This document shows positions 1 to 64,000 of a DNA stretch of 64,000 bases, piece by piece. Source of the stretch: Nocardia brasiliensis. GTDB lineage: Bacteria; Actinomycetota; Actinomycetes; Mycobacteriales; Mycobacteriaceae. The stretch spans positions 682,001-746,000 of the forward strand of contig NZ_CP046171.1 in assembly GCF_011801125.1 (NCBI RefSeq), in the 5' to 3' direction. Under the pieces are notes generated by a model. That model was not told the origin of the DNA. It saw only the letters and a program-made list of their open reading frames with translations, and did not search any database. The position numbers and the translations under genes were made by a program. The number at the start of each line of letters is the position of its first letter. The stretch's first letter is position 1.

Positions 1-2
1 TG

Positions 3-1022
3 CTGCGCGCGACGGGCGCCGCGATCGAATCCGAACTGCTCGGCTACACCGAGACCTTCGGCATCCTCCCGTTGCGCGAGGTGATCGCCGCGCACCACAC
101 CGAGATCTACGGCTACCCCGTCGACCCGGACGAGGTCGTGGTCACCACCGGATCGTCGGGCGCGTTCTCCCTGATCTTCCTGGCCGCCTTCGATCCGGGC
201 GACACCGTGGTGGTGGCCAGGCCCGGCTATCCGGCCTACCGCAACACCCTCACCGCGCTCGGCTGTCGCGTGGTGGAACTGGACTGCGGCGCGGAAACCC
301 GGTTCCAACCGACCGTCGCCATGCTGGAGGCCTTGCCCGAACCGCCGGCGGGGCTGGTCGTCGCGAGTCCGGCGAACCCGACCGGCACCATGATCGCGCC
401 CGCCGAACTCGCCGCGTTGGCGCGCTGGTGCGAGGAGCGCGGGACCCTGCTCATCTCCGACGAGATCTATCACGGCATCACCTATGCGGGCGCGGACACC
501 GCGACCTCGTCGGCATGGGAGACCTCGCGCGAAGCGATCGTCATCGGGTCGGTGTCCAAGTACTTCTCGATGACGGGCTGGCGGCTCGGCTGGATGCTCG
601 CCCCGGCCGGATTGCGCCCGGCGCTGCAGCGGCTGGCCTCCAACCTGACCGTGTGCCCGCCGGCGATCTCGCAGTACGCGGCGCTGCACGCGTTCGGCGC
701 GGAAGCCAAGGCCGAGCTCGACGGTCACGTGCGCCGGTACGCGATCAACCGGCAGTTGCTGTTGGACGGACTGCCGACGCTGGGCATCACCGATCTGGCG
801 CCTGCCGACGGCGCGTTCTACGCCTACGCCGACATCGGTCACCTCACCGACGACGCCCGCGGCTGGTGTGCCGACGTGCTCGAGCACACCGGGGTAGCGC
901 TGGCACCGGGCCTCGACTTCGACACGGTGCACGGAAACCGGACAGTTCGGTTCTCCTTCGCGGGCGCCACCGCGGACATCGAGGCTGCGCTGCTGCGTCT
1001 AGGGCGCTATCTCGCTGTTTGA
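3..1022 (+). CDS. PLP-dependent aminotransferase class I/II, 5'-truncated by window edge
   Basis: The reading frame is open from base 3, so the true start lies outside the window; 339 C-terminal residues are visible. It is a fold-type I aminotransferase: VVTTGSSGAFSLIF is the cofactor-phosphate glycine/serine loop, SPANPTGTM the substrate/PLP-contacting NPTG motif, DEIYHGITY carries the PLP-ring Asp and Tyr, and GSVSKYFSMTGWRLG holds the Schiff-base lysine. The C-terminal arginine for the substrate carboxylate is probably in NRTVRFSFA. Substrate cannot be told from sequence; the family includes aspartate, alanine and aromatic aminotransferases. The next gene is a TetR regulator 128 bases downstream. 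Confidence 0.9.
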   Translation: MRATGAAIESELLGYTETFGILPLREVIAAHHTEIYGYPVDPDEVVVTTGSSGAFSLIFLAAFDPGDTVVVARPGYPAYRNTLTALGCRVVELDCGAETRFQPTVAMLEALPEPPAGLVVASPANPTGTMIAPAELAALARWCEERGTLLISDEIYHGITYAGADTATSSAWETSREAIVIGSVSKYFSMTGWRLGWMLAPAGLRPALQRLASNLTVCPPAISQYAALHAFGAEAKAELDGHVRRYAINRQLLLDGLPTLGITDLAPADGAFYAYADIGHLTDDARGWCADVLEHTGVALAPGLDFDTVHGNRTVRFSFAGATADIEAALLRLGRYLAV

Positions 1023-1150
1023 TCATCTTGTACGGCAACAACTTTCCGCAGTTCGGCACCGTGACCGCGCGGATGCGGTAAAACATCGATGGTTGCTTTT
1101 CCTCGCTGATTTCCCCTGGAAGAACTGATGACGACTGGCACGATGGCACG

Positions 1151-1789
1151 GTGATCACCGCGACGACCCCGAAAGGCGAACGGCGTCGCCAGGCTTTGGT
1201 AGCCGCGGCCGCCGAGTTGTTGCTCGAAGGCGGATTCGAGGCAGTGCGGCACCGTTCGGTCGCGACCCGTGCCGACCTTCCGTTGGCGTCGACCACCTAC
1301 TACTTCGAATCGCTGGAAGATCTGATCGCGCGCGCGGTCGAGTTCAGCGGCAACGTGGAACTCGACGCCATGCGCCGCCGGGTCGGCGAGGTGAGCCACC
1401 GCCGCCGCGGCGCCGAGGCGACCGTCGATCTGGTGCTCGATCTGCTGGTCGGCGCCGACGGGCACGACGAGGGCGCGCGCGGGCAGCTGATCGCCCGCTA
1501 TGAGCGTTCGGTCGCCTCGGCCCGGCACCCCGAACTGCGCGAGGTCCAGTTGCGGTTGCGTGCCCAGCTCGACGAGTTGCTCGCCGACGTGCTGCGCCGC
1601 TCCGACCGGCTGGTCCGGCCCGAGCAACTACGCAGGCTGGTCGCGGTGGTGGACGGCGCCGTCGTCGCGGCGCTCACCGAACTCGACCCCGAACCCCGTC
1701 GAATGGCGCGCGGGGCCCTGCTCGAGGTGATCGACATCGTCGCTCCGGCGACGCCCCAGCAAGCGGACCGTTTCCGCACATTAGACTGA
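1151..1789 (+). CDS. TetR/AcrR family transcriptional regulator
   Basis: 212-residue protein with an N-terminal helix-turn-helix: residues about 7-50 (RRRQALVAAAAELLLEGGF through STTYYFESLEDLI) match the TetR DNA-binding domain, including the typical YYFxSxEDL end. The remaining all-helical part would bind a ligand and dimerise. The start is GTG; an ATG just upstream at 1143 runs into a stop after three codons and another at 1128 is out of frame. The regulator's targets are unknown; the flanking aminotransferase or its own promoter are candidates. Its last codons overlap a -10-like TAGACT that probably belongs to the purB promoter. Confidence 0.85.
   Translation: MITATTPKGERRRQALVAAAAELLLEGGFEAVRHRSVATRADLPLASTTYYFESLEDLIARAVEFSGNVELDAMRRRVGEVSHRRRGAEATVDLVLDLLVGADGHDEGARGQLIARYERSVASARHPELREVQLRLRAQLDELLADVLRRSDRLVRPEQLRRLVAVVDGAVVAALTELDPEPRRMARGALLEVIDIVAPATPQQADRFRTLD
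1782..1787 (+). promoter_or_regulatory. -10-like hexamer TAGACT before the purB leader ORF
   Basis: TAGACT lies inside the end of the TetR gene. Eight bases separate it from the GTG at 1796, so transcription would begin at or within two bases of that codon and give a leaderless or nearly leaderless mRNA. No convincing -35 is visible, as is common for actinobacterial housekeeping promoters. Confidence 0.4.
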
Positions 1790-1795
1790 CGTGAC

Positions 1796-1876
1796 GTGAG
1801 CGAGCGTAGCGAGGGAACCATAGACACAGCGCCCGGCGGCGCGACGGAGCCGAGCGTTAGCGAGGCGCAGTCGTGA
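1796..1876 (+). CDS. Putative 26-codon leader ORF coupled to purB
   Basis: A GTG-started 26-residue ORF beginning VSERSEGTIDTA whose TGA overlaps the purB GTG start (GTGA at 1873-1876), the classic geometry for translational coupling. It begins 8 bases after a TAGACT hexamer, so it could be translated from a leaderless transcript. Its first codons come from a GTGAGCGAGCG-type repeat that recurs at other gene starts in this window. The product is Ser/Glu-rich, with no domain or membrane segment. It may matter only as a ribosome-loading device. The ORF could also be fortuitous; comparison with related genomes would decide. Confidence 0.35.
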   Translation: MSERSEGTIDTAPGGATEPSVSEAQS

Positions 1877-3294
1877 GCCTCGTCCCTAACGTCCTTGCTA
1901 CCCGATACGCCAGCCCCGAACTGGTGCGGCTGTGGTCGCCCGAACACAAGATCGTGCTCGAGCGGCGGCTCTGGCTGGAGGTGCTGCGGGCGCAGTCCGA
2001 ACTCGGAATCGAGCTTCCCGCAGGCGTTCTCGCGGACTACGAGCGCGTGCTCGAGCAGGTCGATCTGGCCTCGATCGCCGAACGGGAGCGGGTCACCCGC
2101 CACGACGTGAAGGCGCGCATCGAGGAGTTCAACGCGCTGGCCGGGCACGAGCACGTGCACAAGGGCATGACCAGCCGCGACCTCACCGAGAACGTGGAGC
2201 AGCTGCAGATCCGGCTCTCGCTCGAGCACGTGTACGCCCACGGCGTCGCGGTCGCGGCCCGGCTGGCCGAGCGGGCCGCCGAATACCAGACGCTGGTGAT
2301 GGCGGGACGCTCGCACAACGTCGCCGCGCAGGCCACGACGCTGGGCAAGCGATTCGCCTCGGCCGCCGACGAGCTGCTCATCGCCCTCACCCGGGTGCGC
2401 GAGCTGATCGACCGGTATCCGCTGCGCGGGATCAAGGGGCCGATGGGCACCGCCCAGGACATGCTCGACCTGCTCGGCGGCGACCCGGCGAAGCTGTCCC
2501 GATTGGAGCAGCAGGTCGCACGGCATCTGGGCTTCGCGAACGTACTCACCAGCGTCGGCCAGGTGTATCCGCGCTCGCTCGATCACGACGTGCTCTCCGC
2601 GCTGGTCCAGGTGGGTGCGGGTCCGTCGTCGTTCGCGCACACCATTCGGCTGATGGCCGGGCACGAGCTGGTGACCGAGGGGTTCCAGCCGGGCCAGGTG
2701 GGCAGTTCGGCGATGCCGCACAAGATGAACACCCGCTCGTGTGAACGCGTGAACGGCCTGCAGGTGGTGTTGCGCGGGTACGCGTCGATGGCCGCCGAAC
2801 TGGCCGGCGCGCAGTGGAACGAAGGCGACGTGTTCTGTTCGGTGGTGCGCCGCGTCGCGCTGCCCGACGCGTTCTTCGCGATCGACGGCATGATGGAGAC
2901 CTTCCTCACCGTGCTCACCGAGTTCGGCGCGTACCCGGCCGTGGTCGCCCGCGAACTCGACCGCTACCTGCCGTTCCTCGCGACCACGCGGATTCTCATG
3001 GCGGCCGTCCGTACCGGCGTCGGCCGCGAGACCGCGCACGAGGTCATCAAGGAGCACGCCGTCGCCGTCGCCCTCGCCATGCGCGAGCAGGGCCGCGAAC
3101 CCGACCTGCTCGACCGTCTGGCCGCCGACGAGCGTCTCCCGCTCGACCGCGCCGCCCTCGACGCCGCCCTGGCCGACAAGTCCGCCTTCATCGGCGCCGC
3201 CGAGGCCCAGGTCTCCGACGTCATCGCCGCCGTCCAAAAACTGGTCGACGCCAACCCCGCAGCCGCCCAGTACGCCCCCTCCCCGATCCTCTAG
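1873..3294 (+). CDS. purB: Adenylosuccinate lyase PurB
   Basis: 473 residues, normal length for the family. The enzyme cleaves SAICAR to AICAR and adenylosuccinate to AMP, both releasing fumarate, in the cytoplasm. The fumarase/aspartase signature GSSAMPHKMNTRSCERV is at about residues 276-292 with the flexible-loop serine; HEHVHKGMTSRDLTEN (about 93-108) and AGRSHNVAAQATTLGKR (about 143-159) are the other two active-site regions. The GTG start has no good SD but overlaps the stop of a short upstream ORF. It is the first of six purine genes dispersed through this window. Confidence 0.97.
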   Translation: MSLVPNVLATRYASPELVRLWSPEHKIVLERRLWLEVLRAQSELGIELPAGVLADYERVLEQVDLASIAERERVTRHDVKARIEEFNALAGHEHVHKGMTSRDLTENVEQLQIRLSLEHVYAHGVAVAARLAERAAEYQTLVMAGRSHNVAAQATTLGKRFASAADELLIALTRVRELIDRYPLRGIKGPMGTAQDMLDLLGGDPAKLSRLEQQVARHLGFANVLTSVGQVYPRSLDHDVLSALVQVGAGPSSFAHTIRLMAGHELVTEGFQPGQVGSSAMPHKMNTRSCERVNGLQVVLRGYASMAAELAGAQWNEGDVFCSVVRRVALPDAFFAIDGMMETFLTVLTEFGAYPAVVARELDRYLPFLATTRILMAAVRTGVGRETAHEVIKEHAVAVALAMREQGREPDLLDRLAADERLPLDRAALDAALADKSAFIGAAEAQVSDVIAAVQKLVDANPAAAQYAPSPIL

Positions 3295-3388
3295 CCCCAC
3301 CCCCGATGTCCTAGGCGTCAGCGCCTGCGGGAGCGCGGCACCCGACTGCCCGACGATGGCCGATTCGTCGCGGGGTTAGGGTGCTGCG

Positions 3389-3811
3389 GTGGATCCGTAC
3401 ACGATATTTGGGGACATTGTGGCTGGGCGGGCGCCGGCGAGTCGGGTGTTCGAGGACGATGATGTGTTGGCGTTCATGGATATTCGGCCGATGACGCCGG
3501 GGCACGTGCTGGTGGTGCCGAAGGTGGCGGCGCGGAGTCTGGCCGAGCTGGATCCGGTGGTGGGCGGCAAGCTGTTTCAGGTGGGGCAGCGGGTGGCGGC
3601 CGCGTTGCGGGCCAGCGAGGTCGGCTGCGACGGGGTGAATTTCTTTCTGGCCGACGGGGTTACGGCGGGGCAGGAGGTGTTCCACGTGCACCTGCACGTG
3701 ATCCCGCGGACCCTGGAGGACGGTTTCGGATTGCGCGGCCGCCCGACCAGTCCGCCGCGGGCCGATCTGGACTACCTGGCCGGGTCGATCCGCGGGGCGC
3801 TCGAACGCTGA
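3389..3811 (+). CDS. HIT family nucleotide-binding protein
   Basis: 140-residue histidine-triad protein. The triad FHVHLHVIPR places His99, His101 and His103 as the nucleotidyl-phosphate-binding and catalytic set; the N-terminal part (DPYTIFGDIVAGRAPASRVF, then MTPGHVLVVPK) is typical of HinT-like proteins that hydrolyse nucleoside phosphoramidates or adenylylated molecules. The start is GTG at 3389. Its base composition is G-rich with many gtg/ggg codons compared with purB. Exact substrate is unknown. Confidence 0.93.
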   Translation: MDPYTIFGDIVAGRAPASRVFEDDDVLAFMDIRPMTPGHVLVVPKVAARSLAELDPVVGGKLFQVGQRVAAALRASEVGCDGVNFFLADGVTAGQEVFHVHLHVIPRTLEDGFGLRGRPTSPPRADLDYLAGSIRGALER

Positions 3812-3931
3812 GCCGCCCGGCTTACATACTGGGCAGTTTGCTGAATAGACGCTCGAACCAAGATCGCTTCCGTCTCGTCGTGCCGTGGGATACCTTGAAG
3901 GTCATTGTCTTGCGGTGATGGAGGTGGGGAC

Positions 3932-4891
3932 GTGCGGCGAACATCGGTTGCTGTGGCAGTGCTGACCTTGGCGCTGGGCCTGGCGGTACCCGCCTTGGTC
4001 GGCTCCACGAGAGCGGCGGCGGCGCAGATCGTGCGCATCGACCGGCTGACCCCCACCCGTTCGGCGCTGTTCATCGATTCCCCCGCGATGAGCCGCACCA
4101 TTCAGGTGCAGGTGCTGCATCCGGCCGGCGGCGGCGCCCGCCCGACCTACTACCTGCTGGACGGTCTCGATCCCGGCACGACCCAGAGCACCTGGACCAA
4201 CGCCACCGACGCCGAGCGCTTCTTCGCGGGCTCGCGGGTCAACGTAGTGCTGCCGGTCGGCGGTCAAGCCAGCTACTACACCGACTGGCAGCAGGACGAC
4301 CCCCGCTTCGGCCGCTACCGGTGGGAGACGTTCCTGACCGAGGAGCTGCCGCCGCTGATCGATACGGCGTTCCACGGCAACGGCGTCAACGCGATCGGCG
4401 GGCTCTCGATGGGCGGTAACGCGGCCTTCATCCTCGCCGCCCGCAAGCCGTGGCTGTATCGCGCGGTCGCGGGGTACAGCGCCTGCCCCGATACGGGTTT
4501 GGCGATGGGCGCTGTGATGTTCTCGATCGCCAACCGCGGCGGGAATCCGCTGAACATGTGGGGCCCGCCCGGCAGCCCGGCGTGGGCCGAACACGATCCG
4601 GCGCTGCTGGCGGAGCACCTGCGCGGCAAGACGATCTACCTCTCCTCCGGCACCGGTATCCCCGGCCCGCACGAGCTGGAGATCAAACCGCAACTCGCGG
4701 AGAACATTTTCCTCGGTGGCCCGGTCGAGGTCGGCGCGAACACCTGTGTGATCGCGTTCGAGCAACGCTTGCGCGCGTTGGGAATTCCGGCCCGGGTCGA
4801 CTACAGCCCCACCGGAACCCACTCGTGGTCGTACTGGCAGGACACCCTGCACGCGTCGTGGCCGACCATCGCACCCGCCATCGGCGCCTGA
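3932..4891 (+). CDS. Secreted antigen-85/mycoloyltransferase-like alpha/beta-hydrolase
   Basis: 319 residues from the GTG at 3932, preceded by the SD GGAGGTG at 3920-3926; an upstream in-frame TTG at 3905 is less likely. The N-terminus (VRRTSVAVAVLTLALGLAV, then AAAA) is a signal peptide. The nucleophile elbow GGLSMGGNAAF contains Ser159 and the C-terminal PTGTHSWSYWQ supplies the catalytic histidine, both as in the antigen 85/PS1 esterase family that transfers mycolic acids onto trehalose or arabinogalactan at the cell envelope. Whether this paralogue is a mycoloyltransferase or an esterase cannot be said. A second paralogue is at 19298-20383. Confidence 0.85.
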   Translation: MRRTSVAVAVLTLALGLAVPALVGSTRAAAAQIVRIDRLTPTRSALFIDSPAMSRTIQVQVLHPAGGGARPTYYLLDGLDPGTTQSTWTNATDAERFFAGSRVNVVLPVGGQASYYTDWQQDDPRFGRYRWETFLTEELPPLIDTAFHGNGVNAIGGLSMGGNAAFILAARKPWLYRAVAGYSACPDTGLAMGAVMFSIANRGGNPLNMWGPPGSPAWAEHDPALLAEHLRGKTIYLSSGTGIPGPHELEIKPQLAENIFLGGPVEVGANTCVIAFEQRLRALGIPARVDYSPTGTHSWSYWQDTLHASWPTIAPAIGA

Positions 4892-4989
4892 CCGGTTCTG
4901 CTGCGAGACAACGGGTTCGACTCGGTGCCGGCCGCCCGCACCGGATCACCGCCGAAGGTGTGGCTCGCCCTTGACGACGTGGATCGGCA

Positions 4990-6198
4990 TCACCGTCGAT
5001 CGCCGGTAGGCGCGGCGGCAGGCCAGGGCAGCACCGCGCGCAGCCGGAAGCCGCCGGCCTGGTCGGGCCCGTAATCAAGGGTGCCGCCGACCAATTCGGC
5101 GCGCTCGGTGAGTCCGAGCAGGCCGTACCCGGAGGACGGGATCGACAGCCCCGGCCCGCGGGCGGCGGAGTTGCGGACGATCAAGGTCAGGTCGGCGCCG
5201 GGACCGCCGTCGATGCGCACGCGCACCGGGGCACCGGGGGAGTGCTTGCGCGCGTTGGTCAATCCCTCCTGGGCAATGCGATACGTGGTTCGTGCGCTGG
5301 TCGCGGGCAGCTCGGCGGTGGTGGTGTCGGTGAGCGTGACGTCCATGCCGAGCGCACGGGCTTCGGTGACGAGTCGCGCCAGGTCGGCCGAGGTCGGCTG
5401 GGGCGGTTCCGGGGTGTCGTCGGCCGTGGCGGTGTCCGCGCGCAGCACGCCGAGCACCTCGCGCAACTCCTGCAGGGCCAGATGAGCGTTCTCGGCAATG
5501 GTTTTCGCCGTCGCGGCGGTCTGCTCCCTGGTCAGATCGGTGCGGAAGCCGAGCGCGCCCGCGTGCATCGCCACGACCGAGATCCGGTGCGCCAGTACGT
5601 CGTGCATCTCCCGTGCGATGCGATTGCGTTCCAGCAGGCGCGCCTCGGCGGCGCGGGCATGCTGCTCACGTTCGGCGGTTTCGGCGCGGGAACGCAGCGA
5701 CCACAACAGATCTCGCCGGGCGCCTACCGCGATGCCGATCGCGACGATGGTGGCGACGGTCGCCGTGAGCACCATCGCGCCGTACCAGGTCGGCGGGTCG
5801 GCCTGCTGTTTCGGATAGAAGAGGTTGTCGGTGAACAGGCCGGTGCCGATGCAGACGATCGATATCGCGATCGTCTCGGGATAGCGCCTGCGGGTGGCCA
5901 GCGAGCACAGCACGAGCGCGACCGCTCCGTTCGCCGCCACCGAGACGGTGGCCAGCACCAGCACGATCGCCGCGATGGTGACCGGGTATCTGCGCCGCAA
6001 CAGCGTGAGCAGGACGCAGACCACGCCGAGCGCCGGGTCGGCCACGTGGAACCAGGCCAGCTGCATCGTGTCGAGCGGGGCCATCTCGCCCTGGACGGTG
6101 CTCCAAGCCAGTATGCCGATCAGCGTCACCACCACCAGCCGCCAAGCCTGCGACCACCACCGCAACGGTGACGCCGACGGCGGAACAACGCTGGTCAT
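4990..6198 (-). CDS. Sensor histidine kinase, NarL/DesK-like (HisKA_3)
   Basis: 402 residues. The first 165 residues contain about five hydrophobic segments, so the sensor part is membrane-embedded with little extracytoplasmic sequence. A short coiled coil (RSRAETAEREQHARAAEARLL) leads to the dimerisation/phosphoacceptor motif REMHDVLAHRISVVAMHAGAL with His199. The ATPase domain shows the N box EGLTNARKHSPGA and the G box GYGLLGLTERAELVGG. Its usual partner, a LuxR-type response regulator, is not adjacent on either side, so it is an orphan in this window. The ligand is unknown. Confidence 0.9.
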   Translation of the reverse strand: MTSVVPPSASPLRWWSQAWRLVVVTLIGILAWSTVQGEMAPLDTMQLAWFHVADPALGVVCVLLTLLRRRYPVTIAAIVLVLATVSVAANGAVALVLCSLATRRRYPETIAISIVCIGTGLFTDNLFYPKQQADPPTWYGAMVLTATVATIVAIGIAVGARRDLLWSLRSRAETAEREQHARAAEARLLERNRIAREMHDVLAHRISVVAMHAGALGFRTDLTREQTAATAKTIAENAHLALQELREVLGVLRADTATADDTPEPPQPTSADLARLVTEARALGMDVTLTDTTTAELPATSARTTYRIAQEGLTNARKHSPGAPVRVRIDGGPGADLTLIVRNSAARGPGLSIPSSGYGLLGLTERAELVGGTLDYGPDQAGGFRLRAVLPWPAAAPTGDRR

Positions 6199-6373
6199 GA
6201 CGCGACTTTAGGCGGCGGGCCGGGGCGCGCGCATCGCTCTGCAGGGCGAATCACGAACGACCAAAGGATGAATCGAGGACCGACCGATGGCCGATGCGGG
6301 CAACCGGGTGGGTGGCCGACCATGGGGACCGGTGCCGGACGCGGTCCGGCCCGGACAACGGTGAAGGGATCTC

Positions 6374-6610
6374 GTGGTGGCCAAGAACGTGTGGATCGGC
6401 TTGCAGATCGTCGGCATGGTCGTGCTGATCGCATCGGCGCAAGCGGCCATCCGGCTTCTGGTCGATCACCGGAAATCGCAGCTGTGGGGCCTGTTCGACT
6501 GGGTGCCGGGCGGCTGGGGCGGCGAGCTGGCCGCCCTGCTGGTGCTGGCGGCGGCCAGTGCGGTCCTCGTGGGCCGGGCGCAGGGCAGGGCCAAGGTGCT
6601 GGACTGCTGA
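6374..6610 (+). CDS. Small two-helix membrane protein, unknown
   Basis: 78 residues; GTG start with AAGGGA 5 bases upstream. Two hydrophobic stretches (WIGLQIVGMVVLIASAQAAI and LAALLVLAAASAVLVG) flank a charged and aromatic linker containing DHRKSQLWGLFDW, suggesting a hairpin membrane protein. No known domain recognised. It is divergent from the histidine kinase (175-base gap) and converges with the DUF2330 gene only 4 bases away, so it appears monocistronic. Confidence 0.55.
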   Translation: MVAKNVWIGLQIVGMVVLIASAQAAIRLLVDHRKSQLWGLFDWVPGGWGGELAALLVLAAASAVLVGRAQGRAKVLDC

Positions 6611-6614
6611 TCCG

Positions 6615-7664
6615 CTAGTTCGGTTGGCGGCGCAGCGTGCGGAACAGCGCGAACACCACCAGGGCCGCGGCCGCCACCGCGGGCGCGAGCACGACCGGAC
6701 CGGCGGGCAGGCCGAGGAATTCCACGGATTCGACGACGGTGAGCCGCCCGCGGACCTCGTCGTCGGTGGGCGCGGTGGCGAAGGTGAAGTCGGTCGAACC
6801 GGTCGAGGGGTCCGGGATCGCGACCGACAGCTTCGTCAGATAGTTCCGTCCGCCCTCGGCCATGCCCGTGAACGTCGGGCTCGCGGTGTCGGCGAGCCGT
6901 CCGGCGAACTCGACCTCGACGCTCTGCGCGGTGGCGGCGGCATCCGAGCGTGTCATGCGGTGGGCGCTCAGCAGGTACAGCCGCACCCGCTGCGGTGTGT
7001 CCGCGGGACCGGAGATGCGCATGGGGTAGACGGGATGTTCGGTCGCGAAGCTCAACCGGATCGGATCGATCCGTCCGGTCAGCGAGGACGGCCCCGTCGG
7101 TGAAGCGGGCCGGGTGAGCCGGATCGCGACGAAGGACCAGCCGTCCCTCCCGTAGGCGTCCAGGGTCGTATTCGTCTCCGGCCGCAGCGTGTAGCCGGTC
7201 GCGGCCAGCCACGTTCGCAGGTCGGCGAGTTGGGTGCCGGTGAAATGGAACGTCTCGAACGGCCCCGTCGGTTGGTCCGGCTCCGTCTCGTGCGGCCTGT
7301 CGGCGGCGCCGGTCGGCGGATCGGCGGCGAACCACCGTCGCTCGGTGACGATCTGCGGCAGGGTCAGCCGGTTCAAGTCGACGAAGGTGTTCCCGGCGAC
7401 CGGTTCCATGGTGGCCCGGCTCGGCGTCGGCACGACGAGTACCGCATTGTCGGTGTCCGCCAACAGATTCAGGTCCAGCACGAGGGTCTCGCGCCGGCCG
7501 TCCCAGCCGAGCAGCGCGGCTTCCTCGGCGATCTGCGCCTGCCGTCCCGCCGGTACCGCGAGCGCCGCGGGGGCTGCCGCCGCCGGGCTCGCCGCGCCGA
7601 GTCCCGCCACCGCGGACAGTATCGTCGCGGCGACAGCCACTCGGCAGGCAACGGCGATACGCAT
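6615..7664 (-). CDS. DUF2330 domain membrane-anchored exported protein
   Basis: 349 residues from the ATG at 7664, chosen because MRIAVACRVAVAATILSAVA begins a clean signal peptide ending near ASPAAAAPAA; an ATG 17 codons upstream adds an unlikely cysteine/arginine-rich extension. The body (EEAALLGWDGRRETLVLDLN, then NAVLVVPTPSRATME) resembles DUF2330, and the C-terminus has a single transmembrane helix (GPVVLAPAVAAAALVVFALF) followed by RTLRRQPN. That arrangement places the domain outside the membrane with a C-terminal anchor. Function unknown. Confidence 0.75.
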   Translation of the reverse strand: MRIAVACRVAVAATILSAVAGLGAASPAAAAPAALAVPAGRQAQIAEEAALLGWDGRRETLVLDLNLLADTDNAVLVVPTPSRATMEPVAGNTFVDLNRLTLPQIVTERRWFAADPPTGAADRPHETEPDQPTGPFETFHFTGTQLADLRTWLAATGYTLRPETNTTLDAYGRDGWSFVAIRLTRPASPTGPSSLTGRIDPIRLSFATEHPVYPMRISGPADTPQRVRLYLLSAHRMTRSDAAATAQSVEVEFAGRLADTASPTFTGMAEGGRNYLTKLSVAIPDPSTGSTDFTFATAPTDDEVRGRLTVVESVEFLGLPAGPVVLAPAVAAAALVVFALFRTLRRQPN

Positions 7665-7775
7665 ACGCGCAACCCTACGACACGGCGCGGACACGCCGAT
7701 TCGACCGGGCGACACGCCGTTTCATTCTCGCGGCGCGCCGATACGGCTGAGCGTACCGACGATGTCGGTCGACGC

Positions 7776-8864
<1,089 letters not shown>

Positions 8865-8870
8865 GCCTGT

Positions 8871-8901
8871 ACCGTAAAACCTGACATCAATGTCAGGTCA
8901 A
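8871..8901 (-). promoter_or_regulatory. MerR-type promoter/operator for the alkene reductase
   Basis: On the minus strand TTGACC (8901-8896) and TACGGT (8876-8871) are separated by exactly 19 bases, the long spacing characteristic of MerR-activated promoters. The spacer is occupied by the perfect inverted repeat ACCTGACATCAATGTCAGGT (8879-8898, nine-base arms around CA). Six bases separate the -10 from the reductase ATG, so the transcript should start at the start codon. The regulator gene begins 13 bases beyond the operator on the other side. Confidence 0.8.
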
Positions 8902-8910
8902 GGAGCGATT

Positions 8911-9309
8911 GTGCGCATCGGAGAATTGGCCGAGCAGACCGGCGTCAGCGTCCGGTCGCTGCGGTACTACGAGACCAAGGGGCTGCTCGCCGCCGACCGG
9001 ACCTCCGGTGGACAGCGTGAGTACCCGCCCGCGGCCGTCGAGCGCGTGCGCCGCATTCAGGAGATGTTCGCGGCCGGACTGCACAGCGACACCATCGGCG
9101 AACTGCTGCCGTGCATCAACGACGTGGACGGCACTCCCAACGCGTCGGCCACTCCGTTGCTGTTGGAGCGGCTCACCGAGGAACGCCGCCGGATCGAGCA
9201 GGCGTTGCGCGATCTGCAGAGCACCCAGCAGGTCCTCGACGGCGTCATCCATGCCGCGGCCGACCACGCCGCAGCGCCGCGGCGCGCCGGGAGAACATCG
9301 GACCTCTGA
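8911..9309 (+). CDS. MerR family transcriptional regulator
   Basis: 132 residues from the GTG at 8911, which has AAGGAG 5 bases upstream; an in-frame ATG at 8890 lies inside the operator palindrome and is unlikely. MRIGELAEQTGVSVRSLRYYETKGLL is the winged helix-turn-helix of the family, followed by a dimerisation helix (ERLTEERRRIEQALRDLQST). There is no Cys pair for metal or redox sensing, so an organic or electrophilic inducer is more likely. It should distort and activate the 19-bp-spaced promoter of the adjacent alkene reductase and may repress itself. Confidence 0.9.
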   Translation: MRIGELAEQTGVSVRSLRYYETKGLLAADRTSGGQREYPPAAVERVRRIQEMFAAGLHSDTIGELLPCINDVDGTPNASATPLLLERLTEERRRIEQALRDLQSTQQVLDGVIHAAADHAAAPRRAGRTSDL

Positions 9310-9395
9310 CCGGAAGGCCGGAGTGTGCCCGCTGATCAGCGGGGAGTTCGGGTCCTGCCGGGACCGCGGGGCCGCGCGCCACTACGGTGGAGCGC

Positions 9396-11570
9396 ATGGC
9401 TCTCGACAGTGGTACCGGAACGATCTCAGACCTGGGCGGGGTGGCCGCGCCGATCGCGAAGACGGTGCCCACCGAACGCGTGCACCACGGCGACGTGTTC
9501 GTCGACGAGTACGAATGGCTGCGGGACAAGGACAATCCCGAGGTCATCTCCTACCTCGAAGCCGAGAACGCCTACACCGAGGCGCAGACCGCGCATCTGG
9601 CCGGGTTGCGCGAGCGCCTCTTCGACGAGATCAAGTCGCGCACCCAGGAGACCGATCTCTCGGTGCCGACCCGGATGGGCGACTACTGGTACTACTCGCG
9701 CAGTTTCGAGGGCAAGCAGTACGGCGTGCACTGCCGGTGTGCGATCGCCGCGGACGCCGACGGCATCGACGCGTGGACCCCGCCGCGGCTGGAGGCCGGC
9801 GTCGAGGTGCCGGGCGAGCAGATCTTGCTGGACAGCAACGTGCTCGCCGAGGGCCACGACTTCTTCGCGCTCGGCGCGTACTCGATCAGCCACGACGGCA
9901 ACCTGCTCGCCTACTCCGTGGACACCAACGGCGACGAGCGATATGTGCTGCGCTTCAAGGATTTGCGCACCGGCGAGCTGCTGCCCGACGAGGTCGCTGA
10001 GACAGCGCCCGGCGCGACCTGGTCGCTGGACGGCACGCACGTCTTCTATCAAACGGTCGACGAGTCGTGGCGGCCCGACACCGTGTGGCGGCACCGGCTC
10101 GGCACCGCGCCCGACGCCGACGTCAAGGTGTTCCACGAGCCGGACGAGCGGTACTGGGTGAGCGTGGTCTCGACCCGCTCGGAGAAGTTCCTGATGATCT
10201 GGGTCGGCTCCAAGATCACCACCGAGGGCTGGGTGCTCGAGTCCGACAACCCCGAGGGCGAGTTCCGGGTGATCCTGCCCCGCCGCGAGGGGGTCGAGTA
10301 CTCGGCCGAGCACGCGGTGGTGGCCGGCGAGGACCGTTTCCTGATCCTGCACAACGACGTCGTGGACGGGGTGAAGGCGGAGAACTTCGTGCTCGCCGAC
10401 GCCCCGGTGGCCGACCCGTCGAATCAGACCCTGCTGATCGGGCACCGTGACGACGTGCGGCTCGAGGACATCGACGCGTTCGCCGATCATCTGGTGCTGA
10501 GCTACCGGCGCGAGGCGCTGACCCGGGTGGCGGTCTGGCCGCTCACCGCGCAGGGCTACGGCGAGCGCAAGGAACTCGACTTCGACCTCGAGCTGTTCTC
10601 TGTCGGCGCGGGCGCCAATCCCGAATGGGCGCAACCGACCTTGCGCATCGGGCTGAGCTCGTTCATCACGCCGGTGCAGGTGTTCGACTACGTGCCTGCC
10701 ACCGGCGAGCTGCTGCTGCGCAAGGAGCAGCCGGTGCTCGGCGGCTACGACGCGAACGACTATGAGCAGCACCGTGCGTGGGCCGTGGCCGCGGACGGTA
10801 CTCGGATCCCGATCTCGCTGGTCTACAAGCGCGGCGTCCCGCTCGACGCGCCGAAGCCGTTGCTGCTCTACGGGTACGGCTCCTACGAGGCGAGCATGGA
10901 CCCGTCCTTCTCGGTCTCGCGCCTGTCGCTGCTGGATCGCGGCATGGTGTTCGCGGTCGCGCATGTGCGGGGTGGCGGCGAGATGGGCAGGCTTTGGTAC
11001 GAGCACGGCAAGACCCTGACCAAGAAGAACACCTTCACCGATTTCGTCTCGTGCGCACAGCATTTGATCGACACCGGCGTCACCGCGGCGGATCGGCTGA
11101 TCGCCGACGGCGGTAGCGCGGGCGGCCTGCTGATGGGTGCGGTGGCGAACCTGGCGCCGGAGTTGTTCGCGGGCATCCTGGCCAACGTCCCGTTCGTCGA
11201 CCCGCTCACCTCGATCCTGGATCCGTCGTTGCCACTCACCGTCATCGAATGGGACGAGTGGGGTAATCCGTTGGCGGACAAGGACGTCTACGACTACATG
11301 AAGTCCTACGCGCCCTACGAGAACATCGAGGCCAAGAACTACCCGGCCATTCTCGCCATCACCAGCATCAACGACACCAGGGTGCTCTACGTGGAACCGG
11401 CCAAGTGGGTGGCCAAGCTCAGGGCCACCAAGACCGGCGACGCCCAGCTGCTGCTCAAGACGGAGATGAGCGCGGGCCACGGCGGTGTCAGCGGCCGGTA
11501 CGAGAAGTGGAAGGAAGTCGCCTTCGAGTACGCGTGGGTGCTGGACCGGGTCGGTCTCGCCGACGCGTGA
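9396..11570 (+). CDS. ptrB: Oligopeptidase B / prolyl oligopeptidase family (S9A)
   Basis: 724 residues from the ATG at 9396 (GGTGGAG just upstream serves as SD); an in-frame GTG three codons earlier is possible. The N-terminal part is a beta-propeller that gates access; the C-terminal alpha/beta-hydrolase contains the nucleophile motif DGGSAGGLLMG with Ser574, preceded by VRGGGEMGRLWYEHG, and the catalytic His in SAGHGG. This is the oligopeptidase B layout: a cytoplasmic serine peptidase cutting short peptides, usually after basic residues. The matching gene in M. tuberculosis is ptrB in the same neighbourhood (from memory). Confidence 0.9.
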   Translation: MALDSGTGTISDLGGVAAPIAKTVPTERVHHGDVFVDEYEWLRDKDNPEVISYLEAENAYTEAQTAHLAGLRERLFDEIKSRTQETDLSVPTRMGDYWYYSRSFEGKQYGVHCRCAIAADADGIDAWTPPRLEAGVEVPGEQILLDSNVLAEGHDFFALGAYSISHDGNLLAYSVDTNGDERYVLRFKDLRTGELLPDEVAETAPGATWSLDGTHVFYQTVDESWRPDTVWRHRLGTAPDADVKVFHEPDERYWVSVVSTRSEKFLMIWVGSKITTEGWVLESDNPEGEFRVILPRREGVEYSAEHAVVAGEDRFLILHNDVVDGVKAENFVLADAPVADPSNQTLLIGHRDDVRLEDIDAFADHLVLSYRREALTRVAVWPLTAQGYGERKELDFDLELFSVGAGANPEWAQPTLRIGLSSFITPVQVFDYVPATGELLLRKEQPVLGGYDANDYEQHRAWAVAADGTRIPISLVYKRGVPLDAPKPLLLYGYGSYEASMDPSFSVSRLSLLDRGMVFAVAHVRGGGEMGRLWYEHGKTLTKKNTFTDFVSCAQHLIDTGVTAADRLIADGGSAGGLLMGAVANLAPELFAGILANVPFVDPLTSILDPSLPLTVIEWDEWGNPLADKDVYDYMKSYAPYENIEAKNYPAILAITSINDTRVLYVEPAKWVAKLRATKTGDAQLLLKTEMSAGHGGVSGRYEKWKEVAFEYAWVLDRVGLADA

Positions 11571-11578
11571 GCCGACGC

Positions 11579-11600
11579 GGTGCGCTCGCCGGAGCGCACC
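11579..11600 (+). terminator. Hairpin after the oligopeptidase gene
   Basis: GGTGCGCTC and GAGCGCACC pair over 9 bp with a four-base loop, starting 8 bases after the stop. There is no T tract, so termination is plausible but unproven. Confidence 0.4.
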
Positions 11601-11740
11601 GCACCGCGGTCCGCCGAATCGCACGCACCGTAGGTTGCCGGAATACACCGCACCGTGGGTCGCGACCTGGCCCGATGCTGTTCGTCGCGCGGTCACCGGG
11701 CCTGCACGCCGTGGACATCTGCCGCGGGCATCGTGGGTGC

Positions 11741-12442
11741 ATGAACGCTGAGCTGATCGTCTCGATCTCCGGTATCAGGGACACCACCCGGGACGCGGCG
11801 ATCGAGTTCGCCGCCGCGATGGACCAGCGCGGCGTGCCGCTGTCGCTGCTCGTGGCGCCCCGGCTGAAGGGCAAGTACCGCCTGGTCGATGATCCCGCGA
11901 CGCAGGCCTGGCTGCGTGGGCGCCGGGCCCGCGGCGACGCCATCGTGCTGCACGGCTACGACCAGGCGGCAACGAAGCGCCGCAGGGCCGAATTCGCGAC
12001 GTTGCCTCGGCACGAGGCGAAGTTGCGGCTCACCGCGGCGGACCGGGTGCTCGAGCAGGTGGAGCTGCGCACCCGACTGTTCGCCGCCCCGCGCTGGGAT
12101 GCCTCGGCCGGTGCCGTCGAGGCGCTGCCCGAGGTCGGCTTCCGGGTCGCCCTCGGCCTGACCTCGCTGCTCGATCTGGAAACCAACGTGGCGCAGAAGG
12201 CGCGGGTGTACGGCATCGGCGAGGGCTTTCGCGCCGAGCCGTGGTGGTGTCGCGCGCTGGTGATGGGCGCCGCGCGCACCGCACGTCGCGGCGGGCTACT
12301 GCGCCTTGCGGTCTCGGCCGCGCAGCTGCAGCGCTCCGGCCCGCGGCAGGCAATGCTGGACGCCGTCGATCTCGCGCTGTTCCACGGCGCGGCGGGCGCG
12401 GTCTATCGGTGGGAGTCGCCCGCGATCGCGCGTGCGGCCTGA
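11741..12442 (+). CDS. DUF2334 / polysaccharide-deacetylase-like protein
   Basis: 233 residues from the ATG at 11741; the reading frame continues open upstream but the residues there are not protein-like. LIVSISGIRDTTRDAAIEFA opens a deacetylase-like barrel, AIVLHGYDQ resembles the HGxxH-type metal region of DUF2334 proteins, and RLFAAPRWDASAGAVEALPEVGFRV matches the conserved FxxPxW segment. The usual N-terminal Asp pair of polysaccharide deacetylases is not obvious, so activity is uncertain. The neighbours give no pathway. Confidence 0.75.
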   Translation: MNAELIVSISGIRDTTRDAAIEFAAAMDQRGVPLSLLVAPRLKGKYRLVDDPATQAWLRGRRARGDAIVLHGYDQAATKRRRAEFATLPRHEAKLRLTAADRVLEQVELRTRLFAAPRWDASAGAVEALPEVGFRVALGLTSLLDLETNVAQKARVYGIGEGFRAEPWWCRALVMGAARTARRGGLLRLAVSAAQLQRSGPRQAMLDAVDLALFHGAAGAVYRWESPAIARAA

Positions 12443-12551
12443 CACACCGCACGCCGCGCTCGGTGCGCGGTGCCGGGCGATCATCGACACGAATCGGTAG
12501 TCGCGCGATATTTCCCTCGGCGCGCTGGTGCGTTCGTGCCAGAGTGGACGG

Positions 12552-13916
12552 GTGACCGACGACTCTCGAATCGCCGAACTGCGCGCGGCCGTTGCCGCGC
12601 TGATGCCACAGGCGAAAACCGATCTGACACAACTGGTCTCGTTCCAATCGGTGGCCGATCCCAGGCAGTTCCCGCCGGCGGAGTGCGACCGTGCCGCCCA
12701 GTGGGTGGCCGACGCGTTCGCGGCCGTGGGACTGACCAGGGTGGGCCTGCACGAGACACCGGACGGCAGCAAGGCGGTGATCGCCTCGCGCCCCGCACCC
12801 GATGGCGCGCCGACCGTGCTGCTGTACTGCCACTACGACGTCCAGCCGCCGCTGGACAGCGCCGCTTGGGACTCGCCGGTCTGGGAGCTCACCGAGCGCG
12901 ACGGCCGCTGGTACGGCCGTGGCAGCGCCGACTGCAAGGGCAACATCGTCATGCACTTGACCGCGTTGCGCGCGGTGGGGGCCGAACTGCCGCTCGGTAT
13001 CACGGTGGTCGCCGAGGGCTCCGAGGAGCAGGGCACCGGCGGGCTGGAGCGGTTCGTCGAGGCCAACCCGGACCTGCTGCGTGCCGACGCGATCGTGATC
13101 GGTGACTGCGGCAACTTCGCGGCGGGCGTGCCGACACTGACCGAGACGTTGCGCGGCAACGTCAATGTCGTGGTGACCGTCGAAACCCTCTCGGGGCCGC
13201 TGCATTCCGGCATGTACGGCGGCGCGGCGCCGGACGCGCTCGCGGCGCTGATCCACCTGCTCGCCTCGCTGCGCGACGAGCACGGCAACACCACCGTCGC
13301 GGGTCTGACGAACGACCAGAGCTGGACCGGCGTGCAGTATCCGGAGGACCAGTTCCGCAGCGACGCCGGCCTTTTGCCCGGTGTCGAACGCACCGGTGAC
13401 GGCACGGTCTCCGACATGCTGTGGGCCCGGCCCGCGTTGACCGTGCTCGGCATCGACGCGCCGCCCGTGGTCGGGTCGGCCGCCGCCGTCCAGCCCGCCG
13501 CCCGCGCCCGGCTCAACCTGCGCATCCCGCCCGGCACCGATCCGGATCAGGCGCACAAGGCGCTCGTCGCGCACCTCGAGGCGAACACCCCATGGCACGC
13601 GAAGCTCACCATCGAGCTGGAAGGCGTCGGCGGCGCGTTCCGGTCGAACAGCGGCGGGCCTGCGCGCGAGGCGATGGCGGCGGCGCTGGCGGCCTCCTAC
13701 GGCCGTGCCACGACGACCCAGGGGCAGGGTGGGTCGATACCGCTGTGCAACGTCTTCGCCGAGACCTACCCGGACGCCGAGATCATGCTGCTCGGCGTCG
13801 AGGAGCCGAAGGCGCTGATCCACGCGCCCAACGAGAGCGTCGACCCCGGCGAGATCGAGCACATGGCGTTGGCCGAGGCGTTGTTCCTGCTCGACTACGC
13901 CGCGCGGGCGCGTTAG
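12552..13916 (+). CDS. M20 family dipeptidase/metallopeptidase
   Basis: 454 residues from the GTG at 12552. Metal ligands of the M20 di-zinc centre are visible: LLYCHYDVQPP (His), GRGSADCKGN (bridging Asp), EGSEEQGTGG (general-base Glu and ligand Glu), VIGDCGNF (Asp) and IHAPNESV near the C-terminus (His). The dimerisation domain carries the SGPLHSGMYGGAAPDA segment. The enzyme should hydrolyse dipeptides or related amides in the cytoplasm. The gene ends 4 bases into the convergent MBL hydrolase gene. Confidence 0.93.
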   Translation: MTDDSRIAELRAAVAALMPQAKTDLTQLVSFQSVADPRQFPPAECDRAAQWVADAFAAVGLTRVGLHETPDGSKAVIASRPAPDGAPTVLLYCHYDVQPPLDSAAWDSPVWELTERDGRWYGRGSADCKGNIVMHLTALRAVGAELPLGITVVAEGSEEQGTGGLERFVEANPDLLRADAIVIGDCGNFAAGVPTLTETLRGNVNVVVTVETLSGPLHSGMYGGAAPDALAALIHLLASLRDEHGNTTVAGLTNDQSWTGVQYPEDQFRSDAGLLPGVERTGDGTVSDMLWARPALTVLGIDAPPVVGSAAAVQPAARARLNLRIPPGTDPDQAHKALVAHLEANTPWHAKLTIELEGVGGAFRSNSGGPAREAMAAALAASYGRATTTQGQGGSIPLCNVFAETYPDAEIMLLGVEEPKALIHAPNESVDPGEIEHMALAEALFLLDYAARAR

Positions 13917-14557
13917 AACTCGCGCTGGTCTTCGGGCTCGATCACGGTGAATTCTGTTTCGGCAGGCCCCATTTCGGACAGCCTGCCGAAATAGATGCCC
14001 TGCGCGGCCTGCTCGATGATGCCGTAGTGGATGGGCAGCGCGGTGCGCGGCCGGACCGCACGCAGGTAGTCCACCGCCTCGCTGATCCGCATCCACGGTG
14101 CGGCGGCGGGCAGCGCGAGCACGCCGACGGGGACCGGCGGCACCCACAGCGAGTCACCCGGATGCACCAGCTGCGCCGGATCGTCCGGAGTGCCCAGCTG
14201 GTAGACGGTGTTGTCGACCACGGGCAGCTCCGGATGGATCACCGCGTGCCTGCCGCCGCCACCGGTGATCCGCAGCTCGCCGAGGGTGAGCACGTTGCCC
14301 GCGTGCACCGCCTGCCACGGCTCGCCGCGCTGCTGTGCGGTCTGCGGATCGGCGAACAGCCGCGCGCCCGGATTGGCCTCGATCAGCGCCTCGATCCGGT
14401 TCGGGTCGATGTGGTCGGGGTGCTGGTGGGTGATCGCGATCGCGTCCAGGCCGGTGAGGCCCTCGAAGCCGTGCGAGAAGGTGCCGGGATCGAAAAGCAC
14501 CCGCTTGCCGTGCAGCTCGACGAGTAGGCAGGAGTGGCCGAAGTGAGCTATGCGCAT
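13913..14557 (-). CDS. MBL-fold metallohydrolase (UlaG-like)
   Basis: 214 residues. MRIAHFGHSCLLVELHGKRVLFDPG is the N-terminal strand pair seen in UlaG/RomA-type metallo-beta-lactamase-fold proteins, and THQHPDHID is the HxHxDH metal motif; further ligands are GGGGRHAVIHPELPV and the C-terminal PIHYG. Substrate is unknown; relatives include lactonases, phosphodiesterases and tRNase-like enzymes. It is convergent with the dipeptidase gene (4-base overlap of the tails) and divergent from purS. Confidence 0.9.
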   Translation of the reverse strand: MRIAHFGHSCLLVELHGKRVLFDPGTFSHGFEGLTGLDAIAITHQHPDHIDPNRIEALIEANPGARLFADPQTAQQRGEPWQAVHAGNVLTLGELRITGGGGRHAVIHPELPVVDNTVYQLGTPDDPAQLVHPGDSLWVPPVPVGVLALPAAAPWMRISEAVDYLRAVRPRTALPIHYGIIEQAAQGIYFGRLSEMGPAETEFTVIEPEDQREF

Positions 14558-14684
14558 GGCGCCATGTTATGCGCGGTGCGGCGCGCGGACGGTGCCCGCG
14601 ATTTGGCCGACCCCGGAGATGCCGCGGGCAACCAGCACAACTACGCTGCTGAGGTAACCCCCCACCCCACTTGAGGAGCAACGC

Positions 14685-14921
14685 GTGGCACGAGTCGTGG
14701 TCGAGGTGATGCCGAAGGCCGAGATCCTGGACCCCCAGGGACAGGCCATCGTCGGTGCACTCCCGCGCCTGGGATTCGAGGGCATCTCGGATGTACGGCA
14801 GGGCAAGCGATTCGAGCTCGACGTCGACGACAATGTCGGCGACGCGGAGCTGGCGCAGATCGCCGAATCGCTGCTGTGCAACACGGTGATCGAGGAGTGG
14901 AAGGTGGTTCGCCTGCCATGA
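14685..14921 (+). CDS. purS: FGAM synthase subunit PurS
   Basis: 78 residues, standard length. PurS is the small homodimeric subunit that bridges PurQ and PurL and helps pass ammonia in the step converting FGAR to [22 protein letters not shown] and the closing segment [13 protein letters not shown] are family-typical. GTG start with GAGGAG 6 bases upstream. Its TGA overlaps the purQ ATG (ATGA), so the two subunits are translationally coupled. Confidence 0.96.
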
Positions 14922-15595
14922 CGGCGCGCATCGGAGTCATCACCTTTCCGGGCACGCTCGATGATGTCGACGCGGCCCGCGCGGTGCGGCTGGCCGGCGC
15001 CGAGGCGGTCAGCCTCTGGCATGCCGACGCCGATCTGAAGCAGGTCGACGCGGTCGTCGTGCCCGGCGGCTTCTCCTACGGTGACTACCTGCGGGCCGGC
15101 GCGATCGCCCGGTTCGCCCCGGTGATGGGCGAGGTCGTGCGTGCGGCCCGGTCCGGCCTGCCGGTGCTGGGAATCTGCAACGGTTTTCAGGTGCTGTGCG
15201 AGGCCGGTCTGCTGCCCGGCGCGCTGACCCGCAACGAAGGCCTGCACTTCATCTGCCGTGACGAGTGGTTGCGGGTGGAGTCGGCGTCGACCGTGTGGAC
15301 CTCGCGCTACGAGGTGGGTGCCCAGATCTTGATTCCGCTCAAGTCGGGCGAGGGCCGCTACCAGGCCTCCACCGCCGTGCTCGACGAGCTGGAGGGCGAG
15401 GGCCGGGTGGTCTTCCGTTACGCGGGCGACAACCCGAACGGGTCGCAGCGCGGCATCGCGGGCATCGCCTCGGCGGACGGCCGCATCGTCGGCCTGATGC
15501 CGCACCCCGAGCACGCGACCGAGCCGCTCACCGGCCCGAGCGACGACGGGCTCGGCCTGTTCCTCTCGGTGCTGGACACCCTCGTCTCGGCCTGA
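14918..15595 (+). CDS. purQ: FGAM synthase glutaminase subunit PurQ
   Basis: 225 residues. Class I glutamine amidotransferase: the nucleophile elbow [15 protein letters not shown] contains the catalytic Cys, and GLMPHPEHA supplies the His and Glu of the triad; [15 protein letters not shown] forms the oxyanion-hole region. It releases ammonia from glutamine for PurL. The start overlaps the end of purS by four bases. purL is encoded 8.4 kb away at 24008, so the complex is assembled from separate loci. Confidence 0.96.
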
Positions 15596-15608
15596 TCGGC
15601 CGCAGCGT

Positions 15609-16685
15609 TCAGGTGATCCGGTCGACGATGTCGAATTCGACGCCGTCGGCACGGGCGATATAGCCGTGCTGGATCGCCTGATTGCCTTGAAAGGCGCGCT
15701 GGCCGCCCGGGGTGTCCAGAATGATCCCGTGGTCCAGCGCGCCGAGGACTTCCGGCACGCGCAACGTGCCGACCGCGTGCGCGAGGCCGGCGAGCGTGTG
15801 AATGGCCTCGTAGGTCATATTGCTGAAACTGGTCAGCGCGGGGGCGAATTCGCCGTGGCGCCTGCGATAGCGGGCCACCCGGTCGCGCCCGTCGGGTGAA
15901 TGCTCGTCGATGAAGAAGCTCGACGCTACATAGAAGTTGTGATTGGCGGCCGCACCGGCCGCCAGCAAGACGTTCTCGTCGGCCGCCGGACTGATCCGCA
16001 ATTGCGATGCCGCGCGCCCGGTCGCCGCGAACTGCCGGTTGAATCGGGACACGTCGGCGCCGACCATCAGGATCATCACGCCCTGGGCCCGATCGAGCGC
16101 GGGATGGGAGAGGAAGTCGCCGAAATCGGGCGAGCCGAGCGGCACGAACCGCTCGAGCACGATGGCCTCGGGGTCGGCCAGGCTGTTGCGGATCGCCTTG
16201 GCCGATTCGCGCGGCCAGATGTAGTCGTTGCCGATGATGGCCCAGCGGTGAATGCCGTGCTCGCGGGCCAGCCAGCGCACGGCGGGCAGTGTCTGTCCCG
16301 CCGGGTGCTCGCCGAGCATCAGCACACCGGGCAGCTCGTCCGCCAGCCCCTCGTGCCCGGTGGCGAACAGATAGGGCACCCGGCTCGCGGTCGCCCGCGC
16401 CACCGCGAGGCGCACCGCGGAGGTGTGCCAGCCGGTGATCGCGTCCACCATCCCGGTCGCGAGCAGCGCCGAGACCTCACTGGCCACCTCGTGCGGCGGC
16501 CTGCCGCCATCGATATTCGTAGTACGAATTTCGCGCCCGAGAATTCCTGTGCCCCGGTTGATTTCGTCGACCGCCAGCGAAATCGCCGCGTCGCACGAGG
16601 GGGCCACGATACCGCCCGGACCCTGCATCGGAACGATGTTCAGGATCTCGATAGTGCCCTCTGGGCTCTCGCCGAACGCTGACAT
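15609..16685 (-). CDS. AmiC/UrtA-like periplasmic-binding-fold protein without signal peptide
   Basis: 358 residues. The sequence follows the type I periplasmic-binding fold of amide/urea/branched-chain amino-acid receptors: EILNIVPMQGPGGIVAPSCDAAISLAVDEINRG opens lobe 1, HRWAIIGNDYIWPRESAKAI and NMTYEAIHTLAGLAHAVG are typical of AmiC and UrtA. It begins directly with MSAFGESPEG and has no signal peptide or lipobox and no transporter genes beside it. That points to a cytoplasmic sensor like AmiC rather than an ABC receptor. A MarR gene is divergent 52 bases away, so the pair may form a ligand-responsive switch. Confidence 0.75.
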   Translation of the reverse strand: MSAFGESPEGTIEILNIVPMQGPGGIVAPSCDAAISLAVDEINRGTGILGREIRTTNIDGGRPPHEVASEVSALLATGMVDAITGWHTSAVRLAVARATASRVPYLFATGHEGLADELPGVLMLGEHPAGQTLPAVRWLAREHGIHRWAIIGNDYIWPRESAKAIRNSLADPEAIVLERFVPLGSPDFGDFLSHPALDRAQGVMILMVGADVSRFNRQFAATGRAASQLRISPAADENVLLAAGAAANHNFYVASSFFIDEHSPDGRDRVARYRRRHGEFAPALTSFSNMTYEAIHTLAGLAHAVGTLRVPEVLGALDHGIILDTPGGQRAFQGNQAIQHGYIARADGVEFDIVDRIT

Positions 16686-16737
16686 TCGGTACTCTTCTTC
16701 TCGTTCGAGCGAAATTCATGGCAGGCAGGAAATAACA

Positions 16738-17169
16738 ATGACGACCATTGTAAGCGGATATTCGACGCTGCATGGTGCGCTGCGTGCCGCAGAACGCGGT
16801 TGGCTGCGTCACTTGGACGCAGCGCTGTGTGCCAGGCAGCTCACGGCCGATCAGTGGTCGATGCTGTCGAATCTCTCCAGCGAGACCGGCATCACGATGA
16901 GCGAGCTTGCGGCCAGGTCACAGCTGGCGCCGTCCTCGGCGACCAGGCACGCGGACTACCTGGCCGAGCGCGGTCTCATCTTCCGGCTCGCGGCACAGGA
17001 CGACCGCAGGCGGATCCTGATCGGGCTCAGCAGGCTCGGCACGGAACTCGTCGCGTCGGTGCGCGCCGAAGAGGCACGCGCGGAACAAGAACTGCGCGCG
17101 CGGATCGGTGCGCGCCGTTACGCGGACCTCATGCGCCTGCTGGAACTCGTTTCCGTCAACCCGGGGTAA
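16738..17169 (+). CDS. MarR family transcriptional regulator
   Basis: 143 residues from the ATG at 16738, with AGGAA 7 bases upstream. The winged helix is clear: DQWSMLSNLSSETGITMSELAARSQLAPSSATRHADYLAERGLI followed by the wing AAQDDRRRILIGLSRLG; the C-terminal helices form the dimer interface. It shares a 52-base divergent promoter region with the AmiC-like gene, and the peptide array begins 538 bases downstream on the same strand. Which of these it controls is not evident. Confidence 0.88.
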   Translation: MTTIVSGYSTLHGALRAAERGWLRHLDAALCARQLTADQWSMLSNLSSETGITMSELAARSQLAPSSATRHADYLAERGLIFRLAAQDDRRRILIGLSRLGTELVASVRAEEARAEQELRARIGARRYADLMRLLELVSVNPG

Positions 17170-17357
17170 GCGCGTATTCATCCGATGTCTGCCCTGAACG
17201 TCCGATCTGTCCGTGAAGGTGTGTTCGTCCGCGCGTCAAACGATTCCGGCCGGAATCAATAGCGAGTCTCGGGCAATTCGAACCGAAGCGCCGATTGTTC
17301 GGTGGGCATGTAAGTGACCGTTCATTGCGTCCGCGTAATACTCGCGGCCGCACGCGC

Positions 17358-17380
17358 GCCCCGCGGCATCGCCGCGGGGC
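17358..17380 (+). terminator. Possible terminator hairpin of the MarR gene
   Basis: GCCCCGCGG and CCGCGGGGC pair over 9 bp with loop CATCG. No T tract follows immediately; the pyrimidine run begins about 45 bases later. Weak evidence for termination. Confidence 0.35.
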
Positions 17381-17453
17381 CCACCGGCCTCCTGGCGCCA
17401 TCGGTGCGGGCCGGGCGACTAACTTCATCCTTCTTTCCTTTTTTTGTTGCCAC

Positions 17454-17497
17454 GGCAGACGGCGGGGTCGAGCCGTCGCCTCGCGCTGCCGTCTGCC
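17454..17497. other. 10-bp-stem inverted repeat GGCAGACGGC...GCCGTCTGCC
   Basis: Perfect 10-bp arms (17454-17463 and 17488-17497) around 24 bases. The T-rich run precedes the hairpin on the plus strand, so it is not a canonical plus-strand terminator. It could be a structured leader element or a minus-strand feature. Confidence 0.4.
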
Positions 17498-17524
17498 GGA
17501 TTGGGTTGTGCGGGTTGAGTATTG

Positions 17525-17548
17525 ATTTGGTCGGACGACCGACCAAAT
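17525..17548. promoter_or_regulatory. Perfect palindrome, TetR-operator-like
   Basis: ATTTGGTCGG and CCGACCAAAT form a perfect 10-bp inverted repeat around ACGA. The size and the TTGGTCGG half-site are typical of operators of TetR-family dimers (inference). It lies 160 bases before the first peptide ORF. Confidence 0.6.
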
Positions 17549-17631
17549 AATTAACGAGTAGGCATATTCGATTTAAAAGAAGTCCGGAGCGCGGCGACTT
17601 CGTTTAATTTGCCGACACGCCGGGTCGGATC

Positions 17632-17666
17632 GTCACGTGCCACGTGACAGTTGGCATGATCACGTG
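17632..17666. promoter_or_regulatory. Three CACGTG boxes incl. palindrome GTCACGTG-C-CACGTGAC
   Basis: CACGTG occurs at 17634, 17641 and 17661. The first two form the 17-base palindrome at 17632-17648, and all three surround a TTGGCATGAT promoter-like block (17651-17660) that recurs before other peptide copies. This is probably the control site for the first peptide gene. The binding protein is unknown. Confidence 0.5.
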
Positions 17667-17707
17667 CGCTAAGTCATCCATGGATCGACCTACAAACAGG
17701 AGGAACA

Positions 17708-17794
17708 ATGCTGCTGCCCGTGGTTGGAAGTATGGCCGGTGCCGCTATTGCCGCGCTGACCGTCATCCTCGGCATCATCATCGCGGTCATCTAG
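17708..17794 (+). CDS. Tandem hydrophobic micropeptide, copy 1 (28 aa)
   Basis: 28 residues, starting MLLPVVGSMAGAA and ending VILGIIIAVI. There is no charged residue anywhere; apart from the ends it is one membrane-spanning stretch with a GSMAG (GxxxG) packing motif and a proline at position 4. AGGAGG 5 bases upstream of ATG is an ideal ribosome-binding site. The protein is identical to copy 2 although the genes differ at eight positions, all silent third-base changes. That is direct evidence that the peptide is translated and selected. No known family recognised; it could be a membrane, envelope or toxin-like peptide. Confidence 0.88.
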   Translation: MLLPVVGSMAGAAIAALTVILGIIIAVI

Positions 17795-17823
17795 CACTCC
17801 GTTCAGACCGAGTTCGTGAAACT

Positions 17824-17839
17824 GCCTCCGGTGTGAGGC
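17824..17839 (+). other. Module stem-loop after copy 1
   Basis: GCCTC-CGGTGT-GAGGC: 5-bp stem with six-base loop, 29 bases after the copy 1 stop, followed by ACCTCGG. Confidence 0.6.
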
Positions 17840-17945
17840 GACCTCGGCTAAGTTCCTTGAAATGTCGAGGTAGTTCGACATCTGAAATCCGCAGCGGCAC
17901 TCCGTCGCTGTGTGATCACTAGCTCTACCGACAACAGGAGGAACT

Positions 17946-18032
17946 ATGCTTCTGCCCGTGGTTGGAAGTATGGCCGGTGCTGCCATTGCGGCTCTTACCG
18001 TGATCCTCGGGATCATCATCGCGGTCATCTAG
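17946..18032 (+). CDS. Tandem hydrophobic micropeptide, copy 2 (28 aa)
   Basis: Encodes exactly the same peptide as copy 1 (MLLPVVGSMAGAA...). The SD is AGGAGG in CAACAGGAGGAACT, so the upstream block has lost one base and changed one relative to the others, but the ribosome-binding core is intact. It lies 151 bases after copy 1. Eight synonymous differences from copy 1 show that this is an old duplication kept under protein-level selection, not a recent assembly or replication repeat. Confidence 0.88.
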   Translation: MLLPVVGSMAGAAIAALTVILGIIIAVI

Positions 18033-18057
18033 CTTCCACAGCTGGCTGAGCTCTCCC

Positions 18058-18075
18058 CGCCTCTTCCCCGAGGCG
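18058..18075 (+). other. Module stem-loop after copy 2
   Basis: CGCCTC-TTCCCC-GAGGCG: 6-bp stem with six-base loop, 25 bases after the copy 2 stop, followed by ATCCTCGG. Confidence 0.65.
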
Positions 18076-18109
18076 ATCCTCGGCTGATTTCCGCTACGGC
18101 CGAGATGGT

Positions 18110-18139
18110 TTGACATTCTGAAATCGAGAGTGGCATGAT
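18110..18139 (+). promoter_or_regulatory. Promoter candidate for micropeptide copy 3
   Basis: TTGACA (18110-18115), 18-base spacer, then CATGAT (18134-18139) in an extended TGG-CATGAT context. Related blocks occur at similar distances (42-47 bases before ATG) upstream of copies 1 (CATGAT) and 5 (CATCAT), and less clearly copies 2 and 4. Each module may therefore carry its own promoter. Confidence 0.5.
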
Positions 18140-18184
18140 CGCCGCTGCTCGATTAAATGGTTCAACCGACAAACAGGAGGAACA

Positions 18185-18271
18185 ATGCTTCTGCCCGGTG
18201 TTGGTAGTTTTCTGGGTGCGGCTGTCGCGGCCCTGGGTGTGATTCTGGGTATCATCGTCGCGGTCGTCTAG
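18185..18271 (+). CDS. Tandem hydrophobic micropeptide, copy 3 (28 aa)
   Basis: Second subfamily: MLLPGVGSFLGAAVAALG, then VILGIIVAVV. It keeps positions MLLP-VGS--GAA-AAL-VILGII-AV of copies 1-2, with G5, F9-L10, V14, G18 and V25. Gly at 7, 11, 18 and 22 gives two GxxxG steps (GSFLG and GVILG), a pattern associated with tight helix packing in membranes. SD AGGAGG 5 bases before ATG. A good promoter candidate (TTGACA-N18-CATGAT) lies 46 bases upstream. Protein identical to copy 5, with nine silent codon differences. Confidence 0.88.
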   Translation: MLLPGVGSFLGAAVAALGVILGIIVAVV

Positions 18272-18306
18272 TCAGCGCCTTCGGCACTGCTAGCTGAGAT
18301 CGCCAC

Positions 18307-18324
18307 CGCCTCTCGTCCGAGGCG
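18307..18324 (+). other. Module stem-loop after copy 3
   Basis: CGCCTC-TCGTCC-GAGGCG: same stem, different loop, 35 bases after the copy 3 stop, followed by CCCTCG. Confidence 0.65.
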
Positions 18325-18395
18325 CCCTCGATCCGAATTCTGTGTGATCGAGGATGTTCGACAATCAATGGATCGACCGACAAACAGGAGAAACA

Positions 18396-18482
18396 ATGCT
18401 TCTGCCCGGTGTTGGTAGTTTCTTGGGTGCTGCTGTGGCGGCCCTGGGCGTGATTCTCGGCATCATCGTCGCCGTCATCTAG
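18396..18482 (+). CDS. Tandem hydrophobic micropeptide, copy 4 (28 aa)
   Basis: Same as copy 3 except a C-terminal Ile instead of Val. Relative to copy 3 there are eight silent codon changes and this one conservative replacement. The SD is slightly weaker (AGGAGA, one mismatch). It follows copy 3 after only 124 bases, the shortest spacer, and its upstream TCGAGGATGTTCGACA block sits unusually close to the ORF. Confidence 0.87.
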   Translation: MLLPGVGSFLGAAVAALGVILGIIVAVI

Positions 18483-18569
18483 TTGGCGCCGCCCGGCTTC
18501 ATCGTGCCGGGCTTCATGAGGAATCGGACTACTTCCAGCTGGAGTCTCCGAGCCTGTTGAAATCTGCAT

Positions 18570-18587
18570 CGCCTCGACTCCGAGGCG
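18570..18587 (+). other. Module stem-loop after copy 4
   Basis: CGCCTC-GACTCC-GAGGCG, 87 bases after the copy 4 stop, followed by CCCTCGG. Stem constant and loop variable across all four copies, which favours an RNA structure. Confidence 0.65.
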
Positions 18588-18694
18588 CCCTCGGTGAACA
18601 TTCGAATCGTCGAGGTAGTTCGACAGACTGCATGCCACACAGTTGGCATCATCTCTACTTTCCGACAGTGATCGACCGACAAACAGGAGGAACA

Positions 18695-18781
18695 ATGCTT
18701 CTGCCCGGTGTTGGTAGTTTCTTGGGTGCAGCCGTGGCGGCCCTGGGCGTGATTCTGGGAATCATCGTCGCCGTCGTGTAG
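18695..18781 (+). CDS. Tandem hydrophobic micropeptide, copy 5 (28 aa)
   Basis: Last copy, identical in protein to copy 3. The spacer before it is the longest (212 bases) and contains the TCGAGGTAGTTCGACA block and an AGTTGGCATCAT promoter-like block also found before copy 1. The SD is AGGAGG. The frame is open for a further 46 codons upstream, but the shared 28-residue unit with its SD shows the real start. Instead of the module stem-loop it is followed by an 8-bp hairpin (18791-18814) and a strong intrinsic terminator. Confidence 0.88.
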   Translation: MLLPGVGSFLGAAVAALGVILGIIVAVV

Positions 18782-18827
18782 TTGCGACCTCTGACTGGGC
18801 ACCGATCCAGTCAGCACAGAACGAAAT

Positions 18828-18867
18828 CGTGCCGGACGACTGCAGCGTCCGGCACGCTTCTTTTTCT
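18828..18867 (+). terminator. Intrinsic terminator of the micropeptide array
   Basis: CGTGCCGGAC and GTCCGGCACG form a perfect 10-bp GC-rich stem (18828-18837, 18847-18856) with a nine-base loop, followed directly by CTTCTTTTTCT. This is the best rho-independent terminator in the window and marks the end of the array transcript. Confidence 0.9.
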
Positions 18868-19074
18868 GCAGACAAGTGCGTTGGATCGCATTCGATCGAT
18901 GTGCCGGCCGGGATGGTCTCGATGGCGTAGCTCAGGTCATCCGGCGGTACGGGGGAGTCATCTCTTTCGCGGCTACCGGGGACGTCGCCGCGGTCCGCAG
19001 TCGGCCTGCCGTGTGCCGGGGGCGGTTCCTCGCCCGGCGGTGCGCACGTGCCCGAGCACGACTCGGCCGCTATG

Positions 19075-19131
19075 CATCGAAGCCCGCTGTGTACATCGAA
19101 GCCCGCTGTGTATATCGAAGCCCGCTGTGTC
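19075..19131. repeat. Three 19-bp tandem direct repeats
   Basis: CATCGAAGCCCGCTGTGTA is repeated three times head to tail (19075, 19094, 19113; third copy with T for the first C and a variant end). The unit length of 19 is not a codon multiple, and no convincing ORF covers it. The rest of 18868-19227 shows no gene. Confidence 0.85.
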
Positions 19132-19227
19132 TCGGGGCATGCGAGGTCTCGGCACCTGCTGTGTCTCGCGACCCGCTATGGTCTTGAACCTGGCCTGCCC
19201 CGAAACCTGTTGTCCCGCAAACGAAAC

Positions 19228-19269
19228 GGAGGACCGGGCGGCCCGTGTGCAGGCCGGACCCGGTCCTCC
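19228..19269 (-). terminator. Terminator of the minus-strand esterase
   Basis: GGAGGACCGGG and CCCGGTCCTCC pair perfectly over 11 bp around a 20-base loop that itself contains GGCC...GGCC. On the minus strand the hairpin is followed by GTTTCGTTT, a weak T-rich tail, 28 bases after the esterase stop. Confidence 0.7.
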
Positions 19270-19297
19270 GCTTCGTCGAGCCGGTGGACGTCGGGAA

Positions 19298-20383
19298 CTA
19301 CTCCTTGACGCCCATGCCGCGTGCGAGGGTCGGCCAGGACAGCTTCAGCTCGTCCTCCCAGTAGCCCCACGAATGCGTGCCGGTCGGGTGGATGGTGAAG
19401 GTGGCCGGAATGCCAAGGGAATCCAGCTTCGTCTTCAGATTCTGGGTGCAGTGCGCGGTGGCCGCCTCGATCATTCCGCCGATGATGATCTGATTGGCCA
19501 GACCGCTCGGGCCGGGCTGTGTATGCGGCCCGTTCAGGGTGTCGTAACGGCCCGGCAGGCCATTGCCCGAGGAGATGTACAGTTCGGTGCCGCGCAGGCC
19601 CTCAGCGTTGACGTAGGGGTCATTGGCGATCCAGTCCTCGGAACCGGTGGGTCCCCACATGTTCTCGTGGTTGGCGCCGCCGTATCCGTCGACGACGAAT
19701 TTCACGAATCGCGAACCGAGCGGGTCGCTGGTCTGCGCGCATCCGCTGTATGCGGCGGCCACGTTGTAGAGGCCCGGCTTCGCGATGGGAAGTGCGAGCA
19801 CGGTGGTGGCGGAGGTCGAGATCCCCGCGATGCCGTTGACGCCATTCGTGCCGAGTGCCGCATCGATGATCGGGGGCAGTTCTTCGGTCAGGTAGGTCTT
19901 CCATTTGTTGCGCCCGAGTACCGGATCGTCCTTGATCCAGTCGGTGTAGTAACTGAACATTCCGCCGATCGGGAGGATCAGGTTCACGTCCTTGTCCGCC
20001 ATGAACGCGCGGGCATCGCTTTGCGCCTGCCACGAGGCGATGTCGATACCGCCGCCCGCGCCGCTCAGCAGATACAGGCTCGGTCGCGGTTTCGAGGTAT
20101 CGGCCGGGCGCTGGATTTCGACCGGAAAGGTCTTGTCCATCGCCGCAGAATAAACCTGGAGTCGGATATTGCGGTCGTCGATGGTCTCCGTGTCGGTTAT
20201 CCGAGAGCCGTCCGGCGCGGTAACCGAAGTGGTCACGAGTTTCGCATCGGTGGCTGGGTCGGCCGTTGCCGCCGATATACCCAGTGTGGTCATGGCGCAG
20301 GCGAGCAGTCCGGTCGCCGCGAGGGAGGCTACGGAACGTGATCTGCGGGAGTTGTGTGCTTCTGCGTTTACGCTCCAATTCAT
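19298..20383 (-). CDS. Secreted mycoloyltransferase-like esterase with altered nucleophile elbow
   Basis: 361 residues from the ATG at 20383; the open frame extends 27 codons upstream but those residues precede the signal peptide (basic NSRRSRS, then VASLAATGLLACAMTTLGI, cleavage near ATADPA). Shared with the 3932 esterase are SYYTDWxxDDPxxGRxxWxTxLTEELPPxID, NMWGPxGS, and PTGTHSWGYWE with the catalytic His. The nucleophile motif reads AGISTSATT: Ser189 is kept but the usual second Gly of GxSxG is Ser191. Acts outside the cell membrane. Probably an antigen-85-like acyltransferase or esterase; the changed elbow leaves activity uncertain. Confidence 0.85.
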   Translation of the reverse strand: MNWSVNAEAHNSRRSRSVASLAATGLLACAMTTLGISAATADPATDAKLVTTSVTAPDGSRITDTETIDDRNIRLQVYSAAMDKTFPVEIQRPADTSKPRPSLYLLSGAGGGIDIASWQAQSDARAFMADKDVNLILPIGGMFSYYTDWIKDDPVLGRNKWKTYLTEELPPIIDAALGTNGVNGIAGISTSATTVLALPIAKPGLYNVAAAYSGCAQTSDPLGSRFVKFVVDGYGGANHENMWGPTGSEDWIANDPYVNAEGLRGTELYISSGNGLPGRYDTLNGPHTQPGPSGLANQIIIGGMIEAATAHCTQNLKTKLDSLGIPATFTIHPTGTHSWGYWEDELKLSWPTLARGMGVKE

Positions 20384-20710
20384 AGGACAAGCTTTTAGCA
20401 CGCCGCTCGGATCGCACATGCGGCGACACGAACCAATGTCCGAATTACGTAGAATCATCGACAAACTGGTCAGTTGTCACAGGTGTCGTTTTCCGAAGCC
20501 GTCAAGGGGCGCAACGTTCTTCGTCGCACGGTCGGTCACCGCGTCGCCGCCGTGGAAATCCCGGGTGCAATTCGGCATGTCCGGCCGCGAATTCGTGGAC
20601 TTATCCGGGGCGGATCGGACGCACTTGGTACTTCGCCGAAGTCCTTGGGTACCATCTGCGCCGGGGTATTCAGCCCCGACATCCGATCGAGCTCTCCGAA
20701 GGGTGAATTC
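20384..20710. promoter_or_regulatory. Divergent intergenic region between esterase and hemophore-like gene
   Basis: 327 bases without a credible gene. An in-frame extension of the hemophore ORF from 20474 lacks protein character and precedes the signal peptide. The only symmetry noticed is ACTTCG-C-CGAAGT at 20630-20642. No iron-box-like 19-bp palindrome was seen. Confidence 0.5.
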
Positions 20711-21103
20711 ATGAAGATGCTCAACCCGCGTTACGCCTTCGCTTCTCTCGTCATCACCGGTATCGCCGCCGGCGCTTCGCTGTTCGGCACCGGAATTGCC
20801 ACGGCGGATATGATCAACGATCTCGCTCCGCTGCTGAGCTCGGAATGCACCTTCAAGCAGATCGACGCCGCGATTCATCAGGACGCGCCGGAGATGGCCG
20901 CGAAGCTCGACGCCTCGCCGGTGCAGAAGATGGCCCTGGAGGCGGCTTACAGCGTGCCGACCGACGTGCGCGTGGAGACGTTCCAGAAGTTCACCGAGCA
21001 GAAGAAGGACGGGGTCGAGACCCCGCTCGATTCCATGAGCCCGGACCTGGGCGACAGGATGACCAAGATCAGCACCTCCTGCAAGACGTTCCCGCAGGCG
21101 TAG
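20711..21103 (+). CDS. Hemophore-related secreted protein
   Basis: 130 residues. [32 protein letters not shown] is a signal peptide; the mature part begins [23 protein letters not shown] and ends [13 protein letters not shown], so one cysteine pair could close the helical bundle. Length, the two cysteines and the C-terminal pattern fit the mycobacterial hemophore-related family (Rv0203-like), small exported helical proteins associated with haem binding or transfer. GAAGGG upstream serves as SD. Haem ligand residues cannot be assigned by eye. Neighbour of a mycoloyltransferase-like esterase, so both act at the envelope. Confidence 0.75.
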
Positions 21104-21263
21104 TTTCGCGCCAGCACCACTTGGGCACGCGCGCTGTTCGACGGACAGTGGGTGGGCAGGTCGGCGTTCGCGCCTCGGCGAGGACGCCACCGGCCCCGCT
21201 CACGATCGGCGCTGTGCCCCGGAACTAGATCAACACCGCGCACCCGTGCCTAGGATCGAAAGC

Positions 21264-22562
21264 ATGCCCGTTTCCGCAACTGCTGCCACGGCCACCGGGT
21301 TGTGCGCGTTTGTCGACGAATCGCCCTCGCCCTTCCACGTCTGCCGCACGGTGGCAACCGAGCTGGAGGCCAATGGCTTCACCAGGCTCGCCGAGGCCGA
21401 TCCGTGGCCCGCGGGCGGGCCGGGTAAGCACTTCGTGGTGCGCGGTGGCTCGCTGATCGCCTGGGCCGCGACCGAGGGCACGGCGGGGACGCCGTTCCGG
21501 GTGGTCGGCGCGCACACCGACAGCCCGAACCTGCGGGTCAAGCAGCACCCGGATCTGGCATCGGCGGGCTGGCAACTGGTCGGCCTCGAGCCGTACGGCG
21601 GTGCCTGGCTGAATTCCTGGCTGGATCGCGAACTCGGCATCTCAGGGCGGCTGAGCGTGCGCGACGGAGATGCGGTGCGCGAGAAGCTGGTTCGCATCGA
21701 CGATCCGATCCTGCGGGTGCCGCAGCTGGCCATTCACCTGTCCGACGACCGCAAGGGCGTCGCGCTGGATCCGCAGCGGCACGTGAACGCGGTGTGGGGC
21801 GTCGGCCGGGAGCCGCGCTCCTTCGTCGAATTCGTCGCCGAGCGGGCCGATCTCGACCCCGCGCAGGTGCTCGGCTGGGAGCTGATGACCCACGATCTGG
21901 CGCCGAGCCGGATCGTCGGGCGCGACCAGGATCTGGTCTCCGCGCCGCGGCTGGACAATCAGGGCACCTGCTATGCGGGCCTGCAGGCCTTTCTCGCCGC
22001 GGTCGCCGCGCCGGGCGCCGCGATTCCGGTACTCGTCATGTTCGACCACGAGGAGGTCGGCAGTCAGTCCGATCGCGGCGCCCAGTCCGATCTGCTGCCG
22101 CGGGTGCTGGAGCGGATCGTGCTCGCCCGCGGCGGCGACCGCACCGAATACCTTGCCGCGCTGGCTGGTTCGGTGGTGGCCTCCGGTGACATGGCGCACG
22201 CGACGCACCCGAACTACCCGGAGCGGCACGAGCCCGCGCACCGGATCGAGGTGAACGGCGGACCGGTGCTCAAGGTCAACCAGAACCTGCGCTACGCCAC
22301 CGACGCGGCGGGCGCGGGCGCGTTCGCGCTGGCCTGCGCGCAGGCTGGAGTTCCGTTGCAGCGCTACGTGCATCGCGCCGATCTACCCTGCGGTTCGACG
22401 ATCGGCCCGATGACGGCCGCTGGCACCGGCATGACGACGGTCGACGTCGGCGCGCCCCAGCTGGCCATGCACTCCGCGCGGGAAATGATGGGCGCCGCCG
22501 ATGTCGGGGCCTACGCGGCGGCGCTGGCCGCCTTCCTCACGCCCGCGGCCACCGGGCGGTAG
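21264..22562 (+). CDS. M18 family aminopeptidase
   Basis: 432 residues from the ATG at 21264. M18 zinc aminopeptidase motifs are plain: [14 protein letters not shown] (His/Asp metal ligands), [37 protein letters not shown] (Glu pair), [14 protein letters not shown] (Asp) and the C-terminal [15 protein letters not shown] (His). It removes N-terminal, often acidic, residues from peptides in the cytoplasm. The matching M. tuberculosis gene (pepC, from memory) occupies the same relative position before purL. The end overlaps the convergent GT87 gene by 52 bases. Confidence 0.95.
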
Positions 22563-23809
22563 GTCAGTACCGCGACGACGAAGACGGCGAGGGTGGCCAG
22601 CACATAGCTGCTGCCGATGAGCTGCTGCCACCACGCCCAGTCGAGTTCCTTGTCGTCGGAGTGCGGCAGCAGCCACTGCGGTCCGATCAGGAACATGACC
22701 GTCAGCACGCCGACGCAGCCGAGGAACACCGGCGAGCGCTTGCCGCGCACGATCAGTTCGGCGGTCACCACCGCGGCGGGCGCGATCCACACCCAGTGGT
22801 GCGACCAGGACACCGGCGAAACCAGCAGTACCGCAGCCGCGTTCACCAGCAGTGCGGCCACCGTGGCGCCCGCATCGATCAGCCTGCGCATCCAGATCGC
22901 GGCCAGGCCGACCGCGACCAGCGACAGTGCGATCCACAGCACGGTGGCCACCGAGTCGGGCACGCCGAGCCGGAACGTCATGCCCTTGATCGATTGGTTG
23001 CCCGCGAAGTAGGGCGGCCCGATCCGGCCGGTGTCGGCCAGGGTGTGGAACCAGTACTCGGTCGAATCGCTGGGGAACAACAGGAATCCGACGCCCACCG
23101 CCGCGATCGCCGAGACGATCAGCGTGCCCGCCGCCTTCCAGTCCTTGCGCAGCAGGAAATACAGCAGGTACCCGCCGGGGATGAGCTTCACCGACACCGC
23201 GATGCCGATCAGCATGCCGCGCGGCCAGAACGGCTTGCGCACCAGGCAATCCAGCGCGACGGCGGCCATCAGCACCAGGTTGATCTGACCGAAACCGAAG
23301 GTCTGGCGGATCGGTTCGAAGGTCTGCAGCACCGCGACCGCGCCGATCACCAGGGTGCACATGGTGATCGTGGACAGCCCTGGCCGGATTCGCGCGAGCA
23401 CCAGCCACAGCGTGATGGCCAGGCTCGCCAGCGAACTCGTCAGCACGACCACCTCGGCGACCGACAGCGGGATCAGCGCGAGCGGGGCGAAGAACAGCGC
23501 GGCGAGCGGGGGATAGGTGAACGGCAGTCCGATCCCGGCGACCGGCGGCATCGGGCCGTAGAGTTCGCCGTCGTCCAGCCACACCTTGGCGCCGTTGCGG
23601 TACACCTGTAGGTCGATGTAGCCGTACCACCAGTGCGCGGCCAGCGACAGCGCCGCGGATGCGGCGAACAGGCCGATGGCCAACAGTAGCCAGCGCACCC
23701 GGGCAGTCGGCTCGGTGCCGGTGGCGGCCTGCCCGTCGTGCTCGGCGACCGGCTCGGCCTTCGCGACAACCGGCGCGGCGGAATCCGCGGTCCCCGATCG
23801 TTCGTTCAC
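22511..23809 (-). CDS. GT87 family polyprenol-phosphate-mannose-dependent mannosyltransferase
   Basis: Integral membrane protein with about ten hydrophobic helices; [41 protein letters not shown] holds helix 1 and the acidic residue of the first external loop that is catalytic in GT-C enzymes. [36 protein letters not shown] and [16 protein letters not shown] are characteristic of the GT87 (DUF2029) family, which adds alpha-1,2-mannose to PIM, lipomannan or lipoarabinomannan at the outer membrane face. The start is uncertain: GTG 23809 is preferred, with in-frame ATGs at 23857 and 23935 adding soluble N-terminal sequence. Confidence 0.85.
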
Positions 23810-24007
23810 GGGGCAAGAGTAACTGTGTGGGACGGTGTGACCCGCGTCGGCGCGCATGGTCCGCCCGTCGCCGTGTGACCTGCCGCACAGGAATGCGGCG
23901 AACCGGGCGTGAGGTGTATGCGGCCCGGTGCCCACGAACGGTGACGGCTAAACTTCCAGGCGAATCCCCAGCTTCGCGCTCCCGGCCCGAAAGGACCCTG
24001 GTACCCC

Positions 24008-26314
24008 GTGACTTCGCAGGTCGACACCGTCGGCGCCGCCGCAGCAACTCCCGATGTGCCGCAACCCTATAAAGAGCTGGGTCTCAAGGACGACGAGTAC
24101 GCCCGGATCAAGGACATTCTCGGTCGCAGGCCGACCGACGCCGAGCTGGCGATGTACTCGGTGATGTGGAGCGAGCACTGCTCCTACAAGTCGTCCAAGG
24201 TGCACCTGCGCTACTTCGGGCAGACCACCACCGAGCAGATGCGGGCCTCGATGCTGGCAGGCATCGGCGAGAACGCGGGTGTGGTCGACGTCGGCGACGG
24301 CTGGGCGGTCACCTTCAAGGTCGAAAGCCATAATCACCCGTCCTACGTCGAGCCCTACCAGGGTGCGGCGACCGGTGTCGGCGGCATCGTGCGCGACATC
24401 ATGGCGATGGGCGCGCGCCCGATCGCGGTGATGGATCAGCTGCGCTTCGGCGCCGCGGACGCGGCCGACACCCGGCGCGTGGTCGACGGTGTGGTGCGCG
24501 GGATCGGCGGCTACGGCAACTCGCTCGGCCTGCCGAACGTCGGCGGCGAGACCGTGTTCGATCCGTCCTACCAGGGCAATCCGCTGGTGAACGCGCTGTG
24601 CGCCGGCGTGATGCGGGTCGAGGACCTGCACCTGGCCTTCGCCTCCGGCACCGGCAACAAGATCATCCTGTTCGGCGCGCGCACCGGCCTCGACGGCATC
24701 GGCGGCGTCTCCGTGCTCGCCTCGGACACCTTCTCCGGTGACGAGTCGGGCACCGGGCGCAAGAAGCTGCCGAGCGTGCAGGTGGGCGACCCGTTCACCG
24801 AGAAGGTGCTCATCGAGTGCTGTCTCGAGCTGTACGCGGCCAAGCTGGTGGTCGGCATCCAGGACCTCGGCGGCGCCGGATTGTCCTGCGCCACCTCTGA
24901 ACTGGCGGCCGCGGGCGACGGCGGCATGCACATCGAGCTGGACCGGGTGCCGATGCGCGCCACCGGCATGACCCCGGCCGAGGTGCTCTCCAGCGAATCG
25001 CAGGAGCGCATGTGCGCGGTGGTGACTCCGGAGAACGTGGACGCGTTCATGGCCGTGTGCCGCAAGTGGGACACCCTGGCCACGGTGATCGGCGAGGTCA
25101 CCGACGGTGACCGGTTGGTCGTCACCTGGCACGGCGAGACCGTGGTCGACGTCCCGCCGCGCACTGTCGCGCACGAGGGCCCGGTGTACGAGCGGCCGGT
25201 GCGGCGCCCGGACGAGCAGGACGCGCTGACCGCCGACCGCACCGACAAGCTGGCCCGCCCGAAGACCGGCGACGAACTGCGTGCCACGCTGCTGCGGATG
25301 CTGGCCAGCCCGCAGCTGTGCAGCCGCAAGTGGATCACCGAACAGTACGACCGCTACGTGCGCGGCAACACCGTGCTCGCCGAGCACGCCGACGCGGGCG
25401 TCATCCGGATCGACGAGGAGACCGGGCGCGGTATCGCGCTGGCCACCGACGCCTCCGGCCGCTACACCAAGCTGGATCCGTACACCGGCGCGCAGCTCGC
25501 GCTGGCCGAGGCGTTCCGCAATGTCGCCACCACCGGCGCGACCCCCAAGGCCGTCACCAACTGCCTCAACTTCGGTTCGCCGGAGGACCCCGGCGTGATG
25601 TGGCAGTTCCAGCAGGCCGTGCGCGGTCTTGCGGACGGCTGTGTGGCACTTGGCATTCCGGTGACCGGCGGCAACGTGAGCTTCTACAACCAGACCGGCC
25701 AGACGGCCATCCTGCCGACCCCGGTGGTCGGCGTGCTCGGCGTGATCGACGACGTGCACCGGCGCATCCCGACCGGGCTCGGCCTGGAGCCGGGGGAGAC
25801 GCTGATCCTGCTCGGCGAGACCCACGACGAGTTCGACGGCTCGATCTGGTCCCAGGTGGTGCACGATCACCTGGGCGGTGTGCCGCCGAAGGTCGACTTC
25901 GCGCGCGAGCAGCTGCTCGCCGAGGTGCTCACCGCGGGTTCGCGTGACGGCATGATCAGTGCCGCGCACGATCTTTCGGAGGGCGGGCTGATCCAGGCCG
26001 TCGTCGAGGCCGCGCTGGCCGGCGAAACCGGTTGCCGCATCCTGCTGCCCGAGGACGCCGATCCGTTCGTCGCGTTGTTCTCCGAATCGGCGGGCCGGGT
26101 GCTCGTCGCCGTGCCGCGCTCGGAAGAGACCAGGTTCACCAAGATGTGCACCGCCCGCGAACTGCCGTGGGTGCGCATCGGCGTGGTCGACCAGGGTGCG
26201 GATTCGGTTGAGGTACAGGGGCAGTTCAGCGTCCCCATGGACGAGCTGCGGGCCGCGCACGAGGGCACGCTGCCGAAGTTGTTCGGGGCTGCTCCGCCTC
26301 TCCGGGATTCTTAG
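24008..26314 (+). CDS. purL: FGAM synthase subunit PurL
   Basis: 768 residues, normal for the small (PurS/PurQ-dependent) type. It catalyses ATP-dependent conversion of FGAR to FGAM with ammonia from Pur[44 protein letters not shown] and [12 protein letters not shown] are the N-terminal catalytic and ATP-binding motifs; [19 protein letters not shown] and [19 protein letters not shown] mark the two AIRS-like halves. GTG start. It is 8.4 kb from purQ with unrelated genes between. Confidence 0.97.
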
Positions 26315-26397
26315 GCCAGATTCAGGTGCGGGGTGCGGAGCGCCGGCGGCAGGCGGACGGGGATCGGCGGAGTCAGCCGGTCCCCGGCGAGTTACCC

Positions 26398-28092
26398 ATG
26401 TTCGTGCGAAATCAGTTGCCGTTTTCTCTCTTCGGGCTCGTCGTCGCGACGCTGTTCTTCGCGCTGTCGCTGACTCCGTCGCTGCTGCCGCGGGATTGGC
26501 TGTTCGAGGGGCTCGTCGGCGGGATCAACGCGGCCATCGGCTATGGCTTCGGTTGTCTGCTGGAATTGATGTACCGCAGCTGGATTCGCCCACGGCTGCC
26601 CGTCAGGGTGACCACGGTGCTCGCGGACCTGCCCGGCTGGCTGCCCGCGGTGGCGAAGGTGACGGTGCTGGTCGGCTGCCTCGTCGTCGCGGTGCTCATG
26701 CTGGTGCAATCGGCGCGCTGGCAGCGCGAGATCACCCAGCTGATGGGCATGGACGACGTCACGACCAGTGGCTTCCTGCGCACCGGCGCGTTGAGCGCCG
26801 CGGTGATCGCGCTGGTCATCGGGGTGTTCCGCGCCGTTCGCCTGCTGGTGCGCCTGGTCGCGGCCGAGCTGAGCAAGCGGGTGCACGTCCCGCGCCGGCT
26901 GGCCATGCCGCTCGGTTTCCTGATCGTCACCGTCGTGGCCGTCACCCTGTTCAACGGCGTACTGGCGAAAGCCTTCTTCTCCGTGGCGAATTCGGCGTTC
27001 AGCGTGCGCAACAGCCACACCTCGCCGAACGCCACCCAACCGCGGCTGCCCGAAAGATCGGGCAGCCCCGCCTCATTGGCCAAGTGGGAGACCCTCGGTT
27101 CGGAGGGCCGCTGGTTCGTCTCCTACGTGCCGAGCGCCGCGGACATCGAGCGGGTCACCGGCAAACCCGCCAGGGAGCCGATCCGCGTCTACACCGGCCT
27201 GGAGTCGGCGGACGGACCGCAGGCGCAGGCCGAGCTGGCCGTCGCCGAGCTCGAGCGCACCGGTGCCTTCGACCGCAAGGTCCTGGTCGTGGTGACCACG
27301 ACCGGCACCGGCTGGGTCGACTCGACCAGCGCCGAGTCCGTGGAGATGATGTACGGCGGCGACAGCGCGATCGTCGCCACCCAGTACTCGTATCTGCCCA
27401 GCGTGCTGTCCTTCCTTTCGGACCGGGACAAGGCGACGCAGATGGGAAAGCTGGTGTTCGACAAGGTCTATGAGCACTGGTCGGCGCGGCCGGAACAGGC
27501 GCGGCCGAAGCTGCTCGTCTACGGGGAGAGTCTCGGCTCGCAGGGCGCCGAGGGCGCGTTCTCCGGCCTCGCGGATCTGCGCAACCGCACCGACGGCGTG
27601 CTCTGGGTCGGGCCGCCGAACTCGAATCGGCTGTGGCGTGAGTTCGTCACGCGCCGCGACCCCGGTTCCCCCGAAGTGCTGCCGACCTACGCCGACGGCC
27701 TCGTGGTGCGCTTCGCCGACGGTCGCGGTGACCTGTGGCAGCCGTCGAGCACCTGGCTCCCGCCGCGGGTCGCCTACCTGCAGCACGCGTCCGACCCGGT
27801 GGTGTGGTGGTCGCCGGATCTGCTGTTCACCGAACCGGATTGGTTGCGCGAGCCGCGCGGCGCGGACGTGTCGCCGACGATGGCGTGGTATCCGATCGTC
27901 ACGTTCTGGCAGGTCGCGGCCGACCTGCCCAATGCCCAAGGCGTCGAGGACGGACACGGGCATCGGTACGGCACGCTGGTGCTCGATGCCTGGGCCGCGA
28001 TCGCGCAGCCGCCGGACTGGACCGCCGATCTCTCGGATCGGATCCGAAACTACTTGGCGGAGTCGGCCGTTCGGGAACGCTCGCTCAAGTGA
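26398..28092 (+). CDS. Membrane alpha/beta-hydrolase (PF10081-type), paralogue 1
   Basis: 564 residues. The N-terminal 210 residues have about five membrane helices (PFSLFGLVVATLFFALSLTPSLLPRDWLFEGLVGGINAAIGYGFG opens the domain), then a soluble hydrolase domain. A serine nucleophile is plausible in LLVYGESLGSQGAEGAF; GGDSAIVATQYSYLPSVLSFL and YLQHASDPVVWWSPDLL are conserved with paralogue 2. Substrate unknown; the family is confined mainly to actinobacteria and proteobacteria. The ATG at 26398 is 83 bases after purL, so it may be transcribed with it. Confidence 0.85.
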   Translation: MFVRNQLPFSLFGLVVATLFFALSLTPSLLPRDWLFEGLVGGINAAIGYGFGCLLELMYRSWIRPRLPVRVTTVLADLPGWLPAVAKVTVLVGCLVVAVLMLVQSARWQREITQLMGMDDVTTSGFLRTGALSAAVIALVIGVFRAVRLLVRLVAAELSKRVHVPRRLAMPLGFLIVTVVAVTLFNGVLAKAFFSVANSAFSVRNSHTSPNATQPRLPERSGSPASLAKWETLGSEGRWFVSYVPSAADIERVTGKPAREPIRVYTGLESADGPQAQAELAVAELERTGAFDRKVLVVVTTTGTGWVDSTSAESVEMMYGGDSAIVATQYSYLPSVLSFLSDRDKATQMGKLVFDKVYEHWSARPEQARPKLLVYGESLGSQGAEGAFSGLADLRNRTDGVLWVGPPNSNRLWREFVTRRDPGSPEVLPTYADGLVVRFADGRGDLWQPSSTWLPPRVAYLQHASDPVVWWSPDLLFTEPDWLREPRGADVSPTMAWYPIVTFWQVAADLPNAQGVEDGHGHRYGTLVLDAWAAIAQPPDWTADLSDRIRNYLAESAVRERSLK

Positions 28093-28108
28093 GCAGCCGC
28101 CGCGCGTG

Positions 28109-28149
28109 CCTGGGCGGGCCAGGACCCCTCGTCACCGGGCCCGCCCAGG
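28109..28149. terminator. Bidirectional hairpin between hydrolase 1 and YiaA-like gene
   Basis: CCTGGGCGGGCC and GGCCCGCCCAGG pair perfectly over 12 bp, 17-base loop. It lies between two convergent genes and can serve both, although T tracts are absent. Confidence 0.6.
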
Positions 28150-28157
28150 AGCGGTGA

Positions 28158-28448
28158 TCAGGCGATGGTGTTGAACGGATCGTGCTCGGCGAGCAGCTTT
28201 TCCATTCGTGCCTGATCGATGCGACCGTGTACGGTCGCGGCTTCGTGCTGGTCGCGCACCACCTTCGCCAGGGTGAAGGTGCTGGTGACCAGGAACAGCA
28301 GGCTCATCGCCAGGAAGCTGCGCTGCCAGATGTCCAGCGGCAGATACAGAATGCCCGCGCCTGCCCCGAAAAAGCTGACGCCGAACGCGATCGCGGCCTG
28401 TGCGACGAAGGCCGAGGTGGTCTTCGGCTGTGCGTTGGGAGTGCTCAT
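28158..28448 (-). CDS. YiaA/YiaB-like two-helix membrane protein
   Basis: 96 residues from the ATG at 28448; the upstream open frame is not protein-like. TTSAFVAQAAIAFGVSFFGAGAGILYLPL and RSFLAMSLLFLVTSTFTLAKVVRD are two membrane helices linked by a short turn, and the C-terminal RIDQARMEKLLAEHDPF is typical of actinobacterial YiaA-type proteins. Function of the family is unknown. The gene sits inverted between the two paralogous hydrolases, which may indicate that a duplicated unit was rearranged here. Confidence 0.8.
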   Translation of the reverse strand: MSTPNAQPKTTSAFVAQAAIAFGVSFFGAGAGILYLPLDIWQRSFLAMSLLFLVTSTFTLAKVVRDQHEAATVHGRIDQARMEKLLAEHDPFNTIA

Positions 28449-28683
28449 ACCGAGAATTCTGGCGATACGCGCACCCGCACAACCGCGTACAACTACTCGA
28501 GGGCCCTGGGTAGTTGCCGACCCGCCGATGCGCGAGATGACGGGCGCGATAGCGAGTGTGATCTGTGTCGATCCGCCCGATGGCGGCCTGGCCAACGCCG
28601 CAAGGCGCAACCGGACCGCCATACTGTTGCGGTGATGATCGTTATGGCACCGCTCGCGACCGAACCGCGCCCGCGCTGAGTTC

Positions 28684-30423
28684 GTGCTCGAGACCGCCTC
28701 CACCCTGACGAAGCTGCGTGCGCGCGGCGTCGTCGTCGTGCGGCGCGCCGAAGACATCATCGACCTGAACTATGTCGGGCTGGTGTTCGCGACGCTGTTC
28801 TTCGCGTTGTCGGTGACGCCGTCGCTGGTGCCGCGGGACTGGTTGTTCCAGGGACTGATCAGTGGGCTGAACGCGGCGATCGGTTACGGCGTCGGCTGCG
28901 TGCTCGAGTGGTTGTTCCGACTGTGGGTGCGGCCGCGGCTGGCGAAGTTCGTCCCGCCGCCGCCCACCTGGGTGCGCTACGCCGTGAAGTCCGCGATCCT
29001 GTTCACCGCGGCGTTGAGCGCGGCGCTGATGCTGGTGCAATCGGCGCGCTGGCAGCGCGAGATCACCGCGCTGATGAACATGGAAGGCACCACGACCCCG
29101 GCCTATCTGCGCACCGGCCTGTTGAGCATGGCGGTCGGCGCCGCGGTGGTGGCCGGATACCGGACCGTGCGCGTGACCATCCTGTTCCTGGCCCGACTGC
29201 TCAACCGGTGGGTTCGGGTGCCGCGCGAGCTGGCGCCTGCGGCCGGGTTCCTGGTGCTCGTCGTGCTGACCGTGACGATCTTCAACGGTGTGGCCTCGCG
29301 GGCGTTCTTCGCCGTGGCCAACTCGGCGTTCAGCGTGCGCAACGACCACACCTCGCAGTACGCCATCCAGCCGACCCAGCCGGAACGTTCCGGCAGCCCC
29401 GCGTCCCTGGCGAAATGGGAGACCCTCGGCTTCGAGGGCCGGTGGTTCGTCTCGCACGGACCGACCGCGAGCAAGATCAGCGAGGTGACCGGAAAGCCCG
29501 CGCGCGAGCCGATCCGGGCCTACGTCGGGTTGGAGTCGGCCAGTGATGGGCAGGAGCCCGCCGAGCTCGCTGCCGCCGAACTCGAGCGGACCGGCGCGTT
29601 CGACCGCAAGGTGCTCGTGGTGGTGACGACCACCGGCACCGGCTGGGTGAACGCGATGGCGGCCGGGGCGATCGAGTACATGTACGGCGGCGACAGCGCG
29701 ATCATCGCCACGCAGTACTCGTATCTGCCGAGCGTGCTGTCGTTCCTCGCCGACCGCGGCAAGGCCGCGACCGCCGGAAAGCAGTTGTTCGACGCGGTGT
29801 ATCGGCATTGGAGCGCGCGGCCGCAGCAGCAGCGGCCCAAGCTGCTGGTCTACGGCGAAAGCCTGGGCTCGCAGGGTTCCGAGGCCGCCTTCGACGGCCT
29901 CGCCGACCTGCGTACGAAGGTGGACGGTGCGCTGTGGGTGGGGCCGCCGAACTCGAATCGGCTGTGGGAGCAGTTCGTTTCGCGCCGCGATCCCGGGTCG
30001 CGGGCGGTCGAGCCGGTCTACGCCGACGGGCTGGTTGTCCGATTCGCCTCCGACAGCGCCGATCTCGCGCGCCCGTCGACCGAGTGGCGGCCACCGCGGA
30101 TCGCGTACCTGCAACACGCCTCGGACCCGATCGTCTGGTGGTCGACCGATCTCATCTTCTCGCAACCGGATTGGTTGTCCGAGCCGCGCGGCTCGGACGT
30201 CTCCTCGCAGATGCGCTGGTGGCCCTTCGTCACGTTCTGGCAGGTCGCCGCCGATCTCACCAATGCCCAGGGGGTCACCGACGGGCACGGGCACCGCTAC
30301 GGCAGCCTCGTGCTGGACGGCTGGGCGGCCATCGCGGCACCACCGGACTGGACCGCGGAGCTCTCGGATCGGATCAGGACACAGATCGAGGCCGCCGAGG
30401 ATTTCGAACGGAAGATCAAGTGA
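28684..30423 (+). CDS. Membrane alpha/beta-hydrolase (PF10081-type), paralogue 2
   Basis: 579 residues from the GTG at 28684 (weak start; no clear SD). It is strongly similar to the 26398 gene throughout: SVTPSLVPRDWLFQGLISGLNAAIGYGVG, PERSGSPASLAKWETLGFEGRWFVSHGP, LLVYGESLGSQGSEAAFDGLADLR and YLQHASDPIVWWSTDLIFSQPDWL. About five membrane helices precede the hydrolase domain. The stop overlaps the start of the CPBP protease gene (GTGA), indicating coupled translation and possibly a joint role at the membrane. Confidence 0.85.
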   Translation: MLETASTLTKLRARGVVVVRRAEDIIDLNYVGLVFATLFFALSVTPSLVPRDWLFQGLISGLNAAIGYGVGCVLEWLFRLWVRPRLAKFVPPPPTWVRYAVKSAILFTAALSAALMLVQSARWQREITALMNMEGTTTPAYLRTGLLSMAVGAAVVAGYRTVRVTILFLARLLNRWVRVPRELAPAAGFLVLVVLTVTIFNGVASRAFFAVANSAFSVRNDHTSQYAIQPTQPERSGSPASLAKWETLGFEGRWFVSHGPTASKISEVTGKPAREPIRAYVGLESASDGQEPAELAAAELERTGAFDRKVLVVVTTTGTGWVNAMAAGAIEYMYGGDSAIIATQYSYLPSVLSFLADRGKAATAGKQLFDAVYRHWSARPQQQRPKLLVYGESLGSQGSEAAFDGLADLRTKVDGALWVGPPNSNRLWEQFVSRRDPGSRAVEPVYADGLVVRFASDSADLARPSTEWRPPRIAYLQHASDPIVWWSTDLIFSQPDWLSEPRGSDVSSQMRWWPFVTFWQVAADLTNAQGVTDGHGHRYGSLVLDGWAAIAAPPDWTAELSDRIRTQIEAAEDFERKIK

Positions 30424-31064
30424 GTCGGTTACCGAAAGCTGTTGCCGCCATCGGCATCCCATTGGCGTGGAGCAATCTCGTACGGCCCGGACTCGGCCTC
30501 GGGCCGCGCGGGCGCAGCGCGGCCAACGCCGGGTTCGCGACGGCGTACGCGCTCGCCTTCGGGGGTGCGCCTAATTGGCTCTCCACGAAGGGTTTTCGCT
30601 ACGGGGCGGTGTCGGCAGCGCTGGTTGCCGCCGGTTACGGTGCGGCCCTTGCCGTGCCGTCAGCGCGCAAGGGGCTGGCGGCGGCCGCCGATCGCGCGCC
30701 CGATGTCCCGATCGCCGAGTGGGTGGGCGTGCACATCCCGATCGGCACGGTGTACAGCGAGGAGCTGGTCTTCCGCGGCACGCTGGAACCGGTGCTGGAC
30801 CATGCTTTCGGTCCGGCCGCCGCAACCGTGATCGGCTCGGCGACCTTCGGTCTCTGGCATATCCATCCGGCCCGCGCTACGGGTGACAGCGTGCCGCTCA
30901 CCGTCGCCGTCACCGCCGCGGGCGGTCTCGTCTTCGGCTGGCTCCGTCGCCGCACCGCGAGTGCCACCGCCCCCGCCCTGCTGCACCTGGCCACCAACGT
31001 CGGCGGTGCTCTCGCCCCGCAATGCGCCCGGCACCAGTCCCGTTGGCGTGCGCACGCGCACTAG
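30420..31064 (+). CDS. CPBP/Abi family intramembrane metalloprotease-like protein
   Basis: 214 residues from the GTG that overlaps the previous stop. The CPBP motifs are present: SEELVFRGTLEPVL (EExxxR) and FGLWHIHPA (FxxxH), followed by a third helix with TAPALLHLATNVGG containing the HxxxN box. These residues line the intramembrane glutamate protease site in Rce1-like enzymes. The natural substrate is unknown; coupling to the hydrolase suggests they act together. The C-terminal tail QCARHQSRWRAHAH is basic. Confidence 0.88.
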   Translation: MSRLPKAVAAIGIPLAWSNLVRPGLGLGPRGRSAANAGFATAYALAFGGAPNWLSTKGFRYGAVSAALVAAGYGAALAVPSARKGLAAAADRAPDVPIAEWVGVHIPIGTVYSEELVFRGTLEPVLDHAFGPAAATVIGSATFGLWHIHPARATGDSVPLTVAVTAAGGLVFGWLRRRTASATAPALLHLATNVGGALAPQCARHQSRWRAHAH

Positions 31065-31100
31065 TTGCTCTGCCGCACACGGGTTTGTCAGCAAATGTGC

Positions 31101-31146
31101 GCGCGGCGTGCGAACCAGTGCGCGGCGTGCGAATTAGTGCGCGGGA
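31101..31146. repeat. Short 19-bp-period direct repeat
   Basis: GCGCGGCGTGCGAA occurs at 31101 and 31120, with a further partial GTGCGCGGG unit, just before the SCP-like gene. No function is evident. Confidence 0.5.
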
Positions 31147-31178
31147 GGTGGCGGTAGTCGGTCGGTAGTCTCGGTGGG

Positions 31179-31571
31179 GTGGCACGACAATCGGTGAGTC
31201 CGGGCGAGCTCCGGTCGGCGGTGGACGCGGTGAGCGCGTGGTTGCGTGACGAGACGGTGGCGGCTCCCGCCCGCACCGAGCTGGCCGCGGCGGTCCGCGC
31301 CAGCGCCCGTGCCCTCGCCGCCTCCGCGCCCGGCCATTCGGTGGAGGTGCGGGTGCCCCCGTTCGTCGCTGTGCAATGCGTCGAGGGCCCACGCCACACC
31401 CGGGGCACACCCCCGAACGTTGTCGAAACCGATCCGCGCACCTGGTTGTTGCTGGCCACCGGCCTGCTGGAATTCGAAGCCGCCGTCGCCGCGGGCACGC
31501 TCACCGCCTCCGGCAATCGCGCCGCCGAGGTGGCCCACTGGCTGCCCGTCACCAAGCCCGCCGTCGACTGA
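31179..31571 (+). CDS. Sterol-carrier-like (SCP ortholog) small protein
   Basis: 130 residues; GTG start. LRSAVDAVSAWLRDETVAAPARTELAAAVRASARALAASAPGHSVEVRVPPFVAVQCVEG, then PNVVETDPRTWLLLATGLLEFEAAVAAGTL, is the compact layout of the bacterial SCP-ortholog family (SCP_3). The TDPRTWLLLATG segment is the helix that caps the lipid pocket in SCP2-like folds. It probably binds a hydrophobic ligand in the cytoplasm. The M. tuberculosis homologue is next to purF (Rv0807, from memory), as here, apart from the divergent membrane gene. Confidence 0.8.
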   Translation: MARQSVSPGELRSAVDAVSAWLRDETVAAPARTELAAAVRASARALAASAPGHSVEVRVPPFVAVQCVEGPRHTRGTPPNVVETDPRTWLLLATGLLEFEAAVAAGTLTASGNRAAEVAHWLPVTKPAVD

Positions 31572-31750
31572 TCCGCCGTCTGATCGGCGTCAGGCACCGG
31601 TGCCGCGTCGAGGAACCTCGGCACGTTTCCCGACGCCCGCAGGCCGCGTTGTCGCCGAGACAACTCCGGTATCAGCTCCTCCCGACTTGCCGGGCGAGGA
31701 ACTGAACGGTGGATGGAACCGGTGCGGACTTAGACACCGGCCGGTCCGGG

Positions 31751-33106
31751 TCACGCTTCGACGCGGTTGGTGCGGTGCAGGCCCTTCCGGTCGTAGAAGC
31801 GGGTGATCGCGGCGCCGAAGGCCAGGCCGATGGCGAGGCCGAGCACGGCCATCCAGACTCCGCGTGAGAGGCCCGCCTCGAAATTCGCGTCGAAGTACAG
31901 GATGGCGCGGATGCCGAGGAAGACCTGGTGCATCGGCTCGAAGGAGGCGAGCCAGCCGAAGTACTGCGGGGTCGCTTCGATCGGGACGGTACCGCCGGAG
32001 GAGGGCAGGCCGAGGATGATGAACAGGATCAGGTTCACCAGCAGGCCCGCCGAGCCGATCGCGGCCAGCATGGACAGGCCGGTGGCGCCGACGGCGATGA
32101 TCGCGAGCGCGCTGTAGAGGAACAGCGCCAGCGGATGATCGATCGGCATGTTCAGGATCTTGCCGACGATCAGGAACACCGCCGAGACGATGTTCGCGGT
32201 CACCACCAGCACGCCCCACTTGATCAGCAGGGTGCGGAAGCGGGAGATCGGTGTCGGGGGATAGTGCACGTACCAGGGGCCGTATTCGGTGGGCACGAAG
32301 CCGAGCTGAGCGTCGATCATCGTGTGGATGACCATCGCGCCGACCACGCCGGCCAGCAGCAACAGCAGGGCGTAGAAGAACGCGGACAGGCCTTGGCCGG
32401 TGCCGTCGGGCAACGGACGGTACTGCTGCACAACGACCTTCACCGGATCGGCGATCGCGAGCCGGGTCGCGCCGGACAGCTCGGGCGCGGGCGGAGCACC
32501 GGGCTGCGGCTTCAGCTGCTCGTTCACCTGATCGGTGAGCTGCTTGCCGACCTGCTTGTTCACCTCGGTCAGCGCCTGATTGCCGACGCGCAACACGATC
32601 TGGGTGCCGAACGCGCCGGTGCGCGGGTTGGTCTGCAGCGTGATGATCGGGCGCTCCACGTCGCCGGGGATCACGCTGCCGATGCCGAGATTGCCGAGCT
32701 GCTTGCTGAAGTCGCCGGGGATCACGATCGCGCCGTAGACCGCACCGGACTTCAGCTGCCGCTCGGCCTCGCTGATGCCGAGCACGCGCAGATCGACCTT
32801 GTCCGCGGGCACGCCGGTGCGCAGCGCCTCGGTGATCTGGTCACCGAAGTTCACCTGTTGCTGACCGTCGGCCTTCTTGATGACATCGCCCACATCCTGA
32901 TTCACCAGGGCGATCGGGAAGTCGTGCAGATTCTCTTCCGGATCGACGACGTAATCCAGATACATGATGCCGAGCAGAGCGGTCAGCAAGGTCAGCACCG
33001 AGATGGGAAACAGCACCATGCGGGCCCATGGCCGGCGCTTGTTTCCCGTTCCCGCCGTGTTCGATCCCGCTCCGCCGCCGGTGTCCGCGCTGTCGGTAGT
33101 CGTCAC
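31751..33106 (-). CDS. YhgE/Pip- or DUF3533-like ABC-2 type membrane protein
   Basis: 451 residues from the GTG at 33106; the open frame continues 100 codons upstream across the purF promoter and is not credible there. One helix (MVLFPISVLTLLTALLGIMYL) is followed by a large extracytoplasmic domain starting with FPIALVNQDVGDVIKKADGQQ and ending near ADPVKVVVQQYRPLP, then five to six helices. This is the topology of YhgE/Pip and related ABC-2 permease-like exporters. No ATPase gene is adjacent. Divergent from purF by 147 bases. Confidence 0.7.
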   Translation of the reverse strand: MTTTDSADTGGGAGSNTAGTGNKRRPWARMVLFPISVLTLLTALLGIMYLDYVVDPEENLHDFPIALVNQDVGDVIKKADGQQQVNFGDQITEALRTGVPADKVDLRVLGISEAERQLKSGAVYGAIVIPGDFSKQLGNLGIGSVIPGDVERPIITLQTNPRTGAFGTQIVLRVGNQALTEVNKQVGKQLTDQVNEQLKPQPGAPPAPELSGATRLAIADPVKVVVQQYRPLPDGTGQGLSAFFYALLLLLAGVVGAMVIHTMIDAQLGFVPTEYGPWYVHYPPTPISRFRTLLIKWGVLVVTANIVSAVFLIVGKILNMPIDHPLALFLYSALAIIAVGATGLSMLAAIGSAGLLVNLILFIILGLPSSGGTVPIEATPQYFGWLASFEPMHQVFLGIRAILYFDANFEAGLSRGVWMAVLGLAIGLAFGAAITRFYDRKGLHRTNRVEA

Positions 33107-33253
33107 GGCTGGCACGGTAACAGTTGCCGGGGTGCGCGCGCCGCGTGCTGCGCCGCACTCGATTGCTGTCCGGATGCGGTGGCGAGTGATCGCGAACGGG
33201 GTTTCACCCGTAGAATGAGATCGCCCCCAGCCCGCCCGAACAGGGAGCAAACG

Positions 33254-34834
33254 GTGACCAACGCCGAACTGCCGGTCGTAAGCACATCCGCCACCCCCGA
33301 TCAGGACGAGAACGAGCCACGCGAAGAGTGTGGTGTGTTCGGTGTCTGGGCGCCGAGCGAGGACGTGGCCAAGCTCACGTACTACGGCCTCTACGCCCTG
33401 CAGCACCGCGGTCAGGAGGCTGCGGGCATCGCGGTCTCGGACGGCTCACAGATCCTGGTCTTCAAGGATCTGGGGTTGGTCAGCCAGGTCTTCGACGAGC
33501 AGACGCTGGCCGCCATGCCAGGCCACATCGCCGTCGGGCACTGCCGCTACTCCACCACCGGCGGGGTGACCTGGGAGAACGCGCAGCCGATCTTCCGCAC
33601 CACCGCGGTCGGCTCCGGACTTGCCCTGGGCCACAACGGCAATCTGGTGAACACCGCCGAATTGGCGGGCCGGGCAAGGGAACTCGGGCTCATCGGCGCG
33701 ACGGTGGCCAACGGCCGCCCGCAGCCGATGGCCGCGACCTCCGACTCCGACGTGATCACCGCGCTGCTCGCGCACGCCGCCGCCGACTCGAGCATCGAGC
33801 AGGCGGCGATGGAACTGCTGCCGACCTTGCGCGGCGCGTTCTGCCTGACCTTCATGGACGAGCACACCCTCTACGCCGCGCGTGACCCGCACGGCGTGCG
33901 CCCGCTGTGCCTTGGCAGGCTCGACCGTGGCTGGGTCGTTGCCAGCGAGACCGCGGCGCTCGACATCGTCGGCGCGGCGTTCGTCCGGGAGATCGAACCC
34001 GGCGAACTGCTGGCGATCGATGCCGACGGCGTGCGCTCGATGCGCTTCGCCAATCCCGAGCCCAAGGGCTGTGTCTTCGAGTACGTGTACCTGGCCAGGC
34101 CGGACAGCACCATCTCCGGTCGTTCGGTGCACGCCACCCGGGTCGAGATCGGGCGGCGGCTGGCCGCCGAACATCCGGTCGAGGCCGACCTGGTCATTCC
34201 GGTGCCGGAGTCGGGTACGCCCGCGGCGGTCGGTTACGCGCAGGGCTCCGGCGTGCCCTACGGCCAGGGCCTGATGAAGAACGCCTACGTCGGGCGCACG
34301 TTCATCCAGCCGAGCCAGACCATCCGCCAGCTCGGCATCCGGCTCAAGCTCAATCCGCTGCGCGAGGTGATCCGCGGTAAGCGCCTCATCGTGGTGGACG
34401 ACTCGATCGTGCGCGGCAACACCCAGCGCGCGCTGATCCGCATGCTGCGCGAGGCGGGCGCGCTCGAGATCCACGTCCGGATCGCCTCGCCGCCGGTGAA
34501 GTGGCCGTGCTTCTACGGCATCGACTTCGCCTCGCCCGCGGAGTTGATCGCGAACGGTTCCGGCGCGGAGGGCAGCTTCGACGAGATGGTGGAGGGCGTG
34601 CGCCGGTCGATCGGCGCCGACACCCTCGGCTACATCTCCACCGAGGGCATGATCGCCGCGACCGAGCAGCCGCGGTCGCGGTTGTGCTGCGCCTGCTTCG
34701 ACGGCGACTACCCGATTCCGCTGCCCACCGAGGCGGCCATCGGCAAGAACGTGCTGGAGGGCATGCTCACCGGCCAGTCCGAGGCGGCCCTGCTGGCCGA
34801 CAACGCCAACGCCAGCGCGCTGAGCCGGCCGTAG
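33254..34834 (+). CDS. purF: Amidophosphoribosyltransferase PurF
   Basis: 526 residues from the GTG at 33254 (GGGAG 7 bases upstream). First committed step of purine synthesis: PRPP plus glutamine to phosphoribosylamine. A 25-residue propeptide precedes Cys26 of EECGVFGVW, the N-terminal nucleophile after processing. The PRPP loop LIVVDDSIVRGNTQRALI and the C-terminal cysteines in KWPCFYGIDFASP and LCCACFDGDYPIP mark the Bacillus-type, [4Fe-4S]-containing enzyme, which is oxygen-sensitive. It is followed by a clear terminator, so it is not co-transcribed with purM, 6.3 kb away. Confidence 0.97.
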   Translation: MTNAELPVVSTSATPDQDENEPREECGVFGVWAPSEDVAKLTYYGLYALQHRGQEAAGIAVSDGSQILVFKDLGLVSQVFDEQTLAAMPGHIAVGHCRYSTTGGVTWENAQPIFRTTAVGSGLALGHNGNLVNTAELAGRARELGLIGATVANGRPQPMAATSDSDVITALLAHAAADSSIEQAAMELLPTLRGAFCLTFMDEHTLYAARDPHGVRPLCLGRLDRGWVVASETAALDIVGAAFVREIEPGELLAIDADGVRSMRFANPEPKGCVFEYVYLARPDSTISGRSVHATRVEIGRRLAAEHPVEADLVIPVPESGTPAAVGYAQGSGVPYGQGLMKNAYVGRTFIQPSQTIRQLGIRLKLNPLREVIRGKRLIVVDDSIVRGNTQRALIRMLREAGALEIHVRIASPPVKWPCFYGIDFASPAELIANGSGAEGSFDEMVEGVRRSIGADTLGYISTEGMIAATEQPRSRLCCACFDGDYPIPLPTEAAIGKNVLEGMLTGQSEAALLADNANASALSRP

Positions 34835-34851
34835 GCACCGATTACCGTTCG

Positions 34852-34891
34852 CGAGGCGAGTCACCCGGGGTGGCTCGCCTCGTTGCTTTCT
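34852..34891 (+). terminator. Intrinsic terminator of purF
   Basis: CGAGGCGAGTCACC and GGTGGCTCGCCTCG form a 14-bp stem (one G-U pair) with a three-base loop, followed by TTGCTTTCT. It begins 17 bases after the purF stop. Confidence 0.85.
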
Positions 34892-35334
34892 CGGGTGCGC
34901 AGTGTCCCTGATGCTCTGTTCAGGCGAGTGCCGGTAACTCCGACATCGCGTGGCCGGTTTCCGCGGCCGATCTATTTGTCGTGTCGATCGTCCGCAGGCG
35001 TGCTGAGGTGCGCGCTTGCCGGATCGCGGAGTTTCGGCGAGTCGATTTCGCGCGCCGCTTGATTTCGGGCGTTTTGTCCTTGATTGAACAATGGCCTCTT
35101 CGAGACGCGAAATCGGACGTTCTAGCCAGAACCTCGACATTCGTCCGGTGGTCTGGCCCCTGTGATGCACTATTTGCAACGCCGGCTCACGCCCCGGCAA
35201 TCTTTTCTGTGAAAACGCAACGTGCCGGAAATGGTTCGTGGGTACGGTGCCCGTCAGATCGGATGTTCAATTGTGTCCGCACCGGGCCTGCGATCCAGGA
35301 CAACGCGGTGTGGCGCTCGAGAAGTGGGGCCCTG
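34892..35334 (+). promoter_or_regulatory. 443-base region upstream of the peptide transporter operon
   Basis: No gene is supported; the lipoprotein frame is open back to 34981 but the residues are not protein-like and would precede the signal peptide. It is locally AT-richer around 35055-35100 (for example TTGATTTCGGGCGTTTTG) and likely holds the operon promoter, though no hexamer pair stands out. Confidence 0.5.
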
Positions 35335-36951
35335 ATGTTGGTTTCGAAAACACCTGGGGGCCGGACCCGGACGCGAACTATCGCGGCCGTCGGCCTGGCG
35401 ACGCTGGTTGCGTCTGCCTTGGCCGGCTGCGGTTCCGGCCGGACCGGTGATGGTGGTGACGGTGGTGGCTTGCTTGCCGGCACTACGGACAAAATCTTCT
35501 CGCTCGACCCGGCGGCCGCCTATGACAACGGCTCCCTGGTCGCGGAAACGCAGTTCTACCAGTACGTACTGAACTTCGCGCCCGGCGATGCGACGCCGAA
35601 GCCGGACGCCGCGGAGAAGTGCGAGTTCACCAGCCCGACGGTGTACAGCTGCACCATGAAGCCGGGCCTCAAGTTCGCCAACGGCAACCCACTGACCGCG
35701 AAGAGCGTCAAGTTCTCCTTCGACCGGATGATCAAGATCAATGATCCGAACGGTCCCGCGTCGCTGCTCGGCAATCTCGAGAAGACCGACGCCCCCGACG
35801 ACCGCACGGTCAACTTCACCCTGAAGGTCCCCAACGACCAGACCTTCCCCGCGGTGCTGCCGACCCAGGCAGGCCCGATCGTCGACGAGAAGGTGTACGC
35901 GGCCGACAAGGTGATGGCCGACGAGGAAGTCGTCGCGGCCAAGGGCTACTCCGGCCCGTACACCATCGCCAGCTACGACAAGAACAAGCTGGTCGAGTAC
36001 AAGGCGAACCCGGACTACAACGGCATCCTCGGCACGCCGAAGTCCAAGACGGTCTCGACCAAGTACTACGCCACCACCGACAACATGAAGCTCGACCTGC
36101 AGAACGGGTCGCTCGACGTCGCGTACCGGTCGCTGACCCCCACCGACATCGAGTCGCTGCGCGGCGACAGCAAGGTCACCGTGCACGAGGGTCCCGGTGG
36201 CGAGCTGCGCTACATCGTGTTCAACATGAACACCATGCCGGGCGGCACGCCGGAGCAGAAGCTGGCCGTGCGCAAGGCGCTCGCGTCCACCGTCGACCGC
36301 GCCGCGCTGGCCAAGGGCGTCTACAAGAACACCTACCTGCCCGCGTACTCGTCTGTGCCGCAGGGGGTTCCGGGTGCGACCGAGCCGTTCAAGGACATCT
36401 ACGGCGCCGACCCGAGCAAGGAGAAGGCGGCGAAGTTCCTCGCCGACGCCGGTGTCGCCACCCCGGTCGAGCTGAACCTGCAATACAACCCAGACCACTA
36501 CGGTCAGAGCAGCTCCGAGGAATACGCGGCGATCAAGTCGCAGCTCGAGGCCAGCGGCCTGTTCCGGGTCAACCTGCAGTCCACCGAGTGGGTGAGCTAC
36601 CAGCGTGAGCGCGCCCGCGACTCGTACCCGCTCTACCAGTTCGGCTGGTTCCCGGACTTCCCGGACCCGGACAACTACCTGACCCCGTTCTTCGGTCCGA
36701 ACAACTTCCTGCAGTCGCATTTCGAGGACCCGAGCATCTCGGCGCAGCTGACCGCGGAGACCACGGAGAACGACAAGACCAAGCGCATGGAGATCTTGAA
36801 GAACCTGCAGCGTGACCTCGCGCAGAACCACCTGCCGATCGTTCCGCTCTTGTCCGGCAAGCAGATTGCCGTCGCGGGCAAGAACGTGCAGGGTGTCGAG
36901 CAGACGCTCGACGCGTCCTTCAAGTTCCGTTACACGGTGCTGAGCAAGTGA
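35335..36951 (+). CDS. Peptide ABC transporter substrate-binding lipoprotein (DppA/OppA family)
   Basis: 538 residues from the ATG at 35335. A twin-basic-rich leader RTRTRTIAAVGLATLVASALAGC ends in a lipobox with Cys32. The mature part is SBP family 5: SLDPAAAYDNGSL, the MKPGLKFANGNPLTAKSVKFSFDR region, and RKALASTVDRAALAKGVYK. It binds oligopeptides or similar solutes outside the membrane. The end overlaps the first permease start (GTGA). It begins a four-gene operon (lipoprotein, two permeases, double ATPase). Confidence 0.93.
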   Translation: MLVSKTPGGRTRTRTIAAVGLATLVASALAGCGSGRTGDGGDGGGLLAGTTDKIFSLDPAAAYDNGSLVAETQFYQYVLNFAPGDATPKPDAAEKCEFTSPTVYSCTMKPGLKFANGNPLTAKSVKFSFDRMIKINDPNGPASLLGNLEKTDAPDDRTVNFTLKVPNDQTFPAVLPTQAGPIVDEKVYAADKVMADEEVVAAKGYSGPYTIASYDKNKLVEYKANPDYNGILGTPKSKTVSTKYYATTDNMKLDLQNGSLDVAYRSLTPTDIESLRGDSKVTVHEGPGGELRYIVFNMNTMPGGTPEQKLAVRKALASTVDRAALAKGVYKNTYLPAYSSVPQGVPGATEPFKDIYGADPSKEKAAKFLADAGVATPVELNLQYNPDHYGQSSSEEYAAIKSQLEASGLFRVNLQSTEWVSYQRERARDSYPLYQFGWFPDFPDPDNYLTPFFGPNNFLQSHFEDPSISAQLTAETTENDKTKRMEILKNLQRDLAQNHLPIVPLLSGKQIAVAGKNVQGVEQTLDASFKFRYTVLSK

Positions 36952-38084
36952 CATCCGGCAAAGCCGGGCCCGGGACGATAGCTGCTCCAGAAACGAAGCC
37001 AGCGCCGGCCCGGGCCCGGCGCTTCGGCGTGCCCCGAAAAGGGAAGGGCGGGAGTGATTCTCGCCAGCTCGCGCTGCTCCGCTACCTGGGCGTGCGCCTG
37101 CTGCTGATTCCGGTGACCGCGTGGATCCTTTCCACGCTGGTCTTCTTCCTCATGCGCGTGGCCGGTGATCCGATCAGCGCGGCCATGGGTGGCCGCATGA
37201 CGCAGGACCAGATCGAGGCACGCAAGGAGGCGGCCGGGCTGAACCGGCCGATCCTGACCCAGTACTGGGAGTACATCTCCGGTCTGTTCCGCGGCGATTT
37301 CGGCCGCTCCCAAGACAATCGGCAGATCAGCGAGGTGATCACCACCTACGGCGCCGCCTCGCTCGAGCTGATGTTCTGGGCGCTGATCGTCGCGTTCGCG
37401 ATCGGCATCCCGCTCGGCCGCTACGCCGCGACGCACCGTGATTCGTTGTCCGACACCGGGCTTCGCCTGTTCGCCATCCTGGCCTACGCGGCGCCGGTGT
37501 TCTTCGTCGGCCTGCTGCTCAAGCTGGTGTTCGCGGTCAAGCTCGGCTGGCTGCCGGTGGCGGGCCGGGCGAGCACCAACGTGGAGCTGCAACTGCAGCA
37601 CGTCTCACCGAAGACCAACATCATGCTGGTCGACGGCATCCTGTACGGCGACGTGGGATACATCGGCGACGTACTGAAACACGCTGTGCTGCCCGCGATC
37701 GCGCTCGGCCTGCTCACCGCGGGCATCTTCCTGCGCCTGGTGCGGATCAACCTGATCCAGACGCTGCGCTCGGACTACGTGGACGCCGCACGCGCACGCG
37801 GCCTGTCTCGGCGCGTGGTCACCGGACGGCACGCGTTCCGCAACGCGATGATTCCGATCGTCACCGTGATGGGCATGCAGATCGCGATGATGCTCGGCGG
37901 CGCGGTGCTCACCGAGACCACCTTCGAGTGGAAGGGGCTGGGCTACCAGCTCGCGACCTACCTCTCGGCCCGTGACTTCGTCGCGGTACAGGGCATCGTC
38001 GCGTTCATCGCGATCTTCATCGCCCTGATGAGCTTCCTGGTGGATGCCCTTGTGGCACTGATCGACCCGAGGGTGAGGTTCTGA
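36948..38084 (+). CDS. Peptide ABC transporter permease (DppB type)
   Basis: 378 residues; six membrane helices and a long basic cytosolic N-terminus (RARRFGVPRKGKGG). RYLGVRLLLIPVTAWILSTLVFFLMRVAGDP is the standard DppB/OppB opening, and DYVDAARARGLSRRVVTGRHAFRNAMIPIVTVMG is the EAA loop that contacts the ATPase. GTG start overlaps the lipoprotein stop by four bases, and its own stop overlaps the next start (TGATG), so expression is tightly coupled. Confidence 0.95.
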   Translation: MTSGKAGPGTIAAPETKPAPARARRFGVPRKGKGGSDSRQLALLRYLGVRLLLIPVTAWILSTLVFFLMRVAGDPISAAMGGRMTQDQIEARKEAAGLNRPILTQYWEYISGLFRGDFGRSQDNRQISEVITTYGAASLELMFWALIVAFAIGIPLGRYAATHRDSLSDTGLRLFAILAYAAPVFFVGLLLKLVFAVKLGWLPVAGRASTNVELQLQHVSPKTNIMLVDGILYGDVGYIGDVLKHAVLPAIALGLLTAGIFLRLVRINLIQTLRSDYVDAARARGLSRRVVTGRHAFRNAMIPIVTVMGMQIAMMLGGAVLTETTFEWKGLGYQLATYLSARDFVAVQGIVAFIAIFIALMSFLVDALVALIDPRVRF

Positions 38085-39154
38085 TGACCGCACCGGAATT
38101 GCTGAACGAGCCGGTGGTGACCCCGCCGGTCCCGCCATCGGTGCGCCGTCGCCTACCCGGCCTGCGGCTGTTCTCGATGACCGCGGGGCTGCAACGCGCG
38201 ACGTTGATCCTCGGCCTCGCGCTGGTCGCGGTCTTCGTGCTCGCGGCCATCTTCGCACCGCTCATCGCGCCCTACGGGTTCGCGCAAAACGCTGCCGACG
38301 GTGTGGATTTCGTCCGGCAGCAGGCGCCGTCGGCCGACCACTGGTTCGGCACCTCGGTGCGCGGTGAGGACGTGTTCTCCCGGGTGATCTGGGGTGCGCG
38401 CACCGCGCTGTTCGTGATCGTGATCTCGCTGGTGCTCTCGCTGTTCATCGGCGTGCCGCTCGGCCTGCTCTCGGGTTACCTCGGTCGCTGGTTCGACCGG
38501 GTGCTCGTGCTCTTCATGGACGCGATGTACGCCTTCCCGACGCTGCTGCTTGCGATCGTGGTGTCCATCGTGGTCGCGGGCGGACGCTCGACCAGCTTCG
38601 GCGGCGTGCTGTCCGCGGCGGTGGCGATCACGGCCGTCTTCGTGCCGCAATACTTCCGCGTGGTGCGCAACGCGACCGTCGCGGTGAAGAACGAGCCCTA
38701 CGTCGACGCGGCCCGGGTGACCGGGGCCTCGACGGCGCGAATCCTGTTCCGGCACATCTTCGCCAACGTCACCCAGTCGTTGCCGGTGATCGTGACCCTG
38801 AACGGGTCCGAGGCCATCCTCACCCTGGCCGGCCTCGGCTTCCTCGGGTTCGGCATCGAGCCGACCCAGGCCGCCGAGTGGGGCTACGACCTGAACAAGG
38901 CGCTGTCGGACGTGTCCAACGGCATCTGGTGGACCGGCATCTTCCCCGGTTTCGCCATCGTGCTCGTCGTGCTCGGCATGACCCTGGTCGGCGAGAGCCT
39001 CAACGAGGTGCTCAACCCGATCCTGCGGACCCGTCGCGCCGTCTCGGCGGCCCCCGGCGACGCGATCACCGCCGCGGCCGAGCCCGGCGCCGCCCCGCAG
39101 ACGAATGCCGCCGAGCCTGCCGAGAACGGCGCCGCCGGGAAGGAGACGTCATGA
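38084..39154 (+). CDS. Peptide ABC transporter permease (DppC type)
   Basis: 356 residues. The N-terminal helix (ATLILGLALVAVFVLAAIFAPLIAPYGF) and the HWFGTSVRGEDVFSRVIWGARTALFV segment are DppC/OppC hallmarks; YVDAARVTGASTARILFRHIFANV is the EAA loop. The C-terminal tail of about 40 residues is alanine/proline-rich and probably disordered. The start is ATG sharing one base with the previous stop, and its own stop overlaps the ATPase ATG (ATGA). Confidence 0.95.
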   Translation: MTAPELLNEPVVTPPVPPSVRRRLPGLRLFSMTAGLQRATLILGLALVAVFVLAAIFAPLIAPYGFAQNAADGVDFVRQQAPSADHWFGTSVRGEDVFSRVIWGARTALFVIVISLVLSLFIGVPLGLLSGYLGRWFDRVLVLFMDAMYAFPTLLLAIVVSIVVAGGRSTSFGGVLSAAVAITAVFVPQYFRVVRNATVAVKNEPYVDAARVTGASTARILFRHIFANVTQSLPVIVTLNGSEAILTLAGLGFLGFGIEPTQAAEWGYDLNKALSDVSNGIWWTGIFPGFAIVLVVLGMTLVGESLNEVLNPILRTRRAVSAAPGDAITAAAEPGAAPQTNAAEPAENGAAGKETS

Positions 39155-40863
39155 ACAAGTCGGCACCGGTGGTCGAGCGGGATCGTCCCGCGCTGTCCAT
39201 CGAATCGCTGTCGGTCACCTTTGCCACCGACGCCGGGCCCGTGTACGCGGTCTCCGACGTGTCCTACGAGGTGTACCCGGGCGAGGTCCTCGCGATCGTC
39301 GGCGAGTCCGGGTCGGGTAAATCGGTGAGCTCGCGCACCGCGATGGGTCTGCTGCCGCTGACCGCTCGGGTGCGCGGCCTGGTGAACCTCGGTACCCAGA
39401 CCATCACCTCGATGAACGAACGCCAGCTGACCGCCCTGCGCGGCGGCGCGATCTCGATGGTGTTCCAGGAGCCGGGCCTCGCGCTCGATCCGCTGTTCAC
39501 CGTCGGCTTCCAGATCGGCGAGGCGCTGCGCGCGCATTCGAACATGAGCAAGAAGGACGCGAAGGCGCGCGCGATCGAACTGCTCCGCATGGTCGGCCTG
39601 CCCGACCCGGAGCATCGGGTGGACTACTACCCGCATCAGCTCTCAGGCGGCCAGAAGCAGCGCGTGGTGATCGCCATCGCCATCGCCTGCGAGCCGAAGG
39701 TGATCATCGCCGACGAGCCGACCACCGCGCTCGACGTGACCGTGCAGGCCGAGATCCTCGAGCTGCTGCGCGACCTACGCGACCGGATCGGCAGCGCCAT
39801 CGTGTTGATCACGCACAACATGGGCGTGGTCGCCGATCTGGCCGACCGGGTCGTGGTGATGCGCAACGGCAAGGTCGTCGAGCAGGCGCCGGTGGACGAG
39901 CTGTTCGCCAGCCCGAAGGCGGACTACACCAGGGCACTGCTCGCGGCCGTCCCGCACCTCGGCACCGAACAGTTGGCGCACGGACCGGCCAAGGAGGTCG
40001 ACTCGACCGCCGAGCCGGTGCTCGAGGTGTGCGATCTGGTGGTCGAATTCCCCGGCTCGTTCGGGCGGCCGCCGTTCCGCGCGGTCGACGACGTGAACCT
40101 GTGCATCGCCCCCGGCGAAACCCTCGGCCTGGTAGGCGAATCCGGTTCCGGCAAGTCGACCATCGGCCGCTGTGTCGCCGCGCTGCAACGACCCAGCTCG
40201 GGTGTGGTGAAGGTGCGCGGGCAGGACATCGCCGGGTTGTCCGGGCGCAAGCTGCGCCCGATCCGGCGGCGGTTCGGGTTCGTCTTCCAGGACCCGGCCA
40301 GCTCGCTGAATCCCCGGCTCACCGTCGGCGAGTGCGTCGCCGAGCCGCTGATCGTGCACCAGGCGGGCAGCTCGGCCGAGATCAAGGCGCGGGTGCGCAA
40401 GCTGCTCGACGACGTCCAGCTGCCCGCGGGCACCGAACGCCGGTACCCGCACGAGCTGTCCGGCGGCCAGCGGCAGCGCGCGAGCCTGGCCAGGGCCCTG
40501 GTGCTGGATCCGGATCTGCTCGTCGCCGACGAACCGACCAGCGCGCTGGACGTTTCGGTGCAGGCCGCGGTGCTCGAGCTGTTCGGGCAGCTGCAGCGGG
40601 AATGCGGTTGGGCCTGTCTGTTCATCAGCCACGATCTGGCGGTGGTCGATCAGCTCGCCGACCGGATCGTGGTGCTGCGCAACGGCGCCGTGGTGGAGCA
40701 GGGTGACCGGGATCGCATTCTGCGTGCGCCGCAGCAGGAGTACACCCAACGCCTGGTCGCGGCGGTGCCGGTGCCCGACCCGGTGGAGCAGCGGCGCAGG
40801 CGGGCAGCCAATGCCGGTCTGTTCGCCACCGAGGTCGACGACGTCGAGGTGCAGACGGGATAA
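39151..40863 (+). CDS. Double ATP-binding protein (DppD-DppF fusion) of the peptide transporter
   Basis: 570 residues with two complete ABC domains. Domain 1: Walker [14 protein letters not shown], signature LSGGQKQRV, Walker [13 protein letters not shown]. Domain 2: [34 protein letters not shown]. Each is followed by the C-terminal oligopeptide-transporter extension ([30 protein letters not shown]). One polypeptide therefore replaces the separate D and F subunits, as is frequent in actinobacteria. Last gene of the operon. Confidence 0.96.
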
Positions 40864-40866
40864 TCT

Positions 40867-40963
40867 GGCGAGTGATTTCCCACCCATCCGGGTGACTCGC
40901 CGGATATCCGGCGACAGCGCCGCGGGCCGCGACCACCGGCAAGGTTGTCAAGACCCGCGGCGC
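40867..40963 (+). terminator. Hairpin cluster after the transporter operon
   Basis: Three inverted repeats follow the stop: GGCGAGT/ACTCGCC (40867-40901), the perfect palindrome TCGCCGGATATCCGGCGA (40897-40914), and GCGCCGCGGG/CCCGCGGCGC (40917-40963). The first two are mutually exclusive. None has a T tract; they may terminate the operon or regulate purM. Confidence 0.45.
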
Positions 40964-41088
40964 GGTCAAGCGGTAAAAGACGCCGAGAGACGGGCAGCAC
41001 GAAGCAATACCGGTGCTGGGCTGTTATTCGTCTCCGGTAGCGTGAGCAGGCATCTATCCGCCGATTCGGTTTGGAGCTTTCCCCGAAA

Positions 41089-42165
41089 ATGACTGAACAG
41101 ACCCCCAGTGGTGGTGCCTCATACGCCGCGGCAGGCGTGGACATCGAGGCAGGTGACCGCGCAGTCGAGTTGTTCGGGCCATTGGCGAAGAAGGCGAGCC
41201 GACCCGAGGTGCAGGGCGGCCTCGGCGGATTCGCCGGGCTGTTCGCACTGAAGGGCGGCTACCGCGAACCGTTGCTCGCCGCGTCCACCGACGGGGTCGG
41301 TACCAAGATCGCGGTCGCGCAGGCGATGGACAAGCACGACACCGTCGGCCTTGACCTGGTCGCGATGGTCGTCGACGACCTCGTGGTGTGCGGCGCCGAA
41401 CCGCTGTTCCTGCAGGACTACATCGCCATCGGCAAGGTCGTCCCGGAGAAGGTCGCCGAGCTGGTCTCCGGCATCGCCGAGGGCTGCGTGCGCGCCGGTT
41501 GCGCACTGCTGGGCGGCGAGACCGCCGAACATCCCGGCCTGATGGATGCCGACGACTACGACCTGTCCGCGACCGGTGTCGGCGTGGTCGAGGCCGACGC
41601 GGTGCTCGGGCCGGACCGGGTGCGCCCCGGCGACGTGGTGATCGCCATGGGCTCCTCCGGCCTGCACTCCAACGGCTACAGCCTGGCCCGCAAGGTGCTG
41701 CTCGACATCGACCGCATGTCGCTCACCGGCCACGTCGAGGAGTTCGGCCGGACCCTCGGCGAAGAACTGCTCGAGCCGACCCAGATCTACGCCAAGGACT
41801 GCCTTGCCCTGATCGCCGAAACCGATGTGCGCACCTTCGCCCACGTCACCGGCGGTGGCCTGGCCGCCAACCTCGGCCGGGTGCTGCCCGCCGGCATGGT
41901 CGCCGAACTTGATCGCGGCACCTGGAACCCCGCGCCGGTGTTCAAGATGATCGCCCAGCGCGGCCGGGTCGAGCGGGCCGAGATGGAGAAGACGTTCAAC
42001 ATGGGCGTCGGCATGGTCGCCGTCGTCGCACCCGAGGACGTCGACCGCGCGCTGGCCGTGCTCACCGCCCGCCACATCGAATGCTGGACCCTCGGTACCG
42101 TCAAGAAGGCCAAGGACTCCGACGCCCTGCGCGCCGTCCTGGTCGGCGAGCACCCGCGCTTCTGA
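41089..42165 (+). CDS. purM: AIR synthetase PurM
   Basis: 358 residues from the ATG at 41089. It closes the imidazole ring, converting FGAM to AIR with ATP. SYAAAGVDIEAGDRAVELF, LLAASTDGVGTKIAVAQ and GLDLVAMVVDDLVVCGAEPLFLQDYIAIGKV are the conserved ATP/dimer motifs; GLHSNGYSLARKVL and AHVTGGGLAANLGRVLP follow. A strong terminator is 13 bases after the stop. In M. tuberculosis purM directly follows purF; here a transporter operon lies between. Confidence 0.97.
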   Translation: MTEQTPSGGASYAAAGVDIEAGDRAVELFGPLAKKASRPEVQGGLGGFAGLFALKGGYREPLLAASTDGVGTKIAVAQAMDKHDTVGLDLVAMVVDDLVVCGAEPLFLQDYIAIGKVVPEKVAELVSGIAEGCVRAGCALLGGETAEHPGLMDADDYDLSATGVGVVEADAVLGPDRVRPGDVVIAMGSSGLHSNGYSLARKVLLDIDRMSLTGHVEEFGRTLGEELLEPTQIYAKDCLALIAETDVRTFAHVTGGGLAANLGRVLPAGMVAELDRGTWNPAPVFKMIAQRGRVERAEMEKTFNMGVGMVAVVAPEDVDRALAVLTARHIECWTLGTVKKAKDSDALRAVLVGEHPRF

Positions 42166-42178
42166 GGTTCACCCGTCA

Positions 42179-42230
42179 CTGCCCGGTTCGCAGCGGTCAC
42201 GCCGTCGCGAACCGGGCAGTTTCTTTGTCT
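42179..42230 (+). terminator. Intrinsic terminator of purM
   Basis: CTGCCCGGTTCGC and GCGAACCGGGCAG pair perfectly over 13 bp with a 15-base loop, followed by TTTCTTTGTCT. Confidence 0.92.
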
Positions 42231-42313
42231 GCCTTGCCGATTCGCGGGTGTTGTCGAACCAGCCGCGCTCGGGAAACGTCCAGCCGTCGAGCGGGATCGC
42301 GAAATCAACACAG

Positions 42314-42340
42314 CGTCCCGCATCGCGAGGATGCGGGACG
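42314..42340. other. Inverted repeat between purM and DUF3073
   Basis: CGTCCCGCATC and GATGCGGGACG form an 11-bp stem around GCGAG. No T tract on either side. Confidence 0.5.
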
Positions 42341-42391
42341 CCGGTGTGATGTAAGGCTTTTCGGCGGAGGCCGTCGACACTTGGCAACGGC

Positions 42392-42422
42392 TGAAGGGGG
42401 AGGCACGCGACCTCCCCCTTCA
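42392..42422 (-). terminator. Terminator hairpin of the DUF3073 gene
   Basis: TGAAGGGGGAGG and CCTCCCCCTTCA pair over 12 bp around CACGCGA, 14 bases beyond the DUF3073 stop on the minus strand. Without a T tract. Confidence 0.6.
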
Positions 42423-42436
42423 TGCGTTGCTTCGAG

Positions 42437-42643
42437 TCAGCGGCGCCAGTCGTCGTAGTCGTCCTCTTCCCAACGGGTAGAGGACTCGTCCGCGTTGTGC
42501 TCATCGGACAGCACACCACTCCGTTGGGAGTTGGGGCTGCCCGAAAGCTCGCGCTGAAGGCTCGCGAAGTCGCTCGGCGGGCTGCTGTACTTCAGCTCGC
42601 GTGCGACCTTGGTCTGCTTTGCCTTAGCCCGGCCACGGCCCAT
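42437..42643 (-). CDS. DUF3073 small acidic-tailed protein
   Basis: 68 residues: a basic N-terminus (MGRGRAKAKQTKVARELKY) and a very acidic C-terminus (RWEEDDYDDW then RR), the typical DUF3073 pattern found only in actinobacteria. GAGGGGG precedes the ATG by several bases. The family is usually next to purM (Rv0810c in M. tuberculosis, from memory), as here. Function unknown; the charge pattern suggests a nucleic-acid- or ribosome-associated protein, which is speculation. Confidence 0.92.
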   Translation of the reverse strand: MGRGRAKAKQTKVARELKYSSPPSDFASLQRELSGSPNSQRSGVLSDEHNADESSTRWEEDDYDDWRR

Positions 42644-42819
42644 GGCTGACCCCCTCGCGTCACTGCGGGGCGGCCTGGGGTTTGGTTGGCGGCCCCGTTC
42701 GAATTAATACTCTTCCTGACAGACACTTTAGCGTGTGTCCGGCGGTCTCGCTTCCAGGAGTGCCTGAAGAACTCCCGAAGAGGTTCCGTTTGCCCGGTTG
42801 TCGCCCTTGACCGGGGCGG

Positions 42820-43773
42820 CTACAGCACTCCCGGAATCGCTCGGATCACGCCGACGCGGGCGCCGCCGCCGAGCACCGCGGGGGCCGCCAACTCGGCGTG
42901 CGCGTCGGTCCAATCCACCCCGATTCGATGCAAAATGGCCAGCGTCAGGGGCATTCGAGCGCGGTCGTGGCCGTCGTCGATCTTGTAGGCGAAGGCGGTG
43001 CCGTCGGGTAGCGCGCCCGCGTGCACACCGTCCGCGCCGATCTTGCAGACGAGTCCGGGGGTGGCCTGCATAGCTAACAAATCGGGTGCGTTCGTGCCCG
43101 AAATCACTCGCGGATGGGCGCGGATGGCGTCGGCGACGCGCCGCTCGGGCGCGTCGGGCGCGGCGGTGGCCATGGTCGCGAACACCCGGGCCAGGTTCAC
43201 CAGCGAGACCGGGATGATCGGCAGACCGCAGCCGTCGATGCCGAGATCGGTCTCGGGCTCGCCGGTCAGGTCGGCGACGGTGGCGATGACCGCCTGCTGC
43301 AGCGGATGCGCGACATCGAGGTACCCCTCGGTCGGCCAGCCGTTGATCGCGCAGGTCGCCAGCATCGCGGCGTGTTTGCCGGAGCAGTTCATGTAGATCC
43401 GGCGCGGTTCCTGTGGCCCGGACAGCACGGCGGCGCGCGCCTTGTCGTCGACCGGCAGGTCCGGCGGGCATTCGAGGGCCTTCTCGTCGAAGCCGAACCG
43501 GTCGAGCAGCCTGCGCACCAGCGCGACGTGATCGGGCTCGCCGTAGTGCGATGCGGTCGCGATGGCCAGCTCGGCGTCGTCGAGCGGCTCGAAACCGTGG
43601 CGCAGCAGGGTGATCGCCTGCATCGGCTTGTTGGTGGAGCGCGGGAAGATCGGCAGATGCACCTCGCCGAGGGCCAGGGTCGGCTCGCCCGCGGGATCGA
43701 GGATGACGGCCGAGCCGCGGTGCACGCACTCCCGAAAACCGGAGCGGACTACTTCGACCAGATCCACACTCAC
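42820..43773 (-). CDS. Asparaginase (L-asparaginase II-type, PF06089)
   Basis: 317 residues from the GTG at 43773, whose GTGA overlaps the MOSC stop; the frame continues open upstream within the MOSC gene but is a shadow there. SVDLVEVVRSGFRECVHRGSAVIL, STNKPMQAITLLRHG, YMNCSGKHAAMLATC and DGCGLPIIPVSLVNLARVFA are hallmark segments of the Rhizobium-type asparaginase family. It would hydrolyse asparagine to aspartate and ammonia. Translationally coupled to the MOSC gene. Confidence 0.9.
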   Translation of the reverse strand: MSVDLVEVVRSGFRECVHRGSAVILDPAGEPTLALGEVHLPIFPRSTNKPMQAITLLRHGFEPLDDAELAIATASHYGEPDHVALVRRLLDRFGFDEKALECPPDLPVDDKARAAVLSGPQEPRRIYMNCSGKHAAMLATCAINGWPTEGYLDVAHPLQQAVIATVADLTGEPETDLGIDGCGLPIIPVSLVNLARVFATMATAAPDAPERRVADAIRAHPRVISGTNAPDLLAMQATPGLVCKIGADGVHAGALPDGTAFAYKIDDGHDRARMPLTLAILHRIGVDWTDAHAELAAPAVLGGGARVGVIRAIPGVL

Positions 43774-44501
43774 AGCTGCGCTCCCGTGTCGAGTTCGACG
43801 GCGTGCCGGTCGGCGACGCCGGTATCGGTGGCCAGGCTCGCTCGGCGCCGTTCGGCGTTCGCGTGCCTGCGCGTATGGCGCTCGATCTGCATGCGTACGT
43901 CGTCGGAGATGGTCGGTTCCGCGGCGAGCAGGATGGCGAGCAACTCCGGATCGTGGCCGGTGAACAGGTCGCGGACGGTGACGCCGTGCTCGGGCACGTG
44001 CCGCACGGTCACCGTGTCGCCCGCGCCGATCGTGCCCTCGGTGAGCACTCGGAAATAGGCGCCGGTGTCGCTGCGCAGCGTGAACCGCTTGACCCACTGG
44101 GCTTGCCCGCTCCAGTGCTGGAACGTCGCGCACGGCACCCGCGGCGCGCTCACCTCGAGCAAGGTGTCGCCGATGCTCAGGCGGGCGCCGAACACCGCGT
44201 CGCTGATCGGCAACCCGGATATGCGCAGGTTCTCGCCGAACCAGCCGACGGGCAACTCCCGGCCGAGTTCGCCTGCCCAACGCCGGGCGTCCTCGTCGGC
44301 GTAGGCGTAGACCGCCTGGTGCACGCCGCCGTGGTGGTCGGTATCGCAGACGTGGTCGCCGTCGAGGCCGAGCGCGCGCACGGGCACCCGGCCCGGCCGG
44401 GGCCGCTTGTCGATGGCGGAACGGCCGACCCGGGTCGGCACCTCGATCTCGGCATGCACCACGCACACCGCGAGCACCTCACCGGTATCACCGGATCGCA
44501 T
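43770..44501 (-). CDS. MOSC domain protein (YiiM-like)
   Basis: 243 residues. GLDGDHVCDTDHHGGVHQAVYAYADEDARRWAGELG and GWFGENLRISGL belong to the MOSC N-terminal barrel, APRVPCATFQHW contains the conserved cysteine of the domain, and the C-terminal helices from HVPEHGVTVRDLFTG onward are the YiiM-type three-helix extension. YiiM-like proteins are molybdenum-cofactor-dependent and reduce N-hydroxylated compounds. Downstream gene: asparaginase, overlapping by four bases. Confidence 0.9.
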   Translation of the reverse strand: MRSGDTGEVLAVCVVHAEIEVPTRVGRSAIDKRPRPGRVPVRALGLDGDHVCDTDHHGGVHQAVYAYADEDARRWAGELGRELPVGWFGENLRISGLPISDAVFGARLSIGDTLLEVSAPRVPCATFQHWSGQAQWVKRFTLRSDTGAYFRVLTEGTIGAGDTVTVRHVPEHGVTVRDLFTGHDPELLAILLAAEPTISDDVRMQIERHTRRHANAERRRASLATDTGVADRHAVELDTGAQL

Positions 44502-44615
44502 GGGCAGCCCTTTCGTGGTGTGGTGGCAGGACGGTCGGGGCGGACGCGGCGCCGCCGAGCAGGCGCGCGGGCACGTGCCTTGCGCCCGTTCGGAATTCGA
44601 TGATCATCGCTCGGT

Positions 44616-45728
44616 TCAGCGGCCGCGCAGCCGATCGACGGCGAGCCTGCCCGCCTGCGGTGCGTCGTCGGCGGGCACCGAATCGGGGTCGATGGACGCG
44701 GCGGTCGGACCGGCCGTGAGCTGGGCATCCACCGGGATCGTGCGTTTGATCAGCGCGAGCGCGATCGGGCCGAGTTCGTAGTGGTCGATCACCGTGCCCA
44801 ACCGGCCGACGGCCCGGCCGCCCGCGGTGACGTCGTCGCCAGGCGCCGGCCGCTCGTCGGCGGAACCGTCGAGATGCAGCAGCACCAGATGGCGCGGCGG
44901 CTTGCCGAGATTGTGCACCCGCGCCACGGTCTCCTGACCGCGGTAGCAGCCCTTGTCCAGGTGGACCGCACCGTGCTCGGCGACGCCGCCGATCCAGCGG
45001 GCCTCGTGCGGGATGGTGCGCTCGTCGGTGTCGAGGCCCAGGCGTGGGCGCACGGCGGCGACCCGCAGCGCCTCGAAGGCCCACATACCGGCGGGCGCGG
45101 CGCCTGCCTCGGTGAGCAGCCGCCACCGGTCGGCCAGTTCCGCGCGGGGGATCAGCAGGTCGAACGAGTCGGCGCTCGGCCACGGCATCCGGCGCACGAA
45201 GCCACCGCCGGGCAGCGCGACGGCCTCGTAGACGCCGGGCACGGTGGTGATGCCGAGCGCCGCGAGCACCTCGGGCGCCTGCGGGCCGAGCAGACTCAGC
45301 ACCGCGTGCTCGGACTCGACCGGTTGCGCGTCGGCCCAGAAGACCATCTTGCGCAGAAACTCCAGCAGGGCCGGGCCGCGGTCGCCCTCGGTGTCGATCC
45401 ACACCGTGCCGTCGAGTTCGGTGAGCACGAAGTGGTTGAGCACCCGGCCGTTGAGGTCGAGGTCGAGGCTCTCCGCGGACTGTCCTTCGGTGAGGGCCGC
45501 GATGTGCTGGCTGGTGATGGTGTGCAGCCAGGTCAGGCGCTCGGCGCCGGCGATGCTCAGCACGAATCGGTGCGAGCGATCGACGACCGCGGCCCGCCGC
45601 ACGGCGGTGCGCTGTTCACCGAGCGGGTCACCGTAGTGCCATGCCACCGCGGCATCAGGCGAGCCGGGTGCTCCCGCGACGGCTCCCGCGGTAGTGAGGA
45701 CAGGGCTGGGCGCAACGACCACGGACAC
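44616..45728 (-). CDS. ygfZ: YgfZ/GcvT-like folate-binding protein
   Basis: 370 residues from the GTG at 45728 (an upstream open extension is not protein-like). The signature DKGCYRGQETVARVHNLGK with the reactive cysteine is diagnostic for YgfZ, a tetrahydrofolate-dependent factor supporting assembly or repair of certain Fe-S enzymes; LNGRVLNHFVLTELDG and the GcvT-like fold residues precede it. The M. tuberculosis homologue is Rv0811c (from memory). Divergent from the pabC-like gene, leaving a 182-base shared promoter region. Confidence 0.9.
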   Translation of the reverse strand: MSVVVAPSPVLTTAGAVAGAPGSPDAAVAWHYGDPLGEQRTAVRRAAVVDRSHRFVLSIAGAERLTWLHTITSQHIAALTEGQSAESLDLDLNGRVLNHFVLTELDGTVWIDTEGDRGPALLEFLRKMVFWADAQPVESEHAVLSLLGPQAPEVLAALGITTVPGVYEAVALPGGGFVRRMPWPSADSFDLLIPRAELADRWRLLTEAGAAPAGMWAFEALRVAAVRPRLGLDTDERTIPHEARWIGGVAEHGAVHLDKGCYRGQETVARVHNLGKPPRHLVLLHLDGSADERPAPGDDVTAGGRAVGRLGTVIDHYELGPIALALIKRTIPVDAQLTAGPTAASIDPDSVPADDAPQAGRLAVDRLRGR

Positions 45729-45910
45729 GTTTCCACTGTAGGCGGGCGCGGCCGCGGGTGCCTGAACCGGGGCTCGCGGACGGCGTTCCCGGTGGCTCGC
45801 GCGCGTCGGGTCGGCGGCGCGCTGAGGGCTCCGCACGACCCGCGGTAAAAGATGCGTCGAACTCTGCCGTGACCTCAGCGCGACCAACCAACACCGCCTA
45901 GTCTCGACGC

Positions 45911-46831
45911 ATGGTAGATCGGGTTCTTGTCTCACTCGACGGCGCGGTCCGGGACGCGGACGCGCCGTTGGTGTATGCGGACGATATCGGCCTCCTGCGA
46001 GGCGACGGTATTTTCGAAACGGTGCTGGTGCGCGCGGGCAATCCTTGCGCGATCGAATTCCATCTAGGCAGGCTGCGCCGCTCGGCGCAGGCGCTCGATC
46101 TGCCGGAGCCGGAGCTCGGCCGGTGGCGCGCGGCGGTGGAGCGGGCCGCCAAGGAGTGGGGCGCCGACCGCGAGGGTGTGATGCGGCTGGTGCTCACCAG
46201 GGGGCGCGACTCGGAGCTGTCCGGGGTGGCGGAAAAGGTGACCTCCGGCGATCTCGCGGCCGCGGTGCCCGTGCCGACGGCTTACGTGCTGGTACTACCC
46301 GTGCCCGATCGGGTACAGAAGGCGCGTACCGAAGGCGTTGCGGTGGTGACCCTCTCGCGGGGCATCTCGATCGACCTCGCGCAGGCCGCGCCGTGGCAGT
46401 TGCTCGGCGCGAAGACGCTCTCCTACGCCTCCAATATGGCGGCGCTGCGTTTCGCGGCCAGGATGGGCGCCGACGACGTGATCTTCACCAGCACCGAGAA
46501 CCGGGTGCTGGAGGGTCCGCGCTCGTCGGTGGTGATCGCGCGGGACAAGCAACTGCTCACCCCGCCCGCGAAAAACGGTGTGCTGCCGGGCGTCACCCAG
46601 CGCGCGCTGTTCGCCGAGGCGGAGAAGGCCGGTTGGGAGTGCACCTACAAGTCACTGTTCACCGCGGATCTGCTGACCTGTGACAGCATCTGGTTGCTCT
46701 CCAGCATCTCGCTGGCGGCGCGGGTGAATTCGCTGGACGGACTGCGGATGTCGGCGCCGGACAACGCCGCCGAGATCATCGAACTGGTGGATCGCGGCAT
46801 CGAGCGAGCGGGTGCCATCGGCGACTGGTGA
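45911..46831 (+). CDS. pabC: Aminotransferase class IV / 4-amino-4-deoxychorismate lyase
   Basis: 306 residues. GDGIFETVLVRAGNPCAIEFHLGRLRRSA at the N-terminus and LGAKTLSYASNMAALRFA with the PLP lysine define fold-type IV enzymes; VIFTSTENRVLEGPRSSVVI and the PGVTQRALF segment fit aminodeoxychorismate lyase, which makes p-aminobenzoate for folate. Position next to a folate-binding YgfZ gene is consistent. A branched-chain or D-amino-acid aminotransferase role cannot be excluded by sequence alone. Confidence 0.85.
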   Translation: MVDRVLVSLDGAVRDADAPLVYADDIGLLRGDGIFETVLVRAGNPCAIEFHLGRLRRSAQALDLPEPELGRWRAAVERAAKEWGADREGVMRLVLTRGRDSELSGVAEKVTSGDLAAAVPVPTAYVLVLPVPDRVQKARTEGVAVVTLSRGISIDLAQAAPWQLLGAKTLSYASNMAALRFAARMGADDVIFTSTENRVLEGPRSSVVIARDKQLLTPPAKNGVLPGVTQRALFAEAEKAGWECTYKSLFTADLLTCDSIWLLSSISLAARVNSLDGLRMSAPDNAAEIIELVDRGIERAGAIGDW

Positions 46832-46976
46832 GGACCACCTCGTGGCGTTCGGTTGACTGCCCGCAACCGGCGCCGAGGGGTGATCTGCGTCTAACCGCGG
46901 CGCGGTCCGGCGTGCCCGAGCTCGGAAAATGCCTGCTCGCGGCCGAAAGTCCCGGTGTGTCGTGGCCTACGCCGCA

Positions 46977-47022
46977 TTGCTCGATCCTGCCTCCGGCGTA
47001 GTCTTACTACGACATGTCGTAG
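46977..47022 (+). promoter_or_regulatory. cydA promoter with overlapping palindromic operator
   Basis: TTGCTC (46977-46982) and TAGTCT (46999-47004) are spaced 16 bases. The perfect 16-bp palindrome CTACGACATGTCGTAG (47007-47022) covers the predicted start site and ends 19 bases before the cydA GTG. Position favours a repressor site. The ACATGT core with flanking TACG/CGTA resembles BlaI/MecI/CopY-family operators (inference). Confidence 0.6.
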
Positions 47023-47041
47023 ACCGGCAGGAGGTTCAAAG

Positions 47042-48541
47042 GTGAACGCGCTGGACATCTCGCGATGGCAGTTCGGCATCACGACCGTCTACCACTTCCT
47101 GCTGGTGCCGCTGACCATCGGCCTCGCGCCGCTGGTCGCCGCCATGCAGACCGCGTGGGTGATCACCGGCAAGGAGCACTGGCTCCGGCTGACCAAATTC
47201 TTCGGCAAGCTGTTCCTGATCAACTTCGCCCTCGGCGTCGCCACCGGCATCGTGCAGGAATTCCAGTTCGGCATGAACTGGAGCGAATACTCCCGCTTCG
47301 TCGGCGACGTGTTCGGCGCACCGCTCGCGCTGGAGGGCCTGGTCGCCTTCTTCATGGAATCGACCTTCCTCGGCCTGTGGATCTTCGGCTGGTCCCGGCT
47401 ACCGAAACTCGCGCACCTCGCCGCGATCTGGATGGTCGCCATCGGCGTGAACGCCTCGGCGTATTTCATCGTCGCCGCCAACTCGTTCATGCAGCATCCG
47501 GTCGGGGCGCGGTTCAACCCGGAGACCGGCCGCGCCGAATTGGAGAGCATCGTCGCGGTGCTCACCAACAACACACTGCTGGCGGCCTTTCCGCACGTGG
47601 TCGCCGGATCCTTCGCCACAGCGGGCACTTTCGTCGCCGGTATCGCGGGCTGGTGGATGGTGCGCAAGGCGCGCACCGGAGACGCCGCCGAAATCGCCGA
47701 GGCCCGCGGCATGTGGCGGCCCGCCGCGCTGGTCGGCATCTGGGTGATGCTGATATCGCTCGGCGCCCTCTTCATCACCGGTGACACGCAGGGCAAGCTG
47801 ATGTTCGAGCAGCAGCCGATGAAGATGGCCTCGGCGGAATCGTTGTGCCACACCGCGACCGACCCGGACTTCTCCATTCTCACGGTCGGCACGCACAACA
47901 ACTGCGACAGCGTCGTCCACGTGCTCGAGGTGCCCGGCGTGCTGCCCTACCTCGCCAAAGGCAAGTTCAGCGATGTCACCCTGCCCGGTGTCGTCGACCT
48001 GCAGCAGGAGTACAACGCGAAGTTCGGAGTCGGCGACTACCGGCCCAACCTGTTCGTCACCTACTGGTCCTTCCGCGCCATGATCGGCCTCGCCGCCGGC
48101 TCGGCCCTGCTGGCACTGGCAGGCCTGTGGCTCACCCGGCGCGGCCGGGTGCCGAACCAGCGCTGGTTCGGCTGGCTCAGCCTGCTCGCCATTCCGACAC
48201 CGTTCCTGGCCAACAGCGCGGGCTGGGTGTTCACCGAGATGGGCAGGCAGCCATGGGTTGTCGCGCCCAATCCGACCGGCGACCCGAACCTGCGGCTGAC
48301 CGTGCAGCAGGGCGTGTCCGATCATTCGCCAGGTGTGGTGCTGTTCTCGCTGATCACCTTCACGCTGCTGTACGGCGCGCTCGCCGTGGTCTGGTTCTAC
48401 CTGATGCGGCGTTACGTGGTGCACGGACCGGATCGGCCCGCCGCGAGCCCGCCCACCGGCTCGGGGCCGGACAAACCCGCCGGACCGGCCGGTGGCTCCG
48501 GCGAAGAGCCTGCCGTCGAACAACTTTCGTTCGCCTACTAG
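47042..48541 (+). CDS. cydA: Cytochrome bd quinol oxidase subunit I CydA
   Basis: 499 residues from the GTG at 47042, with AGGAGG upstream (47030-47035). Nine to ten membrane helices carry the haems: RWQFGITTVYHFLLVPLTIGLAP includes the N-terminal haem-ligand His18, and NASAYFIVAANSFMQHPVGARFNP, GREP-like segments and AGWVFTEMGRQPWVV form the quinol and haem sites. The Q loop is of the short type. The enzyme reduces oxygen with high affinity using menaquinol. First gene of cydABDC. Confidence 0.97.
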   Translation: MNALDISRWQFGITTVYHFLLVPLTIGLAPLVAAMQTAWVITGKEHWLRLTKFFGKLFLINFALGVATGIVQEFQFGMNWSEYSRFVGDVFGAPLALEGLVAFFMESTFLGLWIFGWSRLPKLAHLAAIWMVAIGVNASAYFIVAANSFMQHPVGARFNPETGRAELESIVAVLTNNTLLAAFPHVVAGSFATAGTFVAGIAGWWMVRKARTGDAAEIAEARGMWRPAALVGIWVMLISLGALFITGDTQGKLMFEQQPMKMASAESLCHTATDPDFSILTVGTHNNCDSVVHVLEVPGVLPYLAKGKFSDVTLPGVVDLQQEYNAKFGVGDYRPNLFVTYWSFRAMIGLAAGSALLALAGLWLTRRGRVPNQRWFGWLSLLAIPTPFLANSAGWVFTEMGRQPWVVAPNPTGDPNLRLTVQQGVSDHSPGVVLFSLITFTLLYGALAVVWFYLMRRYVVHGPDRPAASPPTGSGPDKPAGPAGGSGEEPAVEQLSFAY

Positions 48542-48550
48542 GAGCCGACG

Positions 48551-49573
48551 ATGAGTCTGCAAGAGTTCTGGTTCGTGCTGATCGGGGTGCTGTTCACCGG
48601 GTACTTCGTGCTGGAGGGCTTCGACTTCGGCGTCGGCATGCTGATGCCGATCCTCGGCAAGGGCTCCGATACCCGAAGGCGGGTGGTGCTCAATACGATC
48701 GGGCCGGTGTGGGACGGCAACGAGGTCTGGGTGATCACCGCGGGCGGCGCGATGTTCGCCGCGTTCCCCGAGTGGTACGCCAGCCTGTTCTCCGGCTTCT
48801 ACCTGGCGCTGCTGTTGCTGCTGGTGGCCTTGATCCTGCGGATCTGCGCGATCGAGTACCGCGGCAAGATCGACGACCCGCGCTGGCGGGCGCGCTGTGA
48901 CCTCGGCATCGGAATCGGTTCCTGGATACCGGCATTCGCGTGGGGCTGGGTCTTCGCGAACGTGGTGCGCGGCGTGCCGTTGAACGAGAAGAAGCAGTTC
49001 GCGGGCTCGGTATGGGACCTGCTCGGTCCCTACGCACTGCTCGGCGGACTCACCACCGGACTGCTGTTCGCGTTGCACGGCGCGGTCTTCCTCGGCTTGA
49101 AGACCGGCGGCGAGGTGCGCAGCGATGCCCAGCGCACCGCCAAGCTCTTGCTGGCGCCCGCCGCCGCGGTGGTCGGTGGCTTCGGTGTGTGGACCCAGCT
49201 GGCCTACGGCACCGGGTGGACGTGGATCGCGTTGGGGCTTGCCGTGTTCGGCCTCGTCGCCGCGTCCGTCGCGGTATACGCGGACCGGGACGGCTGGGCC
49301 TTCACCGGCACCGCCGTCACCGTGGCGGCGGCCACGGCGCTGCTGTTCGGGTCGCTGTTCCCGAACGTGCTGCCCTCCACCATCGATGCCGCGTTCGACC
49401 TGACCATCCACAACGCGTCGTCCACGCCGTACACGCTGAAGGTGATGAGCTGGGCGGCAGTCGTGGTCACACCGGTGGTACTGCTCTACCAAGGTTGGAC
49501 GTACTGGGTGTTCCGCAAGCGGATCACCGTCGACCACATCCCCGCGCCCATCGGGCTTTCCTTGAAGGACTGA
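48551..49573 (+). CDS. cydB: Cytochrome bd quinol oxidase subunit II CydB
   Basis: 340 residues, eight to nine membrane helices. SLQEFWFVLIGVLFTGYFVLEGFDFGVGMLMP, GPVWDGNEVWVITAGGAMFAAFPEWYAS and FRIC-like RICAIEYRGKIDDPRWR are the conserved motifs, with acidic residues that serve the proton channel. It starts 9 bases after cydA and ends 4 bases before cydD, so the four genes form one transcript. Confidence 0.97.
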   Translation: MSLQEFWFVLIGVLFTGYFVLEGFDFGVGMLMPILGKGSDTRRRVVLNTIGPVWDGNEVWVITAGGAMFAAFPEWYASLFSGFYLALLLLLVALILRICAIEYRGKIDDPRWRARCDLGIGIGSWIPAFAWGWVFANVVRGVPLNEKKQFAGSVWDLLGPYALLGGLTTGLLFALHGAVFLGLKTGGEVRSDAQRTAKLLLAPAAAVVGGFGVWTQLAYGTGWTWIALGLAVFGLVAASVAVYADRDGWAFTGTAVTVAAATALLFGSLFPNVLPSTIDAAFDLTIHNASSTPYTLKVMSWAAVVVTPVVLLYQGWTYWVFRKRITVDHIPAPIGLSLKD

Positions 49574-49577
49574 GCTC

Positions 49578-51386
49578 ATGGCTCGACCGCCTGTCGACCC
49601 GCGCCTGTGGCGGTACGCCCGCTCGGCTCGCCGCTACCTGGTGCTGAGTGTGCTGCTGTCGCTGGCGATCACCGGATCGATCGTCGTCGCGGCGGTCCTG
49701 CTCGCCCGGGTGCTGGCCGGGGTGATCACCGAGCCCGGCCAGCGCACGCTCGGCGCGTGGGGCACCGAAATGCTGCTGCTCGCAGTCGTAATCGGTATCC
49801 GCGTGCTCGCCACCTGGTGGCAGGCGCGCCTCGGCCACCGGGCCGGCGCCGGGGTGGTCGCGGAGCTCGAGACCGCGGTGCTGATCGCGGGCGCGCGACT
49901 GCCGCCCCGCGAACTCGAAACCCGCCGAACAGAACTCGCGGTGGTCGTCGGCACCGGGTTGTCCGGGTTGCGCGGCTACCTCACCGGATACCTGCCCGCG
50001 CTGCTGCTCGCAGTGCTCGTGCCACCGATCGTGCTGGCGGTCATCGCGGTGCACGACCCGATCTCGGGTTTGATCGTGGTCGTCACCCTGCCGCTCATCC
50101 CGATCTTCATGATCCTCATCGGTCTGCTGACCAAGGGGCGTGCCGAAGCGACCCTGGCCGCGACCACCCGTCTGTCCGGCCAGCTACTCGACCTGTTCGC
50201 CGGGATGCCCACGCTGCGGGCGCTGGGGCGCGAAACCGGTTCCGGGGGAACTGGTTCGGGGGAGGTGAAGCTGGACGCCGCCCAGCTGCGCCGGACCACG
50301 ATGGCGCCGAGGGTGCGCGAGTTGGGAGACGCGTTGCGGCAGCGCACGATGCGCGCGCTGCGCATCGCCTTCCTCTCGTCGATGGTGCTGGAAATGCTCG
50401 CGACCCTCAGCGTCGCCTTGATCGCCGTCTCCATCGGCCTACGCCTGGTCTTCGGCGAAATGAGCCTCTACGCCGGCCTGGTCGCCCTGATCCTGGCTCC
50501 CGAGGTCTACCTCCCCCTCCGCACGGTCGGCGAACGTTTCCACGCCGCCCAAGACGGCATGGCCGCCGCCGACCGCGCCTTCGCCGTCCTCGAATCGAAG
50601 AACCCGGCAACCGATTCCGGGGAAGCGGCCGACTCAGCGGACGCAGCGAGGACTCGTGGCGATGCGGGTAGTGGGCAGGTTGGGGCTGGGGTTGTGGAGG
50701 TGCGGGGGTTAGCGGTGGGGACGCGTGGGGGGTTTGCGCCGGAGGGGTTGTCCGGGGTGTTTCGGCCGGGGGCGGTGACGGTGCTCGCCGGGCCCAATGG
50801 AAGTGGGAAATCTACGGCGGTGCAGGCGATTTTGGGCTTGATCGGGCCGGATCGGGGGGTGGTGACGGTCGATGGGGTGGATGTGCGGGAACTGGATTCG
50901 GCGTGGTGGTGGGGGCGGGTCGCTTGGCTGCCGCAGCGGCCCGTGTTGGTGCCCGGCACGCTGCGGGACAACCTCGAATTGTTCGGGGCACAGGCGGGGG
51001 CGCCGGTGGCGCACGGGGCGGCGAGGGTGCTGAGTGACCTCGAATCGGCATGTTTCGCAACAGGTTTCGATTCGGTGCTCGATGGGCTGCCGGACCGCTG
51101 GGACACCCTCGTCGGATTGGGTGGTGTGGGTCTCTCCCTCGGCCAGCGCCAACGGCTCGCGCTCACCAGAGTTCTTGCCGCGGATCGTCAGGTCCTGCTG
51201 CTCGACGAGCCCACCGCGCATCTCGACGCCGACAGCGAAGCCGCCGTCCTCGCGGCACTGCGCGAACGGGCACGCGCGGGCGCCACGGTCATCGTGGTCG
51301 GGCACCGGCCTACGATCCTGGCCGCCGCCGACCATGTCGTAATGGTCCGCGCGTCCACCGAAGCATTGACGGCGGCCGGGGGATGA
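49578..51386 (+). CDS. cydD: Cysteine/glutathione-type ABC exporter half CydD
   Basis: 602 residues: six-helix exporter domain (RYARSARRYLVLSVLLSLAITG onward) then an ATPase with Walker A AGPNGSGKSTAVQ, signature SLGQRQRLA (a variant of LSGGQ) and Walker B VLLLDEPTAHLD. CydDC exports low-molecular-weight thiols or haem-related compounds needed to mature cytochrome bd. Base composition shifts to G-rich, GTG/GGG-heavy codons around 50680-51010, in the linker and start of the ATPase. The stop overlaps the ATG of a 45-codon ORF. Confidence 0.93.
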   Translation: MARPPVDPRLWRYARSARRYLVLSVLLSLAITGSIVVAAVLLARVLAGVITEPGQRTLGAWGTEMLLLAVVIGIRVLATWWQARLGHRAGAGVVAELETAVLIAGARLPPRELETRRTELAVVVGTGLSGLRGYLTGYLPALLLAVLVPPIVLAVIAVHDPISGLIVVVTLPLIPIFMILIGLLTKGRAEATLAATTRLSGQLLDLFAGMPTLRALGRETGSGGTGSGEVKLDAAQLRRTTMAPRVRELGDALRQRTMRALRIAFLSSMVLEMLATLSVALIAVSIGLRLVFGEMSLYAGLVALILAPEVYLPLRTVGERFHAAQDGMAAADRAFAVLESKNPATDSGEAADSADAARTRGDAGSGQVGAGVVEVRGLAVGTRGGFAPEGLSGVFRPGAVTVLAGPNGSGKSTAVQAILGLIGPDRGVVTVDGVDVRELDSAWWWGRVAWLPQRPVLVPGTLRDNLELFGAQAGAPVAHGAARVLSDLESACFATGFDSVLDGLPDRWDTLVGLGGVGLSLGQRQRLALTRVLAADRQVLLLDEPTAHLDADSEAAVLAALRERARAGATVIVVGHRPTILAAADHVVMVRASTEALTAAGG

Positions 51387-51520
51387 GCAACGTGCGGCAG
51401 CGTCGCATCACGACCGGGATGACGGGCGTGCGCCGCCACGGCCTGTGGATCTTCGTGCTCGCGAACATGACCGGGGAAAACCAGGCAGCAGAGGACTTCT
51501 CGAAGGAGGGGTGGGGATGA
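51383..51520 (+). CDS. Putative 45-aa protein between cydD and cydC
   Basis: MSNVRQRRITTGMTGVRRHG, then LWIFVLANMTGENQAAEDFS and KEGWG. Its ATG overlaps the cydD stop (ATGA at 51383-51386) and its TGA overlaps the cydC ATG (ATGA at 51517-51520), so it fills the 130-base gap exactly, with the geometry of a translationally coupled gene at both ends. A basic head, a short hydrophobic stretch and an acidic tail are visible. It does not resemble CydX, the known small cytochrome bd subunit. It may be a genuine micro-protein or only a coupling device. Confidence 0.45.
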   Translation: MSNVRQRRITTGMTGVRRHGLWIFVLANMTGENQAAEDFSKEGWG

Positions 51521-53253
51521 AGGTCTCGCTGATGGAGGACTTGCGCCGGATGTGGGCCTTGCTGGAGTTGTCGCGGTGGCGCGTCATGGTCGCGGTGGGA
51601 TGGGGTGTCCTGGCGCTCGGGAGCGGACTCGCATTGGCGGCATTGGCGGCCTGGTTGATCGCGCGGGCGTGGCAGATGCCGCCGGTGCTGGACCTGAGCA
51701 TCGCGGTGGTCACCGTACGGGCACTGGGCATTTCGCGGGGGCTGTGCCGGTATCTGGAGCGGCTGGCCACCCACGATGTGGCGTTGCGGGCCATGACGAC
51801 GGCGCGCACGACGGTGTATCGCACGCTGGCGCGATCGGATTTCTGGCTGCACCGGCCCACTCGGTCGAAAGAGGGTGCGGCCCAAGGACCGAACGCCACG
51901 GCGCTGCGTCGCGGTGACCTGCTCGTCCGCACGGGCAGCGATATCGACGATCTCGGCGCGGTGGTGGTGCGGGTCTTCGTCCCGGTCGCGGTGGCCGTTG
52001 TCCTTTCGCTCGTCGCGATCGGACTGCTCGCTGCCATCTCGGTGGCCGCAGCGGTCATTTTGGCTGCGGCACTGGCGCTTTCCGGCGGACTCGCGCCCTG
52101 GCTGTCGGCGCAGGCCGCCCGTGCCGCGGAACGTGCGGTGCGCGCGGACCGGGCCGAGTTCACCGCCCGATCACTGACCGTGCTCGAGCACGCGGCGGAA
52201 CTGCGCGTCGCGGGCCGCCTCGATGCCGCGCTAGCCGCCGCGGCCGAAGCCTCGGCGCGAGCGGTCGCCGCCGAGGACAAAGCGGCGGCACGCAGCGCCT
52301 GGTCCGCGGCGGCCACGCCGCTCGCGATCGGGGCGAGTGTGCTCGGCGCCTTGCTGATCGGCATCACCGTCTACGGACCCGATGGCGGTGCGCCGGGCGC
52401 GATGACACCGATGGCGCTCACCATCCTGGTCCTGCTCCCGCTCTCGGCCTTCGAAGCGGTCGGCCCGCTCCCCGCCGCCGCCCAGGCATTGACCACGGCC
52501 CGCGCCGCCCTGCAGCGCCTGACCCAGCTCGACGGCATGTCCGCTGGGCATGCCGGCAAGGGCGGCGGCGCAGCGGAAGCCGAGCACGCGTCGGCGACCA
52601 GCGATCTGACCGCCGCGGCACCGCATTCCTTGTCGGCGCAGTCACTTTCGGAGCTCCCGGCCGGGCGTCGGATCGCCGTGGTCGGTCCGAGCGGCGCGGG
52701 CAAGACCACGCTGCTCATGCGGTGGGCCGGGCTGTTCGCTGTCGCGCGTCCCGGCGTCACCTTCTTCGCGGAGGACGCGCACCTGTTCGGCACGTCGGTG
52801 CTGGAGAACCTGCGCGTCGGTTGCGGCGACCTCACCGCAGCGGACGCGGAAAAGGCCTTGCGCACAGTGGGTCTCGGTGACTGGCTGGACGACCTCGCCG
52901 ACGGCGTGCACACCGATCTGATCGGCGGCGCCGCGGCGGTGTCCGGCGGTCAGCGGCGCCGTATCCTGCTCGCCCGCGCGCTCGTGACGCCCGCGCGGGT
53001 GCTGCTGCTCGACGAACCCACCGAGCACCTGGAAGCCGAGGCGGGCGCGCAGCTGCTGCGCGAGCTGCTCGACGTCGAGAGCGGACTGGTCGAGCCCGAC
53101 CGAACTGTGGTCGTCGTCACACATCAGCTCCCGGTGGACCACCGCGCCGACGTCATCGTCCAGGTGGACGCATCAGGCCAGGTGACGACGCATTTTCCGG
53201 ACCGCACCGGCCCCGTGTGCGCCCACGGAGAAATTCCGTTGCCGACCCGCTGA
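51517..53253 (+). CDS. cydC: ABC exporter half CydC
   Basis: 578 residues from the ATG at 51517, which has AAGGAGG 8 bases upstream. The exporter domain begins LRRMWALLELSRWRVMVAVGWGVLAL; ATPase motifs are Walker A GPSGAGKTTLLM, signature VSGGQRRRIL and Walker B VLLLDEPTEHLE. CydC pairs with CydD. The linker between domains (about residues 345-380) is alanine/glycine-rich, and the D-loop/Q-loop region of the ATPase is short, typical of CydC. Confidence 0.93.
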   Translation: MKVSLMEDLRRMWALLELSRWRVMVAVGWGVLALGSGLALAALAAWLIARAWQMPPVLDLSIAVVTVRALGISRGLCRYLERLATHDVALRAMTTARTTVYRTLARSDFWLHRPTRSKEGAAQGPNATALRRGDLLVRTGSDIDDLGAVVVRVFVPVAVAVVLSLVAIGLLAAISVAAAVILAAALALSGGLAPWLSAQAARAAERAVRADRAEFTARSLTVLEHAAELRVAGRLDAALAAAAEASARAVAAEDKAAARSAWSAAATPLAIGASVLGALLIGITVYGPDGGAPGAMTPMALTILVLLPLSAFEAVGPLPAAAQALTTARAALQRLTQLDGMSAGHAGKGGGAAEAEHASATSDLTAAAPHSLSAQSLSELPAGRRIAVVGPSGAGKTTLLMRWAGLFAVARPGVTFFAEDAHLFGTSVLENLRVGCGDLTAADAEKALRTVGLGDWLDDLADGVHTDLIGGAAAVSGGQRRRILLARALVTPARVLLLDEPTEHLEAEAGAQLLRELLDVESGLVEPDRTVVVVTHQLPVDHRADVIVQVDASGQVTTHFPDRTGPVCAHGEIPLPTR

Positions 53254-53300
53254 CACCTCGCTAAATTCGTTCTTACACAAGGAAGGAGGTGGTTCGAAGA

Positions 53301-53339
53301 ATGTATGTTCATAGGACTCGTGAGGTGGCTGTCCGCTAG
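53301..53339 (+). CDS. Putative 12-codon ORF with near-perfect Shine-Dalgarno
   Basis: AAGGAGGTGGTTC (53283-53295) matches almost the entire anti-SD complement and is followed by an ATG and MYVHRTREVAVR then TAG. A second ATG at 53305 in another frame opens a longer, less protein-like ORF. The exceptional ribosome-binding site suggests a translated leader or micro-peptide. No gene follows on the same strand, so it would be a stand-alone product. Not recognised. Confidence 0.35.
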   Translation: MYVHRTREVAVR

Positions 53340-53520
53340 CGCCACCGCTGCAACGGTCTCCGTTCGCGCGAGCGCTGAGCGAATACCAGGCAGCCACCCG
53401 GCCCCCGAGCCCCCGGTCTTGTCCGATCGGGATCGCGCAGGTGTTTACACCCGCGATATGGCTCGGGGGTCGTTCCTATTTACCGGGCAGAAAGACGCCC
53501 ACACGCCACTCCGGCAAGAT

Positions 53521-53603
53521 CCTGGACGATTGATCACCAGGCAACTGTGGCGGCAAAGCGCGAGAAGGCTCCGCCACCATTGCCTGGTGATCAATCGTCC
53601 AGG
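53521..53603. repeat. 33-bp inverted repeat (large hairpin) between cydC and nitrobindin-like gene
   Basis: Arms 53521-53553 and 53571-53603 match at 31 of 33 positions (24 perfect, two mismatches, seven perfect) around a 17-base loop. It starts 10 bases after the minus-strand gene's stop. It can act as a bidirectional terminator for the converging genes; the stem is far longer than usual for that, and it lacks T tracts. The 260 bases between cydC and the hairpin hold no other clear gene. Confidence 0.9.
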
Positions 53604-53612
53604 GAGAAAGCG

Positions 53613-54320
53613 CTAGCCGATGTAGCGCTGCAGGCGAGCGGAGAGGCGGGGCTCCAGCGGCCCGTCGGCTACGACGCGCTCCTCGACGTAGGCCAGATCG
53701 CCGCCCTCGACGATGCCGTAGAGGCGCTTGGCGCCGCCGACCACGATGCCGGACTGGCTGCGGATGACCACATCGGTGGCCAGCTCCCAGGATGACTGGG
53801 TGAGGGCTTGACCGTAGAAGAGCTCGACGATGCCGGTGCTGTGGGTCAGCAGCAGCTCGATGACCTCGTCGTTGCCGTCGATGCCGACCCGCCAGAAGCC
53901 GCTCTCGCGCAGGTCGGGGCCCGAGTAGTTGCCATCGGTGTCGATCACCCAGGAGCGCGAATCCCAAGCCAGGTAGTCGCCACCGTCGTGGGAGACGATG
54001 ATCTGCTGGCCGAAGCGGTAGTCGCCACGCTCGGGGTGGTTGCCTTCGCCCTCGCCGCGCCACACGCCGACCATGGGCAGCAGCGCGAGCATGGAGGAGC
54101 TCAGGTCGGGCCCGAGGCGCAGGTTCGCGGTGTCCTCGGGCAGCGGCAGGTCGGGCAGGCCGGGGATGTTACGCACGCCGGTGGACTTGGCGCGCTCGGC
54201 CGCCTCGGACACGGCGGCATCACCGCTGCGGCGGGGAGCCGAATCCGCCGAACCGTTGCCGTTCAGTTGTTCACTCGCTCGCTCGGCTGGATCGGAACCC
54301 TCGCTCGCGAGCTCGCTCAT
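53613..54320 (-). CDS. Ferric nitrobindin-like / FABP-like protein
   Basis: 235 residues. After a disordered N-terminal 60 residues, [48 protein letters not shown] is the GxWxGxGxG signature of the nitrobindin beta-barrel, and the C-terminal strand is [20 protein letters not shown]. In haem-binding nitrobindins a histidine sits in that last segment; here arginine is found, so haem binding is doubtful (recalled for Rv0813c-type proteins). Starts with ATG overlapping the stop of a 31-codon ORF (ATGA). Confidence 0.85.
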
Positions 54321-54412
54321 GACTCGGTGAACAGCCGGTAGAAGACGTAGAGGCCGAACCATCCGATGAGGACGGCGACAGCCACCAGCAGAATCTCGAA
54401 GAAGAGGACCAC
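54317..54412 (-). CDS. 31-aa single-helix membrane peptide, leaderless, coupled to nitrobindin-like gene
   Basis: GTG-started 31 residues: [20 protein letters not shown], then [11 protein letters not shown]. One transmembrane helix flanked by Glu6 and Arg26. Its TGA overlaps the ATG of the nitrobindin-like gene. Six bases separate a TAGACT -10 hexamer from the GTG, so the transcript should begin at the start codon (leaderless). The combination of promoter, helix and coupling makes it a real small gene; function unknown, possibly a membrane partner or anchor for the nitrobindin-like protein. Confidence 0.7.
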
Positions 54413-54418
54413 ATTTGG

Positions 54419-54424
54419 AGTCTA
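54419..54424 (-). promoter_or_regulatory. -10 hexamer TAGACT of the 31-aa peptide gene
   Basis: TAGACT on the minus strand with 6 bases to the GTG start codon, the geometry of a leaderless transcript. The terminator of the upstream sseC gene ends about 22 bases before it. Confidence 0.65.
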
Positions 54425-54446
54425 ACGACTCGCTGGAGCCGGGACA

Positions 54447-54499
54447 CAAACGACCCCGGTGGTTCTCCTCATAGTGCGGGGGACCACCGGGGTCGTTTG
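54447..54499 (-). terminator. Terminator of the sseC operon
   Basis: CAAACGACCCCGGTGGT and ACCACCGGGGTCGTTTG pair perfectly over 17 bp around a 19-base loop, 14 bases after the sseC stop on the minus strand. It isolates the sulfur operon from the downstream nitrobindin-like gene. Confidence 0.85.
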
Positions 54500-54513
54500 C
54501 TGCGTACGGTTTC

Positions 54514-54819
54514 TTACTTGGCGACCGCGACGTCGACCGGATGGATTCCGGCGCCGTCGGGGCGGATCTCCGCGGAGCCGTTACCGGCCGAGGAGAGCGC
54601 GCGCACGGTCCACGCGCCGGGCGCGGCGAAGAAGCGGAAGTCGCCGGTGCCGGAGGCGACGACCTCGGCGGTGAAATCACCGTTGCCGTCGAGCAGGCGC
54701 ACGAACGCGCCGCCCACCGGCTGACCGTCGGTGCTCAGGACGCGGCCGGTGATGACCGTCTCCTTCTCCACATCGACACCGGCGGGGATGGCCTGGCCCT
54801 GGGTAGGTGCTGCACACAT
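54514..54819 (-). CDS. sseC: SseC-like protein (DUF1416)
   Basis: 101 residues: [20 protein letters not shown], then [56 protein letters not shown], a small beta-sandwich typical of DUF1416/SseC, which is consistently linked with the thiosulfate sulfurtransferase gene in mycobacteria. It starts 2 bases after the sulfurtransferase stop. A role in sulfur metabolism is inferred from linkage; the activity is unknown. Confidence 0.92.
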
Positions 54820-54821
54820 AT

Positions 54822-55655
54822 TTACGCTCCCAACTCGATCGGTGCACCGACGAGGGAGCCGTATTCGGTCCAGCTCCCGTCGTAGTTCTTGACATTGCTG
54901 TGGCCGAGCAGCTCCTGCAGCACGAACCAGGTGTGCGAGGAACGCTCGCCGATGCGGCAGTAGGCGATGGTCTCCTTCTCGCCGTCGAGCCCGGCCTCCT
55001 TGTAGATCTCGGTGAGCTCGGCCTCGGACTTGAAGGTGCCGTCCTCGTTCGCGGCCTTGCTCCACGGCACGTTGATCGCGCCGGGGATGTGGCCGGGACG
55101 CTGGCTCTGTTCCTGCGGCAGGTGCGCGGGGGCCAGGATCTTGCCGGAGAACTCGTCGGGCGAACGGACGTCGACCAGGTTCTTGGTGCCGATGGCCGCG
55201 ATGACCTCGTCGCGGAAGGCGCGGATCGAGACGTCGGGGGCGGCGGCCTTGTACTGGGTGGCCGGGCGGCTGACGCCCGCGGTGGACAGCGGACGACCGT
55301 CGAGTTCCCACTTCTTGCGACCACCGTCGAGCAGCTTGACGTTGTTGTGGCCGTACAGCTTGAAGTACCAGTAGGCGTACGCGGCGAACCAGTTGTTGTT
55401 GCCGCCGTACAGGATGACCGTGTCGTCGTTCGAGATGCCGCGCGCCGAGAGCAGATCGGAGAACTGCTCCTGGTTCACGAAGTCGCGACGAACCTGATCC
55501 TGCAGGTCCTTCTTCCAGTCGAGCCGGACAGCACCCTCGATGTGGCCACCGTCGTAGGCGGAGGTGTCCTCGTCGACCTCGACGAAGACGACGCCGGGGG
55601 CGTTGAGGTTCTCTTCGGCCCAGTCCACGGAGACCAGGACATCGGAGCGAGCCAT
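54822..55655 (-). CDS. Thiosulfate sulfurtransferase (CysA2-type rhodanese)
   Basis: 277 residues from the ATG at 55655 (AAAGGA 5 bases upstream); an upstream in-frame ATG adds 38 unlikely residues. Two rhodanese domains: the inactive N-terminal one (VSVDWAEENLNAPGVVFVEVD) and the active C-terminal one with CRIGERSSHTW, where Cys233 receives sulfur from thiosulfate. DDTVILYGGNNNWFAAYAYWYFKLYGH lies between. It is the central gene of a sulfur-transfer operon with DUF4395 upstream and sseC downstream. Confidence 0.95.
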   Translation of the reverse strand: MARSDVLVSVDWAEENLNAPGVVFVEVDEDTSAYDGGHIEGAVRLDWKKDLQDQVRRDFVNQEQFSDLLSARGISNDDTVILYGGNNNWFAAYAYWYFKLYGHNNVKLLDGGRKKWELDGRPLSTAGVSRPATQYKAAAPDVSIRAFRDEVIAAIGTKNLVDVRSPDEFSGKILAPAHLPQEQSQRPGHIPGAINVPWSKAANEDGTFKSEAELTEIYKEAGLDGEKETIAYCRIGERSSHTWFVLQELLGHSNVKNYDGSWTEYGSLVGAPIELGA

Positions 55656-55684
55656 GTTGTTCCTTTCAGAGATGACTTGCAGGG

Positions 55685-56203
55685 TCAGTTCGGTGCCGGG
55701 GACCCGGGACCACCGCCGGTCGGTGCGGCTATCCGGCGGAAACGGGCGACCAGCGGGTAGATCTGGCAACCCAGGCAGATCCCGAACGCCGCGTTCAGGA
55801 ACGCCGCGAACAGGGCGAAGCCGGCGAACACCGCGCCGACGACTGTGGAGCCGAGCGCGAAGCCCAGCAGGCCGGCGGCCGCGAACACCAGGCCGAGCAG
55901 CTGCGCGAATTTCAGCGGCGGCACCGGCTCGGTTTCGGTGGTCGGGGCCAGGCGCGGCGCGACGAATTTCGCGTAGACGCGCCCGTACGGGTGCTTACCC
56001 GGACCGTAGGCGGCGCCGATCGCGAAGACGACGGCCTGAATGGCGATCAGCACCGCGGCCGCGACGGGGGAGAAGATGGCGGCGATCAGCACCAGGACAA
56101 GGACGGCGGTGGTGACCCACGCGGCGAAACGCGGTCCGCGAACATCGACCTGTCCGTGGGGAATTGGCTGCTTCTCGGAAGTATTACGAATTTCGGTGGA
56201 CAT
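55685..56203 (-). CDS. DUF4395 membrane protein with CxxC motif
   Basis: 172 residues, four hydrophobic segments (RFAAWVTTAVLVLVLIAAIFSPVAAAVLIAIQAVVF and KFAQLLGLVFAAAGLLGFALGSTVVGAVFAGFALFAAFLNAAFG). The last helix ends in ICLGCQIYPL, a CxxC pair at the membrane surface, and KHPYGRVYAKFVAPRL is family-typical. DUF4395 proteins are frequently next to rhodanese and thioredoxin genes and may carry electrons or sulfane sulfur across the membrane (inference). AGGAG precedes the ATG. Confidence 0.88.
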   Translation of the reverse strand: MSTEIRNTSEKQPIPHGQVDVRGPRFAAWVTTAVLVLVLIAAIFSPVAAAVLIAIQAVVFAIGAAYGPGKHPYGRVYAKFVAPRLAPTTETEPVPPLKFAQLLGLVFAAAGLLGFALGSTVVGAVFAGFALFAAFLNAAFGICLGCQIYPLVARFRRIAAPTGGGPGSPAPN

Positions 56204-56291
56204 TGTGCGTACTCCTGCGCTGGATGCGACTGATGGCTGAAAATTGGCCAGTTCGCCGGGGGATCAAGAGATCACTCGCGCGGCGGACGAA

Positions 56292-56323
56292 GGTCGGCGT
56301 CAGGAAATCCGGAAAAGCCGACC
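56292..56323 (-). promoter_or_regulatory. Candidate attenuator hairpin in the sulfur-operon leader
   Basis: GGTCGGC and GCCGACC (56292-56298, 56317-56323) pair over 7 bp immediately after the stop of the cysteine-rich leader ORF, 88 bases before the DUF4395 start. A ribosome stalled in the leader could change its folding. Confidence 0.5.
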
Positions 56324-56325
56324 GC

Positions 56326-56391
56326 TCAGCGGCACAGGCAGCAACAACCACCGAGGCGGCACAGATCAACCGTGCGGCGTCGGGTGAGCAT
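56326..56391 (-). CDS. Cysteine-rich leader peptide of the sulfur operon
   Basis: 21 residues: it begins MLTRRR and continues TVDLCRLGGCCCLCR, with five cysteines of which four fall within the last six residues. This matches the Cys-rich leader ORFs known from mycobacteria upstream of the sseC/cysA2 operon, whose translation senses cysteine supply and attenuates the operon (established for mycobacteria; inferred here). It is 122 bases before the DUF4395 gene with a hairpin between. A TAAACT hexamer lies 27 bases upstream of the ATG on the minus strand. Confidence 0.88.
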   Translation of the reverse strand: MLTRRRTVDLCRLGGCCCLCR

Positions 56392-56502
56392 CAGCTCGTG
56401 GTTGGAAAGCACGAAAGCAGTTTACCCAATTAGGCGGGAGAATTGGACCCCGGGTTCGTCACAGTGGTCCGGGGAACCTGTCGAGGCACCTGTGCGGGAC
56501 GT

Positions 56503-56943
56503 TCAGGCGGCGACGGTCAACGGCTCGAGCGCGGAGCGAAGATCGCTCACCTTCGGCACGCCGGAGATCCGAAAGCGTTCGCGCCCTTCGCTATCGAAGA
56601 CGAACGTGGTCGGCAGCGAGAGCACGTTGAGTTCCTTGGCGAGCATCGGGTCGGCGTCGATGTCGATCTCGATGTCCAGTGGCGGCTGCTCCGACGTGGC
56701 CAGCTGTCCGGTCACATCGGCGACCACCCGGCGTACCGCGGCGCAGGGGCCGCACCACTCGGCCGAGAAATGCAGCACGGCGGGGCCCGCGCCGGTCACG
56801 CCTGCGGCGGCGAGCAGATCGGCCCGCGCCGAGCCGTTCTCGATGACGTCCGCCGCGCGGATCCGGCCGTCGCGGCGGCGCAGCAGCAGGCCAACCGCCA
56901 ACGCGGCGAGCAACATCACTGCCAGAATTGTGATTTCGATCAT
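56503..56943 (-). CDS. Membrane-anchored thioredoxin-like protein
   Basis: 146 residues: MIEITILAVMLLAALAVGLLL is an N-terminal helix with short head, then a thioredoxin fold with AVLHFSAEWCGPCAAVRRVV (Cys64, Cys67) and the cis-proline region LSLPTTFVFD. The reducing face probably lies in the cytoplasm given the basic LRRRDGR after the helix. Its ATG overlaps the LmeA-like stop (ATGA). Homologous to the Rv0816c type (from memory). Likely supplies reducing power to the sulfur-transfer proteins encoded next to it. Confidence 0.88.
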   Translation of the reverse strand: MIEITILAVMLLAALAVGLLLRRRDGRIRAADVIENGSARADLLAAAGVTGAGPAVLHFSAEWCGPCAAVRRVVADVTGQLATSEQPPLDIEIDIDADPMLAKELNVLSLPTTFVFDSEGRERFRISGVPKVSDLRSALEPLTVAA

Positions 56944-57740
56944 GGTCGCTGCAATCGGTCTAGGTCGATCGTGACATTCACACCCGTGCCCTGGACGACG
57001 ATCCAGCCACCGTCGGCACGGACTTTCGCGGGCTGGACACCGAACGGCAATTCTTTGATGTCGATAGTACGGGTGAAGCGCGCGAGCACCGCCGGTCGAT
57101 CGGCCTCCGGGAGCATCGCCACCGGGATGGTCGAGGTATTGGTGTCCTTGCACGATCCGGTCGCGGTGACCCGCACCTGCGTGCCGTCGAGCACCAATTC
57201 GGCACGCACCGCGACGTTTTCACCACCGAACCGTACGCCGGGAAATTCGGGCAAAGTGCCTGTGAGGCAAAGCACACCGTCGGTCGCGGTCATTCCGGTG
57301 CCGCCGGTGCCCCCGGTGCCGTCGGATTTGTCCGCGGGCGGGCCCTTCACCTGCAGGTCGGGAATGCCGAACAGCTGACCGAGCTCGGTGGGCCCGATGC
57401 GCATCGAACTGTCCACCCGCTCCACCGGAACATTGCGCAGGCTGCCGTCGACCAGGTCGCGCAGCGGGATGCGCATCCCGGTCAGCGTCGCCTCCATCTC
57501 GAACTCGCCGCGAATGTCGGGGCGCTTGCCGCTGGCCCTGATCACGACGTCGTCGTAGCGGCCGTTGACCGACTGAGCGAGGAAGGAGACGCCACTGATG
57601 GCTACCGAGGGCTCGGCGGCGAGGTCGGCGCCCTGGCGCAGCGCGCGCGAGACCCGGTACTCCGAATAGGCCGCGACGCTGAAATCAGTGACCACTGCCA
57701 GTCCCGCGAGAATCAGCAGCCCGATGATGAGCTTGCGCAT
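56940..57740 (-). CDS. LmeA-like phospholipid-binding protein (DUF2993)
   Basis: 266 residues. MRKLIIGLLILAGLAVVTDFSVAAYSEYRVSRALRQGADL is a signal/anchor plus the conserved start of DUF2993, followed by AISGVSFLAQSVNGRYDDVVIRASG, the tubular lipid-binding fold typical of the family. LmeA in mycobacteria is periplasmic, binds phosphatidylinositol lipids and supports lipomannan elongation and the envelope. Here it is the first gene of a two-gene unit with the thioredoxin-like protein, and divergent from glnR. Confidence 0.85.
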   Translation of the reverse strand: MRKLIIGLLILAGLAVVTDFSVAAYSEYRVSRALRQGADLAAEPSVAISGVSFLAQSVNGRYDDVVIRASGKRPDIRGEFEMEATLTGMRIPLRDLVDGSLRNVPVERVDSSMRIGPTELGQLFGIPDLQVKGPPADKSDGTGGTGGTGMTATDGVLCLTGTLPEFPGVRFGGENVAVRAELVLDGTQVRVTATGSCKDTNTSTIPVAMLPEADRPAVLARFTRTIDIKELPFGVQPAKVRADGGWIVVQGTGVNVTIDLDRLQRP

Positions 57741-57934
57741 TGATGAACCTTAACGGGGACGCTTCCGACGGTGCGTTTCCGGTATCAGACATATCTCACG
57801 GGGTGCGTCGGTAACCCGGATGGCGAGGTCATCGGGGTTCACACGCTAATCTTGCATCCGATTACCTGTGATCAGCGACGTGGCCCCGGCAATGCGGCTG
57901 TAGTCCTCGGAGCTATGAGATGGGAGGAGAGCTT

Positions 57935-58699
57935 GTGGAGCTGCTCCTGCTGACCTCCGACCCCGATCCCGAGTCGGTGTTGCCTTCGCTGGCGTTGCTG
58001 GCGCACAACGTGCGCCCGGCGCCCACCGAGGTGTCCTCCCTACTCGAAGCGGGTACGGCGGATGTCGCACTGGTCGACGCCCGCACCGATCTGGCGGCGG
58101 CGCGCGGGCTGTGCCGGTTGCTCGGCAGCACCGGGTCCTCTGTTCCCGTCGTCGCGGTGCTCACCGAGGGCGGGCTGGTCGCGGTGAACGCGGACTGGGG
58201 CCTGGACGACATCCTGCTGCCCGGTACCGGCCCCGCCGAACTCGATGCCAGGCTGCGGCTGCTGGTCGGGCGCAACGGCGGCGTGGCGAGCCCGGAGAAC
58301 ACCGGCAAGATCACCCTCGGTGAGCTGGTGATCGACGAGGGCACCTACACCGCGCGCCTGCGCGGGCGCCCGCTCGACCTGACCTACAAGGAGTTCGAGC
58401 TGCTGAAGTACCTCGCGCAGCACGCGGGCCGGGTGTTCACCCGGGCGCAGCTGCTGCAGGAGGTCTGGGGCTACGACTTCTTCGGCGGCACCCGCACCGT
58501 GGACGTGCACGTGCGGCGGCTGCGCGCCAAGCTCGGCAGCGAGTACGAGTCGCTCATCGGCACGGTGCGCAACGTCGGCTACAAGGCGGTGCGTCCGTCG
58601 CGGTCCGCGACCAAGGGCGAGCCCACCTCGTTCCCGGACGACGAGCCGGACGGTACCGACGACTCGCCGCTCGCGCCGGTCAACGGCTCGGCGCAGTGA
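57935..58699 (+). CDS. glnR: Nitrogen regulator GlnR (orphan OmpR-type response regulator)
   Basis: 254 residues from the GTG at 57935, which is preceded by GGGAGGAGAG; an ATG five codons earlier is inside that SD. The receiver-like domain ([19 protein letters not shown] start, [21 protein letters not shown]) lacks a standard phosphorylation pocket; the C-terminal winged helix is [52 protein letters not shown]. Nearly identical to M. tuberculosis GlnR (Rv0818, from memory), which activates ammonium, nitrate and glutamine genes in nitrogen starvation. No kinase is adjacent. Confidence 0.95.
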
Positions 58700-58861
58700 A
58701 GCCGACGGACCGTTGATTCGGAACACCGGTGCGTCATCCGGTGTCGGCGCGGTGTTTGCGCCGATGACCGGCTCCGCGCCGCCGGTCGCGAAATGTTCGT
58801 CGCGCTCGCGGTGTTGAGCTGAGGCAATGACGTTGTCCGAGTGTGGGAATGGGGACCGAGT

Positions 58862-59812
58862 GTGAGCGAGCGCCGGCAGACGGACCGAGGAACGGGTGTC
58901 GCGACGGCCCAGTGGGCGGATCGGGTCGACACCGACACCGCCGCGGCGGTCCGGCGAATCCTGCACCGCGCGAGCGCTGCCGACGGTGTCGCCCCGGTCT
59001 CCGAACAGGCGGTCCTGTCACTGACCGCGGCCGAGGACGCGACGGCGCGCCATCTCGTCGCCACCCGGGATGGTGTGTCCGTCGGCTACGCGAATCTTGT
59101 TGCGGCACATGGCGAACATCCGGCAATGGCTGAGGTCGCGGTGGATCCGGACGCGCGCGGGCACGGCGTCGGGTCCGAACTGGTCGCGGCCGCGCTCGCC
59201 GAGGGCGGGTCCGGCACCCGGGTGTGGGCGCACGGGAATCTGCCCGCCGCACAGGCCGTCGCGGCCCGGCTCGGCCTGGCCACCGCGCGCGAGCTGTGGC
59301 AGATGCGACGGGCCCTGGCAACGCCGGAGCTACCGGAGTTGCCCGAGCGCGCCGACGTGACCCTGCGAACCTACGCCGGCCCCGCCGACGACGCCGAACT
59401 GTTGCGGGTGAACAACGCCGCCTTCGCCTGGCATCCGGAGCAGGGCGGCTGGACCGAACGCGACATCGCCGCACGACGTGCCGAGTCGTGGTTCGATCCC
59501 GCGGGCCTGTTCCTCGCGACCGACCCGGCCGAACCCGCGCGGCTGCTCGGATTCCATTGGACCAAGGTGCATTACGACGAGAATCCGCCGGTGGGCGAGG
59601 TGTACGTGGTCGGCATCGACCCGGCCGCGCAGGGGCGCGGGCTCGGTCGTCTGCTGACCCTCGCGGGGTTGCGTCACCTGCGCGATCGCGGCCTTGCCGA
59701 GGTGTTGCTCTACACCGAGGCGGACAACACTGCCGCGGTGCACACCTACACCCGGTTGGGGTTCGCGCCTGCCCACGTCGACGTGGCCTATTCGGCGGCG
59801 TCGGCTGAATAG
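58862..59812 (+). CDS. mshD: Mycothiol synthase MshD
   Basis: 316 residues from the GTG at 58862, a GTGAGCGAGCG repeat-type start that overlaps the stop of a 12-codon ORF; 58841 (GTG) and a later GTG are alternatives. Two GNAT domains: AEVAVDPDARGHGVGSELV in the first and GEVYVVGIDPAAQGRGLGRLLT in the second carry the acetyl-CoA binding R/QxxGxG/A loops; HPEQGGWTERDIAARRAESWFDP and FHWTKVH are substrate-site regions. It acetylates Cys-GlcN-Ins in the last step of mycothiol synthesis. Mycothiol marks the organism as an actinobacterium. Confidence 0.93.
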   Translation: MSERRQTDRGTGVATAQWADRVDTDTAAAVRRILHRASAADGVAPVSEQAVLSLTAAEDATARHLVATRDGVSVGYANLVAAHGEHPAMAEVAVDPDARGHGVGSELVAAALAEGGSGTRVWAHGNLPAAQAVAARLGLATARELWQMRRALATPELPELPERADVTLRTYAGPADDAELLRVNNAAFAWHPEQGGWTERDIAARRAESWFDPAGLFLATDPAEPARLLGFHWTKVHYDENPPVGEVYVVGIDPAAQGRGLGRLLTLAGLRHLRDRGLAEVLLYTEADNTAAVHTYTRLGFAPAHVDVAYSAASAE

Positions 59813-59885
59813 CGGAAGGCGGGCCGGGAGCGCGCGAGTAAAACTGGGGCTAATGTCACACATAACGCCCTAATCGCGCTTGGCT

Positions 59886-59907
59886 GTTCACTCGCCGTTC
59901 ACTCAGG
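59886..59907 (+). promoter_or_regulatory. PHO box (PhoP direct repeat) upstream of pstS
   Basis: GTTCACTCGCC and GTTCACTCAGG are two contiguous 11-bp direct repeats matching the actinobacterial PhoP box, 150 bases before the pstS GTG. This predicts induction of pstSCAB by phosphate starvation. Confidence 0.8.
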
Positions 59908-60056
59908 TCGGTCCAACTGTCAACCACGTGACTTTACGTTGAGTGATGGGCAGCTTACGGCTGCCTGGTGCGCAGGTTCCCCGCGAACAGCACCCACATC
60001 ACCCGTCCGGGGCCAGGTGAGGGGCCGGACGAGTAGGACGCCTTTCCGGAGGAATA

Positions 60057-61169
60057 GTGAATCTCAAGCGCAGCAGCGCCCTCGTTGGTGTGCTCGCGGT
60101 CAGCGTCATGGGCCTGGCGGCGTGTGGCAGCGATGACAACACGTCGAGCGGCAACGGTCCGACGGCCAGGACCGACATCGCCTGCGGCGGCAAGAAGGCA
60201 CTCAAGGCGAGCGGTTCGTCGGCGCAGAAGAACGCTATGGAACGTTTCATCGCCGCCTACGAGGCCAACTGCGACGGACAGACCCTGAACTACACCTCGA
60301 GCGGCTCCGGCGCGGGTGTCAACGAATTCCTCGGCAGCCAAACCGATTTCGCCGGCTCCGACTCCCCGCTCAGCGCCAAGAAGGACGAGCCGGCCAAGGC
60401 GCAGGAGCGCTGCGGCGCCCCCGCGTGGAACCTGCCGACCGTGTTCGGCCCGATCGCGGTGACCTACAACATCGACGGCGTGAGCGACCTGGTGCTCGAC
60501 GGCCCGACCGCCGCCAAGATCTTCAACGGCGCGGTCACCACCTGGGACGCCCCCGAGATCAAGGCGCTCAACCCGAGCGCGAAGCTGCCCGGCGAGAAGA
60601 TCGCCGTGATCTTCCGGTCCGACGAGTCGGGCACCACCGACAACTTCCAGCTCTATCTCGACGCCGCCGCCGACGGCGCGTGGGGCAAGGGCGCGGGCAA
60701 GGCGTTCGCCGGCGGCGTCGGTGAGGGCGCGAAGGGCAACGAGGGCACCTCGGCCGCCATCAAGGCGACCAAGAACTCGATCACCTACAACGAGTGGTCG
60801 TTCGCGAAGTCGCAGAACCTGTCCATCGCGCGGATCATCACCTCGGCGAGCAAGGATCCGGTCGAGCTGACCGCCGCGTCCGCGGGCAAGGCCATCGACA
60901 GCGTGAAGATCAAGGGAGACGGCAACGACCTGGTTCTCGACACCAGCTCGTTCTACAAGCCGACCGCGGCGGGCGCCTACCCGATCATCCTGCCCACCTA
61001 TGAAATCGTGTGCTCGAAGTACGCGGACGCGAGCACTGCCGAGGCGGTCAAGGCATTCCTGACCTCGGCGACCACCAACGGCCAGAAGGGACTCGACGAG
61101 GCTGGTTATGTTCCGATCCCCGAACAATTCAAGACGCGGCTGACCACCGCGATCAACGCCATCTCGTAA
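60057..61169 (+). CDS. pstS: Phosphate ABC transporter binding lipoprotein PstS
   Basis: 370 residues; GTG start with GGAGG 6 bases upstream. Signal peptide and lipobox ([11 protein letters not shown], Cys23). [48 protein letters not shown] and [17 protein letters not shown] are the phosphate-contacting loops of PstS. It captures phosphate outside the membrane and hands it to PstCA. First gene of a complete pstSCAB operon behind a PHO box. Confidence 0.97.
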
Positions 61170-61220
61170 TCGCAGTGCCTACCCACCCCGCCGGCTGCGC
61201 CGGCTGACCGCCCCGGAGAA

Positions 61221-62270
61221 ATGTCCGTGCACCCTGAGGTGACCGCAGCGGGCTCGTCGGATTCGACGGGCCCGCGGGCGGCCGGAGACAAAGCCCCCAT
61301 GCCGAGTGAACCGAGCATCGAACCAGCCGCAAAGGTTCGACCAGCCCACAGCCATCGGGCCGAGACCATCTTCCGGTCTCTGGCCACGGCATCGGGCGCT
61401 GTCATCGTCGCCGCCATCGCGCTGATCGCGCTGTTCCTGTTGATCCGCGCGGTGCCCTCGGTTGTGGCGAACGACGCGAACTTCTTCACCAGCACCGAGT
61501 TCAACACCAGCAACGCCGACCACCTACGGTTCGGCATCCGCGACCTGTTCATGGTCACGGTGCTGAGCTCGATCTTCGCGCTGGTGATCGCGGTGCCGAT
61601 CGGTGTCGGCATCGCGCTGTTCCTCACCCACTACGCGCCCAAGGCCCTGTCTCGGCCCTTCGCCATGCTGGTCGATCTGCTGGCCGCGGTCCCCTCGATC
61701 GTGTTCGGTCTCTGGGGCTTCCTGGTGCTCGCCCCGCGACTCGAGCCGGTGCAGACCTTCCTGAACGACAAGCTCGGCTGGTTGTTCCTGTTCTCCGACG
61801 GCAACGTCTCGATCGCCGGCGGCGGCACCATCTTCACCGCGGGTGTGGTGCTCGCGGTGATGATCCTGCCGATCATCACCTCGGTCTCGCGTGAGGTCTT
61901 CAACCTCACCCCGGCCGCGCACATCGAGGCCGCGCACGCGCTCGGCGCCACCAAGTGGGAGATGGTGCGGATGACGGTGCTGCCCTACGGCCGCAGCGGT
62001 GTGATCGCGGGCTCCATGCTCGGGCTCGGCCGCGCGCTCGGCGAGACGATCGCGGTGCTGGTGGTCCTGCGCACCTCGGCGCAGGCCGGGCACTGGTCGG
62101 TGTTCGACGGCGGCTACACCTTCGCGTCGAAGATCGCTTCCGCCGCTTCGGAATTCAGCTCGCCGCTGCCGACGGGCGCCTACATCGCGGCGGGCTTCGT
62201 GCTGTTCGCGCTGACCTTCGTTGTCAACGCGCTCGCGCGGCTGGTCGCAGGCGGAAGGGTGAACGGATAA
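61221..62270 (+). CDS. pstC: Phosphate ABC transporter permease PstC
   Basis: 349 residues. After a 45-residue cytosolic tail come six helices; [21 protein letters not shown] and the EAA loop [49 protein letters not shown] are typical of PstC. ATG at 61221 is only 3 bases after GGAGAA, so GTG 61227 may be the real start. The stop shares a base with the pstA ATG (TAATG). Confidence 0.95.
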
Positions 62271-63169
62271 TGACCGCAACGCTCGACAAGCCCATCAAAC
62301 CGCCGACGTTCCGCGACATCAGCACCGGGCGCCGGATCAAGAACCACATCGCGACCGGCGTTGTCTGGTTGTGCTTCGCGCTCGCGCTCGTCCCGCTGGC
62401 CTGGGTGCTCATCATGGTGGTGAGCAAGGGCTTCGAGTCGATCCTGTCGATCGACTGGTGGCAGAAGTCGCAGAAGGGCATCCTGCCGGACCAGACCGGC
62501 GGCGGTGTGTACCACGCCATCTACGGCACCATCGTGCAGTCCGCGATCGCCGCGGTGATCGCGGTGCCGCTCGGCATCATGGCCGCCATCTACCTGGTCG
62601 AGTACGGCCGCGGCCTGCTGGCCAAGACCACGACCTTCATGGTGGACATCCTCGCGGGCGTGCCATCGATCGTCGCGGCGCTGTTCATCTTCGCGCTCTG
62701 GATCGCGACCCTCGGCGCACCGCAGAGCTCGTTCGCGGTGTCGCTGGCGCTGGTGCTGCTGATGCTGCCGGTCGTGGTGCGCAGCACCGAGGAAATGCTG
62801 AAGCTGGTGCCGGACGAGCTCAGGGAGGCGTCCTACGCGCTCGGCGTGCCCAAGTGGAAGACCATCGCCAGGATCGTGGTGCCGACCGCGCTGCCCGGCA
62901 TGATCAGCGGCATCCTGCTCGCCCTCGCCCGCGTGATGGGCGAGACCGCGCCGGTGCTGGTGCTGGTCGGCTACAGCAAGTCGATCAACACCAACCTCTT
63001 CGACGGCAACATGGCGTCGCTGCCGCTGCTGATCTACCAGGAGCTGGCGAACCCGGAGGCGGCGGGCCGGGCCAGGGTGTGGGGCGCGGCGCTGACGTTG
63101 ATCCTGCTCATCGCGCTGCTGTACGCGGCCGCTGCGGTCGCCAACAAGTTGCTCACGCGGAACCGATAG
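62270..63169 (+). CDS. pstA: Phosphate ABC transporter permease PstA
   Basis: 299 residues from the ATG at 62270. [25 protein letters not shown] and the EAA loop [52 protein letters not shown] are PstA hallmarks. It forms the phosphate channel with PstC. pstB follows after 19 bases. Confidence 0.95.
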
Positions 63170-63188
63170 AAGCGAACGGATAACTGAG

Positions 63189-63965
63189 ATGGCCAAGCGG
63201 ATCGACGTCAAAGACCTGAACATCTTCTACGGCAAGTTCCACGCGGTCGCCGACGTGGACCTGACCGTGCTGCCGCGCAGTGTCACCGCCTTCATCGGCC
63301 CGTCGGGTTGCGGCAAGTCCACCGTGCTGCGCTCGCTCAACCGCATGCACGAGGTGACGCCCAACGCGCGCGTCGAGGGCGCGGTGCTGCTCGACGGCGA
63401 GGACATCTACGGCTCGCAGGTCGACCCGGTCGGTGTGCGGCGCACCATCGGCATGGTGTTCCAGCGCCCGAATCCGTTCCCCACCATGTCGATTCGTGAC
63501 AACGTGGTGGCCGGGCTGAAGCTGCAGGGCGTGCGCAACAAGAACGAACTGGACGAGGTCGCCGAGCGCTCCCTGCGCGGCGCGAACCTCTGGAACGAGG
63601 TCAAGGACCGGCTCGACAAGCCGGGCGGCGGCCTGTCCGGTGGTCAGCAGCAGCGCCTCTGCATCGCGCGCGCGATCGCGGTCTCGCCCGACGTGCTGCT
63701 GATGGACGAGCCCTGTTCGGCCCTCGATCCGATCTCCACGCTCGCGATCGAGGACCTGATCACCGAGCTGAAAAAAGAGTTCACCATCGTCATCGTCACG
63801 CACAACATGCAGCAGGCCGCCCGCGTGAGCGACCAAACCGGCTTCTTCAACCTCGAAGCCCAAGGCAAGCCCGGCCGCCTGATCGAAATCGACGACACCG
63901 AGAAGATCTTCTCCAACCCCGGCCAAAAAGCCACCGAAGACTACATCTCCGGCCGCTTCGGCTGA
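63189..63965 (+). CDS. pstB: Phosphate ABC transporter ATP-binding protein PstB
   Basis: 258 residues, complete. Walker [15 protein letters not shown] loop VFQRPNPFP, signature [14 protein letters not shown], Walker [16 protein letters not shown] and H-loop [15 protein letters not shown] are all present, with the PstB-specific [15 protein letters not shown] opening. It drives phosphate import through PstCA. From memory, M. tuberculosis keeps only a pstB-like gene (phoT, Rv0820) at this locus, while here the whole operon is present. Confidence 0.97.
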
Positions 63966-64000
63966 CCAACCCCACAACCGATTACGGCCCGCACCTCTCG

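What the first reader, a model, noticed from the sequence alone, without database searches (positions are those of the whole stretch)
17708..18781. Tandem array of five genes for a 28-residue, charge-free hydrophobic peptide
Seen: five ORFs of exactly 28 codons, each with a strong SD and a conserved upstream block. Two subfamilies (VVGSMAG and GVGSFLG) differ at seven or eight positions. Copies 1 and 2 are identical in protein despite eight synonymous changes; copies 3 and 5 are identical despite nine; copy 4 differs by one conservative change. A silent-only pattern is hard to explain without translation and selection on the peptide. No charged residues, conserved Gly-x3-Gly steps and one helix length suggest a membrane or envelope oligomer. 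Multi-copy dosage resembles Ibs/Ldr toxins or PSM-like peptides, but no family I know matches.
Basis: partly seen in the sequence, partly recalled or inferred. Interest (0 to 1): 0.95.

Follow-up and report, generated by a model that had tools for sequence, protein, structure and literature searches.

The report
Lipid-tagged mini-peptides with dedicated enzyme
A Nocardia chromosome carries five tandem genes for a 28-residue peptide without a single charged residue, next to a gene for an enzyme that is predicted to hang a mycolic acid on the peptide's one invariant serine, so the peptides would likely become lipid-anchored parts of the bacterium's outer membrane; related species carry other tiny peptides beside the same enzyme subfamily, many behind a shared promoter-like DNA element.

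Summary
In detail: five 28-codon genes, no charged residue, strong SDs, nearly silent-only differences within two subfamilies. The peptide family (28 or 32 aa, MLLPxVGSxxG..., Ser8 invariant) occurs in 16 of 148 Nocardia genomes searched and was not found in the other 30 genera sampled. The array lies 0.5 kb from a mycoloyltransferase gene whose nearest solved relative is Corynebacterium Cmt1/MytC, the enzyme that O-mycoloylates the mini-porins PorA and PorH; its catalytic triad is kept. The Nocardia Cmt1-like genes found beside such peptides form one clade: a small hydrophobic ORF lies within 1.5 kb of 18 of 22 clade members, 0 of 29 sister-clade and 1 of 52 other paralogues. Different mini-peptides (24-25, 27-29 and 54 aa) stand beside the same enzyme clade. 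Most loci share a promoter-like element, CGACACGCC-N33-35-SATGATC, which led to unseen peptide loci. Best reading: dedicated, likely O-mycoloylated mycomembrane peptides with their own transferase, working like PorA/PorH-MytC but not filed as members. Modification, export and pore function are untested. Toxin and PSM readings gained no support.

The parts
17613..17661 (+). Bipartite promoter-like element CGACACGCC-N33-CATGATC (extended -10-like TTGGCATGATC at 17651-17661), beginning 95 nt before the first peptide start
   Evidence: Same element, spacing 33-35, before 16 of 21 peptide loci of three peptide families; used prospectively. Promoter function inferred
17708..17794 (+). Peptide gene 1 (MLLPVVGSMAGAAIAALTVILGIIIAVI), SD AGGAGG 17698-17703
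17824..17839 (+). GCCTC-N6-GAGGC hairpin after copy 1; the same after copy 2 (18059-18074), copy 3 (18308-18323) and copy 4 (18571-18586)
   Evidence: sequence, alignments; role unknown
17946..18032 (+). Peptide gene 2, same protein as gene 1 with 8 silent changes
18110..18139 (+). Sigma-70-like site TTGACA-N18-CATGAT before copy 3
   Evidence: consensus match only
18185..18271 (+). Peptide gene 3 (MLLPGVGSFLGAAVAALGVILGIIVAVV)
18396..18482 (+). Peptide gene 4 (as gene 3 with V28I)
18695..18781 (+). Peptide gene 5, same protein as gene 3 with 9 silent changes
18828..18856 (+). Terminator-like stem of 11 pairs with T-run after the last copy, between the convergent peptide array and mycoloyltransferase gene
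19298..20464 (-). Cmt1/MytC-like mycoloyltransferase ORF (388 aa; probable start ATG at 20383 from the family alignment); triad S216/E333/H364 in ORF numbering
   Evidence: PF00756; Cmt1 4h18/8qhf E 1e-81 against Ag85A 2e-26; triad aligned to S189/E310/H341, invariant in 13 rows; start region read
20391..20429 (-). Conserved GTGTCG-N-TGCTAAAAGC block directly before the probable mycoloyltransferase start
   Evidence: 17 of 27 clade members, 0 of 151 other mycoloyltransferases (pattern chosen after seeing the sequences); position checked
20711..21103 (+). Small secreted 'hemophore-related' protein (TIGR04529), recurrent neighbour of the peptide arrays
   Evidence: within 2 kb of 18 of 26 peptide loci

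Best explanation
The five genes encode mini-peptides that are likely the dedicated substrates of the Cmt1/MytC-like mycoloyltransferase encoded beside them, which is predicted to esterify a mycolic acid to their one invariant serine (Ser8) and so would lodge them in the outer mycomembrane. Steps shown: the peptides are under protein-level selection; Ser8 is invariant in family I; a single clade of Cmt1-like genes accompanies them and three other mini-peptide families; loci of families I, II and V share an upstream element; the enzyme keeps the MytC catalytic triad. Steps inferred: transcription from the element; export without a Sec signal, as reported for PorA, PorH and ProtX; transfer of mycolate from trehalose monomycolate to Ser8 (Thr6 in family V); packing of the helices through their Gly/Ala positions into oligomers in the mycomembrane. 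Whether the oligomer is a channel, a structural lipopeptide or a coat is open.
For: Homology: window ORF best matches Cmt1/MytC, triad kept. Clade-specific adjacency: careful tree 100/100 for 22 rows, SH-aLRT 100 for 27 rows; small hydrophobic GS-containing ORF within 1.5 kb of 18 of 22 clade members vs 0 of 29 sister-clade and 1 of 52 other paralogues, Fisher 2e-15 without correction for relatedness. Of the seven clade members found through the enzyme rather than through a peptide (L116-L118, L131-L134), five have one. Of the four misses, two are contig ends where one search found a peptide piece, and one (L132) lacks the stretch that holds element and peptide in its relatives. The enzyme clade stands beside peptides of different sequence and length, and the purQ-to-M18 locus that holds family I in the window holds family V in five other genomes. 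Shared element: 16 of 21 loci, all 16 with the transferase adjacent, the 5 without it lacking the element; 7 of 7 strong sites checked (5 of them known family I loci) precede a peptide, 0 of 53 other pattern sites. Serine context: Ser with Gly/Ala and hydrophobic neighbours, as in the mapped O-mycoloylome (PMC11066868, passages). MytC alone mycoloylates PorA Ser15 in vitro (PMC11927696, passages).
Against: No direct evidence of modification, export or location. PorA Ser15 lies in a linker between helices (an AlphaFold model in PMC11927696), whereas Ser8 lies in a continuous predicted helix 3-31 (a 32-aa relative). The Cmt1-likeness is shared by a core Nocardia paralogue without peptides, so homology alone does not prove a peptide acceptor. 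Three peptide genomes (G068, G076, G138) and two second loci (L045, L115) have no transferase in the stretch fetched. L132 and L118 are clade members without a detected peptide. Family I rows were found through their peptides, which favours adjacency. Family V has only Thr as invariant hydroxyl, a minor acceptor in C. glutamicum (about one ninth of Ser). [quoted passage not shown] glutamicum (PMC5310785, section 19).
Confidence: 0.6

Rival explanations
1. The peptides are small membrane-protein partners of the transferase (activator, chaperone or anchor) rather than its mycoloylated substrates.
For: Tight adjacency with one enzyme clade; hydrophobic mini-proteins are known regulators of membrane enzymes (recalled). 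A continuous predicted helix without a loop at Ser8.
Against: Up to six tandem copies beside two transferase genes and an invariant Ser suggest a bulk substrate more than a regulator; the peptides differ strongly between families while the enzymes stay 60-70% identical to the window's.
Confidence: 0.15
2. The peptides form an unmodified hydrophobic envelope layer, or act in uptake together with the hemophore-related secreted protein that is often the next gene.
For: TIGR04529 gene within 2 kb of 18 of 26 peptide loci, also at L043 and L051, which lack the transferase.
Against: Families II and III have no such neighbour in the stretches fetched but keep the transferase; no Pfam match supports heme binding in the two proteins tried.
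Confidence: 0.12
3. Type I toxin array (Ibs/Ldr-like) or bacteriocin/PSM-like secreted peptides.
For: An ABC-type ATPase gene, a possible exporter, lies beyond the hemophore-related gene in eight of the related genomes (five family V, three family I).
Against: No charged residue; no antitoxin, immunity or ABC-exporter family among the window neighbours scanned, and the ATPase orthologue is not near the window's array; no match in phage or plasmid records. A conserved mycoloyltransferase partner is not expected. An antisense RNA was not tested.
Confidence: 0.08
4. Chance ORFs or DNA-level repeats without a protein product.
For: Tandem repeats alone can keep ORFs open.
Against: pN/pS 0.04-0.43 against 1.1 and 1.5 in the other frames; invariant residues in 32 rows from several species; SD and start kept.
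Confidence: 0.02

Closest known systems
PorA/PorH of Corynebacterium glutamicum with the transferase MytC (Cmt1, Cgp_0413)
   Same: Tiny signal-less proteins (45 and 57 aa) needing a Cmt1-type transferase; Ser acceptor near small and hydrophobic residues (PMC12632848, PMC11066868, PMC11927696: passages read).
   Different: No sequence relation claimed; 24-32 aa here in families I, II and V; no charged residue; tandem near-identical copies; the enzyme gene adjacent to the peptides and in a clade of its own.
PorACur (37 aa) and PorACj (40 aa) one-component cell wall channels
   Same: Very short channel-forming peptides of the mycolata (PMC5944148, passages; PMC3792995, search listing).
   Different: The family I, II and V peptides are shorter and uncharged; channel activity is untested.
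NfpA/NfpB porins of Nocardia farcinica
   Same: Envelope channel components of the same genus (described in PMC5310785, passage).
   Different: About 20 kDa and Sec-secreted there; these are about 3 kDa without a recognisable signal.
Ibs/Ldr type I toxins; phenol-soluble modulins (recalled)
   Same: Short hydrophobic peptides, multi-copy.
   Different: Toxins are paired with antisense RNA, PSMs are charged and amphipathic; here a mycoloyltransferase partner and no charge.

Membership tests
PorA/PorH mini-porins | Sequence homology to PorA or PorH | tested here: inconclusive
   No Pfam or NCBIfam match of two 28-mers above a curated cut-off, no PDB sequence match of one 28-mer; no direct comparison with PorA/PorH sequences was run
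PorA/PorH mini-porins | Amphipathic helix with charged residues | tested here: not met
   Zero D/E/K/R/H in the family I peptides listed; that PorA/PorH carry charges is recalled, PorA's amphiphilic bundle is from PMC11927696
PorA/PorH mini-porins | O-mycoloylated serine | not testable with these tools
   Ser8 invariant in the 32 rows; no chemistry available
PorA/PorH mini-porins | Channel activity in bilayers | not testable with these tools
   -
Cmt1/MytC-type mycoloyltransferases (neighbour gene) | Closest solved relative Cmt1 rather than Ag85 or PS1 | tested here: met
   278 bits against 146 (PS1) and 96 (Ag85A); peptide-free core paralogue is alike in this
Cmt1/MytC-type mycoloyltransferases (neighbour gene) | Catalytic Ser/Glu/His | tested here: met
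   S216/E333/H364
Cmt1/MytC-type mycoloyltransferases (neighbour gene) | Protein rather than sugar acceptor; MytC-specific loop | not tested
Type I toxins (Ibs/Ldr) | Antisense RNA antitoxin | not tested
   No Rfam match at the array; antisense transcription not testable here
Phenol-soluble modulins | Charged amphipathic helix and dedicated ABC exporter (recalled) | tested here: not met
   No charged residue; no ABC exporter among the window neighbours scanned, though an ABC ATPase gene is near eight related loci

The most novel reading that the evidence does not exclude
Nocardia runs a swappable lipopeptide system: one clade of protein mycoloyltransferases, each with its own set of charge-free 24-32-residue (or nearly charge-free 54-residue) peptides, many under a common promoter, which become the smallest known covalently mycoloylated building blocks, perhaps the smallest pores, of a bacterial outer membrane, and which are exchanged between species at a fixed chromosomal site.
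Probability: 0.35. Interest if true: 0.92.

Novelty: new variant of a known kind. Interest (0 to 1): 0.82.

Why it matters
Whether protein O-mycoloylation exists outside Corynebacterium, and on what, is described as open in the papers read (PMC5310785 section 19; PMC11066868 passages). A genus-level, enzyme-linked family of one-serine peptides of about 3 kDa gives candidate substrates whose intact mass would settle the question, a minimal acceptor for studying the enzyme, and a handle on how signal-less peptides reach the mycomembrane. Peptides of this size are easily missed by gene callers and standard proteomics (general knowledge).

Tried and rejected
Rejected: chance ORFs; phage or plasmid cargo (no match, though the window's own or near records may be left out there); known RNA element at the array (only Ms_IGR-5 elsewhere); Pfam Fim-adh_lectin hit of copy 1 (E 0.096, below cut-off). 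Weak or null: clustering of small residues on one helix face has p 0.02 for the 28-mers and 0.03 for family II (two sequences) but 0.15 for the 32-mers and 0.07 for family V. CGACACGCC alone is not enriched in the window. The short pattern hits 60 of 148 Nocardia and 85 of 401 family genomes; only sites ending TT[AG]G[CG]ATGATC (21 genomes, chosen after reading the list) go with peptides in the loci checked. A possible fourth mini-peptide family (MGS...AIS.LL...GS) near transferases of two other genera rests on two sequences (L166, L174) and is left open. A family V census gave 6 of 148 genomes, one of them (G037) a 16-residue match inside a 608-codon frame that I discount; family II 3 of 148; no census of family III was made.

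Dropped before counts: the first neighbourhood count (16 of 19, 0 of 28, 0 of 62) left out rows whose aligned stretch held a stop; one search replaces it with 103 rows after removing 12 remote own-genome rows and collapsing rows identical over their last 200 residues. The 2.2 Mb are redundant loci. One search left out L037/L039 (split contigs of G029/G030).

Full report
What is there. Five ORFs of 28 codons stand in tandem at 17708-18781 (+), each with AGGAGG or AGGAG before the start. The proteins carry no charged residue. Within the two subfamilies the copies differ almost only silently: 8 silent changes between copies 1 and 2, 9 between 3 and 5, and V28I in copy 4. The subfamilies differ at 6-7 positions, not 7-8. 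pN/pS is far below one in this frame (0.04 and 0.11 within subfamilies, 0.43 over 18 28-mers, 0.38 over 20 32-mers) and 1.1-1.5 in the other two forward frames of the 28-mers.

The family. In the window's own genome only this array is found. A first search of 150 genomes of the genus gave 19 with hits at E<=0.1, some of them partial. A profile of 32 peptides finds it in 16 of 148 genomes of the genus, and among 401 genomes of the family in 3, all of the window's genus, none in the other 30 genera sampled (at most 20 candidates scored per genome). Members are 28 or 32 aa, with a four-residue difference in mid-peptide; M1, L3, P4, G7, S8 and G11 are invariant in the 32 rows. AlphaFold2 gives a 32-aa member as one helix, residues 3-31, mean pLDDT 94.

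The partner. 0.5 kb downstream and convergent lies an esterase-fold gene (19298-20464, -) whose best solved relatives are Cmt1 (4h18, 8qhf; 278 bits), well ahead of PS1 (146) and Ag85A (96). S189/E310/H341 of Cmt1 align with S216/E333/H364, invariant in 13 relatives. Cmt1 = MytC is reported as exclusively responsible for protein O-mycoloylation in C. glutamicum (PMC11066868, passages) and sufficient to mycoloylate PorA Ser15 in vitro (PMC11927696, passages). PorA (45 aa), PorH (57 aa) and ProtX lack a Sec signal (PMC12632848, passages).

The link. In distant relatives with other flanks the array still has a Cmt1-like gene beside it. The window's genome has 17 Ag85/Cmt-like matches, so adjacency could have been to any of them. 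In the careful tree the Nocardia genes that stand by such peptides form one clade, support 100/100, sister to a core paralogue seen in many Nocardia. A small hydrophobic ORF (at most one charge, GRAVY>=1.2, SD, 'GS') lies within 1.5 kb of 18 of 22 clade members, of 0 of 29 core members and of 1 of 52 others; Fisher p 2e-15, not corrected for relatedness, and the family I rows were found through their peptides. The seven clade members found through the enzyme instead brought different peptides at five of them: family II, 24-25 aa, MLL(L)GLGSxLGPxIGALLG (G141, G142, G091), and family III, 54 aa with several GS and one Asp (G092, G136). A scan of 80 named transferase loci added family V, 27-29 aa, MLLSVTxPLGxG..., in tandem (N. 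altamirensis, N. tenerifensis). In the fuller tree family V enzymes join the same clade, 27 rows, SH-aLRT 100.

The element. CGACACGCC-N33-35-[CG]ATGATC begins 89-112 nt before the first peptide start in 16 of 21 loci of families I, II and V; the five without it (L043, L045, L049, L051, L115) are those without the transferase in the fetched stretch. At that point all 15 distinct matches in the held 2.2 Mb (redundant) preceded a peptide. A genus scan with the pattern gave sites in 60 of 148 genomes. The 21 genomes whose site ends TT[AG]G[CG]ATGATC include three not seen before, G066, G080 and G127; all three carry family V arrays, and with G009 and G129 they hold them at the window's own locus, between purQ-PBP-MarR and the M18 peptidase gene. 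Among the loci fetched with the pattern, 7 of 7 such sites (two of them new) and 0 of 53 other sites precede a peptide. Family III has a different upstream region. The transferase genes of the clade have their own conserved block, GTGTCG-N-TGCTAAAAGC, in 17 of 27 against 0 of 151 others (pattern fitted after inspection); GTGTCG is the reverse complement of CGACAC in the peptide element, which hints at co-regulation and no more.

Census. Families I, II and V occur in 16, 3 and 5 of 148 genomes (a sixth family V hit, G037, is discounted), without overlap. In N. anaemiae (L132/G013) the stretch with element and peptide is missing beside a clade member.

Other neighbours. A hemophore-related secreted protein (TIGR04529) is within 2 kb of 18 of 26 peptide loci, the transferase within 2 kb of 21 of 26. 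Family V loci add a SAM methyltransferase of Pfam LCM; since these peptides end in Leu or Ile, C-terminal methylation is a guess worth testing. An orthologous ABC-type ATPase gene (68-88% identical) lies beyond the hemophore-related gene in the five family V genomes and in three family I genomes (G103, G068, G076), not at the window's array; it could be an exporter, but its absence elsewhere speaks against a general role.

How it works, most likely. Peptides are made, exported by an unknown route, given a mycolate on Ser8 (Thr6 in family V; one or more Ser in family III) by their own transferase, and packed by Gly/Ala contacts in the mycomembrane. Selection, partner and element are shown; expression, export, chemistry, place and function are inferred. 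Against it: PorA's acceptor Ser is modelled in a linker, Ser8 is in a predicted helix; Cmt1-likeness is shared by a peptide-free paralogue; some loci have no enzyme beside them.

Known or new. Works like PorA/PorH with MytC; membership in PorA/PorH is not claimed (charge-free, no detected relation). Five literature searches listed no paper on such Nocardia peptides by title or abstract start; the library lacks most subscription journals. [quoted passage not shown]

Noticed in passing
window 53275-53478 (+): Rfam Ms_IGR-5 actinobacterial sRNA, 131.7 bits; the only Rfam match at gathering threshold in the window.
   Followed up: no
window 19075-19131: Three tandem 19-bp units (CATCGAAGCCCGCTGTGTA and a variant) between the array and the transferase gene.
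   Followed up: no
window 4022-4888 (+): A second esterase-fold (PF00756) mycoloyltransferase-like gene, about 40% identical to the array's neighbour, 12.8 kb upstream of the array.
   Followed up: partly
L319-L323 (e.g. L322:7546-8391 -): LCM-family SAM methyltransferase between transferase and family V peptides, absent from the family I loci tested; might methylate the peptides' C-terminal Leu.
   Followed up: partly
L225:8589-9605 (+) and orthologues in L214, L319-L323, L042, L043, L051: ABC-type ATPase gene beyond the hemophore-related gene at eight related peptide genomes, 68-88% identical among them, not at the window's array: a possible exporter.
   Followed up: partly
L174:5470-5562 (+), L166:12187-12300 (-): Small peptides MGS...AIS.LL...GS near transferase genes in two other genera; a possible further mini-peptide family.
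   Followed up: partly
L253 and L218 in the listing: Taxonomy labels of some record titles look wrong (a Rhodococcus MAG shown under Cyanobacteriota, N. alni under Frankiaceae), probably a name-matching slip of the tree tool.
   Followed up: no
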